IMG/VR virus record: IMGVR_UViG_3300025769_000017 | Span: 1-44,230 of that record | Strand: one strand, 5' to 3' | Origin: a virus | DNA: 44,230 nucleotides | In this document: in pieces, positions 1 to 44,230 of the stretch | How positions within the stretch are numbered: the stretch's first letter is position 1 | Layout of the letters: the number at the start of each line of letters is the position of its first letter | Translations under genes and position numbers: made by a program | The notes under the pieces: generated by a model | What the model was told of the DNA's origin: nothing | The model's input: only the letters and a program-made list of their open reading frames with translations | The model's database searches: none

Positions 1-127
1 AAGTCTGATCGTAGTTCGGCGACGTTGGGTTCTGTCGTCGCCATGAGTTTGTCCTCGTAGCTGTGGCTCATAGTTAGTAGCTGCCGACTGATGTGGAGTA
101 TTCAGCAGTGCGCTCAACGTGCATCGG
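1..127. repeat. Terminal direct repeat, left copy (circular joint)
   Basis: The first 127 bases are identical to the last 127 (44104-44230). Genes run continuously across the joint: the portal gene, which starts at 44174, corresponds to position 71 of this copy, so bases 1-71 also encode the portal N-terminus on the minus strand. An overlap of exactly 127 fits an assembler k-mer overlap on a circular or circularly permuted molecule. A true short terminal repeat of packaged DNA is the alternative. Confidence 0.97.
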
Positions 128-1756
128 ATCCATCAGAATCATGTATCTGAGGCAATCGATTGGGTCTTTGCTTGCGCCTTTGTCCGAATCGGCATTGGTC
201 CATGTCTTCAAGCTGTAGATCAGGTTTTGGCATTCCTCACTGACATACAGCTTAGGTTCGTTCAACACGGACACCTCCTGACTCATGTTGTATCCAAACA
301 GGTTGTTCACCAGCGCACATGACTCATCCACGGTCACCATAGGTGCAGGCACAAACAACAAGCCGTCCTTGGTGATCTCACCTCCAGCACCTCGGTCAGG
401 TGCAGCAAGCAAGTCAATCAGGCTTTGATTGTGCTCACGTTGACTCAGGACAGCGGTTCTGCCTGCTCGTGGATCGATGTAGCGCTCGTGAATTCCACCG
501 TCGTTACGTTCTAGCTCCCGGATCAGCTGCTTGTATTGACTCAGGTTGCGACCGCAGTCGGCTGTCTGAGCCGGGCCTTTCTTGCCGTCTAATTTGGACG
601 ATGGCAAAGCCCACTCACCATAGTTAGGCATGTCTGGCCACTCCCTGTAGACAAACACTCGCCCTAACTCATCCACACGTGCCCAAAGCATAAACCAGTT
701 CCTGTCACCAGGAGTCGGATCAACGCACATGTAGTTTGTCCCGTTCTTCGGGATCTGGTCCTTCGATACGATGTTCGCATCAGTGAACCTCGGGAATTTG
801 CCAGTGATTGGGTTGCTCACGTAGCCATAGCCACGAATCTCAACCTCCTCACGCGTTCTCCCGGCTAGGGTTTTCTTCATGCGGTCGAAATCCGTGTAGG
901 GATTCCACTCGCTGAAGAACCACATGATTTTGCCGTTACCACCACGAGTTCTGGCGGTGTATGGCATTTCGCCTTTCGGAACACCTGCTATCGATTGAGG
1001 AGACTTTGAGTCCAGCAATTTAGCTGGCCGAGTTGACTCAATGATGGCTCCTTCCATAGCGTCCTTCACGGTTGGCGTGTAGCCATCTATCGGCGTGAAA
1101 GTCACGACCAGCTTGCCTTTACGGCTGACAAGCCTGTATCTCAAAGTCTGTATCCACTGCAGCGGAACAAGCTCATCACACCAAATCAGGTCGAGCTCAG
1201 TTCCTTCGAGCGTGCCAAGCTCCTGTGTGTAGTTCTTAAACCAGCATTGGCTGTGGTTTGGTCCTACAAACGTGCGGTTGCTAAAGCCGTTCTTCTGGCT
1301 AAACCCGATGTTCACCACAGAACGAACTGAGCGTTTCTGCTCCTTCCACTCCAGTGGCAAATACTCCCAAACATACGGTTGCTGAACCTGAATGCTGCTG
1401 TCGTTGCTACTATGACAACACCAAGCAGCAAACTTAGGATTGTTCACCATCGCTCTGACAACCCTGCTGGCTATCCACCTCGACTTGCCTGCTCGGTTTC
1501 CACCAAACACATACAGGATGTCGATGTTTGGATCCTCCAAAGCAGCGTCAGCGTCCTTCCAATGCGTGAACGCAGACTCACAGTTGTGATGATCCATCCC
1601 GTAGGTGTATGGATCCTTGCGTTCCAGCTCAATCAGCTGCTCGCGCTGCTGGTAATACTGCTCAAGAACACCTGCTTCTGACATCCGCTCTGCTTCTTCC
1701 CGTGTAGGAATCGACAGAATCGGATGTGGAGTCCATCTAGTCGTCGTCTGACTCAA
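74..1756 (-). CDS. terL: Terminase large subunit
   Basis: This 560-residue protein is the packaging motor ATPase and nuclease, which loads phage DNA into the procapsid through the portal. The Walker A motif GGNRAGKS is at about residues 85-92 and Walker B LIWCDE at about 190-195. A coupling-type motif TFTPIDG follows at about 219-225. The RNase H-fold nuclease domain begins near VDPTPGD at about 345-351. The GGNRAGKS form is common in podovirus and T7-like terminases. The start at 1756 overlaps the end of the preceding small gene by 20 nt. The stop is 2 nt from the portal start across the circular joint, which gives the usual small terminase, large terminase, portal order. Confidence 0.95.
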   Translation of the reverse strand: MSQTTTRWTPHPILSIPTREEAERMSEAGVLEQYYQQREQLIELERKDPYTYGMDHHNCESAFTHWKDADAALEDPNIDILYVFGGNRAGKSRWIASRVVRAMVNNPKFAAWCCHSSNDSSIQVQQPYVWEYLPLEWKEQKRSVRSVVNIGFSQKNGFSNRTFVGPNHSQCWFKNYTQELGTLEGTELDLIWCDELVPLQWIQTLRYRLVSRKGKLVVTFTPIDGYTPTVKDAMEGAIIESTRPAKLLDSKSPQSIAGVPKGEMPYTARTRGGNGKIMWFFSEWNPYTDFDRMKKTLAGRTREEVEIRGYGYVSNPITGKFPRFTDANIVSKDQIPKNGTNYMCVDPTPGDRNWFMLWARVDELGRVFVYREWPDMPNYGEWALPSSKLDGKKGPAQTADCGRNLSQYKQLIRELERNDGGIHERYIDPRAGRTAVLSQREHNQSLIDLLAAPDRGAGGEITKDGLLFVPAPMVTVDESCALVNNLFGYNMSQEVSVLNEPKLYVSEECQNLIYSLKTWTNADSDKGASKDPIDCLRYMILMDPMHVERTAEYSTSVGSY

Positions 1757-1964
1757 TTTCTAGGTAGAAGCTGTCGTTGGTAGCCTCAGACCAATCATCT
1801 ATCCAGGGACCGTCTAAACTGTCCCAAAATCGCAGTGTGACTGCGCTTGTTTCCCACATGCACCCACAGATGACAGCACACTCCTCGATCGCTTCCTGGG
1901 CTTTCTCAGCGTCCTCAAGGCACTGCTCAGTGTTGAACCTGAATATCTGTGATGCAGCTACCAC
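1737..1964 (-). CDS. Small acidic hypothetical protein between terminase genes
   Basis: This 75-residue protein starts with GTG at 1964, overlapping the stop of the preceding gene by 7 nt, and overlaps the start of terL by 20 nt. Such tight coupling supports real translation. The sequence has three cysteines near CAVICGC and an acidic C-terminus ending DDD. I do not recognise a family. Its place in the packaging operon suggests a late, perhaps packaging-linked role, but that is only inference from position. Confidence 0.6.
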   Translation of the reverse strand: MVAASQIFRFNTEQCLEDAEKAQEAIEECAVICGCMWETSAVTLRFWDSLDGPWIDDWSEATNDSFYLEIESDDD

Positions 1965-2239
1965 CGATGCAATTGACGAGGCAGTCCACGTGCTACCACT
2001 CGTCCTGAATCCTGCTCAACCCAACATGGAAAGCTGAGGCCTTTCTGGAACCTCATGTTGTCCTTCACATGCACAATCCCGACATCAGTTTCGATAAGGC
2101 GACGGTTCAGTGGTCGCTTGGTTACTGTGACCCATCGTTCTTCCCGACCGGCTTTCCATCGAAGCTCAGGCGATTCAAGCATCGTCCTGCGTTTGGCTCG
2201 TTTGCCTCGGGTCCGTGGCTTGGTTGTTGTGTCAGTCAT
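1958..2239 (-). CDS. Small basic hypothetical protein
   Basis: This is a 93-residue protein whose N-terminal 20 residues are rich in Arg and Lys (KPRTRGKRAKRR), suggesting nucleic-acid contact. The rest contains short beta-like stretches, including a VTVTKRPL segment. The start overlaps the stop of the upstream zinc-knuckle gene by 8 nt and its end overlaps the next gene by 7 nt, so it is part of a coupled terminase-region operon. No family is recognised. Confidence 0.6.
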   Translation of the reverse strand: MTDTTTKPRTRGKRAKRRTMLESPELRWKAGREERWVTVTKRPLNRRLIETDVGIVHVKDNMRFQKGLSFPCWVEQDSGRVVARGLPRQLHRW

Positions 2240-2423
2240 TAGCTAAAGCAGAGTCAAACCTGTCGCGGCAGTAGCCACACAGCACATCCCATGGTTGGTG
2301 TTTGTTCTTCAAGGCATACCACCCATCATCCAGTGCGGTTGAGTATGACTGGGAATCACCGCAGCAGTTGCAGGTGAGGCGTCTTCCGCTAGTGCTTTTG
2401 TCATTTGTTGTGTTTGTGGGCAT
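2232..2423 (-). CDS. Small zinc-binding (CxxC-CxxC) protein
   Basis: This 63-residue protein has two cysteine pairs, CNCC near residue 18 and CGYC near residue 49, spaced as in a treble-clef or HNH-like zinc knuckle. It lies between the two terminase genes, where many phages carry an HNH endonuclease that helps DNA cleavage. No catalytic HNH histidine pair is evident, so it is called only a zinc-binding protein. It ends 8 nt inside the next gene. Confidence 0.6.
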   Translation of the reverse strand: MPTNTTNDKSTSGRRLTCNCCGDSQSYSTALDDGWYALKNKHQPWDVLCGYCRDRFDSALAND

Positions 2424-2526
2424 CCGCTTGGCTGTCGCTGTGTTTGAGAAATCGTGATCCCCCCCGCCCCCTAATCGGTGTCAAATTGCCTCATGCTTCG
2501 CACAATAACCCATATGTTTAATTGAG
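2424..2526. other. Gap between terminase genes with a C/G-rich tract
   Basis: This 103-nt gap holds a run of seven C, one G and five C near 2460-2472. On the minus strand that is a G-rich tract just downstream of the small terminase gene. Packaging sites (cos or pac) often lie in or next to terminase genes, so this is a possible recognition region. I see no gene or convincing terminator here. Confidence 0.35.
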
Positions 2527-3018
2527 TCATTCTGAGCCACTGTCATCAACGACCTCTGCTTCAATCACTTGCGAGGGCTTACATTGATCCTTGAGCTGAT
2601 TGAGTGCTTTAGGTGTCAGTGAAATCGTTCTGTGTTCAACTACTGTCGAAGGTTGACCGCTGATCTGGACGATTTTGTCGGTGAAAATACCAACAGCTAC
2701 GGGTAAACTCTGCGCCTTCACCTCACCTGCCTCTAGTGCCTCATGATACTTGCTCACACACAGGTCTCGTGTGCGTGTAAGACGTTGGAGGATTTGATCT
2801 TGAGAGGTTGCTTCAACCTTCTCAGCAGTCTCAATTGCTTTGAGGGTTTCCCTGCTTGTGTTGAAGACACGTGTGAGTGAGTCATGGCCAATGCCCTCCT
2901 TGAGAGCTTTGACGATGGCTTGGTATCGTTCAGGGTCTTTCTTCTTGAGTTCCTGACCTGTGGTGAGTGTTGCTCCAGGGTCTCTGGCACCCCACTGTGT
3001 AAGACTTCTTGCTGGCAT
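2527..3018 (-). CDS. terS: Terminase small subunit (putative)
   Basis: This 163-residue protein is probably the DNA-recognition subunit of the packaging terminase. A helix-turn-helix-like region lies at about residues 33-63 (AIVKALKEGIGHDSLTRVF), followed by long helices and a C-terminal beta-like tail, as in small terminases. It is the first gene of the late leftward operon, about 37 nt downstream of the predicted start of the operator-containing promoter at 3063-3091. The family call rests on HTH content, size and position upstream of terL. Confidence 0.7.
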   Translation of the reverse strand: MPARSLTQWGARDPGATLTTGQELKKKDPERYQAIVKALKEGIGHDSLTRVFNTSRETLKAIETAEKVEATSQDQILQRLTRTRDLCVSKYHEALEAGEVKAQSLPVAVGIFTDKIVQISGQPSTVVEHRTISLTPKALNQLKDQCKPSQVIEAEVVDDSGSE

Positions 3019-3062
3019 CTAATACCTGATGGCTGGCTATCGTATTGCCAACCGCCCTCCCA

Positions 3063-3091
3063 ATTATCTGGGGTGTATTACACCTAGTCAA
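3063..3091 (-). promoter_or_regulatory. Leftward promoter with embedded GGTGTATTACACC operator (site A)
   Basis: On the minus strand a TTGACT -35 box (3086-3091) and a GATAAT -10 box (3063-3068) are separated by 17 nt. The spacer contains the palindrome GGTGTA-T-TACACC at 3072-3084. Predicted transcription starts near 3055 and runs into terS. The same layout recurs at 19625-19652, 20539-20566 and 41813-41840. A protein bound in the spacer would block RNA polymerase directly. Confidence 0.8.
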
Positions 3092-3136
3092 TACTTGGCG
3101 GCAAGAAATCTGAAGAAAGTTACAGATTGCCTAAAG

Positions 3137-3252
3137 CGGAGGTATGGTAGGTATGTTTTTCGACTTTGGACGAACTTCGAGCAGCACCAACAACCCCAGT
3201 GCCTCCTTTGATTGTTGGCTAAAACCTGAAATCTATACTGACCATACCTCCG
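3137..3252. repeat. 12-bp inverted repeat in the terS/LRR divergent region
   Basis: CGGAGGTATGGT at 3137-3148 is the exact reverse complement of ACCATACCTCCG at 3241-3252, 92 nt apart. A related TACCTATGGTA lies at 3270-3280. The right arm sits right after the predicted -10 box of the LRR gene. The arms could be binding sites for a looping regulator or a long stem. Chance is unlikely for 12 exact bases in so short a region. Confidence 0.55.
3212..3239 (+). promoter_or_regulatory. Candidate promoter of the large LRR gene
   Basis: TTGTTG (3212-3217) and TATACT (3234-3239) are separated by 16 nt. The start would be about 3246, inside the right arm of the inverted repeat, and the ATG follows at 3294. 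The -10 box is good and the -35 is weak, so a regulator may matter here. Confidence 0.45.
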
Positions 3253-3293
3253 GATTGAGTTCTCAGCCCTACCTATGGTAAAACCGGGCCATC

Positions 3294-6029
3294 ATGAGAA
3301 AGCCCGCTATGCATTCCATCTGGTTGGTGTTGGTTCTTTCAGTTCTTAGCTCCAGCGTTCGCGGTGGCACAGTTGGTGACCTCACCTACAGCATTACTGA
3401 TGGTCAGGTTGTGATTACAGATTGCGATACGTCTGCTGAGGGTGAGTTGACCATCCCTGCTGAAATTGAGGGCTTACCCGTCACCAGCATTGGGGATGCG
3501 GCTTTCTTTCGCTGCAGCAGTCTGACCTCGATCACCATACCTGAGGGAGTCACCAGCATTGGGAATGAGGCCTTCCACAACTGCTCCAGCCTAACCTCGA
3601 TCACCATACCTGAGGGCGTCACCAGCATTGGGAATGGGGCCTTCTGGGGCTGCAGCAGTCTGACATCAATCACCATACCCGACAGCGTCACCAGCATTGG
3701 GCGTGGCGCCTTCATACGGTGCGGCCTGAATTCAATCACCATCCCTGATGGGGTCACCAGCATTGGGGGTTATGCCTTCTGGGATTGCAGCAGGCTGACC
3801 TCGATCACCATCCCAGATAGTGTTACCAGTATTGGTGAGCAGGCCTTCCGGAACTGCAGCAGCCTGGCGTCTATCGCCATTCCGGGCACAGTCAATAGCG
3901 TTGGGAATGCGGCCTTTATTGGCTGCGGCAATCTGACCACATTATTAATACCTCTGAAGTTTCATTCTGAATCTGAGGCTACCCGCCTAGGCCTTGATAG
4001 CAGTCTATACCCAGAAGGCTTTTTACCTCCTGATCCTCGCGCAGTAGCCATAGCCATTCTTTCCAACGGTTTTGTGGTGGATGCTCACATCAACTTTCCT
4101 GGTGCATCATATGTTGAGGTTCCTAAAGTCACGATAATCGGTGGCGGTGGTCAGGGAGCTGAGGCAGTGGCTTACTTGAGTGATCAATTTTCGATTGAAT
4201 CGATCAAAATTACTAACGCAGGCAGTGGCTACACCTCACCTCCTAAAATCATAATCGATCAACCGACCACCATGACGATCCCACACCGATTCAGCCTACT
4301 TCCAGAATCTCAACAGGGCTTCAAAGGCGAAGAAATACTCGTTCCGTTCAGGGTGGAGGATTACCTCTACATCACAGGGTTCCAATTTAGCCTTGCTTGG
4401 GATCCGGAGATTATGAAACTGGTGACAGAGGGTGATACCGGGAATCAGGTAAAACTCGGCCAAGTCGCTGTGTTGGGTGAATGGCCGAACTTTAAGCCAA
4501 TGCTTACCTCCAGCAACTTTGGAATTCAGGAGCCAGGTAGTCTTACGTTTCTTTGGGATGAGGCTTTAAATCCTGAGTTAGGGCAAACACTTGTCGACGA
4601 TACTGTCCTGTTCAGCCTTGCTTTCCAGTTGGTAGGTGCCGGTGGAAGTAGCACCACCTTGTCGGTGGTTGAAACACCGACAGCCATCAGGGCATTACAC
4701 AAATCGGGAATTGAAATCCCGCTGTATACTGAGGAAGCCCTCATTGAAGTCTCTGATGCAATTAGTCTTACTGGGGCTATCACGTTGTTCGGCGAAGGTC
4801 TAAAACCAATACCATGGGTAAAAATACTCACTCGTCAAGGCGCTGAGACTGTCACGACCTTCGCAGACGAAGGAGGGCAATACCTGGTAAGCATCGAGCC
4901 AGTTTTTGACTATCAGCTGACAGCAAGTCTTGCCTCCAGAGAATTCCCAAGTGCGGGTGTAGATGTTTCAGACATCATCATGCTGCGTAAACATATTCTC
5001 AATCTCGAACGCCTTCCAAACAACATGTCCATGCTTGCTGCTGACGTAAACCGAGACGGATTTATCGATGTTGGTGATATTATTGGCATGCGCAAAGTGA
5101 TACTTGGCATAGATGCATTTTACTCAATTCAAAGCGATGGAACCCCAGAGGATATTTTTCGGTTTGTGAATGCGGAGTTTACCGATGGAGCAGTGGAAAA
5201 TTTCTTCTCCGATCTAGCGGAAGCCTCAGTCATCAGCCTTGATGGGCCTTCCGCCAACACGTCAGGGGTCGACTTTGCAGGCGTCAAACTAGGCGATACC
5301 AACGGCGACTGGGAGCCGCCAACCACCGGTAGCACAACCCTGGAGGCCACGCCTGCTGGGGACCGCCTAGGGCAGCCCATAGCAAACGCATACCTTGATT
5401 TTGGATCTGTGAAAGTTACCCAAGACGGACACATGAATCTGCCACTTTATCTCACAGCTAACGAGCCACTGATGGGTGTGCAGTTTGAACTAAACTGGGA
5501 CCGCACATTGTTGGCTTTGGATAGCATCAGTTCATCCGCCCTGCCGGGCTTCAGCCCTAACTTTCACACTAGTGTGCACGAGGGTTCTGCCAAGGTCGCT
5601 TGGGATGATGCCATGCTCAGCGGAATTCAGGCCGATGGCAGTGAGCCGCTCCTGATGCTGCACTTTAATCGGCTGAGCGAGGGTGCCACTGGACTGGAGC
5701 TGAAGGCACCTGTATTGGCTGGCAATCATGGTAGCCTTGGTTGGGTGCAACCTGTCTCAGCTTATCTAAAGCCGGACAACACGGTCAAAACGGCTTTGAG
5801 TGGTGCGATCAAATACATCGAGGTAGAGGGCGGTCAACTTGAGTTGGTGGTCGATACGCAGGTTGGACAGAGCTATCAACTGCAAACTGTAGCCAAGCTG
5901 AACTCAGATGAGTGGAAAGACGTGATGCGCATCCAGGGCAGTGACACCTGGCAGAAAGTTGTTTTACCCGCTGAGGCACAGAAAGCCTACCTACGACTCG
6001 TGTCATTGAACTCTGAAGCTATCAGGTAA
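3294..6029 (+). CDS. Secreted BspA-like LRR / cohesin-like / dockerin-like protein (moron)
   Basis: This 911-residue protein has an N-terminal signal peptide (about residues 1-24) and several modules typical of host extracellular proteins. BspA-type leucine-rich repeats of about 23 residues (SLTSITIPEGVTSIG pattern) span about residues 50-240. A short beta module with a GSGYTSPP motif follows at about 243-315, and a cohesin-like beta domain at about 320-470. A carboxypeptidase-regulatory-like segment is at about 490-545. A dockerin-like pair of helices with the calcium-loop pattern DVNRDGFIDVGD lies at about 550-610, then a second cohesin-like domain at about 688-810, and a C-terminal beta region. 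It reads opposite to the flanking phage genes, so it is probably a lysogenic-conversion gene acting at the host surface or outside the cell. The domain calls are by pattern. Binding partners are unknown. Confidence 0.85.
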   Translation: MRKPAMHSIWLVLVLSVLSSSVRGGTVGDLTYSITDGQVVITDCDTSAEGELTIPAEIEGLPVTSIGDAAFFRCSSLTSITIPEGVTSIGNEAFHNCSSLTSITIPEGVTSIGNGAFWGCSSLTSITIPDSVTSIGRGAFIRCGLNSITIPDGVTSIGGYAFWDCSRLTSITIPDSVTSIGEQAFRNCSSLASIAIPGTVNSVGNAAFIGCGNLTTLLIPLKFHSESEATRLGLDSSLYPEGFLPPDPRAVAIAILSNGFVVDAHINFPGASYVEVPKVTIIGGGGQGAEAVAYLSDQFSIESIKITNAGSGYTSPPKIIIDQPTTMTIPHRFSLLPESQQGFKGEEILVPFRVEDYLYITGFQFSLAWDPEIMKLVTEGDTGNQVKLGQVAVLGEWPNFKPMLTSSNFGIQEPGSLTFLWDEALNPELGQTLVDDTVLFSLAFQLVGAGGSSTTLSVVETPTAIRALHKSGIEIPLYTEEALIEVSDAISLTGAITLFGEGLKPIPWVKILTRQGAETVTTFADEGGQYLVSIEPVFDYQLTASLASREFPSAGVDVSDIIMLRKHILNLERLPNNMSMLAADVNRDGFIDVGDIIGMRKVILGIDAFYSIQSDGTPEDIFRFVNAEFTDGAVENFFSDLAEASVISLDGPSANTSGVDFAGVKLGDTNGDWEPPTTGSTTLEATPAGDRLGQPIANAYLDFGSVKVTQDGHMNLPLYLTANEPLMGVQFELNWDRTLLALDSISSSALPGFSPNFHTSVHEGSAKVAWDDAMLSGIQADGSEPLLMLHFNRLSEGATGLELKAPVLAGNHGSLGWVQPVSAYLKPDNTVKTALSGAIKYIEVEGGQLELVVDTQVGQSYQLQTVAKLNSDEWKDVMRIQGSDTWQKVVLPAEAQKAYLRLVSLNSEAIR
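3484..3960 (+). repeat. 69-bp-period DNA repeats encoding LRRs (large gene)
   Basis: The LRR part of the gene is built of near-identical units of about 69 bp, each containing ATCACCAT and GTCACCAGCATTGGG-like blocks. The period equals 23 codons. Nearly identical units occur in the second LRR gene at about 21012-21430, so the two loci could recombine. Confidence 0.85.
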
Positions 6030-6060
6030 GAAAAACGCCAATGCCCACAAGCGCTCCTAC

Positions 6061-6086
6061 CGGGTGAGAGATTGAGTTCTCACCCG
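6061..6086. terminator. Hairpin between convergent genes (bidirectional terminator candidate)
   Basis: CGGGTGAGA (6061-6069) pairs with TCTCACCCG (6078-6086) around an 8-nt loop. It lies just after the LRR gene and overlaps the stop codon of the leftward gene that ends at 6080. No long T-run follows, so termination may be weak. Confidence 0.5.
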
Positions 6087-6403
6087 TTACTTGCTACCAG
6101 CGTGTGTTCTTCCCAAATCTGCCACACGTCTGTCTTGTTCCCGTATCCTTCAGGGTTACCTATCAGGTCCATGTGAACGTGTGTCTGGGCCAGGTTGTTG
6201 ACTATCCACCTGCCTAGCTTTCCAGACAGCCTGTGCTTGCGCAGGTAGCCTTCTAGGTCATCGGAGGTGGTGATTGGTGAAATGTCTAGTTTGCAGTCCT
6301 CACGAACAAGTTTCAGGAAGGCTTCCAGGTTCTGGAAGGTCTCCCGCTGGACGGTGTGAACCTTGCCGTAACCGTCATCAATGTCCCGTTTGACGATGAT
6401 CAT
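6080..6403 (-). CDS. Hypothetical protein
   Basis: This 107-residue soluble protein has no motif that I recognise. Its ATG at 6403 overlaps the stop of the upstream membrane-protein gene in an ATGA arrangement, so the two are translationally coupled. Its stop lies inside the hairpin at 6061-6086. The pair forms a separate two-gene leftward unit between the LRR gene and the zinc-ribbon cassette. No function is proposed. Confidence 0.6.
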   Translation of the reverse strand: MIIVKRDIDDGYGKVHTVQRETFQNLEAFLKLVREDCKLDISPITTSDDLEGYLRKHRLSGKLGRWIVNNLAQTHVHMDLIGNPEGYGNKTDVWQIWEEHTLVASNG

Positions 6404-6627
6404 CGAATTCTCAGTAGACCAATTCCAACCATCAAATCAAGAATCAGGAGTATGCCAATAATCCAACACCACATGCTGATATTTTGTGTGCTTTGCGCGG
6501 TTCTCAAATTAGTTTTCGCTATACCTTCGGCTGCTGCTTTGAAACATGCATTGAGTTCCTCCATCTCAGCAATCAGTGATCCAAGCTGATTTTTCATCGC
6601 CTTCAAGTCTTCTGATTCATTGCTCAT
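6400..6627 (-). CDS. Small coiled-coil membrane protein
   Basis: This 75-residue protein has a charged helical N-terminal part (about residues 1-48) and a C-terminal transmembrane segment around WCWIIGILLILDLMVGIGLL (about 53-72). The shape, an N-terminal cytoplasmic coiled coil and a C-terminal anchor, occurs in phage accessory, lysis and superinfection-exclusion proteins. It is too generic to assign. It is the first gene of the ATGA-coupled pair 6627-6080. Confidence 0.65.
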   Translation of the reverse strand: MSNESEDLKAMKNQLGSLIAEMEELNACFKAAAEGIAKTNLRTAQSTQNISMWCWIIGILLILDLMVGIGLLRIR

Positions 6628-6831
6628 AGTTGAATGATTGTTTGCCAGAAGCTCTCATATTTGGCAATGCCGTGCCCTGATAGAAAAACCGACCAGTGCG
6701 TGAACACTGACCGCTGAAACCTGATTGCCAGACAGACTCGGCTTTTATGCGGTTACCGAGTGGGCGAATATGTTAACCAGCGAACACGTGCGCCGCCGCA
6801 ATACCCTGAACTGTCTGACGTGTTGAAAGTA

Positions 6832-6880
6832 AAGCCTGAGGGCATCTCAGCCCCCAGCTTGCTTAGCGCAGGCTAGTTCT
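6832..6880. repeat. 49-bp direct repeat, left copy, with terminator-like hairpin
   Basis: This segment matches 8825-8873 at 45 of 49 positions, including a 29-base identical block. It contains a CTGAG-GGCAT-CTCAG hairpin. The two copies bracket the three plus-strand genes 6949-8762, as expected if that cassette was inserted by recombination at a duplicated gene-end/terminator. Confidence 0.85.
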
Positions 6881-6899
6881 CGATCATTTTGGCAATAGC

Positions 6900-6927
6900 T
6901 TGCCTTATTTAAGTCAATGTGTATTCA
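6900..6927 (+). promoter_or_regulatory. Candidate promoter of the zinc-ribbon membrane cassette
   Basis: TTGCCT (6900-6905) and TATTCA (6922-6927) are separated by 16 nt. The first gene starts at 6949 with TAAGG 3 nt before the ATG. The elements are imperfect, so this is a weak call. Confidence 0.35.
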
Positions 6928-6948
6928 TGCTAACAATCACCTAAGGCC

Positions 6949-7722
6949 ATGAGCACCTTGTCCAAAAAATGCCCTCGTTGCAGTAGAGCCAACATCGATT
7001 ATAGGGCGACCAAGTGCTACAACTGCGGTTGCGATGTCAGCCGCGTCAAACCGCTGCCCATGAGGGAACACGCTAGCAAGCAGGTCGCTAGCAAGCAGGT
7101 CAACTCCAACTCTGATGGCAAGTTGCGATGCCCTCAATGCAACCGGAGCATCTCCAGCAAAAACTATGATCAGCATGTCAAAGTTCGTTGCAAAAATGCC
7201 CCAGCTAGCGCAGAGCGAACTGCCTACCTAAAACAGCAGAAGGAAAAGCGGGAGGCAGCAAACTCAAATGCACCCGTCAGCCAAATCGGAACACGTCGAA
7301 AGCTTACCGAGAAGGAACAATTGGTTTGGAATGCATTTCGCTCAATGCCTGGCAGACATTCCGATGACGCTGCATGGGAGGCCTTCCACCAGTTTGAACG
7401 CGATTGCGCTGCGGACGAGCGCAGGGAAAAGCTCGAAGCTCAACGTAGAGCCAAAGCCAGCCCAATTGCTTTGTTTTGGGAGGATAACCCAGCCACCTTC
7501 ATTTGGATCATCGGCATCGCAGCAATGGTCATAGTCATGTTCGCAATGGCTGTTACATACGACGGTAGCAACCGTAATAGCAACGGTCGCAGCGCCAACA
7601 AATACTGTAAGGAATCAGGATGCACCAGCTTGGCCAGCGGCTTTTGGAATGCTGGAACCGGATATTGCAACTACCACGCTGATGAACGCCGGAAATTTTA
7701 CAACGCTGTGCTCAACAAATAA
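6949..7722 (+). CDS. Zinc-ribbon membrane protein with C-terminal CxxxxC/CxxH domain
   Basis: This 257-residue protein has an N-terminal zinc ribbon (CPRC near residue 9 and CYNC near 23) and a second zinc-finger-like site (CPQC with a later H and C, about residues 61-81). A charged helical region precedes one transmembrane segment (about 181-203, IWIIGIAAMVIVMFAMAV). The C-terminal domain has a CKESGC pair and a later CNYH. The same C-terminal pattern occurs in the third gene of the cassette. The first gene of a plus-strand trio, it runs opposite to neighbouring phage genes. Membrane topology with zinc sites on both sides suggests a sensor or exclusion role, but no function is known to me. 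Confidence 0.75.
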   Translation: MSTLSKKCPRCSRANIDYRATKCYNCGCDVSRVKPLPMREHASKQVASKQVNSNSDGKLRCPQCNRSISSKNYDQHVKVRCKNAPASAERTAYLKQQKEKREAANSNAPVSQIGTRRKLTEKEQLVWNAFRSMPGRHSDDAAWEAFHQFERDCAADERREKLEAQRRAKASPIALFWEDNPATFIWIIGIAAMVIVMFAMAVTYDGSNRNSNGRSANKYCKESGCTSLASGFWNAGTGYCNYHADERRKFYNAVLNK

Positions 7723-7740
7723 CCCATCACCGTAAAACCA

Positions 7741-8157
7741 ATGTCAAACGATCCCGCCGACAATGTCGCAAAAGGCTGCACTGTGTTTGTATTTGGCAGC
7801 ATTGGCCTGCTGATACTGCTTGGGCAGTGCAATAAATCTGGCAGCAACAGCTCTAGCGGTGGCAGCTCTAGCAGCTACGAATACACACCAAGCACGTCGT
7901 CATCGTCATCAAGCTCAAGTGGCAGCTCCTCCACAGTCTGGACCTCAAGCTCCAACGGCTACACATGGAACAAGGCGTCCTACTCAAGCAAAATGGATAT
8001 TTGCCGAAGGATGGCGAGCGTTAGCAACAAAGGAAACACTGCTAATTTTTACTACCAGGCCTTTGAGAATTTTTACGATTCGACCGATTCATCGATCTTG
8101 TCAACCTCGATGGAGGACGCTAGCAGGCTCGTTGAAGCGGCAAGCTCAGCCTACTGA
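7741..8157 (+). CDS. Membrane-anchored protein with Ser-rich linker
   Basis: This 138-residue protein has an N-terminal hydrophobic anchor (about residues 13-30, VFVFGSIGLLILLGQC). A long Ser/Gly/Thr linker (about 31-70) follows, then a compact C-terminal domain of about 65 residues beginning near NGYTWNKASY. The cysteine after the hydrophobic stretch could be lipidated, but the preceding LLGQ is not a standard lipobox. It lies 18 nt after the first cassette gene and 14 nt before the third, so the three are probably co-transcribed. Function unknown; the C-terminal domain is presumably extracytoplasmic. Confidence 0.7.
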   Translation: MSNDPADNVAKGCTVFVFGSIGLLILLGQCNKSGSNSSSGGSSSSYEYTPSTSSSSSSSSGSSSTVWTSSSNGYTWNKASYSSKMDICRRMASVSNKGNTANFYYQAFENFYDSTDSSILSTSMEDASRLVEAASSAY

Positions 8158-8171
8158 CGCTTAAGTTTGAA

Positions 8172-8762
8172 ATGGCTGAATCAGATTCAGATTTGTGTGG
8201 TTGGTGTGGAGAAGTTTTAAAGTATTCCCCCAACCCGGAACCGCGTTGTCCTTTTTGCGGCACGGAGCGATACATGACCCAAAAAAACTTTAAACCTGGT
8301 TTCGCAGCCAAAAAAGAACCTGGTTTCGCAGCTGCAAAAAGCACTGCCGATAGCCAAAACCTCACCTTAGGCAAATTCATTGCCTTAATGCTCGGATTCT
8401 TATTTTTAGCTGTGTATATGGAGCTTTTTAAGGACGATAAGAAGGAGCAGGAGGAAAAATATCGGCGGGAACTACAAAAAACTCAGGCGGCACTTGAAAA
8501 ACAAAAGCAGTTTTCCCGGGATATGCAGGTCCGGGGTGAATTTTGTACTGAGTTTCCGGCATGCACTAGACCCCTTGCTGTTGTTTATATGGCTGATGAA
8601 AATTTTACCTTCATTAATGGCGTCTGCGCTAAGCATTTTACCGAACTTCCTGCGGTACTCCAGAAGCACTATCTTGAGGAGCAGATAAGGCTTCGGGAAC
8701 TAGGAATTACGCCGACACCAAATCCTGAACGTTCGGGATGGCAGAATCGCTGGATCAGATAG
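8172..8762 (+). CDS. Zinc-ribbon membrane protein, distant paralogue of the first cassette gene
   Basis: This 196-residue protein repeats the architecture of the gene at 6949. It has an N-terminal zinc ribbon (CGWC near residue 9 and CPFC near 26) and a transmembrane segment (about 69-85, FIALMLGFLFLAVYMEL). A coiled-coil stretch rich in Lys, Glu and Gln (about 88-115) leads to a C-terminal domain with CTEFPAC and a later CAKH. The shared domain order and CxxxxC/CxxH spacing suggest common descent despite low overall similarity. A short GFAAKKEP/GFAAAKS direct repeat precedes the membrane segment. Function unknown. Confidence 0.75.
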   Translation: MAESDSDLCGWCGEVLKYSPNPEPRCPFCGTERYMTQKNFKPGFAAKKEPGFAAAKSTADSQNLTLGKFIALMLGFLFLAVYMELFKDDKKEQEEKYRRELQKTQAALEKQKQFSRDMQVRGEFCTEFPACTRPLAVVYMADENFTFINGVCAKHFTELPAVLQKHYLEEQIRLRELGITPTPNPERSGWQNRWIR

Positions 8763-8824
8763 GCCCAGGGGAATCAGGAATCATACCGATACCAAGTTCT
8801 GAACGTTGGGGGTTGCATTTTTGA

Positions 8825-8873
8825 AAGGCTGAGGGCATCTCAGCCCCCAGCTTGCTTTGCGCGGACTAGTTCT
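8825..8873. repeat. 49-bp direct repeat, right copy, with hairpin terminator
   Basis: This is the partner of 6832-6880. It contains the perfect hairpin GGCTGAG-GGCAT-CTCAGCC (8827-8845) and the stop codon of the leftward gene ending at 8866. The hairpin follows that gene directly, so it is likely the terminator of the replication operon. It may also stop rightward transcription from the cassette. Confidence 0.85.
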
Positions 8874-9216
8874 GAACCAGCTCATCAAAGCCCAGAATTG
8901 GGCCGTCAAACACTGATTGCAGTGCCCGCATGCCGCCGTAGTCGGCGTTTAGACAGGTCAGGATCTGATCCGCCTTATCGAGTGCAAATGCCCTCTCATC
9001 GTCGAACCCTGGATTGATACAGGGCCTCCAAGTTTCGGGGCTAGACTCAACAACCTTCTCAACTCCTGACCATGGACCAGCAACGTGCGCCAACGCATAC
9101 TTACCGCTTGTTGTCGGTCGGTAGATGGCGATGACGAGGTAGTTTGACTCCTCGTTCCACCACTGCATTGTCACTCCGTGTTGGTGCTTTAGTAGGACCT
9201 GTGGTTCTAACCGCAT
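8866..9216 (-). CDS. Hypothetical protein, last gene of the replication operon
   Basis: This 116-residue protein has no recognised domain. The ATG at 9216 is preceded by a good AAAGGAAG ribosome site. An upstream in-frame ATG at 9285 would add 23 residues and increase the overlap with the zinc-finger gene 9101-9316. With the 9216 start the two reading frames still overlap by 116 nt, which is unusual. The gene ends in the hairpin-bearing repeat at 8825-8873. Confidence 0.6.
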   Translation of the reverse strand: MRLEPQVLLKHQHGVTMQWWNEESNYLVIAIYRPTTSGKYALAHVAGPWSGVEKVVESSPETWRPCINPGFDDERAFALDKADQILTCLNADYGGMRALQSVFDGPILGFDELVQN

Positions 9217-9316
9217 GCTTCCTTTCTTTGTATCCCCAACCTCCGCAGGCTGGGCAAATTTCGATCTCTGATTGTCCGTTGACATATCCTCTGCCGTTGC
9301 ATACCTGACATGTCAT
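9101..9316 (-). CDS. Small DnaJ-type zinc-finger protein
   Basis: This 71-residue protein carries two CxxCxGxG-type motifs, CQVCNGRGY (about residues 3-11) and CPACGGWGY (about 21-29), as in half of a DnaJ cysteine-rich domain. Such small proteins are common in phage replication operons. Its ATG at 9316 overlaps the preceding stop as ATGA. The C-terminal 40 residues overlap the next gene in another frame. They may be non-conserved, although no earlier stop exists. Confidence 0.6.
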   Translation of the reverse strand: MTCQVCNGRGYVNGQSEIEICPACGGWGYKERKHAVRTTGPTKAPTRSDNAVVERGVKLPRHRHLPTDNKR

Positions 9317-9495
9317 TCATCGTCGTCCCTGATGTCGTCGAACTGAATCGGCGGCTTACGTTTGCCTTTACCTTTCCATTGACTTTCGATGTCGACGCCT
9401 CGCTTGAACCAGAAGTGCTTTGCACCTCGCTCAATGTCCTCCGCAAGTGCCTCCAGGGAATCCCTGCGGTGAGTTTGTGTTTGGTTGTTCTTCAT
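9313..9495 (-). CDS. Small hypothetical protein
   Basis: This 60-residue, highly charged protein starts at ATG 9495, overlapping the stop of the upstream gene as ATGA. It ends with an ATGA overlap into the zinc-finger gene. The sequence has a helical N-terminal half and a basic stretch (KGKGKRKPP) before an acidic tail. No family is recognised. The two coupled junctions are the main support. Confidence 0.6.
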   Translation of the reverse strand: MKNNQTQTHRRDSLEALAEDIERGAKHFWFKRGVDIESQWKGKGKRKPPIQFDDIRDDDE

Positions 9496-9968
9496 AAAGC
9501 TATGTATTCGGGCACGTCCTTCGGAACTGCGTAGCTGGAGTAGCGAGGAGCATTTGTAACCAGCCAGTTTGCGACGGTAGCACCGCAGGTGATTTTGGCT
9601 GCGTGGGTGCAAGACTTGTTGACGATGAAAACAAACTTCGGCTTAGGCCTGAGCTGAGCCCAATCAATGCAGAAGTAGTGAGCCATGAGCGGATACCGAA
9701 AATCCTCTGCGCAGGTGAAGTCTTCCTTGGTCAACTGCCTGACCTCAACGCGGTAGTCGGGAGTGCCGTCATCCTTAAGAACCCAAATGTCACCTTTGTC
9801 TTCCTCCTTGCTGGAGTCGCGCATTTTGTCACCATCAACTTGCAACTTGTGACCTTGTTTCTGGAGATACTCGGCAACGACCTTGACGCTGTTGACGCTG
9901 TGGTCAAACTTTGCCTTGAAAGCTGCATATGGCTCTCCCCTGCTCTGAACGAACCTATCGTTAATCAT
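9492..9968 (-). CDS. Hypothetical protein, possible PD-(D/E)xK-like nuclease fold
   Basis: This 158-residue protein has a helix-rich N-terminus, then an aspartate-rich segment and the pattern DYRVEVRQL. That pattern resembles the D-x(n)-E-x-K/R core of PD-(D/E)xK nucleases, followed by FVFIVNK. The resemblance is weak because the lysine is replaced by Arg. It overlaps the upstream kinase gene by 8 nt and the downstream gene by 4 nt, and sits in the replication operon. I would treat the nuclease idea as a lead only. Confidence 0.5.
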   Translation of the reverse strand: MINDRFVQSRGEPYAAFKAKFDHSVNSVKVVAEYLQKQGHKLQVDGDKMRDSSKEEDKGDIWVLKDDGTPDYRVEVRQLTKEDFTCAEDFRYPLMAHYFCIDWAQLRPKPKFVFIVNKSCTHAAKITCGATVANWLVTNAPRYSSYAVPKDVPEYIAL

Positions 9969-10491
9969 GGTGCAACCCGAAAAGCCGGGTGAGTTGTTGT
10001 GTTAGTGCTGCGACGTCGGAAGCTTCAACCATGTGGTCTGGGACAATTTCATCGACCGAAGTTTCCGACGAGTGAGTGTCATGGATGCTGTCTGTCTCAG
10101 GTCGCTTGATGCGGATGACCTCACCACCTCGATCGCGAATAAATTCGGCTTCATATGGGTAGCGAACGTCGTCAATTATGAACACGTTGACACCACGTTC
10201 TCGCATCTCCTGGTAGCTTTTGAGCCATTGCTCAACAAAAAACATCGAGCCGTGTCGCGACTTGAAGAAGTCCGCTAGGTTTTGCAGCGACACTCGCACC
10301 TGACATTTTTCCTCATCAGTCAAAGGACCCGTAATGAGGTGCATTTTGTTTTTCAGGTAGTCGGAAATCCCAAGTCGCGCTGCTTGATACCCACACCTGT
10401 CGTAGCCGCTGCATAGGTAGTTCGCTGCTGTGGTTTTGCCACTGCGTTTCTTTCCCGTAAGTCCAATAATGATGTCTGTTCTCCTTGCCAT
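9961..10491 (-). CDS. Deoxynucleoside monophosphate kinase-like P-loop protein
   Basis: This 176-residue protein begins MARRTDIIIGLTG and has a P-loop GKKRSGKTT at about residues 13-21. A VFIIDDVRYPYEAEF segment acts as a likely Walker B and substrate region, and an IRIKRP strand follows. This is the layout of phage dNMP kinases, which phosphorylate dNMPs to feed phage DNA synthesis. The start at 10491 lies 1 nt after the helicase stop and was preferred over an upstream ATG inside the helicase gene. Confidence 0.75.
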   Translation of the reverse strand: MARRTDIIIGLTGKKRSGKTTAANYLCSGYDRCGYQAARLGISDYLKNKMHLITGPLTDEEKCQVRVSLQNLADFFKSRHGSMFFVEQWLKSYQEMRERGVNVFIIDDVRYPYEAEFIRDRGGEVIRIKRPETDSIHDTHSSETSVDEIVPDHMVEASDVAALTQQLTRLFGLHHD

Positions 10492-10492
10492 A

Positions 10493-11821
10493 TCAAAAAG
10501 CTGGTTTGCTGACGTATTCTTCCTTTGCTTCAGCTGCCTCAAATTGTCCGTTCCAACGAGTCCACTTGAGACATGTGGATCCTTCGCCTCCGTGCCTGTT
10601 CTTTTTCACAAGCACGTTGATTAATGCTTTGTCATCGGGGTCATCAGCCAGGAAGGTCACGGTGTCGGCATCCTGCTCCAATGAGCCTGACTCACGAAGG
10701 TCTGCTAGGCGCGGTTCAGCATTTGCTCCACGGTCTTCAATGCTGCGATTGAGCTGACAAAGGCAAATGAAGGCAGCACCTGAATTACCGGTTTCCATGG
10801 CAGCTTTTTTGATGCTGCGACTAATTTCACTGACCTCGACAGTGCGGTTGTTGTTTCGACGGTGCGCAGGAACCAACTGCAGGTAATCGATTATGAACAA
10901 CTTGGTGTTCTTTTCTTTCGCAAACCTTCGAGCCTCAGATCGTATGTGGCTGATGTTCTTGTCGACCGAGTCTTCTATGTGGATTGGCAGGCTGGCCACC
11001 TGCTTGACGGCCTTGAACAATGCCTGCTCGTCCGCAAGCTTTCCTGACTCCAAGTAGCTCTGCATATCGATGCCGCTATGGCACCCAATCAGCCTGTTGC
11101 CAACTTGATTGAAAGGCATTTCATACGACCAGTAGACGCAGTGTTTTCCTTGCATGGCCGCATTGCGCATGATCTGAACAGCAAATGCCGACTTACCACG
11201 TCCTGGACGAGCAGCAATGATGTTCATGCTGCCAGGTTTGAAACCTCGTATGATTTTGTCTACCGACGGTATCTCAGTAAGGATGCCATTCTCAGGCAGG
11301 CCTGAGCCGTATGCTGACTGAAGTAAATCAATGAGTTCAGCCCATGCTGCTTTCTGGTTTTTTGATGAAGCTGACCTCGTGGTGACATCAAAGAAAGCGC
11401 TCTCCATGTGGTGCAACAGCGCATGGACACCCACCTCTGGGTCGCTGCACATGTTGATGGTGTCGTGAAACCTTTTGAAAATCCTTCGCCTGATACAGGC
11501 GTTGTTTAGGTCGTCCCAGTAGTAGGACAGATTGGCTGATGCAGGTGCGCCATCGATGAGCGAATCAACAAACATGACAAGACCACTGGCCTCCTTGCAC
11601 ACTGTGGTTGCCTCGATGGCCATGCCCTGATCACTAAGACGTGCCATTGCCTGCCATACCTGCTTGCAACGCATCTCGTTGAAGTGGTCTTCAGTTGTTC
11701 CAAGCTCAATTGCTTTTTCAAATGCCCCCGAAAGGCAGCAACCGAGAAAGGCTTTCTCAGCTGAGACATCCATCGGGACCTCTACCGAAATTGCCATGGG
11801 TGATGTTTGTTTATCTGTCAT
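10493..11821 (-). CDS. dnaB: Replicative DNA helicase, DnaB family
   Basis: This 442-residue protein unwinds DNA at the phage replication fork. It has an N-terminal DnaB domain, a RecA-fold with Walker A RPGRGKS (about residues 205-211), Walker B LFIIDYLQL, and the DnaB-type motif RLADLRESGSLEQDAD. The start at 11821 overlaps the stop of the winged-helix gene by 11 nt; an upstream ATG at 11839 is possible. Adjacency to a helix-turn-helix replication protein mirrors initiator/loader-helicase pairs of other phages. No phage DNA polymerase was found, so host polymerase is presumably recruited. Confidence 0.92.
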   Translation of the reverse strand: MTDKQTSPMAISVEVPMDVSAEKAFLGCCLSGAFEKAIELGTTEDHFNEMRCKQVWQAMARLSDQGMAIEATTVCKEASGLVMFVDSLIDGAPASANLSYYWDDLNNACIRRRIFKRFHDTINMCSDPEVGVHALLHHMESAFFDVTTRSASSKNQKAAWAELIDLLQSAYGSGLPENGILTEIPSVDKIIRGFKPGSMNIIAARPGRGKSAFAVQIMRNAAMQGKHCVYWSYEMPFNQVGNRLIGCHSGIDMQSYLESGKLADEQALFKAVKQVASLPIHIEDSVDKNISHIRSEARRFAKEKNTKLFIIDYLQLVPAHRRNNNRTVEVSEISRSIKKAAMETGNSGAAFICLCQLNRSIEDRGANAEPRLADLRESGSLEQDADTVTFLADDPDDKALINVLVKKNRHGGEGSTCLKWTRWNGQFEAAEAKEEYVSKPAF

Positions 11822-12182
11822 TCTCAACTTGCGGCTCATCGTTCAGTCCGTGAGCCCTCATTTTGTTTTGTAAATCGTCCATCAGGTTGATGATTTTGGC
11901 TTCTCGATCACGCCGGGTTTCATTGGGACGTGTTTCCGGTCGCTGGCATGTCAATGTGACTGCCCTGCCCTTCCCGTTTGATTTCTTCACAATCCAGCCG
12001 TCATTGATCAGAGCGTTGAGTTCGGCCCAAAATTTGCGCGGATGCATTTTCAGCGCTCTGATCATTGACGTCTTACTTTCAAAACACCGCCCCCTCATGG
12101 TCACGTAGCAGAAGATCGCAAGCTGGTGAGCGTTGAAACCCTGCTCAAAAATCCACGCTGGAATGAATGGCCTTTGGTTCAT
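11811..12182 (-). CDS. Winged-helix replication protein (initiator/loader-like)
   Basis: This 123-residue protein begins MNQRPFIPAWIF and contains a helix-turn-helix segment around SKTSMIRALKMHPRKFWAEL, followed by a wing-like INDGWIVKK strand. The C-terminal 45 residues are charged and helical. Similar small winged-helix proteins precede DnaB in many phages and recognise the origin or load helicase. Its ATG overlaps the upstream stop as ATGA. An origin could lie in or near these genes, but I see no clear iterons. Confidence 0.65.
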   Translation of the reverse strand: MNQRPFIPAWIFEQGFNAHQLAIFCYVTMRGRCFESKTSMIRALKMHPRKFWAELNALINDGWIVKKSNGKGRAVTLTCQRPETRPNETRRDREAKIINLMDDLQNKMRAHGLNDEPQVENDR

Positions 12183-12526
12183 CGAAGGTGTTTGTTCTTT
12201 ATCTCTGCTATCAGTGTTTTGCCTTCCGCTCCGCACGCACCAAGCCCGACTATGAACGACTTCAGGATGCCTTTGTCCTTTGTGCCTTTGCACAGCTGTC
12301 GCTTGACATAGGCGAGGTATTCGTGGCCGTCTGACCTGTAGTGGATGCCTTTGGGTGAGGCGGGTGGTAGTTGTGGTTTCGGGTCGTAAAAAAAGATCTG
12401 CTGAGCCCTAAACCGTGTTGCAAAGTCCTGAAGGAGGCTCGGAAGTTGGCTCCAAGCCTCCTTCCTCAGGACTAGTTTCTTGTATTCCCCCACTATGGAT
12501 GTTTCGGTCGGACAAAATCTGTCCAA
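12179..12526 (-). CDS. Hypothetical protein in the replication operon
   Basis: This 115-residue basic protein has no motif that I recognise. The likely start is TTG at 12526 with GGAG 5 nt upstream; a GTG further in is an alternative. It ends with an ATGA overlap into the winged-helix gene and starts 16 nt after the exonuclease stop, so it belongs to the same operon. Near the start the DNA has a GGACA/TGTCC inverted repeat. Confidence 0.55.
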   Translation of the reverse strand: MDRFCPTETSIVGEYKKLVLRKEAWSQLPSLLQDFATRFRAQQIFFYDPKPQLPPASPKGIHYRSDGHEYLAYVKRQLCKGTKDKGILKSFIVGLGACGAEGKTLIAEIKNKHLR

Positions 12527-12542
12527 CCCCGCTCCGACTTAT

Positions 12543-13361
12543 TCACAGGCCTCCGTAAAGGCTAAGTTCACGTGGTTGCGTCGGTGTGTGTGATGGCCAC
12601 GTATCCAGCGTCAAACAGCTCTGTAACGTGGTGTAGGCTTCGTTAAGCTCTCGCTTGGCTCGTGCAATGTCGTCATTGCTGAAGGTGTATATTCCAGCCT
12701 CAAAAGGCGGCTCCTTCTCAATGACTGCCCAATACCAGCGCTTGATCCCCAATCCAGCCTTCGCGGCAATGTCACGATAGTTGGCTTCTTGCCAGCTGTA
12801 TTTGAACTGCCTTGAGGTCCTCATGAACTCCCACTCAGATGCGCCACCTTCACGGGTTGTCTTGATGTCAACGATCACGCCGTCTTTCTCCATATCAATG
12901 CGGCATTTGGCATCGATGTTTTTCCTGAAGCCGTTGGCAAACACTGACAACTCATGTCGGGCACCTTTCATTGACTGAATCTCAGGCAAGGCTTGGAACG
13001 CATCGGCCATTGCGATGACCTTCTCAAGTTCCTTCTCCTTGATCACCTCAGCGCCGTTTTCCTTAACCTTAGCCCACCACTGCTTGTTTTCTTTCTTCCG
13101 TCGGTCTTGTCGTTCATCCGGGCAGACTATGACTTCCTTGTGGAATCGTTCTGGCTCCAGAACAAACATGTGAAACAACCGACCGAATCGAAAACACTCG
13201 GTGTCAATGTTGGGGATGATCCCCGTCCACTTCGCGTGAAAGCGCTTGGGTGACTTGCCCATTTCTTTCAACAGCGAGGTGGACAGGGCGCCGTCCTGAC
13301 GGTAATCAGGATCGGCCATCCCATCATATATCCCGGTCTTTGTCTCAGAACGGAACGGCAT
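12543..13361 (-). CDS. PD-(D/E)xK exonuclease, RecE/RecB-like
   Basis: This 272-residue protein is a probable recombination exonuclease. It starts at ATG 13361, overlapping the stop of the ssDNA-binding-like gene. Early residues SLLKEMGKSPKRFHA and FRFGRLFHMFVLEP match the N-terminal part of phage exonuclease VIII-like proteins. The catalytic core is NIDAKCRIDMEKDGVIVDIKTT-like: an Asp in CRID, then Asp and Lys in VDIKTT, and a QEANYRD helix matching the QxxxY motif. It pairs with the 207-residue gene as an exonuclease/ssDNA-binding module for replication and recombination. Confidence 0.8.
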   Translation of the reverse strand: MPFRSETKTGIYDGMADPDYRQDGALSTSLLKEMGKSPKRFHAKWTGIIPNIDTECFRFGRLFHMFVLEPERFHKEVIVCPDERQDRRKKENKQWWAKVKENGAEVIKEKELEKVIAMADAFQALPEIQSMKGARHELSVFANGFRKNIDAKCRIDMEKDGVIVDIKTTREGGASEWEFMRTSRQFKYSWQEANYRDIAAKAGLGIKRWYWAVIEKEPPFEAGIYTFSNDDIARAKRELNEAYTTLQSCLTLDTWPSHTPTQPRELSLYGGL

Positions 13362-13968
13362 CGACTTCTTCCTCAACGATGGTGTTTACAGAGGTATCAT
13401 TCCCGACCAGCGCTTTGTATTCATCGCTTGCTTTGACCTCATCGCGAGCCCAAGGCGGGAGCTTGTCCCAGTTTTTAGGGTGCTCCTTGATGTCATACAC
13501 GTAACCAGGAATGATCTGCTCCGGACAGGTAAGGTCCTCGTGCATGCTGCCAATACCAGTGATGCGGTCCTTTGTATTGCCATCGGCGGTTACCTTGTGA
13601 GTGATGGTCACCATGCATGGCTGCCCTAAAACAGCGTCCAGGTCCCATCCCAGTAGTTCCTTCTGCGTAAATGCCGCACCACGCCATGCTTCAAGGTCTT
13701 TGCGCAACGCGCCTTTCTCATTGAGTGTCCTGGTGTAGGTGATGGTTTTCACAAGTGGCTGAGGTCCGTCTTCTTCACGGAACGTAGCTTTGTGTTTCGG
13801 GAACTCGAACATCAGCGCCACACGTTTGCGTGGTCGTGATTTGCCCTGCCAATCAGACATGATAGTGCCAAGGTCCATGATCCCGACGCAGCGGGCGATT
13901 TGTGATCCCTGCGGGACCATAGGTCTGGCAATGCCAGCGTTTTCTTCAATACTCAATCTAAGTGCCAT
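13345..13968 (-). CDS. Probable single-stranded DNA-binding protein
   Basis: This 207-residue protein has an N-terminal beta-rich half and an acidic C-terminal tail ending EEEVDAVPF. An acidic tail with a terminal Pro-Phe is typical of SSB-type proteins, which use it to contact partners. The segments GSQIARCVGIMDLGT and KDLEAWRG resemble an OB-fold phage family often encoded next to a PD-(D/E)xK exonuclease, as here. It begins after an AGAAAGGAAAAAC ribosome site, 88 nt downstream of the resolvase-like gene. Confidence 0.65.
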   Translation of the reverse strand: MALRLSIEENAGIARPMVPQGSQIARCVGIMDLGTIMSDWQGKSRPRKRVALMFEFPKHKATFREEDGPQPLVKTITYTRTLNEKGALRKDLEAWRGAAFTQKELLGWDLDAVLGQPCMVTITHKVTADGNTKDRITGIGSMHEDLTCPEQIIPGYVYDIKEHPKNWDKLPPWARDEVKASDEYKALVGNDTSVNTIVEEEVDAVPF

Positions 13969-14055
13969 ATGTTTTTCCTTTCTGTTTTGCTGCTTCAGGG
14001 CACACCTCCGGCGTTACGCCTGTCACAGCGGTTTGTTTTTGGTGTTGGCGAGCAC

Positions 14056-14463
14056 CTACTCGCCAGTCTCGGAATCGACGCTTACACCCGCGTCTAGGTC
14101 CTCTGCCCGGCGAAGTATTATTGCTTCCCGGAGTGCTTCTAAATCAGTGTGCTGAAGTATCGTCAACAGGTCTTCTAGGATCATAATTCCGACCCAAGGT
14201 CTGTTCTTTGACTTCCAGGCAATCACTGGCATTTGGTCATCCCTACAATCGCCACACGCTTGAGCTAGCCAGTCTCGTATCTGCAATCGCTCGGCACCTT
14301 TACTTTCCCAGTGGATCGGGAGATCCTTACATTCCACGTCTGCAGCGTCGTGTCCTGCTTGGGATTGGTAGAAACCGGTTCGTCTTGCAATCCACCCAAA
14401 CTCCTTAATCAAGGAGGCTAGGGCCCTTTCTGTTCTGGCGCCTTTCTGGCGACTGTTGACCAT
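14056..14463 (-). CDS. Holliday-junction-resolvase-like nuclease
   Basis: This 135-residue protein begins with the basic motif SRQKGARTERALASLIKEFG and then has ADVECKDLPIHWESKG. Together these give the D-x(n)-E-x-K core of archaeal-type Hjc/PD-(D/E)xK resolvases. A later KSKNRPWVGIMILEDLL matches the C-terminal strand of phage members. It would resolve branched DNA before packaging or during recombination. It begins 3 nt after the stop of the upstream gene. Confidence 0.75.
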   Translation of the reverse strand: MVNSRQKGARTERALASLIKEFGWIARRTGFYQSQAGHDAADVECKDLPIHWESKGAERLQIRDWLAQACGDCRDDQMPVIAWKSKNRPWVGIMILEDLLTILQHTDLEALREAIILRRAEDLDAGVSVDSETGE

Positions 14464-14466
14464 AAA

Positions 14467-15003
14467 TTATCGAACCCAACGATCGGTTCGTTTGATTTGC
14501 GTTGTCTCAACCCCTGCCTCCCACTTGCGATATGCGGCCATGCACATCTCATACAGTTCATCGTAGTTGCCCATGCTGCTTTTGTTTCCATACCTATGGT
14601 AGCCAGCAAGGCCTGTGCGGAGGGCAAGGATTGGTGATTTGTGGTGCAGGTTCGCACCGGTTACGAATCCATGATGAAATTCCCGAGCCTTTTCGGGATC
14701 CTCAACGTGGATTTTCCAGTAGAAGGCACCGTAGGCTACCCCGAGGAGGTATTGGTTGGCTTTGCCAGCAGCCTTTACCGTTTCAAGAAACCCAAGGTCG
14801 TTGGATAACAGTTGTGCCCTGTCCTGCTTGTTCGTGTCGCGCAAACCAGCTGCATTCAAAATCTTGATTGCGATCTGGTCTGACATCCACTCATTGGATC
14901 GATACAGCTTCCTAGCCTTTGGGCGTGGTGCTGTGTGTGAGTTGTGCTGGTTGTCCAGCGTGGTGGTTGGTGTGTCTATTGCTATGCTCATCTGTTCTTG
15001 CAT
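14467..15003 (-). CDS. Hypothetical protein, first gene of the replication operon
   Basis: This 178-residue protein starts at ATG 15003, chosen because AAAGGA lies 7 nt upstream. A longer frame to 15282 would run antisense through the RHH gene and reads as low-complexity. No domain is recognised. The C-terminal half has helical segments with many aromatic residues (AYGAFYWKIHV). It is transcribed divergently from the RHH gene at 15149, so both are probably governed by the 145-nt region between them. Confidence 0.6.
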   Translation of the reverse strand: MQEQMSIAIDTPTTTLDNQHNSHTAPRPKARKLYRSNEWMSDQIAIKILNAAGLRDTNKQDRAQLLSNDLGFLETVKAAGKANQYLLGVAYGAFYWKIHVEDPEKAREFHHGFVTGANLHHKSPILALRTGLAGYHRYGNKSSMGNYDELYEMCMAAYRKWEAGVETTQIKRTDRWVR

Positions 15004-15148
15004 CTCGGATCCTTTCGTTAGTGTTTCTTTGCTTCTGTGATTGCGCATCCACCCGGACACGCCTCGTGTTCTTCTGTTTAAGGTATTAGTCTGCATAAAT
15101 TGATTCCTTGACTTAGCTGGCTGTGTTGAGTCCCAATCTGTGGTTGAT

Positions 15149-15355
15149 ATGCCCGGTGTCAGAAAGGATGGCAGAGCCATAAAAAGCATCGCTGTTGATG
15201 AGGAGTTGTGGGAGCGATGGGAGAAGCACTGTTGCAGAGATGGCAACGGTGATGTTGTCCCGCGCGCCAAGTCGAAGCGCATTGAATATCTGCTGAGGCA
15301 GGATGTAGAAAAAAACCGCAGACGAAAGTATCCTCCCGAGGATTGGCTTGAGTAG
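15149..15355 (+). CDS. Ribbon-helix-helix DNA-binding protein (candidate phage regulator)
   Basis: This 68-residue protein has a short strand (AIKSIAVDEEL), a helix (WERWEKHCC) and a second helix (KRIEYLLRQDVEKN). That is the strand-helix-helix layout of Arc/CopG-type dimeric regulators, which usually bind short palindromes. The start is taken at ATG 15149; a GTG at 15140 would add three residues. It is divergent from the replication operon, the typical seat of a phage switch gene. It is the best candidate to bind the GGTGTATTACACC sites or the nearby palindrome at 15374-15387, but this is inference. Confidence 0.65.
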   Translation: MPGVRKDGRAIKSIAVDEELWERWEKHCCRDGNGDVVPRAKSKRIEYLLRQDVEKNRRRKYPPEDWLE

Positions 15356-15638
15356 GTTTGTTGCTTTCATATGCAGTTGATCAACTGAATGGTTATCGCT
15401 ACCGACACCTTTACTCTGCCATGCTAGCAAATTTCCTACCAGTAAAAGTTCTGCCTCGGAAAGCCCTTTTGTAATCCGTTGCATTCTACTGGCTTCCAAT
15501 ATCTTCTACACATTTTTTAAAGGTTTAGGTGTATTAATTGCCTTGACGGTTGCATTTTTTTTAGGCATTCCTGCCAGCGCATGCCTTAAATTGATGTAAG
15601 GTTTTTTGCTACCAGTTCAATAAACGTTCAGACATACT
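15356..15638. other. Intergenic region between the RHH gene and the 642-residue gene
   Basis: This 283-nt gap contains the perfect 14-bp palindrome CAGTTGATCAACTG (15374-15387). It also has a GGTGTATTA half-match to the repeated operator (15528-15536) and a GGCAT/ATGCC inverted repeat near 15564-15585. These look like regulatory sites for the genes on either side. No gene is supported. Confidence 0.6.
15374..15387. promoter_or_regulatory. 14-bp perfect palindrome (operator candidate)
   Basis: CAGTTGATCAACTG is fully self-complementary and lies 19 nt after the RHH gene stop. RHH and HTH dimers bind such sites. It differs from the four-copy operator, so a second regulator may exist. Confidence 0.5.
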
Positions 15639-17567
15639 ATGGCCGCTCCAAAGCAGATCAGCTTCAGACCAGACGAGGAAATTCGCCACATCTACGACTT
15701 GTTCATGGATGACGACTGGCTGGAAACAGTGGCAATAGCTGCTGGGGAAAATGGCGTAAACGTGGATTATGGCGACTTTGCCTTGAGCCCTAAGGTTTTC
15801 ATCAGTCACCTGATTCGCAAGGAATACGAGCGGGTCGAGAAGTATATGAGAAAGCCGGGCAGCCTGAACGATCTGCAGGTTTTTGAGGCCGTCAAATACA
15901 AGGATTGGCCAGATCTGGTGCCTGCCAAGGTTGAAATTCCATCAGGTGAACTTACTCGTAAATGTTGTGAAAACGGCTGGGAAAGCTGGTATACCCGGTT
16001 GGATCTAAATAACGGGCCAGTACCAGACGAAGGCCATCAGCTTAGTTTGGGCGAGGTCATGATGCTGTATAGGCGGGGCATCATTAACGGTGAGCGTATT
16101 GCCGAGTTCAGGGGCGCAACTTCAATGCACGTTTACCAAGACCCTGAAAACGGCGAACTGATCAAAGCATACCACACCAACCTTGGCGTGATTGAGCATG
16201 CTGTAGACCAAAGATACTACAAGTATGAAGCCGAATTCACCGGTCCCAAAGATGGCGAAGGATACATAAGCTGGCGCATGGCTAAGGTTCAACCGGCGCT
16301 TGGAGACGGCATTGACCTGAGTAACGGGAAGGAGATACAGAACCTCATCACCGCCGATAGCTTTAGGGTCGAATTAATTGAGCTTCCAAACGGTGCTATA
16401 TACAGCCGAAAAACCAAGGTCAACGCAAATGGCGATGGCGTGGATATACCTGCAGTTCAACAAATCCGAGATGCGCAAAATGACAAGGAGGCCCCTGAAA
16501 TCCCGGATCAGGAAGTAACTGCCGAGCAGATTGCTGAGTGGGACAAACAGAGCGAGGACTATGAGCAGGCGCGCGCGATTGCACATTTTGAGGCAACGGT
16601 TGACACCATTGAACATCGAATCCGCAAACACCGCGCAAAGTATTATCTCCCCCACCCTGACTACAAAAAATTGGCGAATTTGGCTGCAGCGGCATTTAGG
16701 CGGGGAGATGAAAACCCGATTGAGAAAACATATGCATATGAGATGCCCCCGCGAGTCATTAACAATGACGGCGAGCTAAACCGCAAAGAATACCAACGCT
16801 GGGTTGTCACCGACAGAAACCTGCATCTCCAGGAATTTTACAAACGCACCGAAACGCACATCCCACAAGGTGCAGTTGGCAAACCGCTGGTAGAATACCT
16901 CCGAGCGCTGCACCTGCCATTACTTGAGCATGATCCTCGCGAGACGGGCGAGGAGATCGACCCAGAATACTACGAAGAATACACCGAGGCGCTGTCCCGA
17001 CCTATGGACCGCAAGTCGCTGCTAAGCATGTGCCAACCAGGCTCAAAGGTCTCAACCGAACGCTGCTTCCTTGCCATCTTGGCCTTCATGGCTCACCGAA
17101 TAGATCACGTCAAATCAGCATGGGCGCTGATAGATGCCATTACCCCCACGTTAAAACAATTGCGGACAAAAAAGCAGATCACACGCAAACAAGCATACGA
17201 CCAGCTACGCAGACTGAGGCAAACTGAACACCTTCCAGGCTTGCGCCCGGCAACCTATTGCTCCCTGATTTACTTCCTACGCCCTACTCAGGATGGATAC
17301 ATGCTGTCATCCCACACAGCCAAATCCATCAACCTAATTGCTGGTGACGACATCATTCAGCTAAACCAATCCGGCTATCCTACAGACGAAAATACCGCTG
17401 AAAATTACGAAGCTTATTGCCAGATCATTGACCACATTGGTGCGCATGGTCATCACAAACAAATGAGCGGCGCTGAAGTTGAGGAGCGGTTGCAATCATA
17501 CAGCGAACCATTGGTTGGCGAATGGCGCGAATACCTTGGGAAGTTCGAGAATGTCAGATTGCGCTGA
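15639..17567 (+). CDS. Large accessory protein with RHH-like N-terminus, function unknown
   Basis: This 642-residue protein lies on the plus strand next to the lysogeny genes. The N-terminus (KQISFRPDEEI, then FISHLIRKEYERVEKYM at about residues 50-70) has a strand-helix-helix shape like RHH proteins. The middle is charged and probably multi-domain. The C-terminal 200 residues (for example RPATYCSLIYFLRP and HTAKSINLI) recall the all-helical OGG/HhH-type glycosylase-like fold, but the usual catalytic Asp position is not clear. Size, strand and place suggest a moron, perhaps a DNA-binding or defence protein. I do not recognise a characterised family. Confidence 0.65.
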   Translation: MAAPKQISFRPDEEIRHIYDLFMDDDWLETVAIAAGENGVNVDYGDFALSPKVFISHLIRKEYERVEKYMRKPGSLNDLQVFEAVKYKDWPDLVPAKVEIPSGELTRKCCENGWESWYTRLDLNNGPVPDEGHQLSLGEVMMLYRRGIINGERIAEFRGATSMHVYQDPENGELIKAYHTNLGVIEHAVDQRYYKYEAEFTGPKDGEGYISWRMAKVQPALGDGIDLSNGKEIQNLITADSFRVELIELPNGAIYSRKTKVNANGDGVDIPAVQQIRDAQNDKEAPEIPDQEVTAEQIAEWDKQSEDYEQARAIAHFEATVDTIEHRIRKHRAKYYLPHPDYKKLANLAAAAFRRGDENPIEKTYAYEMPPRVINNDGELNRKEYQRWVVTDRNLHLQEFYKRTETHIPQGAVGKPLVEYLRALHLPLLEHDPRETGEEIDPEYYEEYTEALSRPMDRKSLLSMCQPGSKVSTERCFLAILAFMAHRIDHVKSAWALIDAITPTLKQLRTKKQITRKQAYDQLRRLRQTEHLPGLRPATYCSLIYFLRPTQDGYMLSSHTAKSINLIAGDDIIQLNQSGYPTDENTAENYEAYCQIIDHIGAHGHHKQMSGAEVEERLQSYSEPLVGEWREYLGKFENVRLR

Positions 17568-17619
17568 CCCGCCCTACTAGGTTCTCAGTTCCTTTGGTCA
17601 GTTTCTTTGATTAGTTAGA

Positions 17620-17663
17620 GGTTCCAGTGTGGAACCGACCTGGGTTCCACTGTGGAATCGACC
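17620..17663. repeat. Tandem palindromic 21-bp repeat between convergent genes
   Basis: GGTTCCAGTGTGGAACCGACC (17620-17640) recurs as GGTTCCACTGTGGAATCGACC (17643-17663), with two mismatches. The first copy contains a perfect GGTTCCA/TGGAACC stem. It lies where the 642-residue gene and the gene ending at 17670 converge. It may act as a bidirectional terminator or a protein-binding site. Confidence 0.65.
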
Positions 17664-17669
17664 CTGCTG

Positions 17670-18062
17670 CTAGTTTCTTGCCGCCAATTTGGATGATTTA
17701 GAATCATTCTCAGCCTTGGACTTTTCGCGCATCTCTGCCCACATCTCCAAAAGCCTGTCGTAGACAGCTATGTTGAAAATGTATTCTGCCATGGTGTGAC
17801 AATGATCATGGAAATCACCCATTCTGTAGTCTTCGTCTCCAAATGCTGCATTGGCCCTGTCGAGAAGTTCTTCGTTTGCTTCGGACACCATCACGATGAA
17901 TTCCAATCCTTCATTCAGAACCGCCTTGTCAGTGTGATGCTGGATTTGTTCATCGAAACTGAAATCATCCGGTTCCACCCCTTCGTCAATTATGTTCAAA
18001 GCGCAATTTTCCACGCCTCGCAGAAATTGCTCGTAGTTGGTCATTCGCAGTAGTCGTTTCAT
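17670..18062 (-). CDS. Hypothetical protein co-transcribed with the integrase
   Basis: This is a 130-residue, acidic, helical protein with a His-rich patch HDHCHTMAEY near residues 86-95. Its ATG at 18062 overlaps the integrase stop as ATGA, so translation is coupled. A second ATG at 18044 is possible. Genes coupled to integrases can encode excisionases or immunity functions, but this acidic protein does not look like a DNA-binding excisionase. Function unknown. Confidence 0.6.
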   Translation of the reverse strand: MKRLLRMTNYEQFLRGVENCALNIIDEGVEPDDFSFDEQIQHHTDKAVLNEGLEFIVMVSEANEELLDRANAAFGDEDYRMGDFHDHCHTMAEYIFNIAVYDRLLEMWAEMREKSKAENDSKSSKLAARN

Positions 18063-19243
18063 TTGCTTGTTCCTTTGTGGTTTTTTGACAAGCCCAGCGA
18101 TTCAGGCGTCAGATTCCAATAGGCCTCAACGTCCTTGAGCACCACTAGTGACTTGTAGTTTTTGAAAAATGGCCCTACGCCGGTGCCGCCCCAGTGAACG
18201 GTCTTATCGAGGCTCTGGGTTTTGGCTGAGTAGAAGCTGAGAGCTGTGTGTCGGAGCACGTTGTCATACTTGCGGTCCGTAATTTTGGCATCAACCCTCA
18301 TCTGCTCGAATGCTTTGCGGTATCGATACGATGATTCGACGCCATCCTGAACCTCCGGCACAATTGGTTGGGACGTGTCCAACCACGGTAGAATTGCAGC
18401 CTCAAGCTCCACGGTTCGCACGTCACGTTTTTTGGCAACTTTCGGCAGCACTTTGATCACCAAATCCTCGGAGTCAACTTGCTCCCAATCCAGCCGCTTA
18501 GCCTCCTGGTTCCGCAATCCCGCAAACAACTGCAGAGCAACCAACGACTGAATCGGTGTTCCATAGGCGGCTTTCAAGACCGCTTTGGTTTGCGCCAATG
18601 TAAGCGCCACATTGTCTGTCCCCTCAACCTTTGGTTTGGCAACCACGTCCAGCGGGTTTGAGGTCACATATCCAAACTTAATTGCCCAGTTGAAAAGCTG
18701 ACCGCATTTGGTGATGTAGTTTTTCCTAGTCTGCGCTGATGCGTTTTCGGGGATCATCCCATCCAATGCTTCGCTGGTAACCTGGTGCAACTTGAGCTGA
18801 CCAAAGGCTCTGTTCAGCTTGTTTGTAAATTGTCTCAGTTCGCCCAAGGTTCTTTCGGTCAGGTTTTCCTTCGCCTTGTATTTCAAAAACTCTGCGCACG
18901 CTGCATCGACTGATTTTTCTGAGCCGGGTTCGACGTAGTTTTTGATGCAGTAGTCAACCGCTTCGGACAACGAAACAATCGGAACCTTTTTCAGAAGCTG
19001 ATACGCCATCTCAGCATCAGCAACCTGCCCACTTGTCAGCCGAGTCTTTGCGTAGGTATCAACCTCGGTCTCAGACTTCTCACTGAACTCAATCTGCTGC
19101 CTGCATCGCTCGGCTTTATCGTAGTCCTCAAAGAACCTCCTGACACGCAATCCGTGACGCATTGTTCCGGACACCAACCATGCTCGCTTACCGTTGTTGT
19201 AGGTATACCGACTGATGGAAAATTTGGACCGCGGCTTAGGCAT
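18059..19243 (-). CDS. int: Tyrosine recombinase / integrase
   Basis: This 394-residue protein begins MPKPRSKFSISRYTYNNGKR. It has an N-terminal arm-binding region, a core-binding SAM-like domain (FLKYKAKENLTERTL onward) and a catalytic domain. The catalytic domain shows the first Arg in LFAGLRNQEAKRL, a beta-hairpin Lys region, the second Arg in NVLRHTALSF, and the likely Tyr nucleophile in FFKNYKSL. The usual His before LRH is Asn. The C-terminal NYKSLV...EAYWNLTP resembles integrases I associate with Verrucomicrobiota. It lies next to the tRNA-Ser fragment, as expected for tRNA-targeted integration. An upstream ATG at 19327 is less likely. Confidence 0.85.
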   Translation of the reverse strand: MPKPRSKFSISRYTYNNGKRAWLVSGTMRHGLRVRRFFEDYDKAERCRQQIEFSEKSETEVDTYAKTRLTSGQVADAEMAYQLLKKVPIVSLSEAVDYCIKNYVEPGSEKSVDAACAEFLKYKAKENLTERTLGELRQFTNKLNRAFGQLKLHQVTSEALDGMIPENASAQTRKNYITKCGQLFNWAIKFGYVTSNPLDVVAKPKVEGTDNVALTLAQTKAVLKAAYGTPIQSLVALQLFAGLRNQEAKRLDWEQVDSEDLVIKVLPKVAKKRDVRTVELEAAILPWLDTSQPIVPEVQDGVESSYRYRKAFEQMRVDAKITDRKYDNVLRHTALSFYSAKTQSLDKTVHWGGTGVGPFFKNYKSLVVLKDVEAYWNLTPESLGLSKNHKGTSK

Positions 19244-19252
19244 GAGTCGAAC

Positions 19253-19275
19253 TTTAATGTCAATTTTAATGTCAA
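19253..19275. repeat. Two TTTAATGTCAA repeats (arm-type site candidates)
   Basis: The 11-bp unit occurs at 19253-19263 and 19265-19275, just upstream of the integrase start. Its TGTCAA core also appears twice, in inverted form, at 19593-19608 on the other side of the tRNA fragment. This layout is what integrase arm sites on the two flanks of attP would give. Confidence 0.45.
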
Positions 19276-19358
19276 CAAGCAAAAAACAACCACCAAGGAA
19301 CCGCATGTGAAAACTTTCACAAGGCATGATTCGGGTCTGTTTGAGGTGATTAGGGCAT

Positions 19359-19386
19359 AAAAAAACCCCAGTATTTACTAGGGTTT
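19359..19386 (-). terminator. Rho-independent terminator downstream of the tRNA-Ser fragment
   Basis: On the minus strand AAACCC and GGGTTT form a stem around a 12-nt loop, followed by a run of T. It would end transcription of the host tRNA gene rebuilt after integration and insulate the integrase gene. Confidence 0.75.
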
Positions 19387-19409
19387 GATGAATTTTATTA
19401 GGAAAGCAA

Positions 19410-19489
19410 TGGCGGAGAGAGCGGGATTCGAACCCGCGGTCGCAGTTATCCCACGACGACGGTTTAGCAAACCGTTGCTTTCGACCACT
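19410..19489 (-). other. attP: attP candidate: 3' 80 nt of tRNA-Ser(GCU)
   Basis: The minus strand reads as a tRNA-Ser from the D-loop (AGTGGTCGAAAGC) to the encoded CCA. The anticodon stem-loop is ACGGT-TTGCTAA-ACCGT, with anticodon GCT at 19466-19468. A serine-type long variable arm with a GTCG/CGAC stem follows, then the T-arm GCGGG-TTCGAAT-CCCGC and 3' acceptor TCTCTCC-G-CCA. The 5' acceptor strand expected to pair (GGAGAGA) is absent upstream. It is therefore not a working tRNA in the phage, but would restore the 3' part of a host gene after integration. Confidence 0.85.
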
Positions 19490-19592
19490 GGCTCACGGGC
19501 TGAAAAGCGGTTTTACCATTGTTTTTACTGGTGTTTTGTAAATTTTCGCAAACCGCTCGCTCAATGCCTTTAACTGCCATTATCGCCTTTAC

Positions 19593-19608
19593 TGTCAATT
19601 TATTGACA
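19593..19608. promoter_or_regulatory. 16-bp palindrome TGTCAAT-TT-ATTGACA
   Basis: The two 7-bp arms are perfect inverted repeats with a 2-nt centre. It shares TGTCAA with the repeats at 19253-19275 and lies about 105 nt right of the tRNA fragment. It could be a second pair of integrase arm sites or an excisionase/regulator site. Confidence 0.5.
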
Positions 19609-19624
19609 ATCAGCCGAACCATCC

Positions 19625-19652
19625 TAGACAGGTGTATTACACCCGTTACAAT
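19625..19652 (+). promoter_or_regulatory. Rightward promoter with embedded GGTGTATTACACC operator (site B)
   Basis: TAGACA (19625-19630) and TACAAT (19647-19652) are spaced by 16 nt, with the operator at 19631-19643. No plus-strand gene follows closely, so the product may be an antisense or regulatory RNA against the gene 20487-19831. Alternatively the site may mainly serve protein binding near attP. Confidence 0.65.
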
Positions 19653-19830
19653 TATGTGAGTGGCCATTCATTCGCCCTACCCGTCTGCTTTGCCAACACC
19701 AAAACCCAGCGACTGACACCTGTGCCCAAAGTGCTTTGCTTTCACGCAATCTGCACGATGGCTGATGAGCATCAGAGCAGTGTTCAGCAGAAAGCTGAGA
19801 TGGTGGCTGGGTGCCTGGTTAACCTGCAAT

Positions 19831-20487
19831 TTACTCCTCGAACCCAAAACCCTCATGCATATCCCCCACGTCTTCCTGGATCTCGGCAACCTCGTCACCA
19901 ATCGATGAGATTTCACCCTGAACGTCGTCTAATGCGTTTTCAAGGCGCGTGGTGTTAGCCATCATCCCCAGCAACATCATGTTTCCAAAGCGCGAGCTTG
20001 ACCGTTCAGCCGCTGGCAGCGAGGCAATTCGCTTTGCAATTAAGGACTCCCCAAGGCCTCGGTCCTTAAAATTCAACCATCCGTGGACGAACTTGATCTC
20101 GATAGGTTCCAGTCCACGATCCTCAAAATCGCTCACCAAGCTTGCAAAATAACCGGACAGCGCCTCTCGGTTTTCAGGTGATAATTCGAAATATGAAAAT
20201 GGCTTTGCTGCTTCCAGAGCTGTAAGTGCTTTTTGAGCTACATCCTCGCGCTGCTTCTTTCGTAAACTGCCTCGTTCTGCAGCCTCTGCTTTACCAATGT
20301 GATCACGAAACAACTCAGAAGTTGCAAACATTCCGGGTGGATCAACCTGGACAGAAATCTGATATACGCCCTCCTGATCTATAAATAGCTCGTATGCCTC
20401 GCGTGATGAATTGGCACTAATTTCGTGTTCTCGGCGATGGTTTTCGCCATCAATCTGCTTTGTGTATGAACATCTATAGGTCTTCAT
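19831..20487 (-). CDS. Hypothetical coiled-coil protein between two operator sites
   Basis: This 218-residue protein has a beta-rich N-terminus (MKTYRCSYTKQID, about residues 1-50), a central helical domain and a C-terminal coiled coil with an acidic end. I do not recognise a family. It lies between operator sites B and C, both of which point rightwards, so both promoters would be antisense to or diverge from it. The position resembles that of a lysogeny or immunity gene, but no DNA-binding motif is obvious. Confidence 0.6.
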   Translation of the reverse strand: MKTYRCSYTKQIDGENHRREHEISANSSREAYELFIDQEGVYQISVQVDPPGMFATSELFRDHIGKAEAAERGSLRKKQREDVAQKALTALEAAKPFSYFELSPENREALSGYFASLVSDFEDRGLEPIEIKFVHGWLNFKDRGLGESLIAKRIASLPAAERSSSRFGNMMLLGMMANTTRLENALDDVQGEISSIGDEVAEIQEDVGDMHEGFGFEE

Positions 20488-20538
20488 AGTTGCCAGTTTT
20501 TACCCCATCGAAAACCTGCATCCAATTCGAAAAACCCG

Positions 20539-20566
20539 TTGACGGGTGTATTACACCTGCGACAAT
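20539..20566 (+). promoter_or_regulatory. Rightward promoter with embedded GGTGTATTACACC operator (site C)
   Basis: TTGACG (20539-20544) and GACAAT (20561-20566) are spaced by 16 nt, and the operator fills 20545-20557. Transcription should start near 20574. A strong terminator follows about 130 nt later, before the LRR lipoprotein gene. Confidence 0.75.
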
Positions 20567-20573
20567 TAGTGGA

Positions 20574-20711
20574 CCTGCCTGACGACATGTCGTTCTCAGG
20601 GTGACAGGTATGGGTTGCGTAGGAGCTAGCAAGAACCTACACGACAAACGAGACACGGAATACGACACCGATACCCGCTCCTGCTGTTGGATACTCAGGG
20701 GCGGGTTTTTT
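20574..20711 (+). ncRNA. Candidate small RNA or attenuated leader (about 138 nt)
   Basis: This interval runs from the predicted start of promoter C to the T-run of a strong intrinsic terminator. It contains a perfect ACGACATGTCGT palindrome, a GTAGG/CCTAC hairpin and the terminator stem, so most of it can fold. No convincing reading frame with a ribosome site is seen. It could be a free small RNA, or a leader whose terminator limits read-through into the lipoprotein gene starting at 20750. Confidence 0.6.
20674..20711 (+). terminator. Strong rho-independent terminator upstream of the LRR lipoprotein gene
   Basis: CCCGCTCCTG (20674-20683) pairs with CAGGGGCGGG (20696-20705), with one internal mismatch and a 12-nt loop, followed by six T (20706-20711). 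It ends 38 nt before the lipoprotein ATG. No other clear promoter lies in between. Confidence 0.85.
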
Positions 20712-20749
20712 CTTGGCGGGATTCGCAGTTCTGTGGCGTGTATTGAGGC

Positions 20750-21520
20750 ATGCCGAATCATGTGCTCAAATTGTTCTGCTTGCTGCTCTGTGTGTTCAGC
20801 CTTTGGGGATGCGGCCAAAGGCAGGGTGGAAAAACCTCTGAAAGCCAACCCTCTGAAAGCCAACCCACTGAAAGCCAACCCACTGAAAGCCAACCCACTG
20901 AAAGTCCAAACCACGAAATGCTTTCCTACGTGATAGGAGATGCTGAGGTGGCGATTACTGGATACAACTTATTCGAGGAGGGGGAGTTAGTTATCCCTGA
21001 ACAAATTGAGGGCTTACCTGTTACCAGCATTGGGGATTCGGCCTTTGCAGACTGCATCGGCCTGAGCTCGATCACTATCCCCGAGGGCGTCACCAGCATT
21101 GGGGATTGGGCCTTCCGGGGTTGCAGCAGTCTGACATCGATCACCATCCCTGAGGGCGTCACCAGCATTGGTTATGTGGCCTTCCGTGGGTGCAGCAGCC
21201 TGACTTCGATCACCATCCCAGATAGTGTCACCAGCATTGGGGATTCGGCCTTCTGGGAATGCAGCAGCTTGACCTCGATCACCATTCCCGATAGCGTCAC
21301 CAGCATTAAGGGTGGGGCCTTCGCTGAATGCATCGGCCTGAGCTCGATCACCATCCCCGATAGTGTCACCAGTATTGGGGATTCGGCCTTTGCAGATTGC
21401 ATCGGCCTGAGCTCGATTAGCATTCCACAAGCATTTCACAGTGAAGTCGAAGCAAGCCGCCTAGGCCTAGATAAATTATGGCCCGACGGGTTTGCTCTGC
21501 CTGATAGCTCCAGCAAGTAA
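20750..21520 (+). CDS. BspA-like LRR lipoprotein (moron)
   Basis: This 256-residue protein has a lipoprotein signal peptide ending at LWGC with Cys21. A linker of TESQP pentapeptide repeats (about residues 29-52) follows, then about six BspA-type leucine-rich repeats (SLTSITIPDSVTSIG pattern, about 85-225). The C-terminus reads FHSEVEASRLGLD and WPDGF. It is a short paralogue of the 911-residue LRR protein, which has the same FHSE/RLGLD/GF stretch after its repeats. It would be lipid-anchored at the cell surface or periplasm. GAGG precedes the ATG. It sits 38 nt after a strong terminator and probably depends on promoter C read-through or an unseen promoter. Confidence 0.85.
   Translation: MPNHVLKLFCLLLCVFSLWGCGQRQGGKTSESQPSESQPTESQPTESQPTESPNHEMLSYVIGDAEVAITGYNLFEEGELVIPEQIEGLPVTSIGDSAFADCIGLSSITIPEGVTSIGDWAFRGCSSLTSITIPEGVTSIGYVAFRGCSSLTSITIPDSVTSIGDSAFWECSSLTSITIPDSVTSIKGGAFAECIGLSSITIPDSVTSIGDSAFADCIGLSSISIPQAFHSEVEASRLGLDKLWPDGFALPDSSSK
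20838..20904 (+). repeat. 15-bp tandem repeat encoding the TESQP linker
   Basis: CTGAAAGCCAACCC[A/T] is repeated four times plus a partial fifth copy. The unit is five codons, so slippage changes linker length without a frameshift. Confidence 0.85.
21012..21430 (+). repeat. 69-bp-period DNA repeats encoding LRRs (lipoprotein gene)
   Basis: These units match the repeats at 3484-3960 closely at the DNA level, including a GTCACCAGCATTGGGGAT block. Such similarity between two loci allows gene conversion or deletion. Confidence 0.8.
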
Positions 21521-21538
21521 ACAAGCCAAAGCATTCGC

Positions 21539-24500
21539 CTACCTCCGACTCAAGTAATCCTGCGCTTTCTCCACCGAGCTGAAGACAGGACCGATCCGTT
21601 TGCCTCGGTCTGAGTAAACTCTGACGCCAGACCTGCTGGAGAGCTGGATAGCTCTGTCTCCTCGTTCGTTGGTGTAAATCGCTCCACCACGATCATTCAG
21701 CGACCTGCTTTGGGTCAGCTCAGTTAATCCAGGGCTGAATCTGGGCAAGCCTTGCTCAAGGATGCTGGCACGATGCTCTGGTATCAGTTTGACGTAGTGG
21801 CCTTTGAGGGCTTTGCCAACTCCGCGCAGCTCAACTTTGAGTCGCTTGCCGTCTTTGCCTTTGACCTGCTTCCATGTCTTGAGGGTTGGCAGGATGCGGT
21901 CGTAGAAGCCTTTCATGCCGCCTGAGTCGACTTTCATGTCATCACCATCGATGACGTGATTGCCGCTGCCGTCAATTTTTTGACCAAGCAGCTTTTGAGA
22001 CAGTTCCTTACCTATGTAGTCAGGCAGTTGGTGCGGAGCGATACTTCGCTCAAGCACTGGATCCAGGGTGCCCAATTCACCTGTTTTAAAGCCTCTAAGG
22101 CGCTGCGAAACCTCGTTGTATTCGAGCCGCTGAACCTGCTCTGACAAATCAAATCGCTTTGCCTGTGTTTCTCCCGTGGTCCAGGCGATTGCATCAAAGC
22201 CTTCCTCGGCTGCCACCCGAAGCATTCGCTTCATCGACAACTCAGGCCACGATTTTTTGAACGGAGCGTCTGCTGCCTTTGCGATGCCCTCGTCCTGCAG
22301 CTGCCTCTCGGCAGTTTGCTTTGACTCATACTCACGTTGCAGTTCGTTGTATTTTTTTCGGTTGTCGGCAGCTAACTCCTTGATGATTTTAGGGTCCTCA
22401 CCATCTGACAGCCTGCCAAGGATCCCGTCATACTCAGCGTTTAGTTTTTCAATCTCAGCTGCAAGCTCCGAACGTAAATCCATGCTGCGATGCAGCATTT
22501 TGAAACGCTCGTTCATGCCTATGTCATCATAGCCTTTTTTCCTGCCCTGCTGGTGCCAGTCGCTTTGTATTTCCTCGATAAACAACACTCGTTCACCGAA
22601 ATTCCCAATGCGTGTATTGTGCCTTACATGAGCAACTATGTTTCTTTGCTCGAAATGAGGACTGTCAAAAAAATCACCGGTTCTTGTCTTTGGCAGGGTC
22701 AATATGCGCTCACGATAGGTTCCTTGCTCAGACCCAGGTGCTGTGTATGTGCTGTATTTGGTTCGGTCCTCAAAGTCACCACTCAGCTCTAGGTTCTCAA
22801 TGCGAGCAGTCAGGTGCTCTGCCTCTGTGAACCGCCTTTGACGCTCCAGAGTTCGCTGAGCAGCCATGAGGTCTTCTGTCGACATGCCGTCGCGGATGTT
22901 TTGCAGTGTGAGCAATTCGTCAAACGCTCCGTCTCCTACGGTGTCATTAATTGATCCGAGCGGCTTTTTGTCGTTCTCAGCCTCCAGAAATGCCAGTCTC
23001 TGCTGTTCATCAGGCGTAAGCACTCTGCGACCGCCTAACACTGTCTCATTGACCTCAATCTGATTTGCCAGCAGGTGGTTCAGCACGTCCTCCTTGGTCG
23101 TCTTCGGGTTGTCCTCAAGGAACTTGTCCAAACCAGTCTCAGCGATTTCCTCCTGCTTCACACCAGCCTTCTCGAGCGCTGCCATGAACTGCTGGCCTGT
23201 GCCACGTTCCTGCTTGAGGTCCTTGATAGCTCGCTCAGCTTTGGAATACATACCCAGCTGATCCACGTCGGTTGCTGATGGGCTGAAATTAGTTTGGCCT
23301 TTCTCGTAGGCTTCCTGGCTAAATTTGACGACCTCTGTGCGAGGTGTCATGTCCACAACACGGTCCAGCCTGAAGTCTAGGAACGGGTTGGTTTTGCCCC
23401 TGTATTTGGTGCCCTCAGGAATGATTGGGTTGCCTTTGACGTTGCGGATCTGCAGAAATTTATTCAGGACGTTGCGCTTCTCCTGTGACCCAAGCACCGT
23501 TGCCGTAGGTGTGTCACCACCGAGTGCGTTGATGTAGGTCTTCAGGTCAGTAATCATTCCTTCGACGCTGCCAAACATGGTTTGCCACGCTGGGTTTTCC
23601 CCCCACTCACGTGCAACTCGGTTGGCAAGCAATGACAGATCGACGACTTTCATCCTCACCGTGCCTGCTGTTGGGCTGACAATGATCTGATACGGCACGA
23701 CATCACGATTGGTGTATGGCACGTTGCGGTATCGGGTCAGCAGTGACTTGTTCTTGCCTCTGCCTTTGATTTTGGCTGTGGCTGCTGCGTAGGTCACGTT
23801 GACGATGCCGCCTGCTTGCTTGATCAGCTCTAGCACCTCCTTGACTTTGTTGCTCATGCCCGGCTGGTTGATGATGGCATCAATCTGTGACGGGCTAAAC
23901 CGCTGGCCTACATACGATCCGTCAGGCTGCCTAACAAGGCCTCCACCCTCTGAATCCACGACAGACGCCGGGACTTGGTCAAGTGCTTGCGCAGTCGCTT
24001 CTGCGTTGGCTCTACTGATTTTGTTGCTTGCGCCTGGCCGTAGCATGACTCTGCTGCCTTTGGCGTTGAGTCCAGCAAGGCCGAGGTCTTGCAACTGGTT
24101 GAATACTTTGTCATCACCGAGGTCGGCTTCGGTGTAAACTCTGACCGGTTCACCACCACTCAGCTCAACGTGCTTGTATGCCGTGCGCCTTGCTTTGACC
24201 AAGTCGCCGATGGCTCGGTTGAGTGTTGAGTTACTGCGTTTCATTGGTCCGAAAATCGGACTTTCAAACGCTGTGGTCATTCGTTCGAGTTTGCCAGGTA
24301 TCACTCGTGAAAGCAGATTCCTGACTGAGCCGACTAATCCATCGCCTTTCAGTATGTAGCTGCTGTCTTTGCCTGTGATCAGGTTCGCAAAGTATTCAGC
24401 AGCTAGTTCTTCAATGATTGCGTTGCGCTGTGCTTCGGTCGTGGTGGGCCGCTTTGACTGCAGCTTGTTTTCGTATTGCCGAATGAACTGATTGATTTCA

Positions 24501-26107
24501 TCTGGGCCATACAGCTTACCGACTTCCTGACCGATGCGCTTTGCTAGTATGTCAAAACCATCGAGGCGAGCTATGGCATGAAATGCTTCGTGAGCAAGCA
24601 GCCTCAACGCTGAGTCCTTGCCGCGTTTACCATCAAACACGCCACGCAAGTAGACGACTGGGTTGTCGCCTTGGACCACAGATGCGCCTTCTGACTTGTT
24701 TTTAAATCGTGCGTCGTAGTCTTTGGGTGACAGGATCTGAACACTGCCTCCGCGTTCTGCTGTGGCCGTCTGGAGAATTTGCACCAGATCCATGCCTTTG
24801 GTCTGCGAGCGGTGGTCAGTGAAATACTTGGTGAAGTAGGAACGCATTTCTGGGTCAACCTGTGTGATCCAGTTGCGGAAGTCATTATCCTCAGCCCTGC
24901 GCAAAGCAGAACCGCTGACGCCTTCGACAAAGCGCCCAGCAATGCCACCAGCTGCACCGCTGGCAAAACCAGACCCAAAGCCCTGCGCAGCTCCTTCAAG
25001 GCCTCCAGCAAGTCCACCAAGCCCAGCCCCAACGCCCGAGCCTACAACACCTGCACCAACACCTCGACCTAAGTAGTCGATAGGTTTGTCGAGAAATTTG
25101 AGGTAGCCAGCCGCCTTGCCGGCGATGGTGTCAGGCGCATTCTGTGCAAGCCTTGCTAGGCCACCAGTTCGTGTTGGCGACAAGGCCATGGCCTCACCAA
25201 AACCCTGCAAGACGCCACCAGTTAGCTCCAGCGCAGGGACCACACCAGCAGCTTTGATCAGCGGTGAAATCCCAACTGTGGCACCGGCGACACCAGCTGC
25301 TGTGGGTAAGGCAAATTTGCCCAGACCTCCAGTAGCTTCATCAACAATCGTGTCAGCTCTGGATAGGTAGCTTGCAGCAGCGTCAACACCTCTGCGAATA
25401 CCGCTAGCTGCACCTGTGGCCGCTCTACCAGCTAGTCGAACTGGGCTGCTGGCAACCCTCGCCATGGTTGAAGAAATTCTGCCTGAGCCAAACCCAACGA
25501 AAGTCGATGGATCCAAGAAGTATGAACTGCCTTCTGCCAGCCGCATGTCGATCATGTCGGGTGTCAGGCCAAACTCCTGAAGCAAAGTCTCATCACCTCT
25601 GCGTGCTGCTTCGCGCACGTTATCCATCTCCTTGATGGCTAGGAATCGGTTGTAGGATTTCTGGACCGCATCCTCCGACTCCATGAAATAAGGCTCTAGG
25701 CGATCAGCAAAGTTGTTTTCAATGCGTTTGCCCAGTGTCTCCAGGTCATAGGTTCCACGCGCAAAGCCTTCAGCCATTGAAGCTGCTGCTCTGTCTCCTT
25801 TGCCCTGAGCGGCCAATGATATACCGCTTTTGACGCCATCATACAGCTCTCTGGCAGTGATGGCTGCTGCGTTGATTGCTAGCTCGCCAAGTCCTGGGCC
25901 ATCGATGGTAGGCTCAACTTCACGCAATCGCTTGAAGTCATCAAACGATACCTCGCTGGCCTTAGTCGACGGATCCTTGATGCGAGCAACAAACTGCTCG
26001 TCGGTTTCAGGAAAGCGCTCAGCCAACGCTGTTCGCATTTCATCATCACCTACACTGTCAGGAAATCTGACGTAGGTGTCGTATCCTTGGACGTATACGC
26101 GCTTCAC
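21539..26107 (-). CDS. Large internal/ejected virion protein with zincin motif and polyvalent-protein domains
   Basis: This 1,522-residue protein is the last and largest gene of the late operon. A Gly/Ala-rich glycine-zipper region (about residues 340-395) could insert into a membrane. A zincin-type HEAFH is at about 506-510, with downstream Glu residues in IIEELAAEYF (about 564-573), suggesting a metallopeptidase. The C-terminal half has segments such as QLGMYSKAERAIKDL, VLFIEEIQSDWHQ and GMKGFYDRILP, as in large polyvalent proteins of podoviruses and integrated elements. It is probably packaged and ejected with the DNA, as T7 gp16-type proteins are. Peptidase activity is inferred from motif only. 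Confidence 0.8.
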   Translation of the reverse strand: MKRVYVQGYDTYVRFPDSVGDDEMRTALAERFPETDEQFVARIKDPSTKASEVSFDDFKRLREVEPTIDGPGLGELAINAAAITARELYDGVKSGISLAAQGKGDRAAASMAEGFARGTYDLETLGKRIENNFADRLEPYFMESEDAVQKSYNRFLAIKEMDNVREAARRGDETLLQEFGLTPDMIDMRLAEGSSYFLDPSTFVGFGSGRISSTMARVASSPVRLAGRAATGAASGIRRGVDAAASYLSRADTIVDEATGGLGKFALPTAAGVAGATVGISPLIKAAGVVPALELTGGVLQGFGEAMALSPTRTGGLARLAQNAPDTIAGKAAGYLKFLDKPIDYLGRGVGAGVVGSGVGAGLGGLAGGLEGAAQGFGSGFASGAAGGIAGRFVEGVSGSALRRAEDNDFRNWITQVDPEMRSYFTKYFTDHRSQTKGMDLVQILQTATAERGGSVQILSPKDYDARFKNKSEGASVVQGDNPVVYLRGVFDGKRGKDSALRLLAHEAFHAIARLDGFDILAKRIGQEVGKLYGPDEINQFIRQYENKLQSKRPTTTEAQRNAIIEELAAEYFANLITGKDSSYILKGDGLVGSVRNLLSRVIPGKLERMTTAFESPIFGPMKRSNSTLNRAIGDLVKARRTAYKHVELSGGEPVRVYTEADLGDDKVFNQLQDLGLAGLNAKGSRVMLRPGASNKISRANAEATAQALDQVPASVVDSEGGGLVRQPDGSYVGQRFSPSQIDAIINQPGMSNKVKEVLELIKQAGGIVNVTYAAATAKIKGRGKNKSLLTRYRNVPYTNRDVVPYQIIVSPTAGTVRMKVVDLSLLANRVAREWGENPAWQTMFGSVEGMITDLKTYINALGGDTPTATVLGSQEKRNVLNKFLQIRNVKGNPIIPEGTKYRGKTNPFLDFRLDRVVDMTPRTEVVKFSQEAYEKGQTNFSPSATDVDQLGMYSKAERAIKDLKQERGTGQQFMAALEKAGVKQEEIAETGLDKFLEDNPKTTKEDVLNHLLANQIEVNETVLGGRRVLTPDEQQRLAFLEAENDKKPLGSINDTVGDGAFDELLTLQNIRDGMSTEDLMAAQRTLERQRRFTEAEHLTARIENLELSGDFEDRTKYSTYTAPGSEQGTYRERILTLPKTRTGDFFDSPHFEQRNIVAHVRHNTRIGNFGERVLFIEEIQSDWHQQGRKKGYDDIGMNERFKMLHRSMDLRSELAAEIEKLNAEYDGILGRLSDGEDPKIIKELAADNRKKYNELQREYESKQTAERQLQDEGIAKAADAPFKKSWPELSMKRMLRVAAEEGFDAIAWTTGETQAKRFDLSEQVQRLEYNEVSQRLRGFKTGELGTLDPVLERSIAPHQLPDYIGKELSQKLLGQKIDGSGNHVIDGDDMKVDSGGMKGFYDRILPTLKTWKQVKGKDGKRLKVELRGVGKALKGHYVKLIPEHRASILEQGLPRFSPGLTELTQSRSLNDRGGAIYTNERGDRAIQLSSRSGVRVYSDRGKRIGPVFSSVEKAQDYLSRR

Positions 26108-27489
26108 CGGAAGGATTTGCTGCTTGGATCGTAGTCGAGGTCTAGGCTGGTCGTTTGAGGTGCGCCCGGAACCGCAAACATGATTGATCGCATTCGGTTT
26201 TGTCGTGCTTCACGTTTGGCCCGAATTGTTGCGGGACTGTCGCCAGGCTGTGGAAAGAAGTTGACTACGTTGCGCTCTACTTCGCTCTCGCGGGCTTCAG
26301 CGCCAGTCAATGCTCGCAGGTTGAACTCAGCCCAACGCCGTTTCGCGGCTTCGTAGTTTTGAAAGTCTTCGGTCTTGGCGAAATTGGGTGCTTTGCCTTG
26401 AAGCCAGCCATAAAACGATTCAGGAGATGCACTGGACTCAATCCTGTCTATGATTTTGCTCTCCTCCATCATGCCAGTGCCAAACTGGTATGCCTTGCGC
26501 TCTGATTCATTTAGCTCAAGCGGCTCAGCAGCTTCTCCAGGCTTCATAGCCAATTGATAGGCAAGTCCTGCAGCCTTCGGGTATTTCTTGATGAGTTCGG
26601 ACAGGCTGCCTGCAAATCGCTGATTGACCTCCGCAACTGTCTCGGGCCGCAGGTTGAAGTCATCCTCAGCCATGCGGATCTCTAGGGTGTCCAATTCGCG
26701 TTGGGCTTCCTCAAGCTCCTGGAACAGCTTCTTGCTTCTGCTTTCTTGCGTGGCTTGTTTTTCCTCTGCAGTCGGTTCAGGCTTCTTATCGCTGACAGAC
26801 ATTAGCTGTCGTGCTGCGCCCATCGGAGTGAGTAACGCGCTAGCCGCTTTCTCGACACCACTTCGCGATGTGTCCGGTGTTCCTCCCAGTTGCTCGCCTA
26901 GCACACGCATTGCTCCGAGCGGCTCCAAAAGCGCCCTAGCAGCCTGACTAAGCATGTTGGGTTCAGGTTCGTTTGCCTGTGGTGCTAACTGCTGCAAAAA
27001 CGATTGGCTTGGACCAGACTCCTGCGCAGGCGGGTCGCTCACAGGTGGCAAGGACATACTGTAATCCATGTTGGCTTGACCGACTTTCTGCCGTGCAGCA
27101 TCAATCATCTGATTAGTCACAGCTGGCTCGGCAACCGATTGCGGTTGTTGCATGTCTAGGTATTCGGACAAAAACCCAGCTTGCTGCTGCGTTGTCTGCT
27201 GCTGCAGCAGTTGTGGTAGAAGTTGCCCGTAACTGACCAGCTCGTCATAGCTCATTGTTTTGGCCGCGTCAGAATCCAACACGCCCATCTGCGTAAACGC
27301 TTTGGTCAAGCCGTCAACCACACCAGCCTTTCGCTTGTCTTCGGCTTTCTTGTTGGCGTAGGCGTCAATGATTTTGCTCACGCCAGAGCCGAACTTCTCA
27401 ATGCCTGCAGCCAGTGCTGGAGCACCTGTGGGTATTGCCATCGGTTGAACGATGCCCTGGCCTGTGTAGCTTTGTTGTGAGAATGCCAT
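26104..27489 (-). CDS. Putative internal virion protein
   Basis: This 461-residue protein has an N-terminal part with LAAGIEKFGSGVSKIIDAY, a Gln-rich stretch (about residues 90-110), and long helical charged segments. Its stop overlaps the start of the 1,522-residue gene as ATGA. Size, helical content and place between two other internal-type proteins suggest a DNA-ejection or internal core protein. No specific family is recognised. Confidence 0.65.
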   Translation of the reverse strand: MAFSQQSYTGQGIVQPMAIPTGAPALAAGIEKFGSGVSKIIDAYANKKAEDKRKAGVVDGLTKAFTQMGVLDSDAAKTMSYDELVSYGQLLPQLLQQQTTQQQAGFLSEYLDMQQPQSVAEPAVTNQMIDAARQKVGQANMDYSMSLPPVSDPPAQESGPSQSFLQQLAPQANEPEPNMLSQAARALLEPLGAMRVLGEQLGGTPDTSRSGVEKAASALLTPMGAARQLMSVSDKKPEPTAEEKQATQESRSKKLFQELEEAQRELDTLEIRMAEDDFNLRPETVAEVNQRFAGSLSELIKKYPKAAGLAYQLAMKPGEAAEPLELNESERKAYQFGTGMMEESKIIDRIESSASPESFYGWLQGKAPNFAKTEDFQNYEAAKRRWAEFNLRALTGAEARESEVERNVVNFFPQPGDSPATIRAKREARQNRMRSIMFAVPGAPQTTSLDLDYDPSSKSFR

Positions 27490-27517
27490 GTCTATGCGAG
27501 TTGTAGTTCAGTTTTCA

Positions 27518-28378
27518 TTATGCCAGGATTGCTGCAGATGCTGCGGAACCACCCACATCACCGGCGGCACCAATGAGTGACCCCATGATTGCTGTGCGAT
27601 TTGCTGCACCGGCTAACCTGGCATTTGCTTCTGCGTTGTAGTTGTTGGCAAACAATGATCCTGCGTATGCCGACTCAGGATTGAAGACGCTACCTGGATT
27701 GAATGATTGTCCCTGCCCAGCAACACCCATGGCTTGGTTGATCTGCACTCCAGGTCTACCGAGAATCGCTAAGAACGGGTCTTGAGTGGTTGCCATGTTC
27801 AGTCCAGCGATCTGCTGTCCAAACTGCTGTCGACGGCGTTGCAGCTGCTCTGCCTGTAGGCCTTTGACTAGTGCCTCCTGCCCTATGTCAGCCATGCCGT
27901 AGCCAAAGCCGCGTGCAGCTTGAGCGCCTCGCACAGACTGCTCCAGTTCTCGAGCAACCGATGGTGGCAATGATGCACCCGATTGCAGGTCAGTCATGGC
28001 TTGCCGGTTCAACTCGTCCATCAAAGCAGCCTGCTCTGGGTTGCTTGCCCTAAATGCTTCAGTAGCACGAGGGCCTAACCTCTCAACGGCTGCGATGTCT
28101 GCTTCACGAGCTACGTCGCGAGCTGCTGCATCGGCTGCGCCGAGTCTTGGCATGATGTTTCGCTCATACAACTCAAGCATTCCTGGTCGACCTGCTGACC
28201 CGAGCAAAGTCTCGCGTAACACATCGAGGTCTAGGCGTGCGTATGCTGGCCGACCGAATTCTTGACTGGACTCAGCGGCGTAGAGGTCAGGTGCGAGATC
28301 AATCTGCGTTTGCAGTGTGTCTCGTGTTTCCTGTGCGTAGTCTCTAGGTTTGGGTGCGTCAGGTGTGTATAGGCCCAT
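27518..28378 (-). CDS. Putative internal virion protein
   Basis: This 286-residue protein starts at ATG 28378 (MGLYTPDAPKPRDYAQET), chosen because the longer frame overlaps the upstream gene and reads unlike protein. The Pro-rich start followed by QIDLAPDLYAAE and a long Ala/Gln-rich helical body resembles podovirus internal or tail-associated proteins located before the large ejected protein. The C-terminus is small and hydrophobic (AAGDVGGSAASAAILA). Confidence 0.65.
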   Translation of the reverse strand: MGLYTPDAPKPRDYAQETRDTLQTQIDLAPDLYAAESSQEFGRPAYARLDLDVLRETLLGSAGRPGMLELYERNIMPRLGAADAAARDVAREADIAAVERLGPRATEAFRASNPEQAALMDELNRQAMTDLQSGASLPPSVARELEQSVRGAQAARGFGYGMADIGQEALVKGLQAEQLQRRRQQFGQQIAGLNMATTQDPFLAILGRPGVQINQAMGVAGQGQSFNPGSVFNPESAYAGSLFANNYNAEANARLAGAANRTAIMGSLIGAAGDVGGSAASAAILA

Positions 28379-28808
28379 CGTAGTTGTCCGTTTGGTATTC
28401 CCGATGTTTTTTGGTGAACTCCCGCAGCGCGTTCCAGCCGCCACAGATGTAGACGGTGGCAAACACTACTTCGTGATACAGCGACTTGATTACGTCACTG
28501 TGAGTTTGTTTGACGGGATCATCGGATTTCTCCCAAGCATTGGCGTCCAGCCAAGCATTGCAGCCCATGATGATCAGCGGCATGAGGAAGCCGCTGTGGG
28601 CTTTGTAAAATTGGTTTTGGCCAAGCGCTAACATCCAAGCCAGCTCGCGTTGCACCATCTCCTCGTCTGTGATGACTGCTTCGCCATCAATGATGTCGTC
28701 CAAGTGATGAGCACGATCTGCAAACAGCTCCACAAATTTCCATGCCTCCTTGTTCTCGTGAGTCAGGCGCATGAAGTCGGGCTTGATGCTGGTGTCAAAA
28801 TGCATCAT
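28359..28808 (-). CDS. Phage hypothetical protein of the tail region
   Basis: This 149-residue helical protein has ADRAHHLDDIIDGE near its first third and aromatic, Cys-containing stretches later (IIMGCNAWLDANAW, VYICGGWNAL). Similar uncharacterised proteins occur in marine podovirus tail modules. The HHxDD pattern could bind metal but no enzyme family is recognised. Its start overlaps the fibre gene stop as ATGA, and it overlaps the next gene by 20 nt. Confidence 0.65.
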   Translation of the reverse strand: MMHFDTSIKPDFMRLTHENKEAWKFVELFADRAHHLDDIIDGEAVITDEEMVQRELAWMLALGQNQFYKAHSGFLMPLIIMGCNAWLDANAWEKSDDPVKQTHSDVIKSLYHEVVFATVYICGGWNALREFTKKHREYQTDNYDGPIHT

Positions 28809-30073
28809 TTCCAGGCGTAGACTTTGAGTTTCATTTTGGCCAGTTGGTCAGTAGTTAACGCTAATCTGCTTCGGTTGACATTGGTGCCAAAAACAAGCCC
28901 TGCAGTGCCGCGAAAGTATGTTTTTATGGACGTGAGCGTCAGGCTGGTGTCAAAAATCGGCTCGTATACGTCATTGTATTGCGTGAGGTTTGCCGTATCG
29001 AATTCATCACCTGCGGCATATCCTAGTTCGCTGATTGCTTCAGTGACCACTATGACTGGCCTAAACAACCTCGGGACTGAAGTAAATCCGTGAACGAAAG
29101 TCTGAGACTTGTCTGAGCTAGACAACACTGCTTGAAGCGATTGGCTGCCTGTCTCGGTGTAGTAGTAGCCAGGCTCACTGGTCAGTGGTCCGGCGTTGTT
29201 GGATGCAGATGAACCAGCTCCTTCTGCCCATGCTCTGATGCGGTATTGGAACTTGGAGCCAGATGTGCTTATCCCGATCGTGCCCGACCCGTCCTTCTTA
29301 GGAATTATGAAACGACCTAGGCCAGATTGAACCGATGCATGTATCTGCAGTATGACGTTTGTTGCGTCAATGCTTACACCCGTGGTCGGGAATTCTTGAC
29401 TTGAACTGCTTTGGTTGACGTGCGTGCCCCAAATAAGGACTTCATCGCCCTCCACATATCCAGTGCGGGTTGTGTCATCTGAGATGCACCTCAGCGTCAC
29501 AACTACTTGCTCAGGCACTTTGCCTAATCCGTGTGCTTGTGTGACAACATACGGAGCGGGAGTAGCCACAATTGTCGCTAGGTCGGACGTGTCGAACACG
29601 CTAGCCGAGTTGGTGATTGGCTTTGCGATCCACTCGATGTTGCCGCTGCTGTCAGTGGTGAGGTATTGGTCAGCAAGACCGTTGGTTGTCAGGCTACTGT
29701 ATGCGACAACACCCGTGCCTGTAACTGCTGACTTCCAGACCGGATCAGCTCCTGCACCGGCTGTAGACAGGAAGTAACCGTCAGTGCCAGGAGCTAAAGT
29801 CACCAAGTTTCCCGCGCTGTCGTAATACAGGATCTGACCGTGCGTGCCTTGTGCCAGCTTATTGAGCGCCAGATTGTGGTCACTGATTTTGGAGTTGATG
29901 TTGATCGTGCTGGCTAGCTTGTCAGTCGTGACAGCTCCATCAGTGATCTCAACCGTGTCCAGTGTTCCACTGCTCTCAATGCGTGGTTGCCCCAGCAGGT
30001 TCAGTTTGCTGTAGGTGACTTTCTCGCTGGAACCAAAGCTGTATCCAGGCCGGATGGTGAATGACAATGACAT
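28805..30073 (-). CDS. Putative tail fibre protein
   Basis: This 422-residue protein begins with a short attachment region, then has a fibre-like stretch (AVTTDKLAST, GTHGQILYYDSAGN). Two related beta modules follow, each starting with a HGLGKVPEQVVV or HGFTSVPRLFRPVIV-type segment. The TDKLA and GQIL patterns are frequent in phage fibre N-termini. It lies in the tail cluster, 1 nt after the gene at 30075. It probably takes part in host attachment. The receptor is unknown. Confidence 0.7.
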   Translation of the reverse strand: MSLSFTIRPGYSFGSSEKVTYSKLNLLGQPRIESSGTLDTVEITDGAVTTDKLASTININSKISDHNLALNKLAQGTHGQILYYDSAGNLVTLAPGTDGYFLSTAGAGADPVWKSAVTGTGVVAYSSLTTNGLADQYLTTDSSGNIEWIAKPITNSASVFDTSDLATIVATPAPYVVTQAHGLGKVPEQVVVTLRCISDDTTRTGYVEGDEVLIWGTHVNQSSSSQEFPTTGVSIDATNVILQIHASVQSGLGRFIIPKKDGSGTIGISTSGSKFQYRIRAWAEGAGSSASNNAGPLTSEPGYYYTETGSQSLQAVLSSSDKSQTFVHGFTSVPRLFRPVIVVTEAISELGYAAGDEFDTANLTQYNDVYEPIFDTSLTLTSIKTYFRGTAGLVFGTNVNRSRLALTTDQLAKMKLKVYAWK

Positions 30074-30074
30074 G

Positions 30075-30653
30075 TTACTGGATCAGGAGGCGGCTGCTGT
30101 TCTGCAGATACCAGTTTTGTGCTAGGTCGCTGTAGAAAATCGCCATGTTATTTGACGGGATTGTTATGGACGTTGTGCCTACACCGAGGGCGTTCTTGTC
30201 TGCCAATGCGCTGCCGGTCAGAACCACATCACCTGTTGAGCTGTTGATGACCACTTTGTTGTAGACCTGACTTGCTGCAGGTGTAGGCATTGAGTAAGAC
30301 CCAGCCGCGCCGATGATACTTACATGCTTGGTGGTTGTGATTGTGTTGCTTTCAACCGAGTTCAGCTCATTCCATGCGTTCGGCGCATCAATGCTGATAG
30401 TTGGATTGCCTGTAACGCCGTTCGGATCGGACCAAGTCAGCCCAGACCCTGAACTAAGTGTTCGTCCGAATGCATTGCCAATCCCATCGATGGTCAGAAC
30501 TCCGCCTGTCACTAGCTCATCGATTTCACGGATGGTGCCAGATGCGTAGTTGAGGTGTTCTAGGATGTCGATGAACTGCGTTCTGGTAACCGTGCTTGCA
30601 CCTACTGGTGCGTTGACGGTATCGACTGCGAAATTTTTGGTTGAGTCAGGCAT
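30075..30653 (-). CDS. Putative tail fibre-associated protein
   Basis: This 192-residue protein is Ser/Thr/Asn-rich with beta-type segments, including GSGLTWSDPNGVTGNPTISI and a C-terminal AIFYSDLAQNWYLQNSSRL. Phage proteins ending with this kind of W-Y-L pattern are usually fibre or spike tips. Its ATG overlaps the nozzle-gene stop by one base (TAATG). Role inferred from composition and position. Confidence 0.65.
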   Translation of the reverse strand: MPDSTKNFAVDTVNAPVGASTVTRTQFIDILEHLNYASGTIREIDELVTGGVLTIDGIGNAFGRTLSSGSGLTWSDPNGVTGNPTISIDAPNAWNELNSVESNTITTTKHVSIIGAAGSYSMPTPAASQVYNKVVINSSTGDVVLTGSALADKNALGVGTTSITIPSNNMAIFYSDLAQNWYLQNSSRLLIQ

Positions 30654-32806
30654 TAGTAAGTTCCTCCGTGAACACCCTCACGACGTTGTCCTGGGGTTGA
30701 TCCGCTGGTGACTGAGTGCAAACGCACTCGACCATCGAGTCCTTCGAGTTTGATTTGAAAGTAAGCACCATGACGATCGACTCGCAGCTTGTGCGTGTAG
30801 CTCTGGTGTAGGTCCAGCTGGATGCCGTCAGTGCCTAGCAGTGTTCCACCGCTGGGCTCGGTAGGCTCCAAGACCACTGAGTAGTCTTCCCTGCCAGGGT
30901 TGGCGAAGTCCGTATTCGGATTTCCGACGTTCCAGTCATCTGAACCGAACGTCATGTATTTAGTTCTGTCTGGGAACGTGTAGGTCGTGTTGTCGAGAAT
31001 GACTTGCTGCTTGGTCACACCGTCCACGATCGCAGTGACTTTGTATTCTGGATCCCAAGTCGAGATAAACAACTGCGCTTGCTGGTTGCGTTTACGATTA
31101 CCTGCTTCAAAGCCATAGCCCCGAGTAGTAATCATGAAGTCGACCGGGTTGTCTTCGACGGTGCTTGGCTGTGAGTAGACAAGTCGAACCTCATCGCTAG
31201 TGGATAGCTCAACAATGAACGGCGTGGAATTCGTGAACCGAACACCGCTGATGAGCCTTGTCACACCATCTGTGTTGTGTGTCCACGTGCTGGTGAAACC
31301 GGCATACAGATTGTCTGATGGCAGTCCAGATGGCTCTACAGCTGGGTCGGTGCCCACAGCCCACTCAGTGCCTGCGTTGCTGCTGAGCAATCTCGTCGCC
31401 GTGATTTCAGTGCCACCGTTGACCCTGATCGTTACGTCTTCCTCGGGGTAACCATCGAGAATGATGTCGCATGTCGTGTTGCCAGCGGCTGCTGGTCGTC
31501 CTTCCTGCTCACCGTATTCGTAGAGACCAATCACACCCTCATAGTCGACGTAGTAGAGATGCTCTCGTCCGTTAAAGTCCGCCACGAACAAGTATTTGAT
31601 TTTGATTGCGTCACCGTCATCAATCCCGCTCCATGCTTGGTTAAGAAAGTCGTAGACCAACACTGCATTGTTCTGCTGGCTGCCATCGAGTGGCACAGAC
31701 AGGTAGTAGCGGTTGTTCCAGTAAGCGCCGCAGGCAGTGTCTTTCGCCACCGCCATGTCAATGCGATCGATCAGTGGCTGAATTGGTGTTGAGGCAGGTT
31801 GGCTTACGCCTTGCAGTTTGTTCTGCTCAGTCTGTCGTAGGCTTACAACTCCTCGCTGAGACAAGAACCATAAGTCACTACCCGTGTTGGCCACAGATCG
31901 AGGTCCAACCAATCCGTATTCAGTGGTGATCTGGTCGAGGACTGCGTTGTTTTGCCACTCGCCGTAGAGACCAGTGACTGCGTAGATGCTAGTCGACTTG
32001 AACACCACGACGGTCTGATCATTGAACGCATACAATCGTTCGATGTTGTCACTGTCGCCCTGGTTGATTTTGAACGAGCTGTAGACAGGGTCATAGCTGG
32101 TGTAATCAAGGATGTCGGAGACAGCGACATGGTCTGCTTTGCTTGCCCCGCTCGGTCGATGGGGAACCAGAAGTCGGTTTTGCAGAAACAATGTCGTCTT
32201 TGCGTTAGGAATGCTTTCGGTGCCTCCAGCCCCAGAAGCGCCTTCTGCTTCCTTGAACCCGGTCAGCAAGTCTGACATCACTAGGTGCGTGCCATCGTCT
32301 CCACGACTCAGAATGCATTTGTCGAAGGCTTGGGTGAACCAGAACAAACTTTCCGAATTGATGTCTTGGTAGTTGGTTCTTGTGGGAACACTCAGCGTGA
32401 CACTAACCGGCACGACGACAGCGTGGTTGCCTTGCCGCATTCGGTAGATTTGGACTGTGGAGTCGTCGCTACTGGCTGCTAGCAGGATCCAGTCGTTGCC
32501 ATCAGGGTCATTCCAAACCCCCGCACCAAAGACATCGAAGAACTTGTTGTCTGCCTGGCGATTCCAGTTGATGTCGCCGTCGTTCCAATCAATCGGAAAC
32601 TCGAAGTAAGTCTCACCCCAATTGACAGGCATTACGCCTTTGCGAGGTTCAGCAACACCGAATCGGAATCGAGCATTGCGTGCGTCCGCGACATAGCCAG
32701 CAGGTAACAAGTGCGGAGCTGTCCGCATGTCCACTCCAACGAAACCGGTATCACCGTCCGTCAGTGGTGGATTGTCGTTCTTGCTGTATTCGCGGTGTTC
32801 CCTCAC
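30653..32806 (-). CDS. Tail nozzle / tail tubular protein B-like
   Basis: This 717-residue protein starts with GTG at 32806, overlapping the lipoprotein stop (GTGA). Near the N-terminus GVDMRTAPHLLPAGYVADARNARFRFGVAEPR matches the conserved start of podovirus nozzle (gp12-like) and stabilisation proteins. The centre has repeated beta strands with VAVSDILDYTSYDPVYSSF and IERLYAFNDQTVVVF. A segment at about residues 455-560 (ITATRLL to RLVYSQPST) looks like an inserted beta domain. It forms the end of the short tail below the adaptor. Confidence 0.75.
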   Translation of the reverse strand: MREHREYSKNDNPPLTDGDTGFVGVDMRTAPHLLPAGYVADARNARFRFGVAEPRKGVMPVNWGETYFEFPIDWNDGDINWNRQADNKFFDVFGAGVWNDPDGNDWILLAASSDDSTVQIYRMRQGNHAVVVPVSVTLSVPTRTNYQDINSESLFWFTQAFDKCILSRGDDGTHLVMSDLLTGFKEAEGASGAGGTESIPNAKTTLFLQNRLLVPHRPSGASKADHVAVSDILDYTSYDPVYSSFKINQGDSDNIERLYAFNDQTVVVFKSTSIYAVTGLYGEWQNNAVLDQITTEYGLVGPRSVANTGSDLWFLSQRGVVSLRQTEQNKLQGVSQPASTPIQPLIDRIDMAVAKDTACGAYWNNRYYLSVPLDGSQQNNAVLVYDFLNQAWSGIDDGDAIKIKYLFVADFNGREHLYYVDYEGVIGLYEYGEQEGRPAAAGNTTCDIILDGYPEEDVTIRVNGGTEITATRLLSSNAGTEWAVGTDPAVEPSGLPSDNLYAGFTSTWTHNTDGVTRLISGVRFTNSTPFIVELSTSDEVRLVYSQPSTVEDNPVDFMITTRGYGFEAGNRKRNQQAQLFISTWDPEYKVTAIVDGVTKQQVILDNTTYTFPDRTKYMTFGSDDWNVGNPNTDFANPGREDYSVVLEPTEPSGGTLLGTDGIQLDLHQSYTHKLRVDRHGAYFQIKLEGLDGRVRLHSVTSGSTPGQRREGVHGGTY

Positions 32807-33261
32807 CGATCAATTGCCGCCAGTGCTTGCTGAATCAGTGGCTGAGTGCCTTTGATTTTCTGAGCTGTCTTGACTTTGGCTTTGGCTTCAGCAGCTGCTG
32901 CCTGATCAAGGCGGCTGAGTTGTTCTTTGAACTCCTGTGCCGCTCCTACAGCTGAAATCGTGGCTGCACGCCACTTCTTAGACCGTATGTGACCGAACAC
33001 AGCCAGAGCACCTATGAGCGCGTTAGCGGCCAAGCTAGACCATGGAAACGGCGCTATGGTGCCCACTGCTTGAATGCCTTCAGCAATGCTTGGGTTTAAG
33101 ACCCAGCCGTTGGTGCTTACCAACTGCTGCGGTCCTTCAGGTGTGTCAACTTCGGTCGTTGATACAACCGGGTCATACAGTGTGTTGCCTAGCTGTGCGC
33201 AGCCGCTGAGAAAATACAGCGCTGAACACAGAAACAATGCTTCAATCAGTTTCTTTCTCAT
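32803..33261 (-). CDS. Small lipoprotein with membrane segment (spanin-like?)
   Basis: This 152-residue protein starts at ATG 33261, inside the end of the holin-like gene. It has a lipoprotein signal ending at LSGC with Cys21. A second hydrophobic stretch (WSSLAANALIGALAVFG) and a C-terminal Ala/Lys-rich coiled coil follow. A lipoprotein with a coiled coil next to a small membrane protein fits a lysis module (unimolecular or outer-membrane spanin). The second hydrophobic segment makes the topology uncertain. Confidence 0.6.
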   Translation of the reverse strand: MRKKLIEALFLCSALYFLSGCAQLGNTLYDPVVSTTEVDTPEGPQQLVSTNGWVLNPSIAEGIQAVGTIAPFPWSSLAANALIGALAVFGHIRSKKWRAATISAVGAAQEFKEQLSRLDQAAAAEAKAKVKTAQKIKGTQPLIQQALAAIDR

Positions 33262-33433
33262 CGTTTTTGAAAATTGATCTCCAGACACCGACAGCTTTCC
33301 CGCACATGTAGACAGCGGTTGCCATCGCAATAATGAGTCGCGCCCAGTCCTCCAGTCCGTCTGCGAAAGTGACACCAAACCCGATAGCCCCGATAGATAA
33401 GCAGCGGAATGCATCTGTCAGCTCACTTGCCAC
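33242..33433 (-). CDS. Small membrane protein, holin candidate
   Basis: This 63-residue protein probably starts with GTG at 33433, overlapping the stop of the preceding 50-residue gene by 11 nt. GGGGG lies upstream as a possible ribosome site. One or two transmembrane segments span about residues 11-27 and 31-49, with a short charged tail ending NDEKETD. Size, topology and the adjacent lipoprotein suit a holin. The start codon is inferred. Confidence 0.55.
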   Translation of the reverse strand: MASELTDAFRCLSIGAIGFGVTFADGLEDWARLIIAMATAVYMCGKAVGVWRSIFKNDEKETD

Positions 33434-33575
33434 TGCGCCACTTACCCCCTGCAGCCTTGTATTGTTTGGCTGCCCACTGGTTCGCGTATTTGCTCGGGTA
33501 GACTTTGAATTTGCGCTTTGCCTGCGCTTTCTTCGCAGCCCACAACTTTGGATTGGTTGGCTTTGGGTCAGCCAT
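33423..33575 (-). CDS. 50-residue basic phage protein (DUF5872-like)
   Basis: The gene encodes 50 residues beginning MADPKPTNPKLWAAKKAQAK and ending GGKWRSGK, with KVYPSKYANQWAAKQYK in the middle. This matches a small basic protein common in marine phages, which I recall as DUF5872-like. The ATG at 33575 lies 1 nt after the stop of the upstream gene. Its function is unknown. Confidence 0.75.
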   Translation of the reverse strand: MADPKPTNPKLWAAKKAQAKRKFKVYPSKYANQWAAKQYKAAGGKWRSGK

Positions 33576-33576
33576 A

Positions 33577-33912
33577 CTATGCCCAAACCCTCGCGGGTGT
33601 TACTGGTGTTGGATCGACTTTGTAAGCCTCCAGCGCCTCACCGTCCTCAGAGTCGAGGCAGCGGATGTTCACGTGGTAGCCGAGGGCGTATTGAGGTGGC
33701 ACAGTTTCCTGCCCGTTCTCATCGTATTGCCCCGGCACATCTACAACTAGTGGCAGCACGTCGATGTTGCGGTAGTTGGGGCGCTGCTCGGTTTCAGTGA
33801 CGGTCCGGTTCTCCGGGTCGCTGTTGTCCCAAGCGATCGGCACCTCCGTGTAAAGCACCGAGTCAGCCTCGGCCTTGTCTGCGAATTTCAAGTAGTAGTC
33901 GGTATATGACAT
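33577..33912 (-). CDS. Tail-region hypothetical protein
   Basis: This 111-residue protein begins MSYTDYYLKFADKAEADSVL and has a central NYRNIDVLPLVVDVPGQYD and a GYHVNIRCLDSEDGEAL near the end. Short proteins of this pattern follow fibre genes in many phages and may be fibre-assembly chaperones or tail accessories. Acidic, with no membrane segment. It lies 18 nt after the spike-like gene. Confidence 0.7.
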   Translation of the reverse strand: MSYTDYYLKFADKAEADSVLYTEVPIAWDNSDPENRTVTETEQRPNYRNIDVLPLVVDVPGQYDENGQETVPPQYALGYHVNIRCLDSEDGEALEAYKVDPTPVTPARVWA

Positions 33913-33930
33913 ATGATTAAGTGTCTGTTG

Positions 33931-36006
33931 TTAGCTAGTCAGGGCTTGGAGGTTGGCGCTCAGTGCCTCGTTGTAAATCGCGACCCGCTTGTAGTGACCT
34001 GACGCAGTTGCTCCAGTGTAACTAGGTGAAACCGCACCGAACTGAATTGTCTGCAAGCCGCTCGGGGTGACGCAGTTTGTATCCGTGGTGGATAGCGTCC
34101 CGTTTCGACACAGAGTCGTGTCGTTTTGCTTGAACGATAGAGCTTTCTTGACGAACTGGCCCCCAGTATCACCCGCTGATGATATGGTCAACTGGGAGCT
34201 TCCGTCTGCATACATACTTGCTGAATACACGTTTGTGCGCGTGTCCGTCTGAAGTCTAACGTAATTGTTACTTGTCGAGGCAGTGATTCCAACAACAGCA
34301 CCAGTGACGGTTGTGGCTTGGTCCGCAGTTGGCCCACTTGGTAATGCAAACTCAGCAACGATGGTTCCCTCGCCATTATCGAACAAGCTGGAGTCCGTCA
34401 TAGATAACGACTCTAGCGCTCTGGTCAACTGGCTGCTTCCCGTTCCCGTGTCCACCAGCGAGCTAGCAAAATTGGACGCCTCGGTCTGAAATCCCCAAGC
34501 TAGAATTCCGGCATATTCATCGCCGGTAAACGGTTTTAACCTGTAGTCGGACAAGCTGCTCACGATGGCTAACAAAAACGAACCACTTGTTGTCCCGTTA
34601 GCTGTCATTGTTGCGGTGGCGCGAAACCACCCGTTCCCCACATCCGTCAGCGTTCCAGTTGCGCTGCCTCCAGCAGTTACCGTCCCAGTTTGTAAATCAT
34701 AGTTTACCAAATCACTCGTAGCCCACCCGGTGCTGATTCCGCAAAGTTGCGCGTATCTATGACCAGCGGCTTTGAGGTATACACTGGCAGTATAAGTTGT
34801 TCCGCTTGTGAGACTGATTGAGTAGTCGCCAGCGTAGCGGGTTGCGCTAGTCGTGTTACTGCTCCCAATCAGGTCAGCCTCCAGCAAGCCGCTGGGGGCA
34901 ATGGCAACATTAGATTCAACACGGGCGTTGAGGGACAGATTAGCCCAACTAGCCAATGCGCTCCCGTACCTCGACAAGTTGGTGGCTTCCCCCTCAATCA
35001 AAATTCCAAGACTCGTACCGGCTGATTGCCCATCAGTTGATGGGTCGTATTCAAATCTAGGTTGTCCAGCAGTGGCCACCGATTTAAGTTTTGGGGCATA
35101 GGAGCGGCTTATCTGGGTCGTGGTGGGTGAGTCGTAGACTTTGGCGTTAGTAGTCGCAAGCTGAATTCCCCACGCATACATTGTTTCACCAGCGCTGGTC
35201 CACGTTGCGTAACCCGCGCTAGTGGGAGTTGTTCCATCACTAATTCCAACCAACACGTTGCTGCCACTTAGGTTGGTTCCAGTTGTGGCGTTTAGCGTGA
35301 CTTTAAACCAACTTGAACCAAGTGCCGTCACCGAGCTGGTGACGCCAGTGAAATCACCAAACCCAGCGTGGCTGACTGTGCCTCCACTAAAGTCGAGCAG
35401 CGCATATGCTGAGTATCCGTTCTGCGTTCTGAAGCTGATGTAGCTGTGACTTGCTGTTCCAGCTTTGAGGTGAGCAACCATTGTGTATTGAGTCGAGCCG
35501 CTGAACGTGGGTGACTGCCTCACATACGGAGACTGAGACGATGCAGAGTCTGCTGTCAGCAGCCACGCAGTTGAGGTGCCGTCTGGTGCGGTCTGGCTCC
35601 CAGTTGGGTCAGCAATATCTACCGCCGCCCACGTTGTGTTCAGCGTTTGGCTTTGCAGCAAAATGTTCTCACTGCTTAGGTGCTTCTCATTACTCCAGTA
35701 AGTAACGCCAATCGGCTGAGTCGTCTTGAACCAAACTGAGCCGCTGTATTTAACGTAGTCACCGACTGCGTATGTAATGCTGCCACTGCCTAAGTCTTGA
35801 GTGCCAGCGACCGAGACACGGTAATACTGGTTAGCGGTGCCAGAACCATCAGCGAGGCCCGGTGCGTTTGTAGACGCATTCCAGTCACCGCTTGAGGCTG
35901 TGTCTGAGCGGCTGAAAGTTGCACGAGGATCGATGCGGGGCGAGTTCCCGTAGTCTTGCATGAACACGGGCCTCACCTGTGGCCACTGACTGCTGTAGTT
36001 GGACAT
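33931..36006 (-). CDS. Tail/head spike protein with repeated carbohydrate-binding-like domains
   Basis: This 691-residue protein has two related jelly-roll-like modules, each with a NLSRYGSA/NILLQSQ-type start and a GNGWFRA/LGSSWFKV-type motif, about residues 105-290 and 335-525. Such modules are typical of phage spike fibre domains. The N-terminal VGDYVKYSGSVWFKTT (about 80-95) resembles a CBM5/12 strand. The C-terminal part (about 530-690) looks like a concanavalin/LamG-type domain. It is very rich in Ser, Thr, Ala and Gly. It probably binds surface glycans. Confidence 0.75.
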   Translation of the reverse strand: MSNYSSQWPQVRPVFMQDYGNSPRIDPRATFSRSDTASSGDWNASTNAPGLADGSGTANQYYRVSVAGTQDLGSGSITYAVGDYVKYSGSVWFKTTQPIGVTYWSNEKHLSSENILLQSQTLNTTWAAVDIADPTGSQTAPDGTSTAWLLTADSASSQSPYVRQSPTFSGSTQYTMVAHLKAGTASHSYISFRTQNGYSAYALLDFSGGTVSHAGFGDFTGVTSSVTALGSSWFKVTLNATTGTNLSGSNVLVGISDGTTPTSAGYATWTSAGETMYAWGIQLATTNAKVYDSPTTTQISRSYAPKLKSVATAGQPRFEYDPSTDGQSAGTSLGILIEGEATNLSRYGSALASWANLSLNARVESNVAIAPSGLLEADLIGSSNTTSATRYAGDYSISLTSGTTYTASVYLKAAGHRYAQLCGISTGWATSDLVNYDLQTGTVTAGGSATGTLTDVGNGWFRATATMTANGTTSGSFLLAIVSSLSDYRLKPFTGDEYAGILAWGFQTEASNFASSLVDTGTGSSQLTRALESLSMTDSSLFDNGEGTIVAEFALPSGPTADQATTVTGAVVGITASTSNNYVRLQTDTRTNVYSASMYADGSSQLTISSAGDTGGQFVKKALSFKQNDTTLCRNGTLSTTDTNCVTPSGLQTIQFGAVSPSYTGATASGHYKRVAIYNEALSANLQALTS

Positions 36007-36008
36007 GA

Positions 36009-36296
36009 TTATTCAGTGGGTGCTGGTTCTTCAACGGGTACCGGTTCTTCGGCTGCAGCTTGCTTAGCCTTGTGAGCCTCGAATGCTGCGCGAGTGTCTG
36101 TGTCCCAGGCGCTGTTTGCCACGTCTGCGACACGTTGGGGTTGGTCGGTCAAATCACTATCAGGAGTCAGGACATATCTGCTGTATGATTTGGCAAGTGA
36201 CACGCCATTCTCGACGATCATCGTTGCTTCGCGGACCTGGATGTTCCAGCCGACCACTTCGATTTTGTCGACTGCAGTTTGTTTGGTAATGCTCAT
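36009..36296 (-). CDS. Small tail-region protein
   Basis: This 95-residue protein has IEVVGWNIQVREATMIVENGVSL-like beta strands and a C-terminal tail of repeated Glu-Pro residues (EEPVPVEEPAPTE). Similar short proteins next to fibre genes are common in marine phages. It sits 2 nt from the spike gene. Function unknown. Confidence 0.7.
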   Translation of the reverse strand: MSITKQTAVDKIEVVGWNIQVREATMIVENGVSLAKSYSRYVLTPDSDLTDQPQRVADVANSAWDTDTRAAFEAHKAKQAAAEEPVPVEEPAPTE

Positions 36297-36335
36297 TGGT
36301 TCTCTGTCCTAGTCATCCGACCAGGGTAAATTGGG

Positions 36336-37751
36336 TTAGGCTTTGCGATACGTGATCGAGATGTAGATCGACTCATCCCCGTTGAAGTCGGCGGCAGTTG
36401 CGCCGAACGTGCTGGCAGTGTTTTTGTAGATCCTGACAAATGAGTCGCCTCCAACCGCAAGAAGGCTGTAGTCACCCAAATTACCGGCAGCGCTTGTGAC
36501 AACGCAGCTGCCAGCGCTGTAATCGGCATCCTCAGCTAGTGTTCCGAGGGCGATCGCTGCTGGTAGATTTATTTTTACGTAGTTACCAACTGGACTGCTT
36601 GCGCCGTCTAGTGCGATCTGGCCGTGTACGGTAACGATGTCGCCCACGATGGCGTAGGCAAGTTGGTCAGAAGCTGTGTCAATTGTGAGTGTTCCACTAG
36701 CAGCAGGGGCAACCGAGGCCGTAAAAACGCCTTGTTCGAACTCTGTGAGGACTGTCGCGCCTAGGTCTATGCCTTCTCCGGCAGTTCCTACGATGACGCT
36801 GCCCGTCAAAACCTCGACATCACCATCAACTTCGTCAATGCGAACTCGCTGTGTCTCAGTGCCTCCGCTGGAGGTGTAAAACGAAAGCGCGTTCTGGTCA
36901 GTGCCGCCAGTGTTGAAGCATTTGATTGCTGCGAATCGGCTGGCGTTCGACTCGTGACCGTAAAGTCGCAGCTCGCCTTGGGAACCAGTGTTGGTTCCGC
37001 TATTAGGTTTGGCCTCCAAGCGGCCACCGTTCACAGTGACGTTGCCCGACGGGTCCACGCGAACTTTGCTAGTTCCATCATCTCGGATGTCAAACAGGTA
37101 GTTGGGCGCAGACCCCACTACGTTGATAGTAGCAGGGTTGCCGTTTGTGGACTCAACTCGAAGTGCATTGTCTCCCGTGTTGTTCAGTGTCGTGACCCCG
37201 CTAGCCACGTCGAGGTTGCCCGATGAGTCGATGGTGACACGCTGGGTTGCTCCAGTCCGCAGCCTAACCTCAGAACTGTATAACTGGATGCCGCTGGTCT
37301 CCGTGCCGTTTGCATCAACTGATTTGATGAACCCGTTTGGTATTCCAGCTCGCTCTAAGAACAACGTGGGGTCAGTTGAGTCTTCAATCGTCAACGAATC
37401 AGTCACGCTGTCGGTGACCTCCAACGTCTCGATTTCAGCCTGGCCTACGCTGATGGCAGCACTGTCCTGATACGCCATGCTCGAAAGCATAGAATTTAGC
37501 GGGGCCTGATTACCTGCACTGCCTACGTCAGGTATCTCCATGTTCAGCTTGGACGTATCCAGGCTGTCGACATCACTCAGATTATTGCTCTCCTCCAGGT
37601 AGGTGCCTGATACGCCAGAACTGACCTCAGTGATGAGATCGTCCTTGGCCATTTTCCTAGTGCCCGATGTAGCCCCATCGATGGCTACGAAGTCGTCGCT
37701 GCTGAAAGTCGTAGCAGCTGTGGTGATGTCTTTAATCCGTGTCGTTGCCAT
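36336..37751 (-). CDS. Tail fibre protein
   Basis: This 471-residue protein begins MATTRIKDITTAATTFSSDD, a conserved phage-fibre N-terminus. Repeated beta segments of the form RVTIDSSGNL and VRVDPSGNVTVNG follow, and then a C-terminal receptor-binding-like domain (about residues 335-471) with GTLTIDTASDQLAY and a final SIYISITYRK. This is the layout of trimeric beta-helix fibres. It is probably the main host-attachment fibre. Confidence 0.8.
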   Translation of the reverse strand: MATTRIKDITTAATTFSSDDFVAIDGATSGTRKMAKDDLITEVSSGVSGTYLEESNNLSDVDSLDTSKLNMEIPDVGSAGNQAPLNSMLSSMAYQDSAAISVGQAEIETLEVTDSVTDSLTIEDSTDPTLFLERAGIPNGFIKSVDANGTETSGIQLYSSEVRLRTGATQRVTIDSSGNLDVASGVTTLNNTGDNALRVESTNGNPATINVVGSAPNYLFDIRDDGTSKVRVDPSGNVTVNGGRLEAKPNSGTNTGSQGELRLYGHESNASRFAAIKCFNTGGTDQNALSFYTSSGGTETQRVRIDEVDGDVEVLTGSVIVGTAGEGIDLGATVLTEFEQGVFTASVAPAASGTLTIDTASDQLAYAIVGDIVTVHGQIALDGASSPVGNYVKINLPAAIALGTLAEDADYSAGSCVVTSAAGNLGDYSLLAVGGDSFVRIYKNTASTFGATAADFNGDESIYISITYRKA

Positions 37752-37754
37752 GGC

Positions 37755-37910
37755 TTAGAAATCTGAGTGATCGAGGGTGCGGATGCCGAAGCCTTCGTCG
37801 GTGACAATCACGTCGTCCTCATCGGTGGCGAACAACAAGTCGTCCACGATGTGGTCAGTCGTGCTGGTCGGGGTAAACGCTGCCCCTAATCCGAACCCTG
37901 AGTTGTTCAT
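37755..37910 (-). CDS. Small acidic hypothetical protein
   Basis: This 51-residue protein starts at ATG 37910, overlapping the previous stop as ATGA. It is acidic (TDEDDVIVTDEG). A longer frame from 37973 is unlikely because it overlaps the upstream gene. It lies 3 nt before the fibre gene. No family is recognised. Confidence 0.55.
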   Translation of the reverse strand: MNNSGFGLGAAFTPTSTTDHIVDDLLFATDEDDVIVTDEGFGIRTLDHSDF

Positions 37911-38209
37911 ACGTCGTAGGCTGTGATGTCGCCCGTGCTCACGACAATCTGTGTGGCATTGCAACAACGCCATGTGCTGCCAGCCTGCATTGGTATACTC
38001 GTCTTTGTTCCGCGCAGGTTCGCGCTCGTGATTGATGAGAGCAACGTGCTGGTGTGTGCGTAGATGTAGCTGAAGTTGCCGTTCAGTGTTCCCGCACCAA
38101 CCTGTCGTTCGCCGGTGCTGCTTCCGAAATGACCGTCGTCTCCTACCCGCACCGAGCGGTATTCATTGGAGTTGTCGACGCCTGTGATGAGTGCTGCTGC
38201 TGATCCCAT
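37907..38209 (-). CDS. Small tail-region hypothetical protein
   Basis: This 100-residue protein is rich in Ser, Thr and Gly with beta character (SYIYAHTSTLLSSI). It lies 3 nt after the adaptor gene and is ATGA-coupled to the next small gene. Likely a minor virion component; the family is not known to me. Confidence 0.6.
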   Translation of the reverse strand: MGSAAALITGVDNSNEYRSVRVGDDGHFGSSTGERQVGAGTLNGNFSYIYAHTSTLLSSITSANLRGTKTSIPMQAGSTWRCCNATQIVVSTGDITAYDV

Positions 38210-38212
38210 GTT

Positions 38213-38944
38213 TTAGTAGCTGAGGACGTTTAGTCTGGTGGTCTGTCCTTGCTGCTGGTGCAGCTTGAACAGCTCGTGATCCAGGACGTCCCTGGCATCA
38301 GCCTCAGCTACTCGTGCGCGATCTAGTTCTCCGTTGTGGCGTAGATAGTCCGAGTAGGTGCCTCTGATCAGGTAGTCCTGAAAAATTGCAGGGATAGACA
38401 CCAAGTCCCAACCGCTCGGTCGGTTGTATGGGCTGTTGTCTGACCCTGATGAATGCGATGTGTTCGCTGTGTAGAAATTCTTGTTGGTATTGTCGTATGC
38501 CTGGTCGCCCGAGACATACGATGTCGACTGACTGTAGAGATCGCCGGTCAATGTCGGCGGGACTTTGCGGAAGTAGACATGAACTGTGGCATTGTTCTGA
38601 GCGATCTGAATGCCGTTCTCAGACAGATACCAAGTCAGCTCCTCCACGTCCTGGTTGGCTTTAGGTGACTTCGTGTAGACAGCAAATACTTCGCTGATTT
38701 CAGTCTGCCCTGCTTGGTTGAGAGCGATGTAGTTGCCCTCGTTACCTCCGCTCTGTGTGACTGTCCTGCTTTCAGTTGCCGTGACCTCTGGCCACTTGGC
38801 GGCTTGCCACGCAAATTTGATCCGACGGCTTGTGAGGTCGCGAAACAAATTCCACTCAACTGTGGCTAGCATGTTGTAATCAATGCCAGCCAGGTTGAGG
38901 GTTTGATTTAGGATTCGTCCGTAGTTGAGCGGGTCAAGACCCAT
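38213..38944 (-). CDS. Tail adaptor / tail tubular protein A-like with carbohydrate-binding insert
   Basis: This 243-residue protein begins GLDPLNYGRILNQTLNLAG and has helical regions at both ends, as in podovirus gp11-like adaptors that join portal and nozzle. Between about residues 134 and 182 a segment TSYVSGDQAYDNTNKNFYTA ... WDLVS matches the pattern of a type 5/12 carbohydrate-binding module (Y-x-x-G-D, Y, W). The module interrupts the adaptor. The gene overlaps the preceding one by 11 nt. Confidence 0.75.
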   Translation of the reverse strand: MGLDPLNYGRILNQTLNLAGIDYNMLATVEWNLFRDLTSRRIKFAWQAAKWPEVTATESRTVTQSGGNEGNYIALNQAGQTEISEVFAVYTKSPKANQDVEELTWYLSENGIQIAQNNATVHVYFRKVPPTLTGDLYSQSTSYVSGDQAYDNTNKNFYTANTSHSSGSDNSPYNRPSGWDLVSIPAIFQDYLIRGTYSDYLRHNGELDRARVAEADARDVLDHELFKLHQQQGQTTRLNVLSY

Positions 38945-39245
38945 AGCCTACTTGAGTGCGACCTGTGCCGCCTGACTTCACACGCAGCTCAGGGTTGCGA
39001 TCGCCAATCCACTTGCGGAAGTCTTTGTCCTTCCATATCTCCTTGCCCTCGCGCTGAACCCACTCGTTGTAGACTTTGCTGTCTACCTCCATGGTTGCGC
39101 GACCGACACCGTCCATGCTGCGACGGTTCTGGTTGTGCTTGGCGATTTGCTTCTGGCGTTGCGTTGCTTCTGCCAGGTTCTTGTCAAAGTCTCGCTCATA
39201 CTTCTGAGCAAGCTTGCTTCTGATTTCGTCAGTGATGTCGGACAT
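38934..39245 (-). CDS. Small head-tail region protein
   Basis: This 103-residue, highly charged protein has an N-terminal helix (EIRSKLAQKYERDFDKNLAE), then RRSMDGVGRATMEVDSKVY and EIWKDKDFRKWIGDRNPEL. Proteins of this pattern lie between capsid and adaptor genes in other podoviruses. Function unknown. It begins after a 76-nt gap that contains a CCCAGC/GCTGGG hairpin. Confidence 0.7.
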   Translation of the reverse strand: MSDITDEIRSKLAQKYERDFDKNLAEATQRQKQIAKHNQNRRSMDGVGRATMEVDSKVYNEWVQREGKEIWKDKDFRKWIGDRNPELRVKSGGTGRTQVGYGS

Positions 39246-39321
39246 AAATTGGTCTCGGTTCGGCAGGGGCCGCCGTAGCGACCCCCACCAGGTGTCCGAG
39301 AGCCCAGCTTGCGCTGGGGAA
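39246..39321 (-). terminator. Hairpin after the decoration-protein gene
   Basis: CCCAGC-TTGC-GCTGGG (about 39302-39317) can form a stem right after the gene ending at 39322. No T-run follows on the minus strand, so it may only attenuate late transcription, raising capsid output relative to tail genes. Confidence 0.4.
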
Positions 39322-39750
39322 TTACTTCAAGTCCTCGAGATCCGCTATGTTCAGGTAAACTTTGAGCTTACCAGCGGTGAGGGTGTCTAGGTTTGCACCA
39401 GTTGCAGTGAACGCGAGGTCCACAGTGTCAGAGCCCGTGTAGGCTTTGCTTGTTCCGGTGCCTGATTTGTAGTCGATCTCCGTGCCGGTCTCCTCAACCT
39501 CGGTCGAGGTCAGGTAATGATCGGCATCGTCGCCATCGCCTACGGTGTAGACCAGTGAGCTGATAGATGGCCCAGCGAAGTCAGTCACGAGGACGTGAGG
39601 TCCACCAGTGACTTGCTTGCCGGCGTCCACAGACACCGTGAGGGTCTTGGTGGTGCCAGCGGTGTCACTGAGGTCAGTGTGCTCCACTACGACTTCGGTG
39701 TTACAGCCAATCAGCGCTTGGGTTTCGACGGGTAGTTTGTTGATTTCCAT
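39322..39750 (-). CDS. Head decoration / minor capsid-like protein
   Basis: This 142-residue, Thr/Asp-rich beta protein follows the major capsid gene by 9 nt. Segments such as KTLTVSVDAGKQVTGG and DTVDLAFTATGANLDTLTAGKLKVYLNIADL suggest an Ig-like or capsid-stabilising fold. The assignment rests on composition and position. A tail protein is less likely at this place. Confidence 0.6.
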   Translation of the reverse strand: MEINKLPVETQALIGCNTEVVVEHTDLSDTAGTTKTLTVSVDAGKQVTGGPHVLVTDFAGPSISSLVYTVGDGDDADHYLTSTEVEETGTEIDYKSGTGTSKAYTGSDTVDLAFTATGANLDTLTAGKLKVYLNIADLEDLK

Positions 39751-39759
39751 ATCTGTGTC

Positions 39760-40767
39760 TTAGCTGAGTGAGGTGTTGAACTGAGCCAACCCGAGTGGGT
39801 TGCGGCACTGCAGAGCGGCACGTGCTTCAATCATGAAACGCTCACCACCACCCTGATCCTCGAACCGCTCAACGGTTGGGTTCTTGTGGAATCGGATGTC
39901 GAGCTTGTCCATGTCGAGCAAGTAGCCACGGTTGGTGTCCTGGCTGGAGCCATCAGCGGAGTATCCGATGAAGCTACTAGGCAGGATTTCCACGGTTCCG
40001 AAGTCGCCTTCGAAAATCGTTGTGGTGTTTGCTACACGATCGCTGTTCCCGTCGAAGTTGAAGTCGCGAGAAGCATATCCGGCAGTGCTGATGGTCCTGG
40101 TGAAGTCAGTGAACGCACGACGCAAGCCAGAGCCAGCAATCAGCTTGTAGTCACCGAGCATTCCAGTGTTGTTCCAGATGGTCTGGAGCAGTGTCTGGAT
40201 GTTCGTTTCAGTCAATGATCCAACAGCCGTGGTAATCGTCTGACCAGCTGCTGGGCGATATGCCGCAGGCACTTGATGAGACGTTTGAGACCCGATGTTG
40301 GTGGTGTCCAGAATCCAAACACCGAGACCGCGCATGAGGTATGGATTCACACCGTCATCGGCTTGGTGTTCTTGATCAGACAGACAAGCTGCTTCCATGT
40401 TGCGGAGAATTTCCACACCACGTTTGGCAATTGCGTCTGCGATTTCGTCGGTGACTCCAGCTACGTCGCTGACTTCTTGAGCCAGTCGCGAGACTTTGGA
40501 GGTCTTGCGGAACGTCTGCAGATAGGTGCTGAGGAGAGCGCGGTCTTCGGCGTGGTTGCCGTAGCTACTCACATCAGTTCCATCAACAACACCGCCCATG
40601 GCGACGTCATCGTATTTGTCCACCACCCACTGCATGTAGGTGTTCGAGGGCGTTGCCCCACGTCTTACAGTCGACAAGAAAGGCGTTGCCTTCTCATCAA
40701 CTCGAGTCAGCAAGTCGAGGAGATCCTCGCGCTTTGCTGTTTGGTTAATTTCAAATAAACCAGCCAT
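39760..40767 (-). CDS. Major capsid protein, SU10/DUF5309-like
   Basis: This 335-residue protein forms the icosahedral shell. It begins near REDLLDLLTRVDEKATPFLS and continues with NTYMQWVVDKYDD, a pattern of the SU10-type major head protein family. A later stretch GYLLDMDKLDIRFHKNPTVE and a C-terminal ERFMIEARAALQCRNPLGLA match the conserved end of such proteins. It follows scaffold by 3 nt. Confidence 0.85.
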   Translation of the reverse strand: MAGLFEINQTAKREDLLDLLTRVDEKATPFLSTVRRGATPSNTYMQWVVDKYDDVAMGGVVDGTDVSSYGNHAEDRALLSTYLQTFRKTSKVSRLAQEVSDVAGVTDEIADAIAKRGVEILRNMEAACLSDQEHQADDGVNPYLMRGLGVWILDTTNIGSQTSHQVPAAYRPAAGQTITTAVGSLTETNIQTLLQTIWNNTGMLGDYKLIAGSGLRRAFTDFTRTISTAGYASRDFNFDGNSDRVANTTTIFEGDFGTVEILPSSFIGYSADGSSQDTNRGYLLDMDKLDIRFHKNPTVERFEDQGGGERFMIEARAALQCRNPLGLAQFNTSLS

Positions 40768-40770
40768 TGA

Positions 40771-41733
40771 TTAGTTTCCTTTAAGCATGGCAGCCTTGAT
40801 GAAGTCTTTAAGCCCGTCACGGGACCCAGTCTTCATGGTCAGCTCCTTGGCTTTGGAAACCCTCTGCTGCGATTCGCTCACCGTGTTCTGCGTTACCGCA
40901 GGCTTGCCCGGTTGGCGTGTAGGCTCAGGTGTTTTGGCGGGTGCTTTCGTTTTGTTCTGCTGCTCCTGCTCGATGTAAAAACCAACGAGCGCTCGCGCAG
41001 ACCATAGGTCGGCATCCTCCAAGTCTTTGATCGCAGGATACTTCCTCTGCAGATCATCCACCGCTGCCCTGGCAGGGTTTGTTGGGTCCCGTAGCCATGG
41101 ATACTTCTGAGCGGCAAACTCTGAACTCTGTGCTCGTAGCTGGATGGCTTTGCGGCGCTTCGGTATATCCGATTCACGGCTGAACTCGGCATCTAGTCCG
41201 AGATTCTCAAGCCATTCCTCAACATCATCAGGCATGGTGCCCAACTTGCGCTCGATCTCCTTCTCAACTGACTCAGGGTCGCGTCGGTAGCGTCCTAGTG
41301 TGCGTTTAGCCCACTTCTCAGCGTCCATAGCGTCCTGTTCGAGACGGTCCAAGTCATCCTGTGTAGATGCCTTGGCTATGAGTTCAGATATGCTGTTCTT
41401 CTCCTCGGGTGTGGATTTGGCCTCGTATTTAGTCTGACGCAATTCATGGAGCTGTTCCTCCAGGTCTTTCTTCTGCGCCGTTAGACGGTCGATTCGTTTT
41501 TGCCATCCACTGTCCGATGAGTTTTGTTGCTCATCCGATTGACTGTGGTCCTCCTGAATCTCCTCCGAGACAGGCTGCTCCTGTGTCTCAGTGGTTTCCT
41601 CAGGTTGGGATTCCTGTATTTGGGCGGGATCGAGCGAGGCTTTGATTGCCTCCTTGATGGCGTCCATACCACCAGCTTCGACTGCTTCCTCCGTGGGCTG
41701 GTTATCCACGGTCGTAGATGTATCGATTGCCAT
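40771..41733 (-). CDS. Scaffolding protein
   Basis: This 320-residue protein is acidic and coiled-coil rich, with a Glu/Gln/Ser-rich N-terminus (about residues 35-75) and a basic, helical C-terminus (ELTMKTGSRDGLKDFIKAAM). That composition and position before the major capsid gene are typical of podovirus scaffolds, which direct procapsid assembly. It is the first gene after promoter D. Confidence 0.8.
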   Translation of the reverse strand: MAIDTSTTVDNQPTEEAVEAGGMDAIKEAIKASLDPAQIQESQPEETTETQEQPVSEEIQEDHSQSDEQQNSSDSGWQKRIDRLTAQKKDLEEQLHELRQTKYEAKSTPEEKNSISELIAKASTQDDLDRLEQDAMDAEKWAKRTLGRYRRDPESVEKEIERKLGTMPDDVEEWLENLGLDAEFSRESDIPKRRKAIQLRAQSSEFAAQKYPWLRDPTNPARAAVDDLQRKYPAIKDLEDADLWSARALVGFYIEQEQQNKTKAPAKTPEPTRQPGKPAVTQNTVSESQQRVSKAKELTMKTGSRDGLKDFIKAAMLKGN

Positions 41734-41812
41734 GCTGTTTACGGTCGCAAGAAACCGTGACCAGGCGATTTAGTGGCTCGCCAGAAGCCAGAATTGGTCG
41801 GACACCGTAGTA

Positions 41813-41840
41813 ATTTTCGCAGGTGTATTACACCTGTCAA
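41813..41840 (-). promoter_or_regulatory. Leftward promoter with embedded GGTGTATTACACC operator (site D)
   Basis: On the minus strand TTGACA (41835-41840) and GAAAAT (41813-41818) are spaced by 16 nt, with the operator at 41822-41834. The -35 box overlaps the stop codon of the gene ending at 41837. It would drive scaffold, capsid and the downstream tail genes. Confidence 0.75.
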
Positions 41841-42094
41841 CTATCTGCTGTGATTTTTTTTCGAGATTCTTTGAACAGCTCCACAAACTCAGAGTGCAGG
41901 TCCTGTATTGCAGACAGTCTACCGGCGCAAAAATGCCGCTCTGAATCAGTAGCCTGAGGCACAGTCACGTAGGCAACATCTGCCTGTGCTGCCTCATCGA
42001 GCAACGCCAGGATGGCTTTCTTCATCGGGTGCTCGTCTGGAACACGAAACGCATCCAGCATCCACTCCTCCCAGTTTGATTCCTCACTACGCAT
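41837..42094 (-). CDS. Hypothetical protein between portal and scaffold
   Basis: This 85-residue, helical, charged protein starts 8 nt inside the portal end and ends in promoter D. Its sequence includes WEEWMLDAFRVPDEHPMKKA and a final ELFKESRKKITADS. No family is recognised. Tight overlap supports translation with the portal. Confidence 0.6.
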   Translation of the reverse strand: MRSEESNWEEWMLDAFRVPDEHPMKKAILALLDEAAQADVAYVTVPQATDSERHFCAGRLSAIQDLHSEFVELFKESRKKITADS

Positions 42095-44174
42095 TTGGGT
42101 TCACTCCGATGCGACCGACGGTCTTGTTCTGGTTCTGCATGACACTCATGTTGAGATTCTGCGCGTATGCCTGCACCAGCTGCTGGAATTGCTCGTCCTG
42201 CTGCAGCTGTTGCTGATACTTGGGATTGTTGCCAATGATCTGCTGCAAGAACTGCAGCTTGATAGCAGCACTAGGATCGTTCTCCACGAATTTGGGTTGG
42301 TTGCCTAGAGCCATCAGTGCTGTCTGGCTTTGCACCTCCTCAAACATCTGCTGTGAAGCCTCTGCGGTTTCTGTGACCAGTTCATCTGCCAGTGTTGGGT
42401 CAATGACCTGCAGTTTCTTCCTGATCAGCTTGGTGCGATCGACGATCCCCATGACATCCTCAGGCAACACAAACTGGCTGATGGCTTGCAGTTTCTTGTC
42501 CACAAACTCTGGGTCCAACTCGCGCACATCGAAATGCAGCTGGAGATCGAACTGACCGGGATCACGTGGCAGAGGCATGTTCATGCCAGTTACCCTGGCA
42601 AAGCGCTCATCATCCTCAAATCGCTGGCATAGATGCCACATACGACCAATGACAGTGCTCATATGACGCAACCAACGATGAACGTATGCTTGTTGGCGCA
42701 GCTGTGTTTCCACAGGTGGCACTTTGGCGTTTGGTCTGCCAAAGTATCGATCAGTGCGCTCCTGTATGTGCTCCATCAGCTCAAACGCTAGTTCAGCACC
42801 ACGACGAGGTGGTTCCATCCAGCCGATGTCGCCTGGACGTTGTTCAGAAACCTGAACGCCGGGACCAATTTTGATCCGCTGACCGTAGCGCAGAGGCACT
42901 TTGAGTGGTGGCAGTGTATCGAACGACGAGCGATCGAAAATCTGATCAGCCTGAGCCTTGTATTCGTTTTGCCATGTGCGACAGATCTCAGCTACACCTC
43001 GTGACTCGATCGGACTGCGTCTGGTCTTCTCACGAGTGAATACTTCGAACGGGTATGTGTCTCCCGCTTCAGTCACTAGCTCGTGTTGTGCGTAGACCTC
43101 GTTCCCGCGTTCGTCCTTCTCGATGTATGGACTAAATACAGTGAGGTAGATGCCAGGGTTGCCGTTCTCGGTGGTTCGGCGGCTGTATGCATGAACCACC
43201 TCGATGAGATTACTGCGTTCTTCGATACGCTCAGTCTCACCGATGACAGGTGACAATCCGTAGTCCCAGACCTGGCTGTTCTGACCAGCGGTTTTCTTCA
43301 CTGCATCGACAAACTCCTGTGACCACTCGCCGTATGCTGCTTTGGCATCTAGCTCAGCAACTGTGTAGTAGTCTCGTCTAAAAATTGCTCTGGCTCTATG
43401 CCAGTCTTGGGTCTCAGGTGGGAACAACACCTCATAATAAGGCCGCAACGCAACGATGGATGGTCGATTACGCACCATCTCAGGCATCTCAAACATCGTT
43501 TCGCCTTTCTCAGCGACTTCCTTGATGTGTTTAAGTGCTTTCTTCCTCGTCAGTCCTTCATTGCTAGCCACCAACAAGTCAGCGAGATACTCCTGCTGGT
43601 CACGCAGCGCAGCCTGGAGGGCCTCGAATTGTTGGGGGGCATTGACTCCTAGGAAGCCGGTGAGGGATTGGAGGGTTATTCGGCGGGGCACTTGGGCATA
43701 ACATCTGTCCCAAGTGACATGTAGACACGACCAACCATACTGCGCTGCGTATTCGCTGTGTAGCCGCAGTTCTTCCTCCCAATCTGGTTGCAGATGCGTC
43801 TGAAGCATCCAACGCAGATACAGGCCTACTGCTGCGGCTTTCTCACAATCGCTGCTCTCGGTGCCGTCGACGTTTAGTGCTGCCCTACTCACCGCTGAGG
43901 TGCTTAGATCAACCATGAATGAGCAGACTTCATCAGCGAGTCTGATCCTGGTGTCACTAGCTCCTTCCCACGGGAACGGGGCACTGCCTATGTCTTTGGC
44001 GTGTTTCTTTCCATCCCTAGACTGTCCAGTCCATGATGCAAATCGGGTTTCATCGCCTTCCCTGACTCTGAAAGTCAATCGCTGGTCACTGTATGACCTG
44101 CGGAAGTCTGATCGTAGTTCGGCGACGTTGGGTTCTGTCGTCGCCATGAGTTTGTCCTCGTAGCTGTGGCTCAT
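42087..44174 (-). CDS. Portal protein (head-tail connector)
   Basis: This 695-residue protein forms the ring through which DNA enters and leaves the capsid. Near residues 45-60 it has SAPFPWEGASDTRIRLADEV, a conserved motif of SU10/podovirus-type portals. Long helices and a Gln-rich C-terminus (KYQQQLQQDEQFQQLVQAY, about 650-670) follow. The first ATG is at 44174; an internal ATG at 44147 (MATTEP) is also possible. The gene crosses the circular joint, with its first 71 nt repeated at 1-71. Confidence 0.9.
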   Translation of the reverse strand: MSHSYEDKLMATTEPNVAELRSDFRRSYSDQRLTFRVREGDETRFASWTGQSRDGKKHAKDIGSAPFPWEGASDTRIRLADEVCSFMVDLSTSAVSRAALNVDGTESSDCEKAAAVGLYLRWMLQTHLQPDWEEELRLHSEYAAQYGWSCLHVTWDRCYAQVPRRITLQSLTGFLGVNAPQQFEALQAALRDQQEYLADLLVASNEGLTRKKALKHIKEVAEKGETMFEMPEMVRNRPSIVALRPYYEVLFPPETQDWHRARAIFRRDYYTVAELDAKAAYGEWSQEFVDAVKKTAGQNSQVWDYGLSPVIGETERIEERSNLIEVVHAYSRRTTENGNPGIYLTVFSPYIEKDERGNEVYAQHELVTEAGDTYPFEVFTREKTRRSPIESRGVAEICRTWQNEYKAQADQIFDRSSFDTLPPLKVPLRYGQRIKIGPGVQVSEQRPGDIGWMEPPRRGAELAFELMEHIQERTDRYFGRPNAKVPPVETQLRQQAYVHRWLRHMSTVIGRMWHLCQRFEDDERFARVTGMNMPLPRDPGQFDLQLHFDVRELDPEFVDKKLQAISQFVLPEDVMGIVDRTKLIRKKLQVIDPTLADELVTETAEASQQMFEEVQSQTALMALGNQPKFVENDPSAAIKLQFLQQIIGNNPKYQQQLQQDEQFQQLVQAYAQNLNMSVMQNQNKTVGRIGVNPNA

Positions 44175-44230
44175 AGTTAGTAGCTGCCGACTGATGTGGA
44201 GTATTCAGCAGTGCGCTCAACGTGCATCGG
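44104..44230. repeat. Terminal direct repeat, right copy
   Basis: Identical to bases 1-127. One copy should be removed to obtain the circular sequence of about 44,103 bp. Confidence 0.97.

Follow-up and report, generated by a model that had tools for sequence, protein, structure and literature searches.

How does a block of three genes that runs against the surrounding lytic genes come to lie between two copies of one short repeat? The locus in question belongs to a linear IMG/VR virus record of 44,230 bases (IMGVR_UViG_3300025769_000017), which we analysed over its whole length and refer to as the window. The virus is a tailed and probably temperate phage, since the window encodes a major head protein, tail proteins, an integrase (18059-19327; E = 6e-28), and a DnaB-like helicase and dNMP kinase; an exonuclease is encoded as well. 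As a guess from its BspA-like LRR genes and from an RNA adjacent to the locus, its host may belong to the Verrucomicrobiota. One BspA-like LRR gene (3294-6029, +) also shows a borderline match to dockerin, and a second + strand ORF (20750-21520) contains DNA similar to the LRR repeats. Both run against the lytic strand, as the trio does, and both regions match the LRR gene of a related contig (L007). A 642-aa ORF at 15639-17567 (+) had no PHROG match.

The gene trio and its flanking repeats

The trio occupies the + strand, with 18 bp between the first and second ORF (257 and 138 aa) and 14 bp between the second and the third (196 aa). A hairpin flanks it on each side, and the surrounding lytic genes are on the − strand. 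Gene 1 (6949-7722, +; 257 aa) encodes CxxC pairs at residues 8, 23 and 61, a strongly predicted membrane helix at ~184-202 and a C-terminal C-x4-C-x14-C-x2-H motif. Gene 2 (7741-8157, +; 138 aa) combines an N-terminal membrane helix (~9-27) with a Ser-rich linker and a small C-terminal domain. The product of gene 3 (8172-8762, +; 196 aa) begins with a zinc ribbon, continues with a membrane helix (~64-82) that extends as a long helix, and ends in C-x5-C-x21-C-x2-H. The first-pass annotation, made from the sequence alone, had described the trio as zinc-ribbon membrane proteins encoded opposite to their phage neighbours, and both parts of this description hold: each of genes 1 and 3 encodes zinc-ribbon motifs together with one membrane-spanning helix. 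Because no other window ORF of at least 90 aa has their C-terminal pattern, we conclude that these two proteins are built alike, with zinc ribbons at the N-terminus, then a membrane helix, and C-x4/5-C...C-x2-H at the C-terminus; a BLASTP comparison between them gives a weak alignment.

Pfam zinc-ribbon matches to the trio proteins are all sub-threshold, and no convincing match was obtained in Pfam, PHROGs, NCBIfam, PADLOC or PDB sequences (best scores E = 0.019 in PADLOC, E = 0.02 in PHROGs and, for a DNA polymerase iota fragment, E = 0.005 in PDB). Family models of known superinfection-exclusion or defence systems gave no significant match, and the first-pass suggestion of an exclusion, sensing or defence module is neither borne out nor contradicted by these searches. 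Homologues in IMG/VR were confined to the window's own population, genes 1 and 3 had none in cultured phages, and the gene-2 domain had no match in 84,980 species genomes. Across 289 genomes of the Cerasicoccus frondis phylum, matches to the trio were weak and mostly contained stops. One match of gene 3 at E = 4e-4 was rejected: the 492-aa protein that it hits is unrelated, and the aligned stretch is a generic zinc ribbon. Single-sequence structure predictions were of low confidence (mean pLDDT 57.6 for gene 3 and 41.0 for gene 2). GC3 is 0.58, 0.62 and 0.43 for genes 1, 2 and 3, compared with 0.53-0.66 for most other genes tested, with gene 3 alone of the trio deviating in composition.

The repeat, first described as 49 bp with 45 identical positions, extends to 50 bp at 6831-6880 and 8824-8873 (46/50 identical, ungapped). 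Such a pair has a chance expectation of about 2e-14 in 44 kb, and the window holds no third copy even when up to 18 mismatches are allowed. On the − strand each copy folds into a hairpin (−16.7 and −18.9 kcal/mol), in line with the initial description, and in a terminator scan the left one is classed as terminator-like on this strand only. The gene end that had been noticed within the repeat is that of a 139-aa phage gene adjoining the insertion (8866-9285, −): its stop (8866-8868) lies in the right copy (8824-8873, −) together with the terminator hairpin. The left copy (6831-6880, −) likewise pairs a terminator-like hairpin with a gene-end-like stop (CTAGTTCT). At the right cassette edge, a remnant of the gene-3 3′ end (8752-8823, +) carries its own TGA beside the repeat; 8752-8817 is a second copy of that 3′ end (49/66 identical, 74%). 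This remnant suggests that sequence was exchanged or duplicated here once before. A scan of 6600-9300 for sigma-70-type promoters, a type that may not be the host's, found no site.

Empty junctions in related phages

Related contigs were gathered by a DnaB search, and five reach the junction. L004/L011 (IMGVR_UViG_3300006802_016355) represents the same population as the window and carries the trio. In L006, L007, L008 and L009 the trio is missing: the 139-aa gene is followed by one repeat copy and then directly by a homologue of window 6725-6830. L007 and L008 apparently represent one species, so these four contigs amount to three lineages. The nearest relative is L006, a sister whose 139-aa protein is 97% identical and whose right flank shows 85.5% nucleotide identity; in L007/L008 and L009 the same protein is 72% identical. 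Another scan with the 139-aa family added no relatives to this set. The trio thus occurs in one phage and is missing from the corresponding junction of close relatives, the distribution expected of a moron. Comparison with related phages had been proposed at the outset as the check on an insertion, and it returned trio-less single-copy junctions with the same flanks in three lineages. Neither of the outcomes named as contrary was seen: the relatives do not all carry the trio without a repeat, nor is the repeat widespread and unrelated to the cassette borders. The comparison shows that the trio was gained or lost at this junction.

In three of the relatives the single copy folds into the same hairpin form with a changed stem sequence. 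Because the hairpin is kept at the empty sites while its stem letters have changed, the repeat is an ancestral, conserved element, a predicted terminator at the end of the 139-aa gene, and not a new feature. This bears directly on the possibility that the trio is a small mobile element, integrated site-specifically by a recombinase acting in trans, with the 50-bp repeat as attL/attR. Many integrating elements leave direct repeats at gene 3′ ends, and the phage encodes an integrase. Set against this are the prior existence of the terminator-like hairpin in trio-less phages, the four differences among the 50 positions of the two copies, and the fact that a second integration site was not seen. 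None of the trio proteins matched a recombinase in family searches, and a recombinase inside the element would be expected of such an element. We regard site-specific integration as very improbable.

We read 6881-8823 as an insertion, because in L006, L007/L008 and L009 the same flanks are joined by one repeat copy and no trio; most probably it is a moron, an accessory operon acquired through recombination at the terminator. The first-pass annotation had left insertion and duplication at a terminator side by side; the junctions bear out the former, with the direction of the event inferred. In the course of events that we propose, a self-contained accessory operon would have entered the probably temperate phage at the terminator closing the early-gene operon, and homologous recombination between terminators would have placed one terminator copy on each side of the trio. 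This route through terminator homology is plausible and somewhat favoured. In the lysogen, the trio could then be expressed from the + strand, independently of the lytic operons. The leftover end of gene 3 at the right edge suggests that exchange occurred repeatedly. Against the moron reading stand the failure of our searches to find a donor or another trio carrier, the lack of a promoter-like site, and a deviant composition in gene 3 only.

The junctions could also have arisen in the opposite direction, with the trio and two terminators ancestral and the relatives having lost the trio by direct-repeat recombination. A deletion between direct repeats of 50 bp would be a simple event whose product is precisely the observed junction with one copy, and loss through recombination between the copies would leave identical empty sites. 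However, ancestral presence demands at least two independent losses (in L006 and in the L007/L009 group), whereas a single event suffices for a gain. For this reason we consider gain clearly the more probable direction, with the polarity read from few contigs. The two copies, moreover, resemble different relatives in part: the right copy is close to that of L006, and the left shares CAGGCTAGTTCT with L007/L009. Recombination between lineages explains this split at least as well as ancestral loss does, and ancestral loss appears unlikely to us.

A third history concerns the left copy. If the terminator had been duplicated in tandem with its neighbouring gene and the trio had then replaced the duplicated gene body, the tail of a lost gene might survive at the left edge, as the first-pass annotation supposed. 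The frame running into the left copy (CTAGTTCT) is indeed open in the cassette leader (6881-6948) for about 11 − strand codons, and only about 11 (...IRQAIAKMIEN*), before the gene-end-like stop, and the gene-3 tail supplies a second, partial duplication at the other edge. However, the would-be tail is unlike that of the 139-aa gene (ELVQN/ELAEN) or of other compared loci, and among the loci compared its letters were matched only in the same population. The open codons themselves stand, and a lost-gene remnant is a possible, unproven reading of them; duplication followed by replacement is a distinctly improbable account of the whole cassette. Recombination at the terminator remains the reading that we prefer.

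The stretch beside the cassette is, judging from these contigs, a hot spot for inserts. L019, which covers more of the contig that L008 represents, carries a different 3.1-kb insert with several phage-strand ORFs just left of its homologue of the 6725-6830 element (L019:4942-9600). Between its homologues of window 6683 and 6675 lies a + strand gene that encodes membrane helices and motifs resembling zinc ribbons. It adjoins an LRR gene whose counterpart is located elsewhere in the window, and both are opposite to the phage strand. In the window, a second terminator-like hairpin (6690-6713, −) lies just left of the RNA described below, and the stretch 6683-6713, which is 97% conserved in L007, adjoins the other insertion points.

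A pseudoknotted RNA beside the left repeat

Outside the cassette and kept at the empty site, a 77-nt pseudoknotted RNA is predicted near the left repeat (6734-6809, −; 79.3 bits with the covariance model R1). Pattern scans for this element returned 24 viral stretches at first and at least 119 in a second round. A pattern of the same kind occurs twice in the 84,980-species genome collection, in Cerasicoccus frondis and an Altibacter MAG, and the covariance model finds the element in 4 of the 289 genomes of the C. frondis phylum. From 52 distinct sequences we derived a structure with helices P1 (4 pairs), P2 (3 pairs) and P3 (5 pairs) and a 4-pair pseudoknot, in which GCGG pairs with the P3 loop (GUAAYCGCAUAAAAGC). 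In the alignment, 93.9% of cells are paired, a value scored on the same sequences from which the structure was derived. Covariation is extensive: 195 cells changed on both sides, compared with 61.1 ± 5.6 in shuffled alignments and at most 93 when slid. Because a fixed core pattern served to collect the sequences, the core is invariant partly through selection, which leaves the helix covariation unaffected.

Because the modelled strand has more G-U than A-C pairs (74 vs 10), the RNA strand is likely the − strand of the window, which is the lytic strand; the same counts disfavour a DNA-level element or an RNA from the opposite strand. The element is mostly intergenic, and by a longest-ORF rule, a crude measure, the longest nearby ORF lies downstream on the same strand in 42 of 61 cases, usually with 5-84 nt between the RNA and the start of that ORF. 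Genes that follow it include a DNA polymerase and a Sak4-like annealing protein. L006 holds two copies in tandem (L006:4382-4559) beside its single terminator copy. In the window, the trio sits between the RNA and the operon that precedes the RNA in the relatives.

Known RNA families, as far as Rfam 15 covers them, do not account for the element. Rfam 15 gave no match to it in the window at the gathering score, and across ten loci this threshold returned one tRNA only, which is not the RNA element. A permissive Rfam search of L024 returned no match, and the window gave only a chance-like SNORA9 match (E = 0.42). Twister or another known ribozyme, considered for the AUAAAA loop, is not matched by the Rfam models, and the arrangement presumably differs from those of twister and the known ribozymes. 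BLAST searches of cultured phages yielded weak leads, and the RNA model had no match in the Polaribacter phage Danklef region or in the whole Verrucomicrobia phage P8625. We found no description of the RNA in the open-licence literature, nor does it appear in the consulted main-text passages of a study on permuted ribozymes (PMC10085705). We think it probable that the element represents a real and yet undescribed class of small pseudoknotted RNA; as to its role, a self-cleaving ribozyme and a cis-regulatory RNA are candidates. The RNA and the terminator together are candidates for a border marker between a conserved early operon and a variable region where accessory genes enter, while a functional link between the RNA and the cassette itself is quite doubtful.

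Possible function and comparison with known systems

As far as protein architecture and genomic setting allow a guess, host envelope modification or superinfection exclusion would be the most likely function of the trio, a tentative assignment: two zinc-ribbon proteins that each cross the membrane once, with a small partner anchored in the membrane, would alter the envelope or exclude superinfection. Irrespective of function, the cassette is a clean case of an accessory operon whose site can be seen both occupied and, in three lineages, empty; the duplicated terminator is the scar, and the case points to gene-end terminators as entry points beyond T4-like phages. The proteins are orphans, two of them with an unusual common plan. 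The RNA may matter more than the cassette, being compact, pseudoknotted and strongly covarying, present in more than 100 viral stretches and matched by no RNA family library searched; it is directly testable for self-cleavage or ligand binding.

Temperate phages carry membrane proteins for superinfection exclusion as accessory genes. SieA of P22 is a superinfection-exclusion membrane protein (PMC10883804). Like exclusion of this type, the trio comprises membrane proteins encoded as accessory genes of a probably temperate phage; unlike it, the trio follows a plan of zinc ribbon and C-terminal CCCH, and we found no sequence relationship.

The kind of event proposed here is already known, both from morons and from terminator-mediated shuffling. 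In T4-like phages, PeSL promoter/stem-loop motifs mediate the shuffling of modules (Arbiol 2010 and Comeau 2014, as cited in PMC4503421 and PMC3950731). To the extent that these citing papers describe them, PeSLs resemble the present repeat in that a conserved intergenic stem-loop serves as a patch for swaps of accessory genes. Whereas a PeSL comprises an early promoter and a stem-loop in many genome copies, the repeat combines a hairpin with a gene end, has no recognisable promoter and occurs in two copies only, and its phage is unrelated to the T4-like phages and probably temperate.

The closest system is that of the prophage morons and accessory loci of lambdoid and other temperate phages (PMC1524935, PMC6469090, PMC7067206). 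Morons are described as insertions equipped with a promoter and a terminator of their own (PMC1524935), and accessory loci are frequently expressed in lysogeny (PMC7067206); for the trio, a promoter, a + strand terminator and lysogenic expression are candidate properties by analogy. The trio differs from morons in that the neighbouring gene's terminator is directly duplicated on both sides and its proteins are without known relatives. Like morons, it forms a self-contained set of extra reverse-strand genes between phage genes, flanked by terminator-like hairpins and absent in close relatives, in a phage that carries an integrase.

Follow-up and report, generated by a model that had tools for sequence, protein, structure and literature searches.

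The 80-nt segment at positions 19,410 to 19,489 of the window (the whole 44,230-nt stretch of viral DNA analysed here) is almost certainly the attP of a temperate Verrucomicrobia phage that would recombine with the tRNA-Ser(GCU) gene of its host (Table 1). Read on the minus strand, the segment runs AGTGGTCGAAAG...CTCTCCGCCA with the anticodon GCT. Its sequence is that of nt 14-93 in the 93-nt tRNA-Ser(GCU) called by ARAGORN in loci L002 and L004, and nt 1-13, comprising the 5' acceptor strand, nt 8-9 and the first D-arm bases, are missing. The original prediction had described an attP formed by an 80-nt 3' fragment of tRNA-Ser(GCU), intact from the D-loop to CCA and devoid of the 5' acceptor strand; this description was borne out by the extent of the fragment, its 80/80 identity to host genes, the terminal repeat of the record and the adjacent integrase. 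ARAGORN called no tRNA in the window, and thus no functional tRNA is predicted at the fragment. The match to one genome at 80/80 identity had an E-value of about 8e-36, which excludes a chance match. An Rfam search over the fragment region returned nothing at gathering thresholds. Four sub-threshold matches were rejected: Plastid-psbl-rps4 (47.7 bits, gathering 68), aligned to the tRNA antisense; tmRNA (17.7 bits, gathering 47), aligned to the T arm of the tRNA; MicX (16.8 bits, gathering 75), mainly over the terminator; and ylbH (15.9 bits, gathering 50).

Table 1. Features of the window that bear on integration
Feature	Position	Strand	Evidence or remark
attP core, 3' 80 nt (nt 14-93) of tRNA-Ser(GCU) including CCA	19410..19489	-	80/80 to the G012:C105 and G001:C76 genes
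Perfect dyad ACGGTTT-GCT-AAACCGT, anticodon stem-loop	19459..19475	.	Presumed core Int sites, with loop 19464-19470 as presumed overlap
Intrinsic terminator between tRNA 3' end and int	19363..19386	-	Hairpin with T-run
Tyrosine integrase	18059..19327	-	Pfam PF00589 and PHROG
P' arm, two direct TTGACATTAAA repeats, probable arm-type Int sites	19253..19275	-	Just before int
P arm, third copy TTGACAGTAAA (1 mismatch), probable arm-type site	19588..19598	-	Matched by an exact copy at the corresponding place in G003
Direct terminal repeat	1..127 and 44104-44230	.	Exact identity
Large terminase	74..1756	-	Pfam Terminase_6N, weak, below cut-off

The phage genome and its integration module

The first and last 127 bp of the window are an exact direct repeat, which makes the record a phage genome, either circular or terminally redundant. 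Its genes include those for a major head protein, tail proteins, a DnaB helicase and an exonuclease VIII-like protein. This terminal redundancy identifies the fragment as attP. An attR at one end of an integrated prophage would have the same phage flank and 3' fragment; set against the repeat, and against phage DNA on both sides of the fragment that is collinear with the related records G003 and G002, the reading of the window as such a prophage is hardly conceivable.

Several other elements were observed in the window. The palindromic 13-mer GGTGTAATACACC occurs four times (3072, 19631, 20545, 41822), with six copies in the 25.7-kb G003, and probably serves a phage repressor regulon as its operator. 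Two BspA-type leucine-rich-repeat genes (LRR_5; 3294-6029 and 20750-21520, both plus strand) lie on the opposite strand to most long phage ORFs and are likely lysogeny-associated cargo; a similar LRR gene (44.7%) is found near an integrase on contig C35 of the bacterial genome G012. Near int, a plus-strand gene (15639-17567) encodes a 642-aa protein with a match to OGG-like 8-oxoguanine glycosylase.

The terminator and integrase expected after the fragment were both present. The terminator hairpin folds at -12.8 kcal/mol (z -3.84). The integrase scored 27.1 bits against PF00589, exactly at the cut-off, and matched a PHROG integrase family with an E-value of 6e-28. Its longest ORF begins at 19327, and strong identity to relatives starts at Met29 (19243), which is likely the true start. 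Where the catalytic box of tyrosine integrases usually reads H-x-x-R, the C-terminal part of this protein (NVLRH) offers N-V-L-R, and G003 is identical there. Searches of the phage collection gave no DNA match to int-attP and protein matches to the integrase of 23-29% identity only, in 14 records (Thermus phages, Akkermansia phages and two other phage records).

Repeats of TTGACATTAAA lie on both sides of the core and are probable arm-type sites to which the integrase may bind. At up to one mismatch the motif has only three matches in the 44-kb window, all within 346 bp around the core. This compares with 0.8 expected, and 6 of 100 shuffles reached three; the motif was derived from the tandem pair, so that the independent tests are the third copy and the copies in G003. 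That relative carries three perfect copies, all in corresponding positions, and lacks any further ones; from Met29 onward, its integrase and that of the window agree at each of the first 73 residues. The G012 integrase differs at its N-terminus, and its repeat pair is TCGCCATTAAA/TTCGCCATTCTAAA. The pattern across these three cases, the full number compared, would fit a matched change of arm-binding domain and sites.

Matching tRNA-Ser(GCU) genes in Verrucomicrobia

A 53-nt exact pattern from the fragment was found in one contig among 84,980 species genomes, and in two viral contigs. The species-genome contig belongs to the Verrucomicrobia MAG JAQCFT010000172.1 (G001). When the full 80 nt was compared with the family of G001, 9 of 11 genomes matched at E <= 1e-5, with 100% identity in G001 and G012 (both MAGs) and 85-90% in the seven others; at the level of the order, 10 of 293 genomes matched at E <= 1e-20. 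Within G012 and G001 the block sits inside a complete tRNA-Ser(GCU) gene, and the bacterial gene identical over the whole segment was thus found, as anticipated, in 2 of the 11 genomes of one Verrucomicrobia family.

Related integrases lie directly downstream of both genes, beginning within about 170 nt of the tRNA; that of G012 is 58% identical over residues 25-180 and that of G001 28% identical over residues 28-319, and both contigs end inside the integrase or just past it. An integrase-like ORF also follows the tRNA in G007 (tRNA 89%), which brings the occupied sites to three among the nine family members with a tRNA match; in the other six, no integrase was seen by eye within 1.5 kb. All five integrase matches in the family fall in loci with a tRNA gene (two Ser, three Thr); among 15 more distantly related integrase loci at class level, only 5 had a predicted tRNA. 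Upstream of tRNA-Ser, the G012 and G001 contigs carry host-type genes, on G012:C105 those for NAD(P)H-hydrate dehydratase and a PDZ protein. The 7.9 kb upstream of the G012 tRNA has no similarity to the window, nor to G003 before the promoter region; given this dissimilarity and the NAD(P)H-hydrate dehydratase gene, the DNA upstream is that of the host. No convincing terminator was seen at the G001 locus, and the G012 locus offers just a weak hairpin. The expectation of prophages with this integrase beside the tRNA gene was therefore upheld for the adjoining related integrases and not for a whole element, as no complete prophage of the window phage, with both ends, was found.

As an in silico reconstruction of attL, the G012 5' flank was joined to the window block. 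ARAGORN called a standard tRNA-Ser(GCU) in the joined sequence and none in the window alone, and the phage brings the terminator. This agrees with the proposal that integration rebuilds the host tRNA gene together with a terminator. Taken together, these data point to one family of Verrucomicrobia as the host group.

The block is nevertheless a partly circular probe for the host. When eleven host genes were compared, the 5' part of the block was near constant (24-26 of 26), and the 3' part was 54/54 in the two perfect matches versus 42-50 of 54-56 in the nine others. The distinctive 3' part in G001 and G012 is probably phage-donated: with a crossover at the anticodon loop, it would have come from phages integrated there, and the block match then shows phage-to-phage as much as phage-to-host identity. 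The claim of a direct host probe thus holds for the exact matches to host genes, and is weakened by the probable origin of the part that distinguishes them. G007, which does have an integrase, shares its 3' part with G005 and G006, in which none was seen; this suggests that the phage-borne copies of the tRNA 3' part track their hosts. The displaced 3' fragment (attR) was not found in G012 or G001, whose fragmented assemblies hold one copy of the block each. Searches of G001 and G012 with two other phage proteins were negative, an empty result that alone shows nothing, and the window terminase drew no match at E <= 1e-30 in those of the 293 genomes that belong to the family.

Related phages with a tRNA-Ala(GGC) fragment

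A search with the large terminase as query identified 40 related viral loci, G003 included, and 27 of these records were put through two integrase searches. PF00589 gave no match in the 27 records. The window integrase as query detected a distant integrase (25-30%) in four (G612, G616, G618 and G621), and that of G003 as before. A 3' tRNA fragment lies upstream of the integrase in all four. It derives from tRNA-Ala(GGC), to which complete genes match at 98-100%, and starts right at the anticodon stem; tmRNA, considered as the target, reached 24.7-26.9 bits in Rfam (gathering 47) and was rejected in favor of these complete genes. The Ala fragment is far less specific than the Ser block, matching 220 of 293 genomes of the order at E <= 1e-9. 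G012 alone holds its longest exact match (56 nt), and does so twice. One site, at the start of contig C112, is a complete tRNA-Ala; the other, at the end of C35, is a fragment, after which comes an integrase with 47-49% identity to those of the sister phages. The integration module of G618 occupies the slot between homologs of window positions 14.5 kb and 19.7 kb, and related phages therefore seem to have exchanged integration modules. At two of the four sister loci (L115 and L117, in G612 and G618), the tRNA-Ala anticodon loop offers an ATG from which the integrase ORF can begin and read through the fragment; with such a start, integration would exchange the DNA that lies ahead of the int start codon.

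A relative with a whole tRNA

G003 is collinear with the window and has the same layout, tRNA-Ser followed by an integrase that is 73% identical. At its att site (locus L009, G003:C1:6737-6862), flanked on either side by phage DNA, a complete tRNA-Ser(GCU) is preceded by about 35 nt that resemble host DNA. In same-register counts, the 35 nt preceding the tRNA matched the G012 host at 29/35, versus 7-16/35 in ten other genomes; in a gapped comparison G001, G007 and G006 also beat their shuffles, far below G012. The flank contains the promoter-proximal part common to host tRNA-Ser genes without the outer CTTGC box. Because this flank is not tRNA, it provides the best independent link to a host, and suggests that the phage group infects G012-like bacteria.

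The simplest account of G003 is that an ancestor excised illegitimately, carrying off host promoter DNA and the tRNA. Tandem prophages were rejected as the origin of the whole tRNA by reasoning, since the phage-phage junction of a tandem array retains the 3' fragment. G003 may conceivably be an assembly chimera, but its junction does not lie at sequence common with the window. Our literature search, which reached few subscription papers, turned up no clear case from a bacterial phage of an attP that contains a whole tRNA.

The whole gene in G003 also raises the question of whether the window fragment is a decayed phage-borne tRNA gene, once a translation helper, that lost its 5' end and lies beside int by coincidence, with the G003 state ancestral. 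The complete tRNA-Ser(GCU) at the same place would accord with this, as would the interval from a common ACAAAAC motif to CCG, which is about equal in length in both phages before the window falls short by about 10 nt. However, decay would drift, and the 80 nt is without mutation relative to host genes while the flanks diverge strongly. Repeats on both sides of the core, related integrases adjoining the host gene, and a different tRNA 3' fragment beside a different integrase in the sister phages likewise argue against decay, and we consider it very improbable. A derivation of the window from a G003-like attP was tried on the P-arm alignment beside the core and set aside, the alignment being too diverged to tell which state is older.

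Proposed integration and site of crossover

With the fragment read as an attP, the integrase would bind TTGACATTAAA arm sites on both sides, take the anticodon stem-loop dyad as core and recombine attP with the host tRNA-Ser(GCU) gene. The phage 3' copy would complete the host 5' part, leaving the tRNA functional on its own promoter; the phage-borne terminator would separate the rebuilt tRNA from int, and the displaced host 3' end would pass to the far end of the prophage.

We infer from the dyad that the crossover lies in the anticodon loop. An anticodon-loop class of integrase sites is described in PMC4383910 and PMC8371274, where the dyad of the anticodon stem-loop is given as the core that integrases targeting this part of the gene usually employ. 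A crossover nearer the 3' end, at the T arm or acceptor junction, with the long identity carried along, is unlikely. Integrases use both sublocations (1836 T-stem-region versus 2083 anticodon-centred islands in PMC4383910), and identity over all 80 nt means that the sequence cannot locate the crossover; yet identity extends 5' beyond the anticodon into the D-loop, and the sister tRNA-Ala fragments begin at the anticodon stem. Some archaeal attB sites described in PMC8371274 reach over the D-loop and beyond the tRNA.

More tentatively, and with considerable doubt, we raise the idea that phages, rather than hosts, own the 3' part of tRNA-Ser: serial integrations would overwrite the variable arm of the host gene with the phage allele, its halves would evolve on different lineages, and some phages, such as G003, would take the whole gene and part of its promoter by aberrant excision. 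For host prediction the case carries a caution, as in lysogenised genomes the tRNA half that matches an attP may itself be phage DNA. The findings assign one Verrucomicrobia family as the concrete host group of these uncultured phages, and lysogeny as their lifestyle. The att-int segment of the window is a compact cassette for bacteria with few genetic tools.

Comparison with known systems

The arrangement is a textbook one and the mechanism ordinary, a conclusion that is well supported. Mycobacteriophage Tweety, as described in PMC2884959, has an attP-int at tRNA-Lys with a 3' tRNA fragment (45/47 bp); as in the window, attP lies directly upstream of a tyrosine integrase, and integration yields a hybrid functional tRNA with a phage-derived 3' part, the same outcome as that proposed here. 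The host, tRNA and integrase differ, the 80 nt of the window reaches the D-loop, and the window group, unlike Tweety as portrayed there, has repeats on both sides of its core and includes a relative that carries the whole tRNA. Marine phages, including one Verrucomicrobia phage (group G11), were assigned hosts by attP-tRNA matches in PMC3861242. There too an exact match of an integrase-linked tRNA fragment names a verrucomicrobial host, although the matches quoted there are of 39-46 bp compared with 80 nt for the window, for which related integrases were also seen beside the host gene. The tDNA islands of Islander (PMC4383910) resemble the window in their tyrosine integrase, an attP with a tDNA fragment and restoration of the gene. 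These islands are defined by a full tDNA and a displaced fragment in one replicon, and the displaced fragment was not found for the window phage. Against this background the window is unusual in minor respects, namely the relative with a whole tRNA and the length of the 80-nt block, the latter partly because tRNA-Ser is long.
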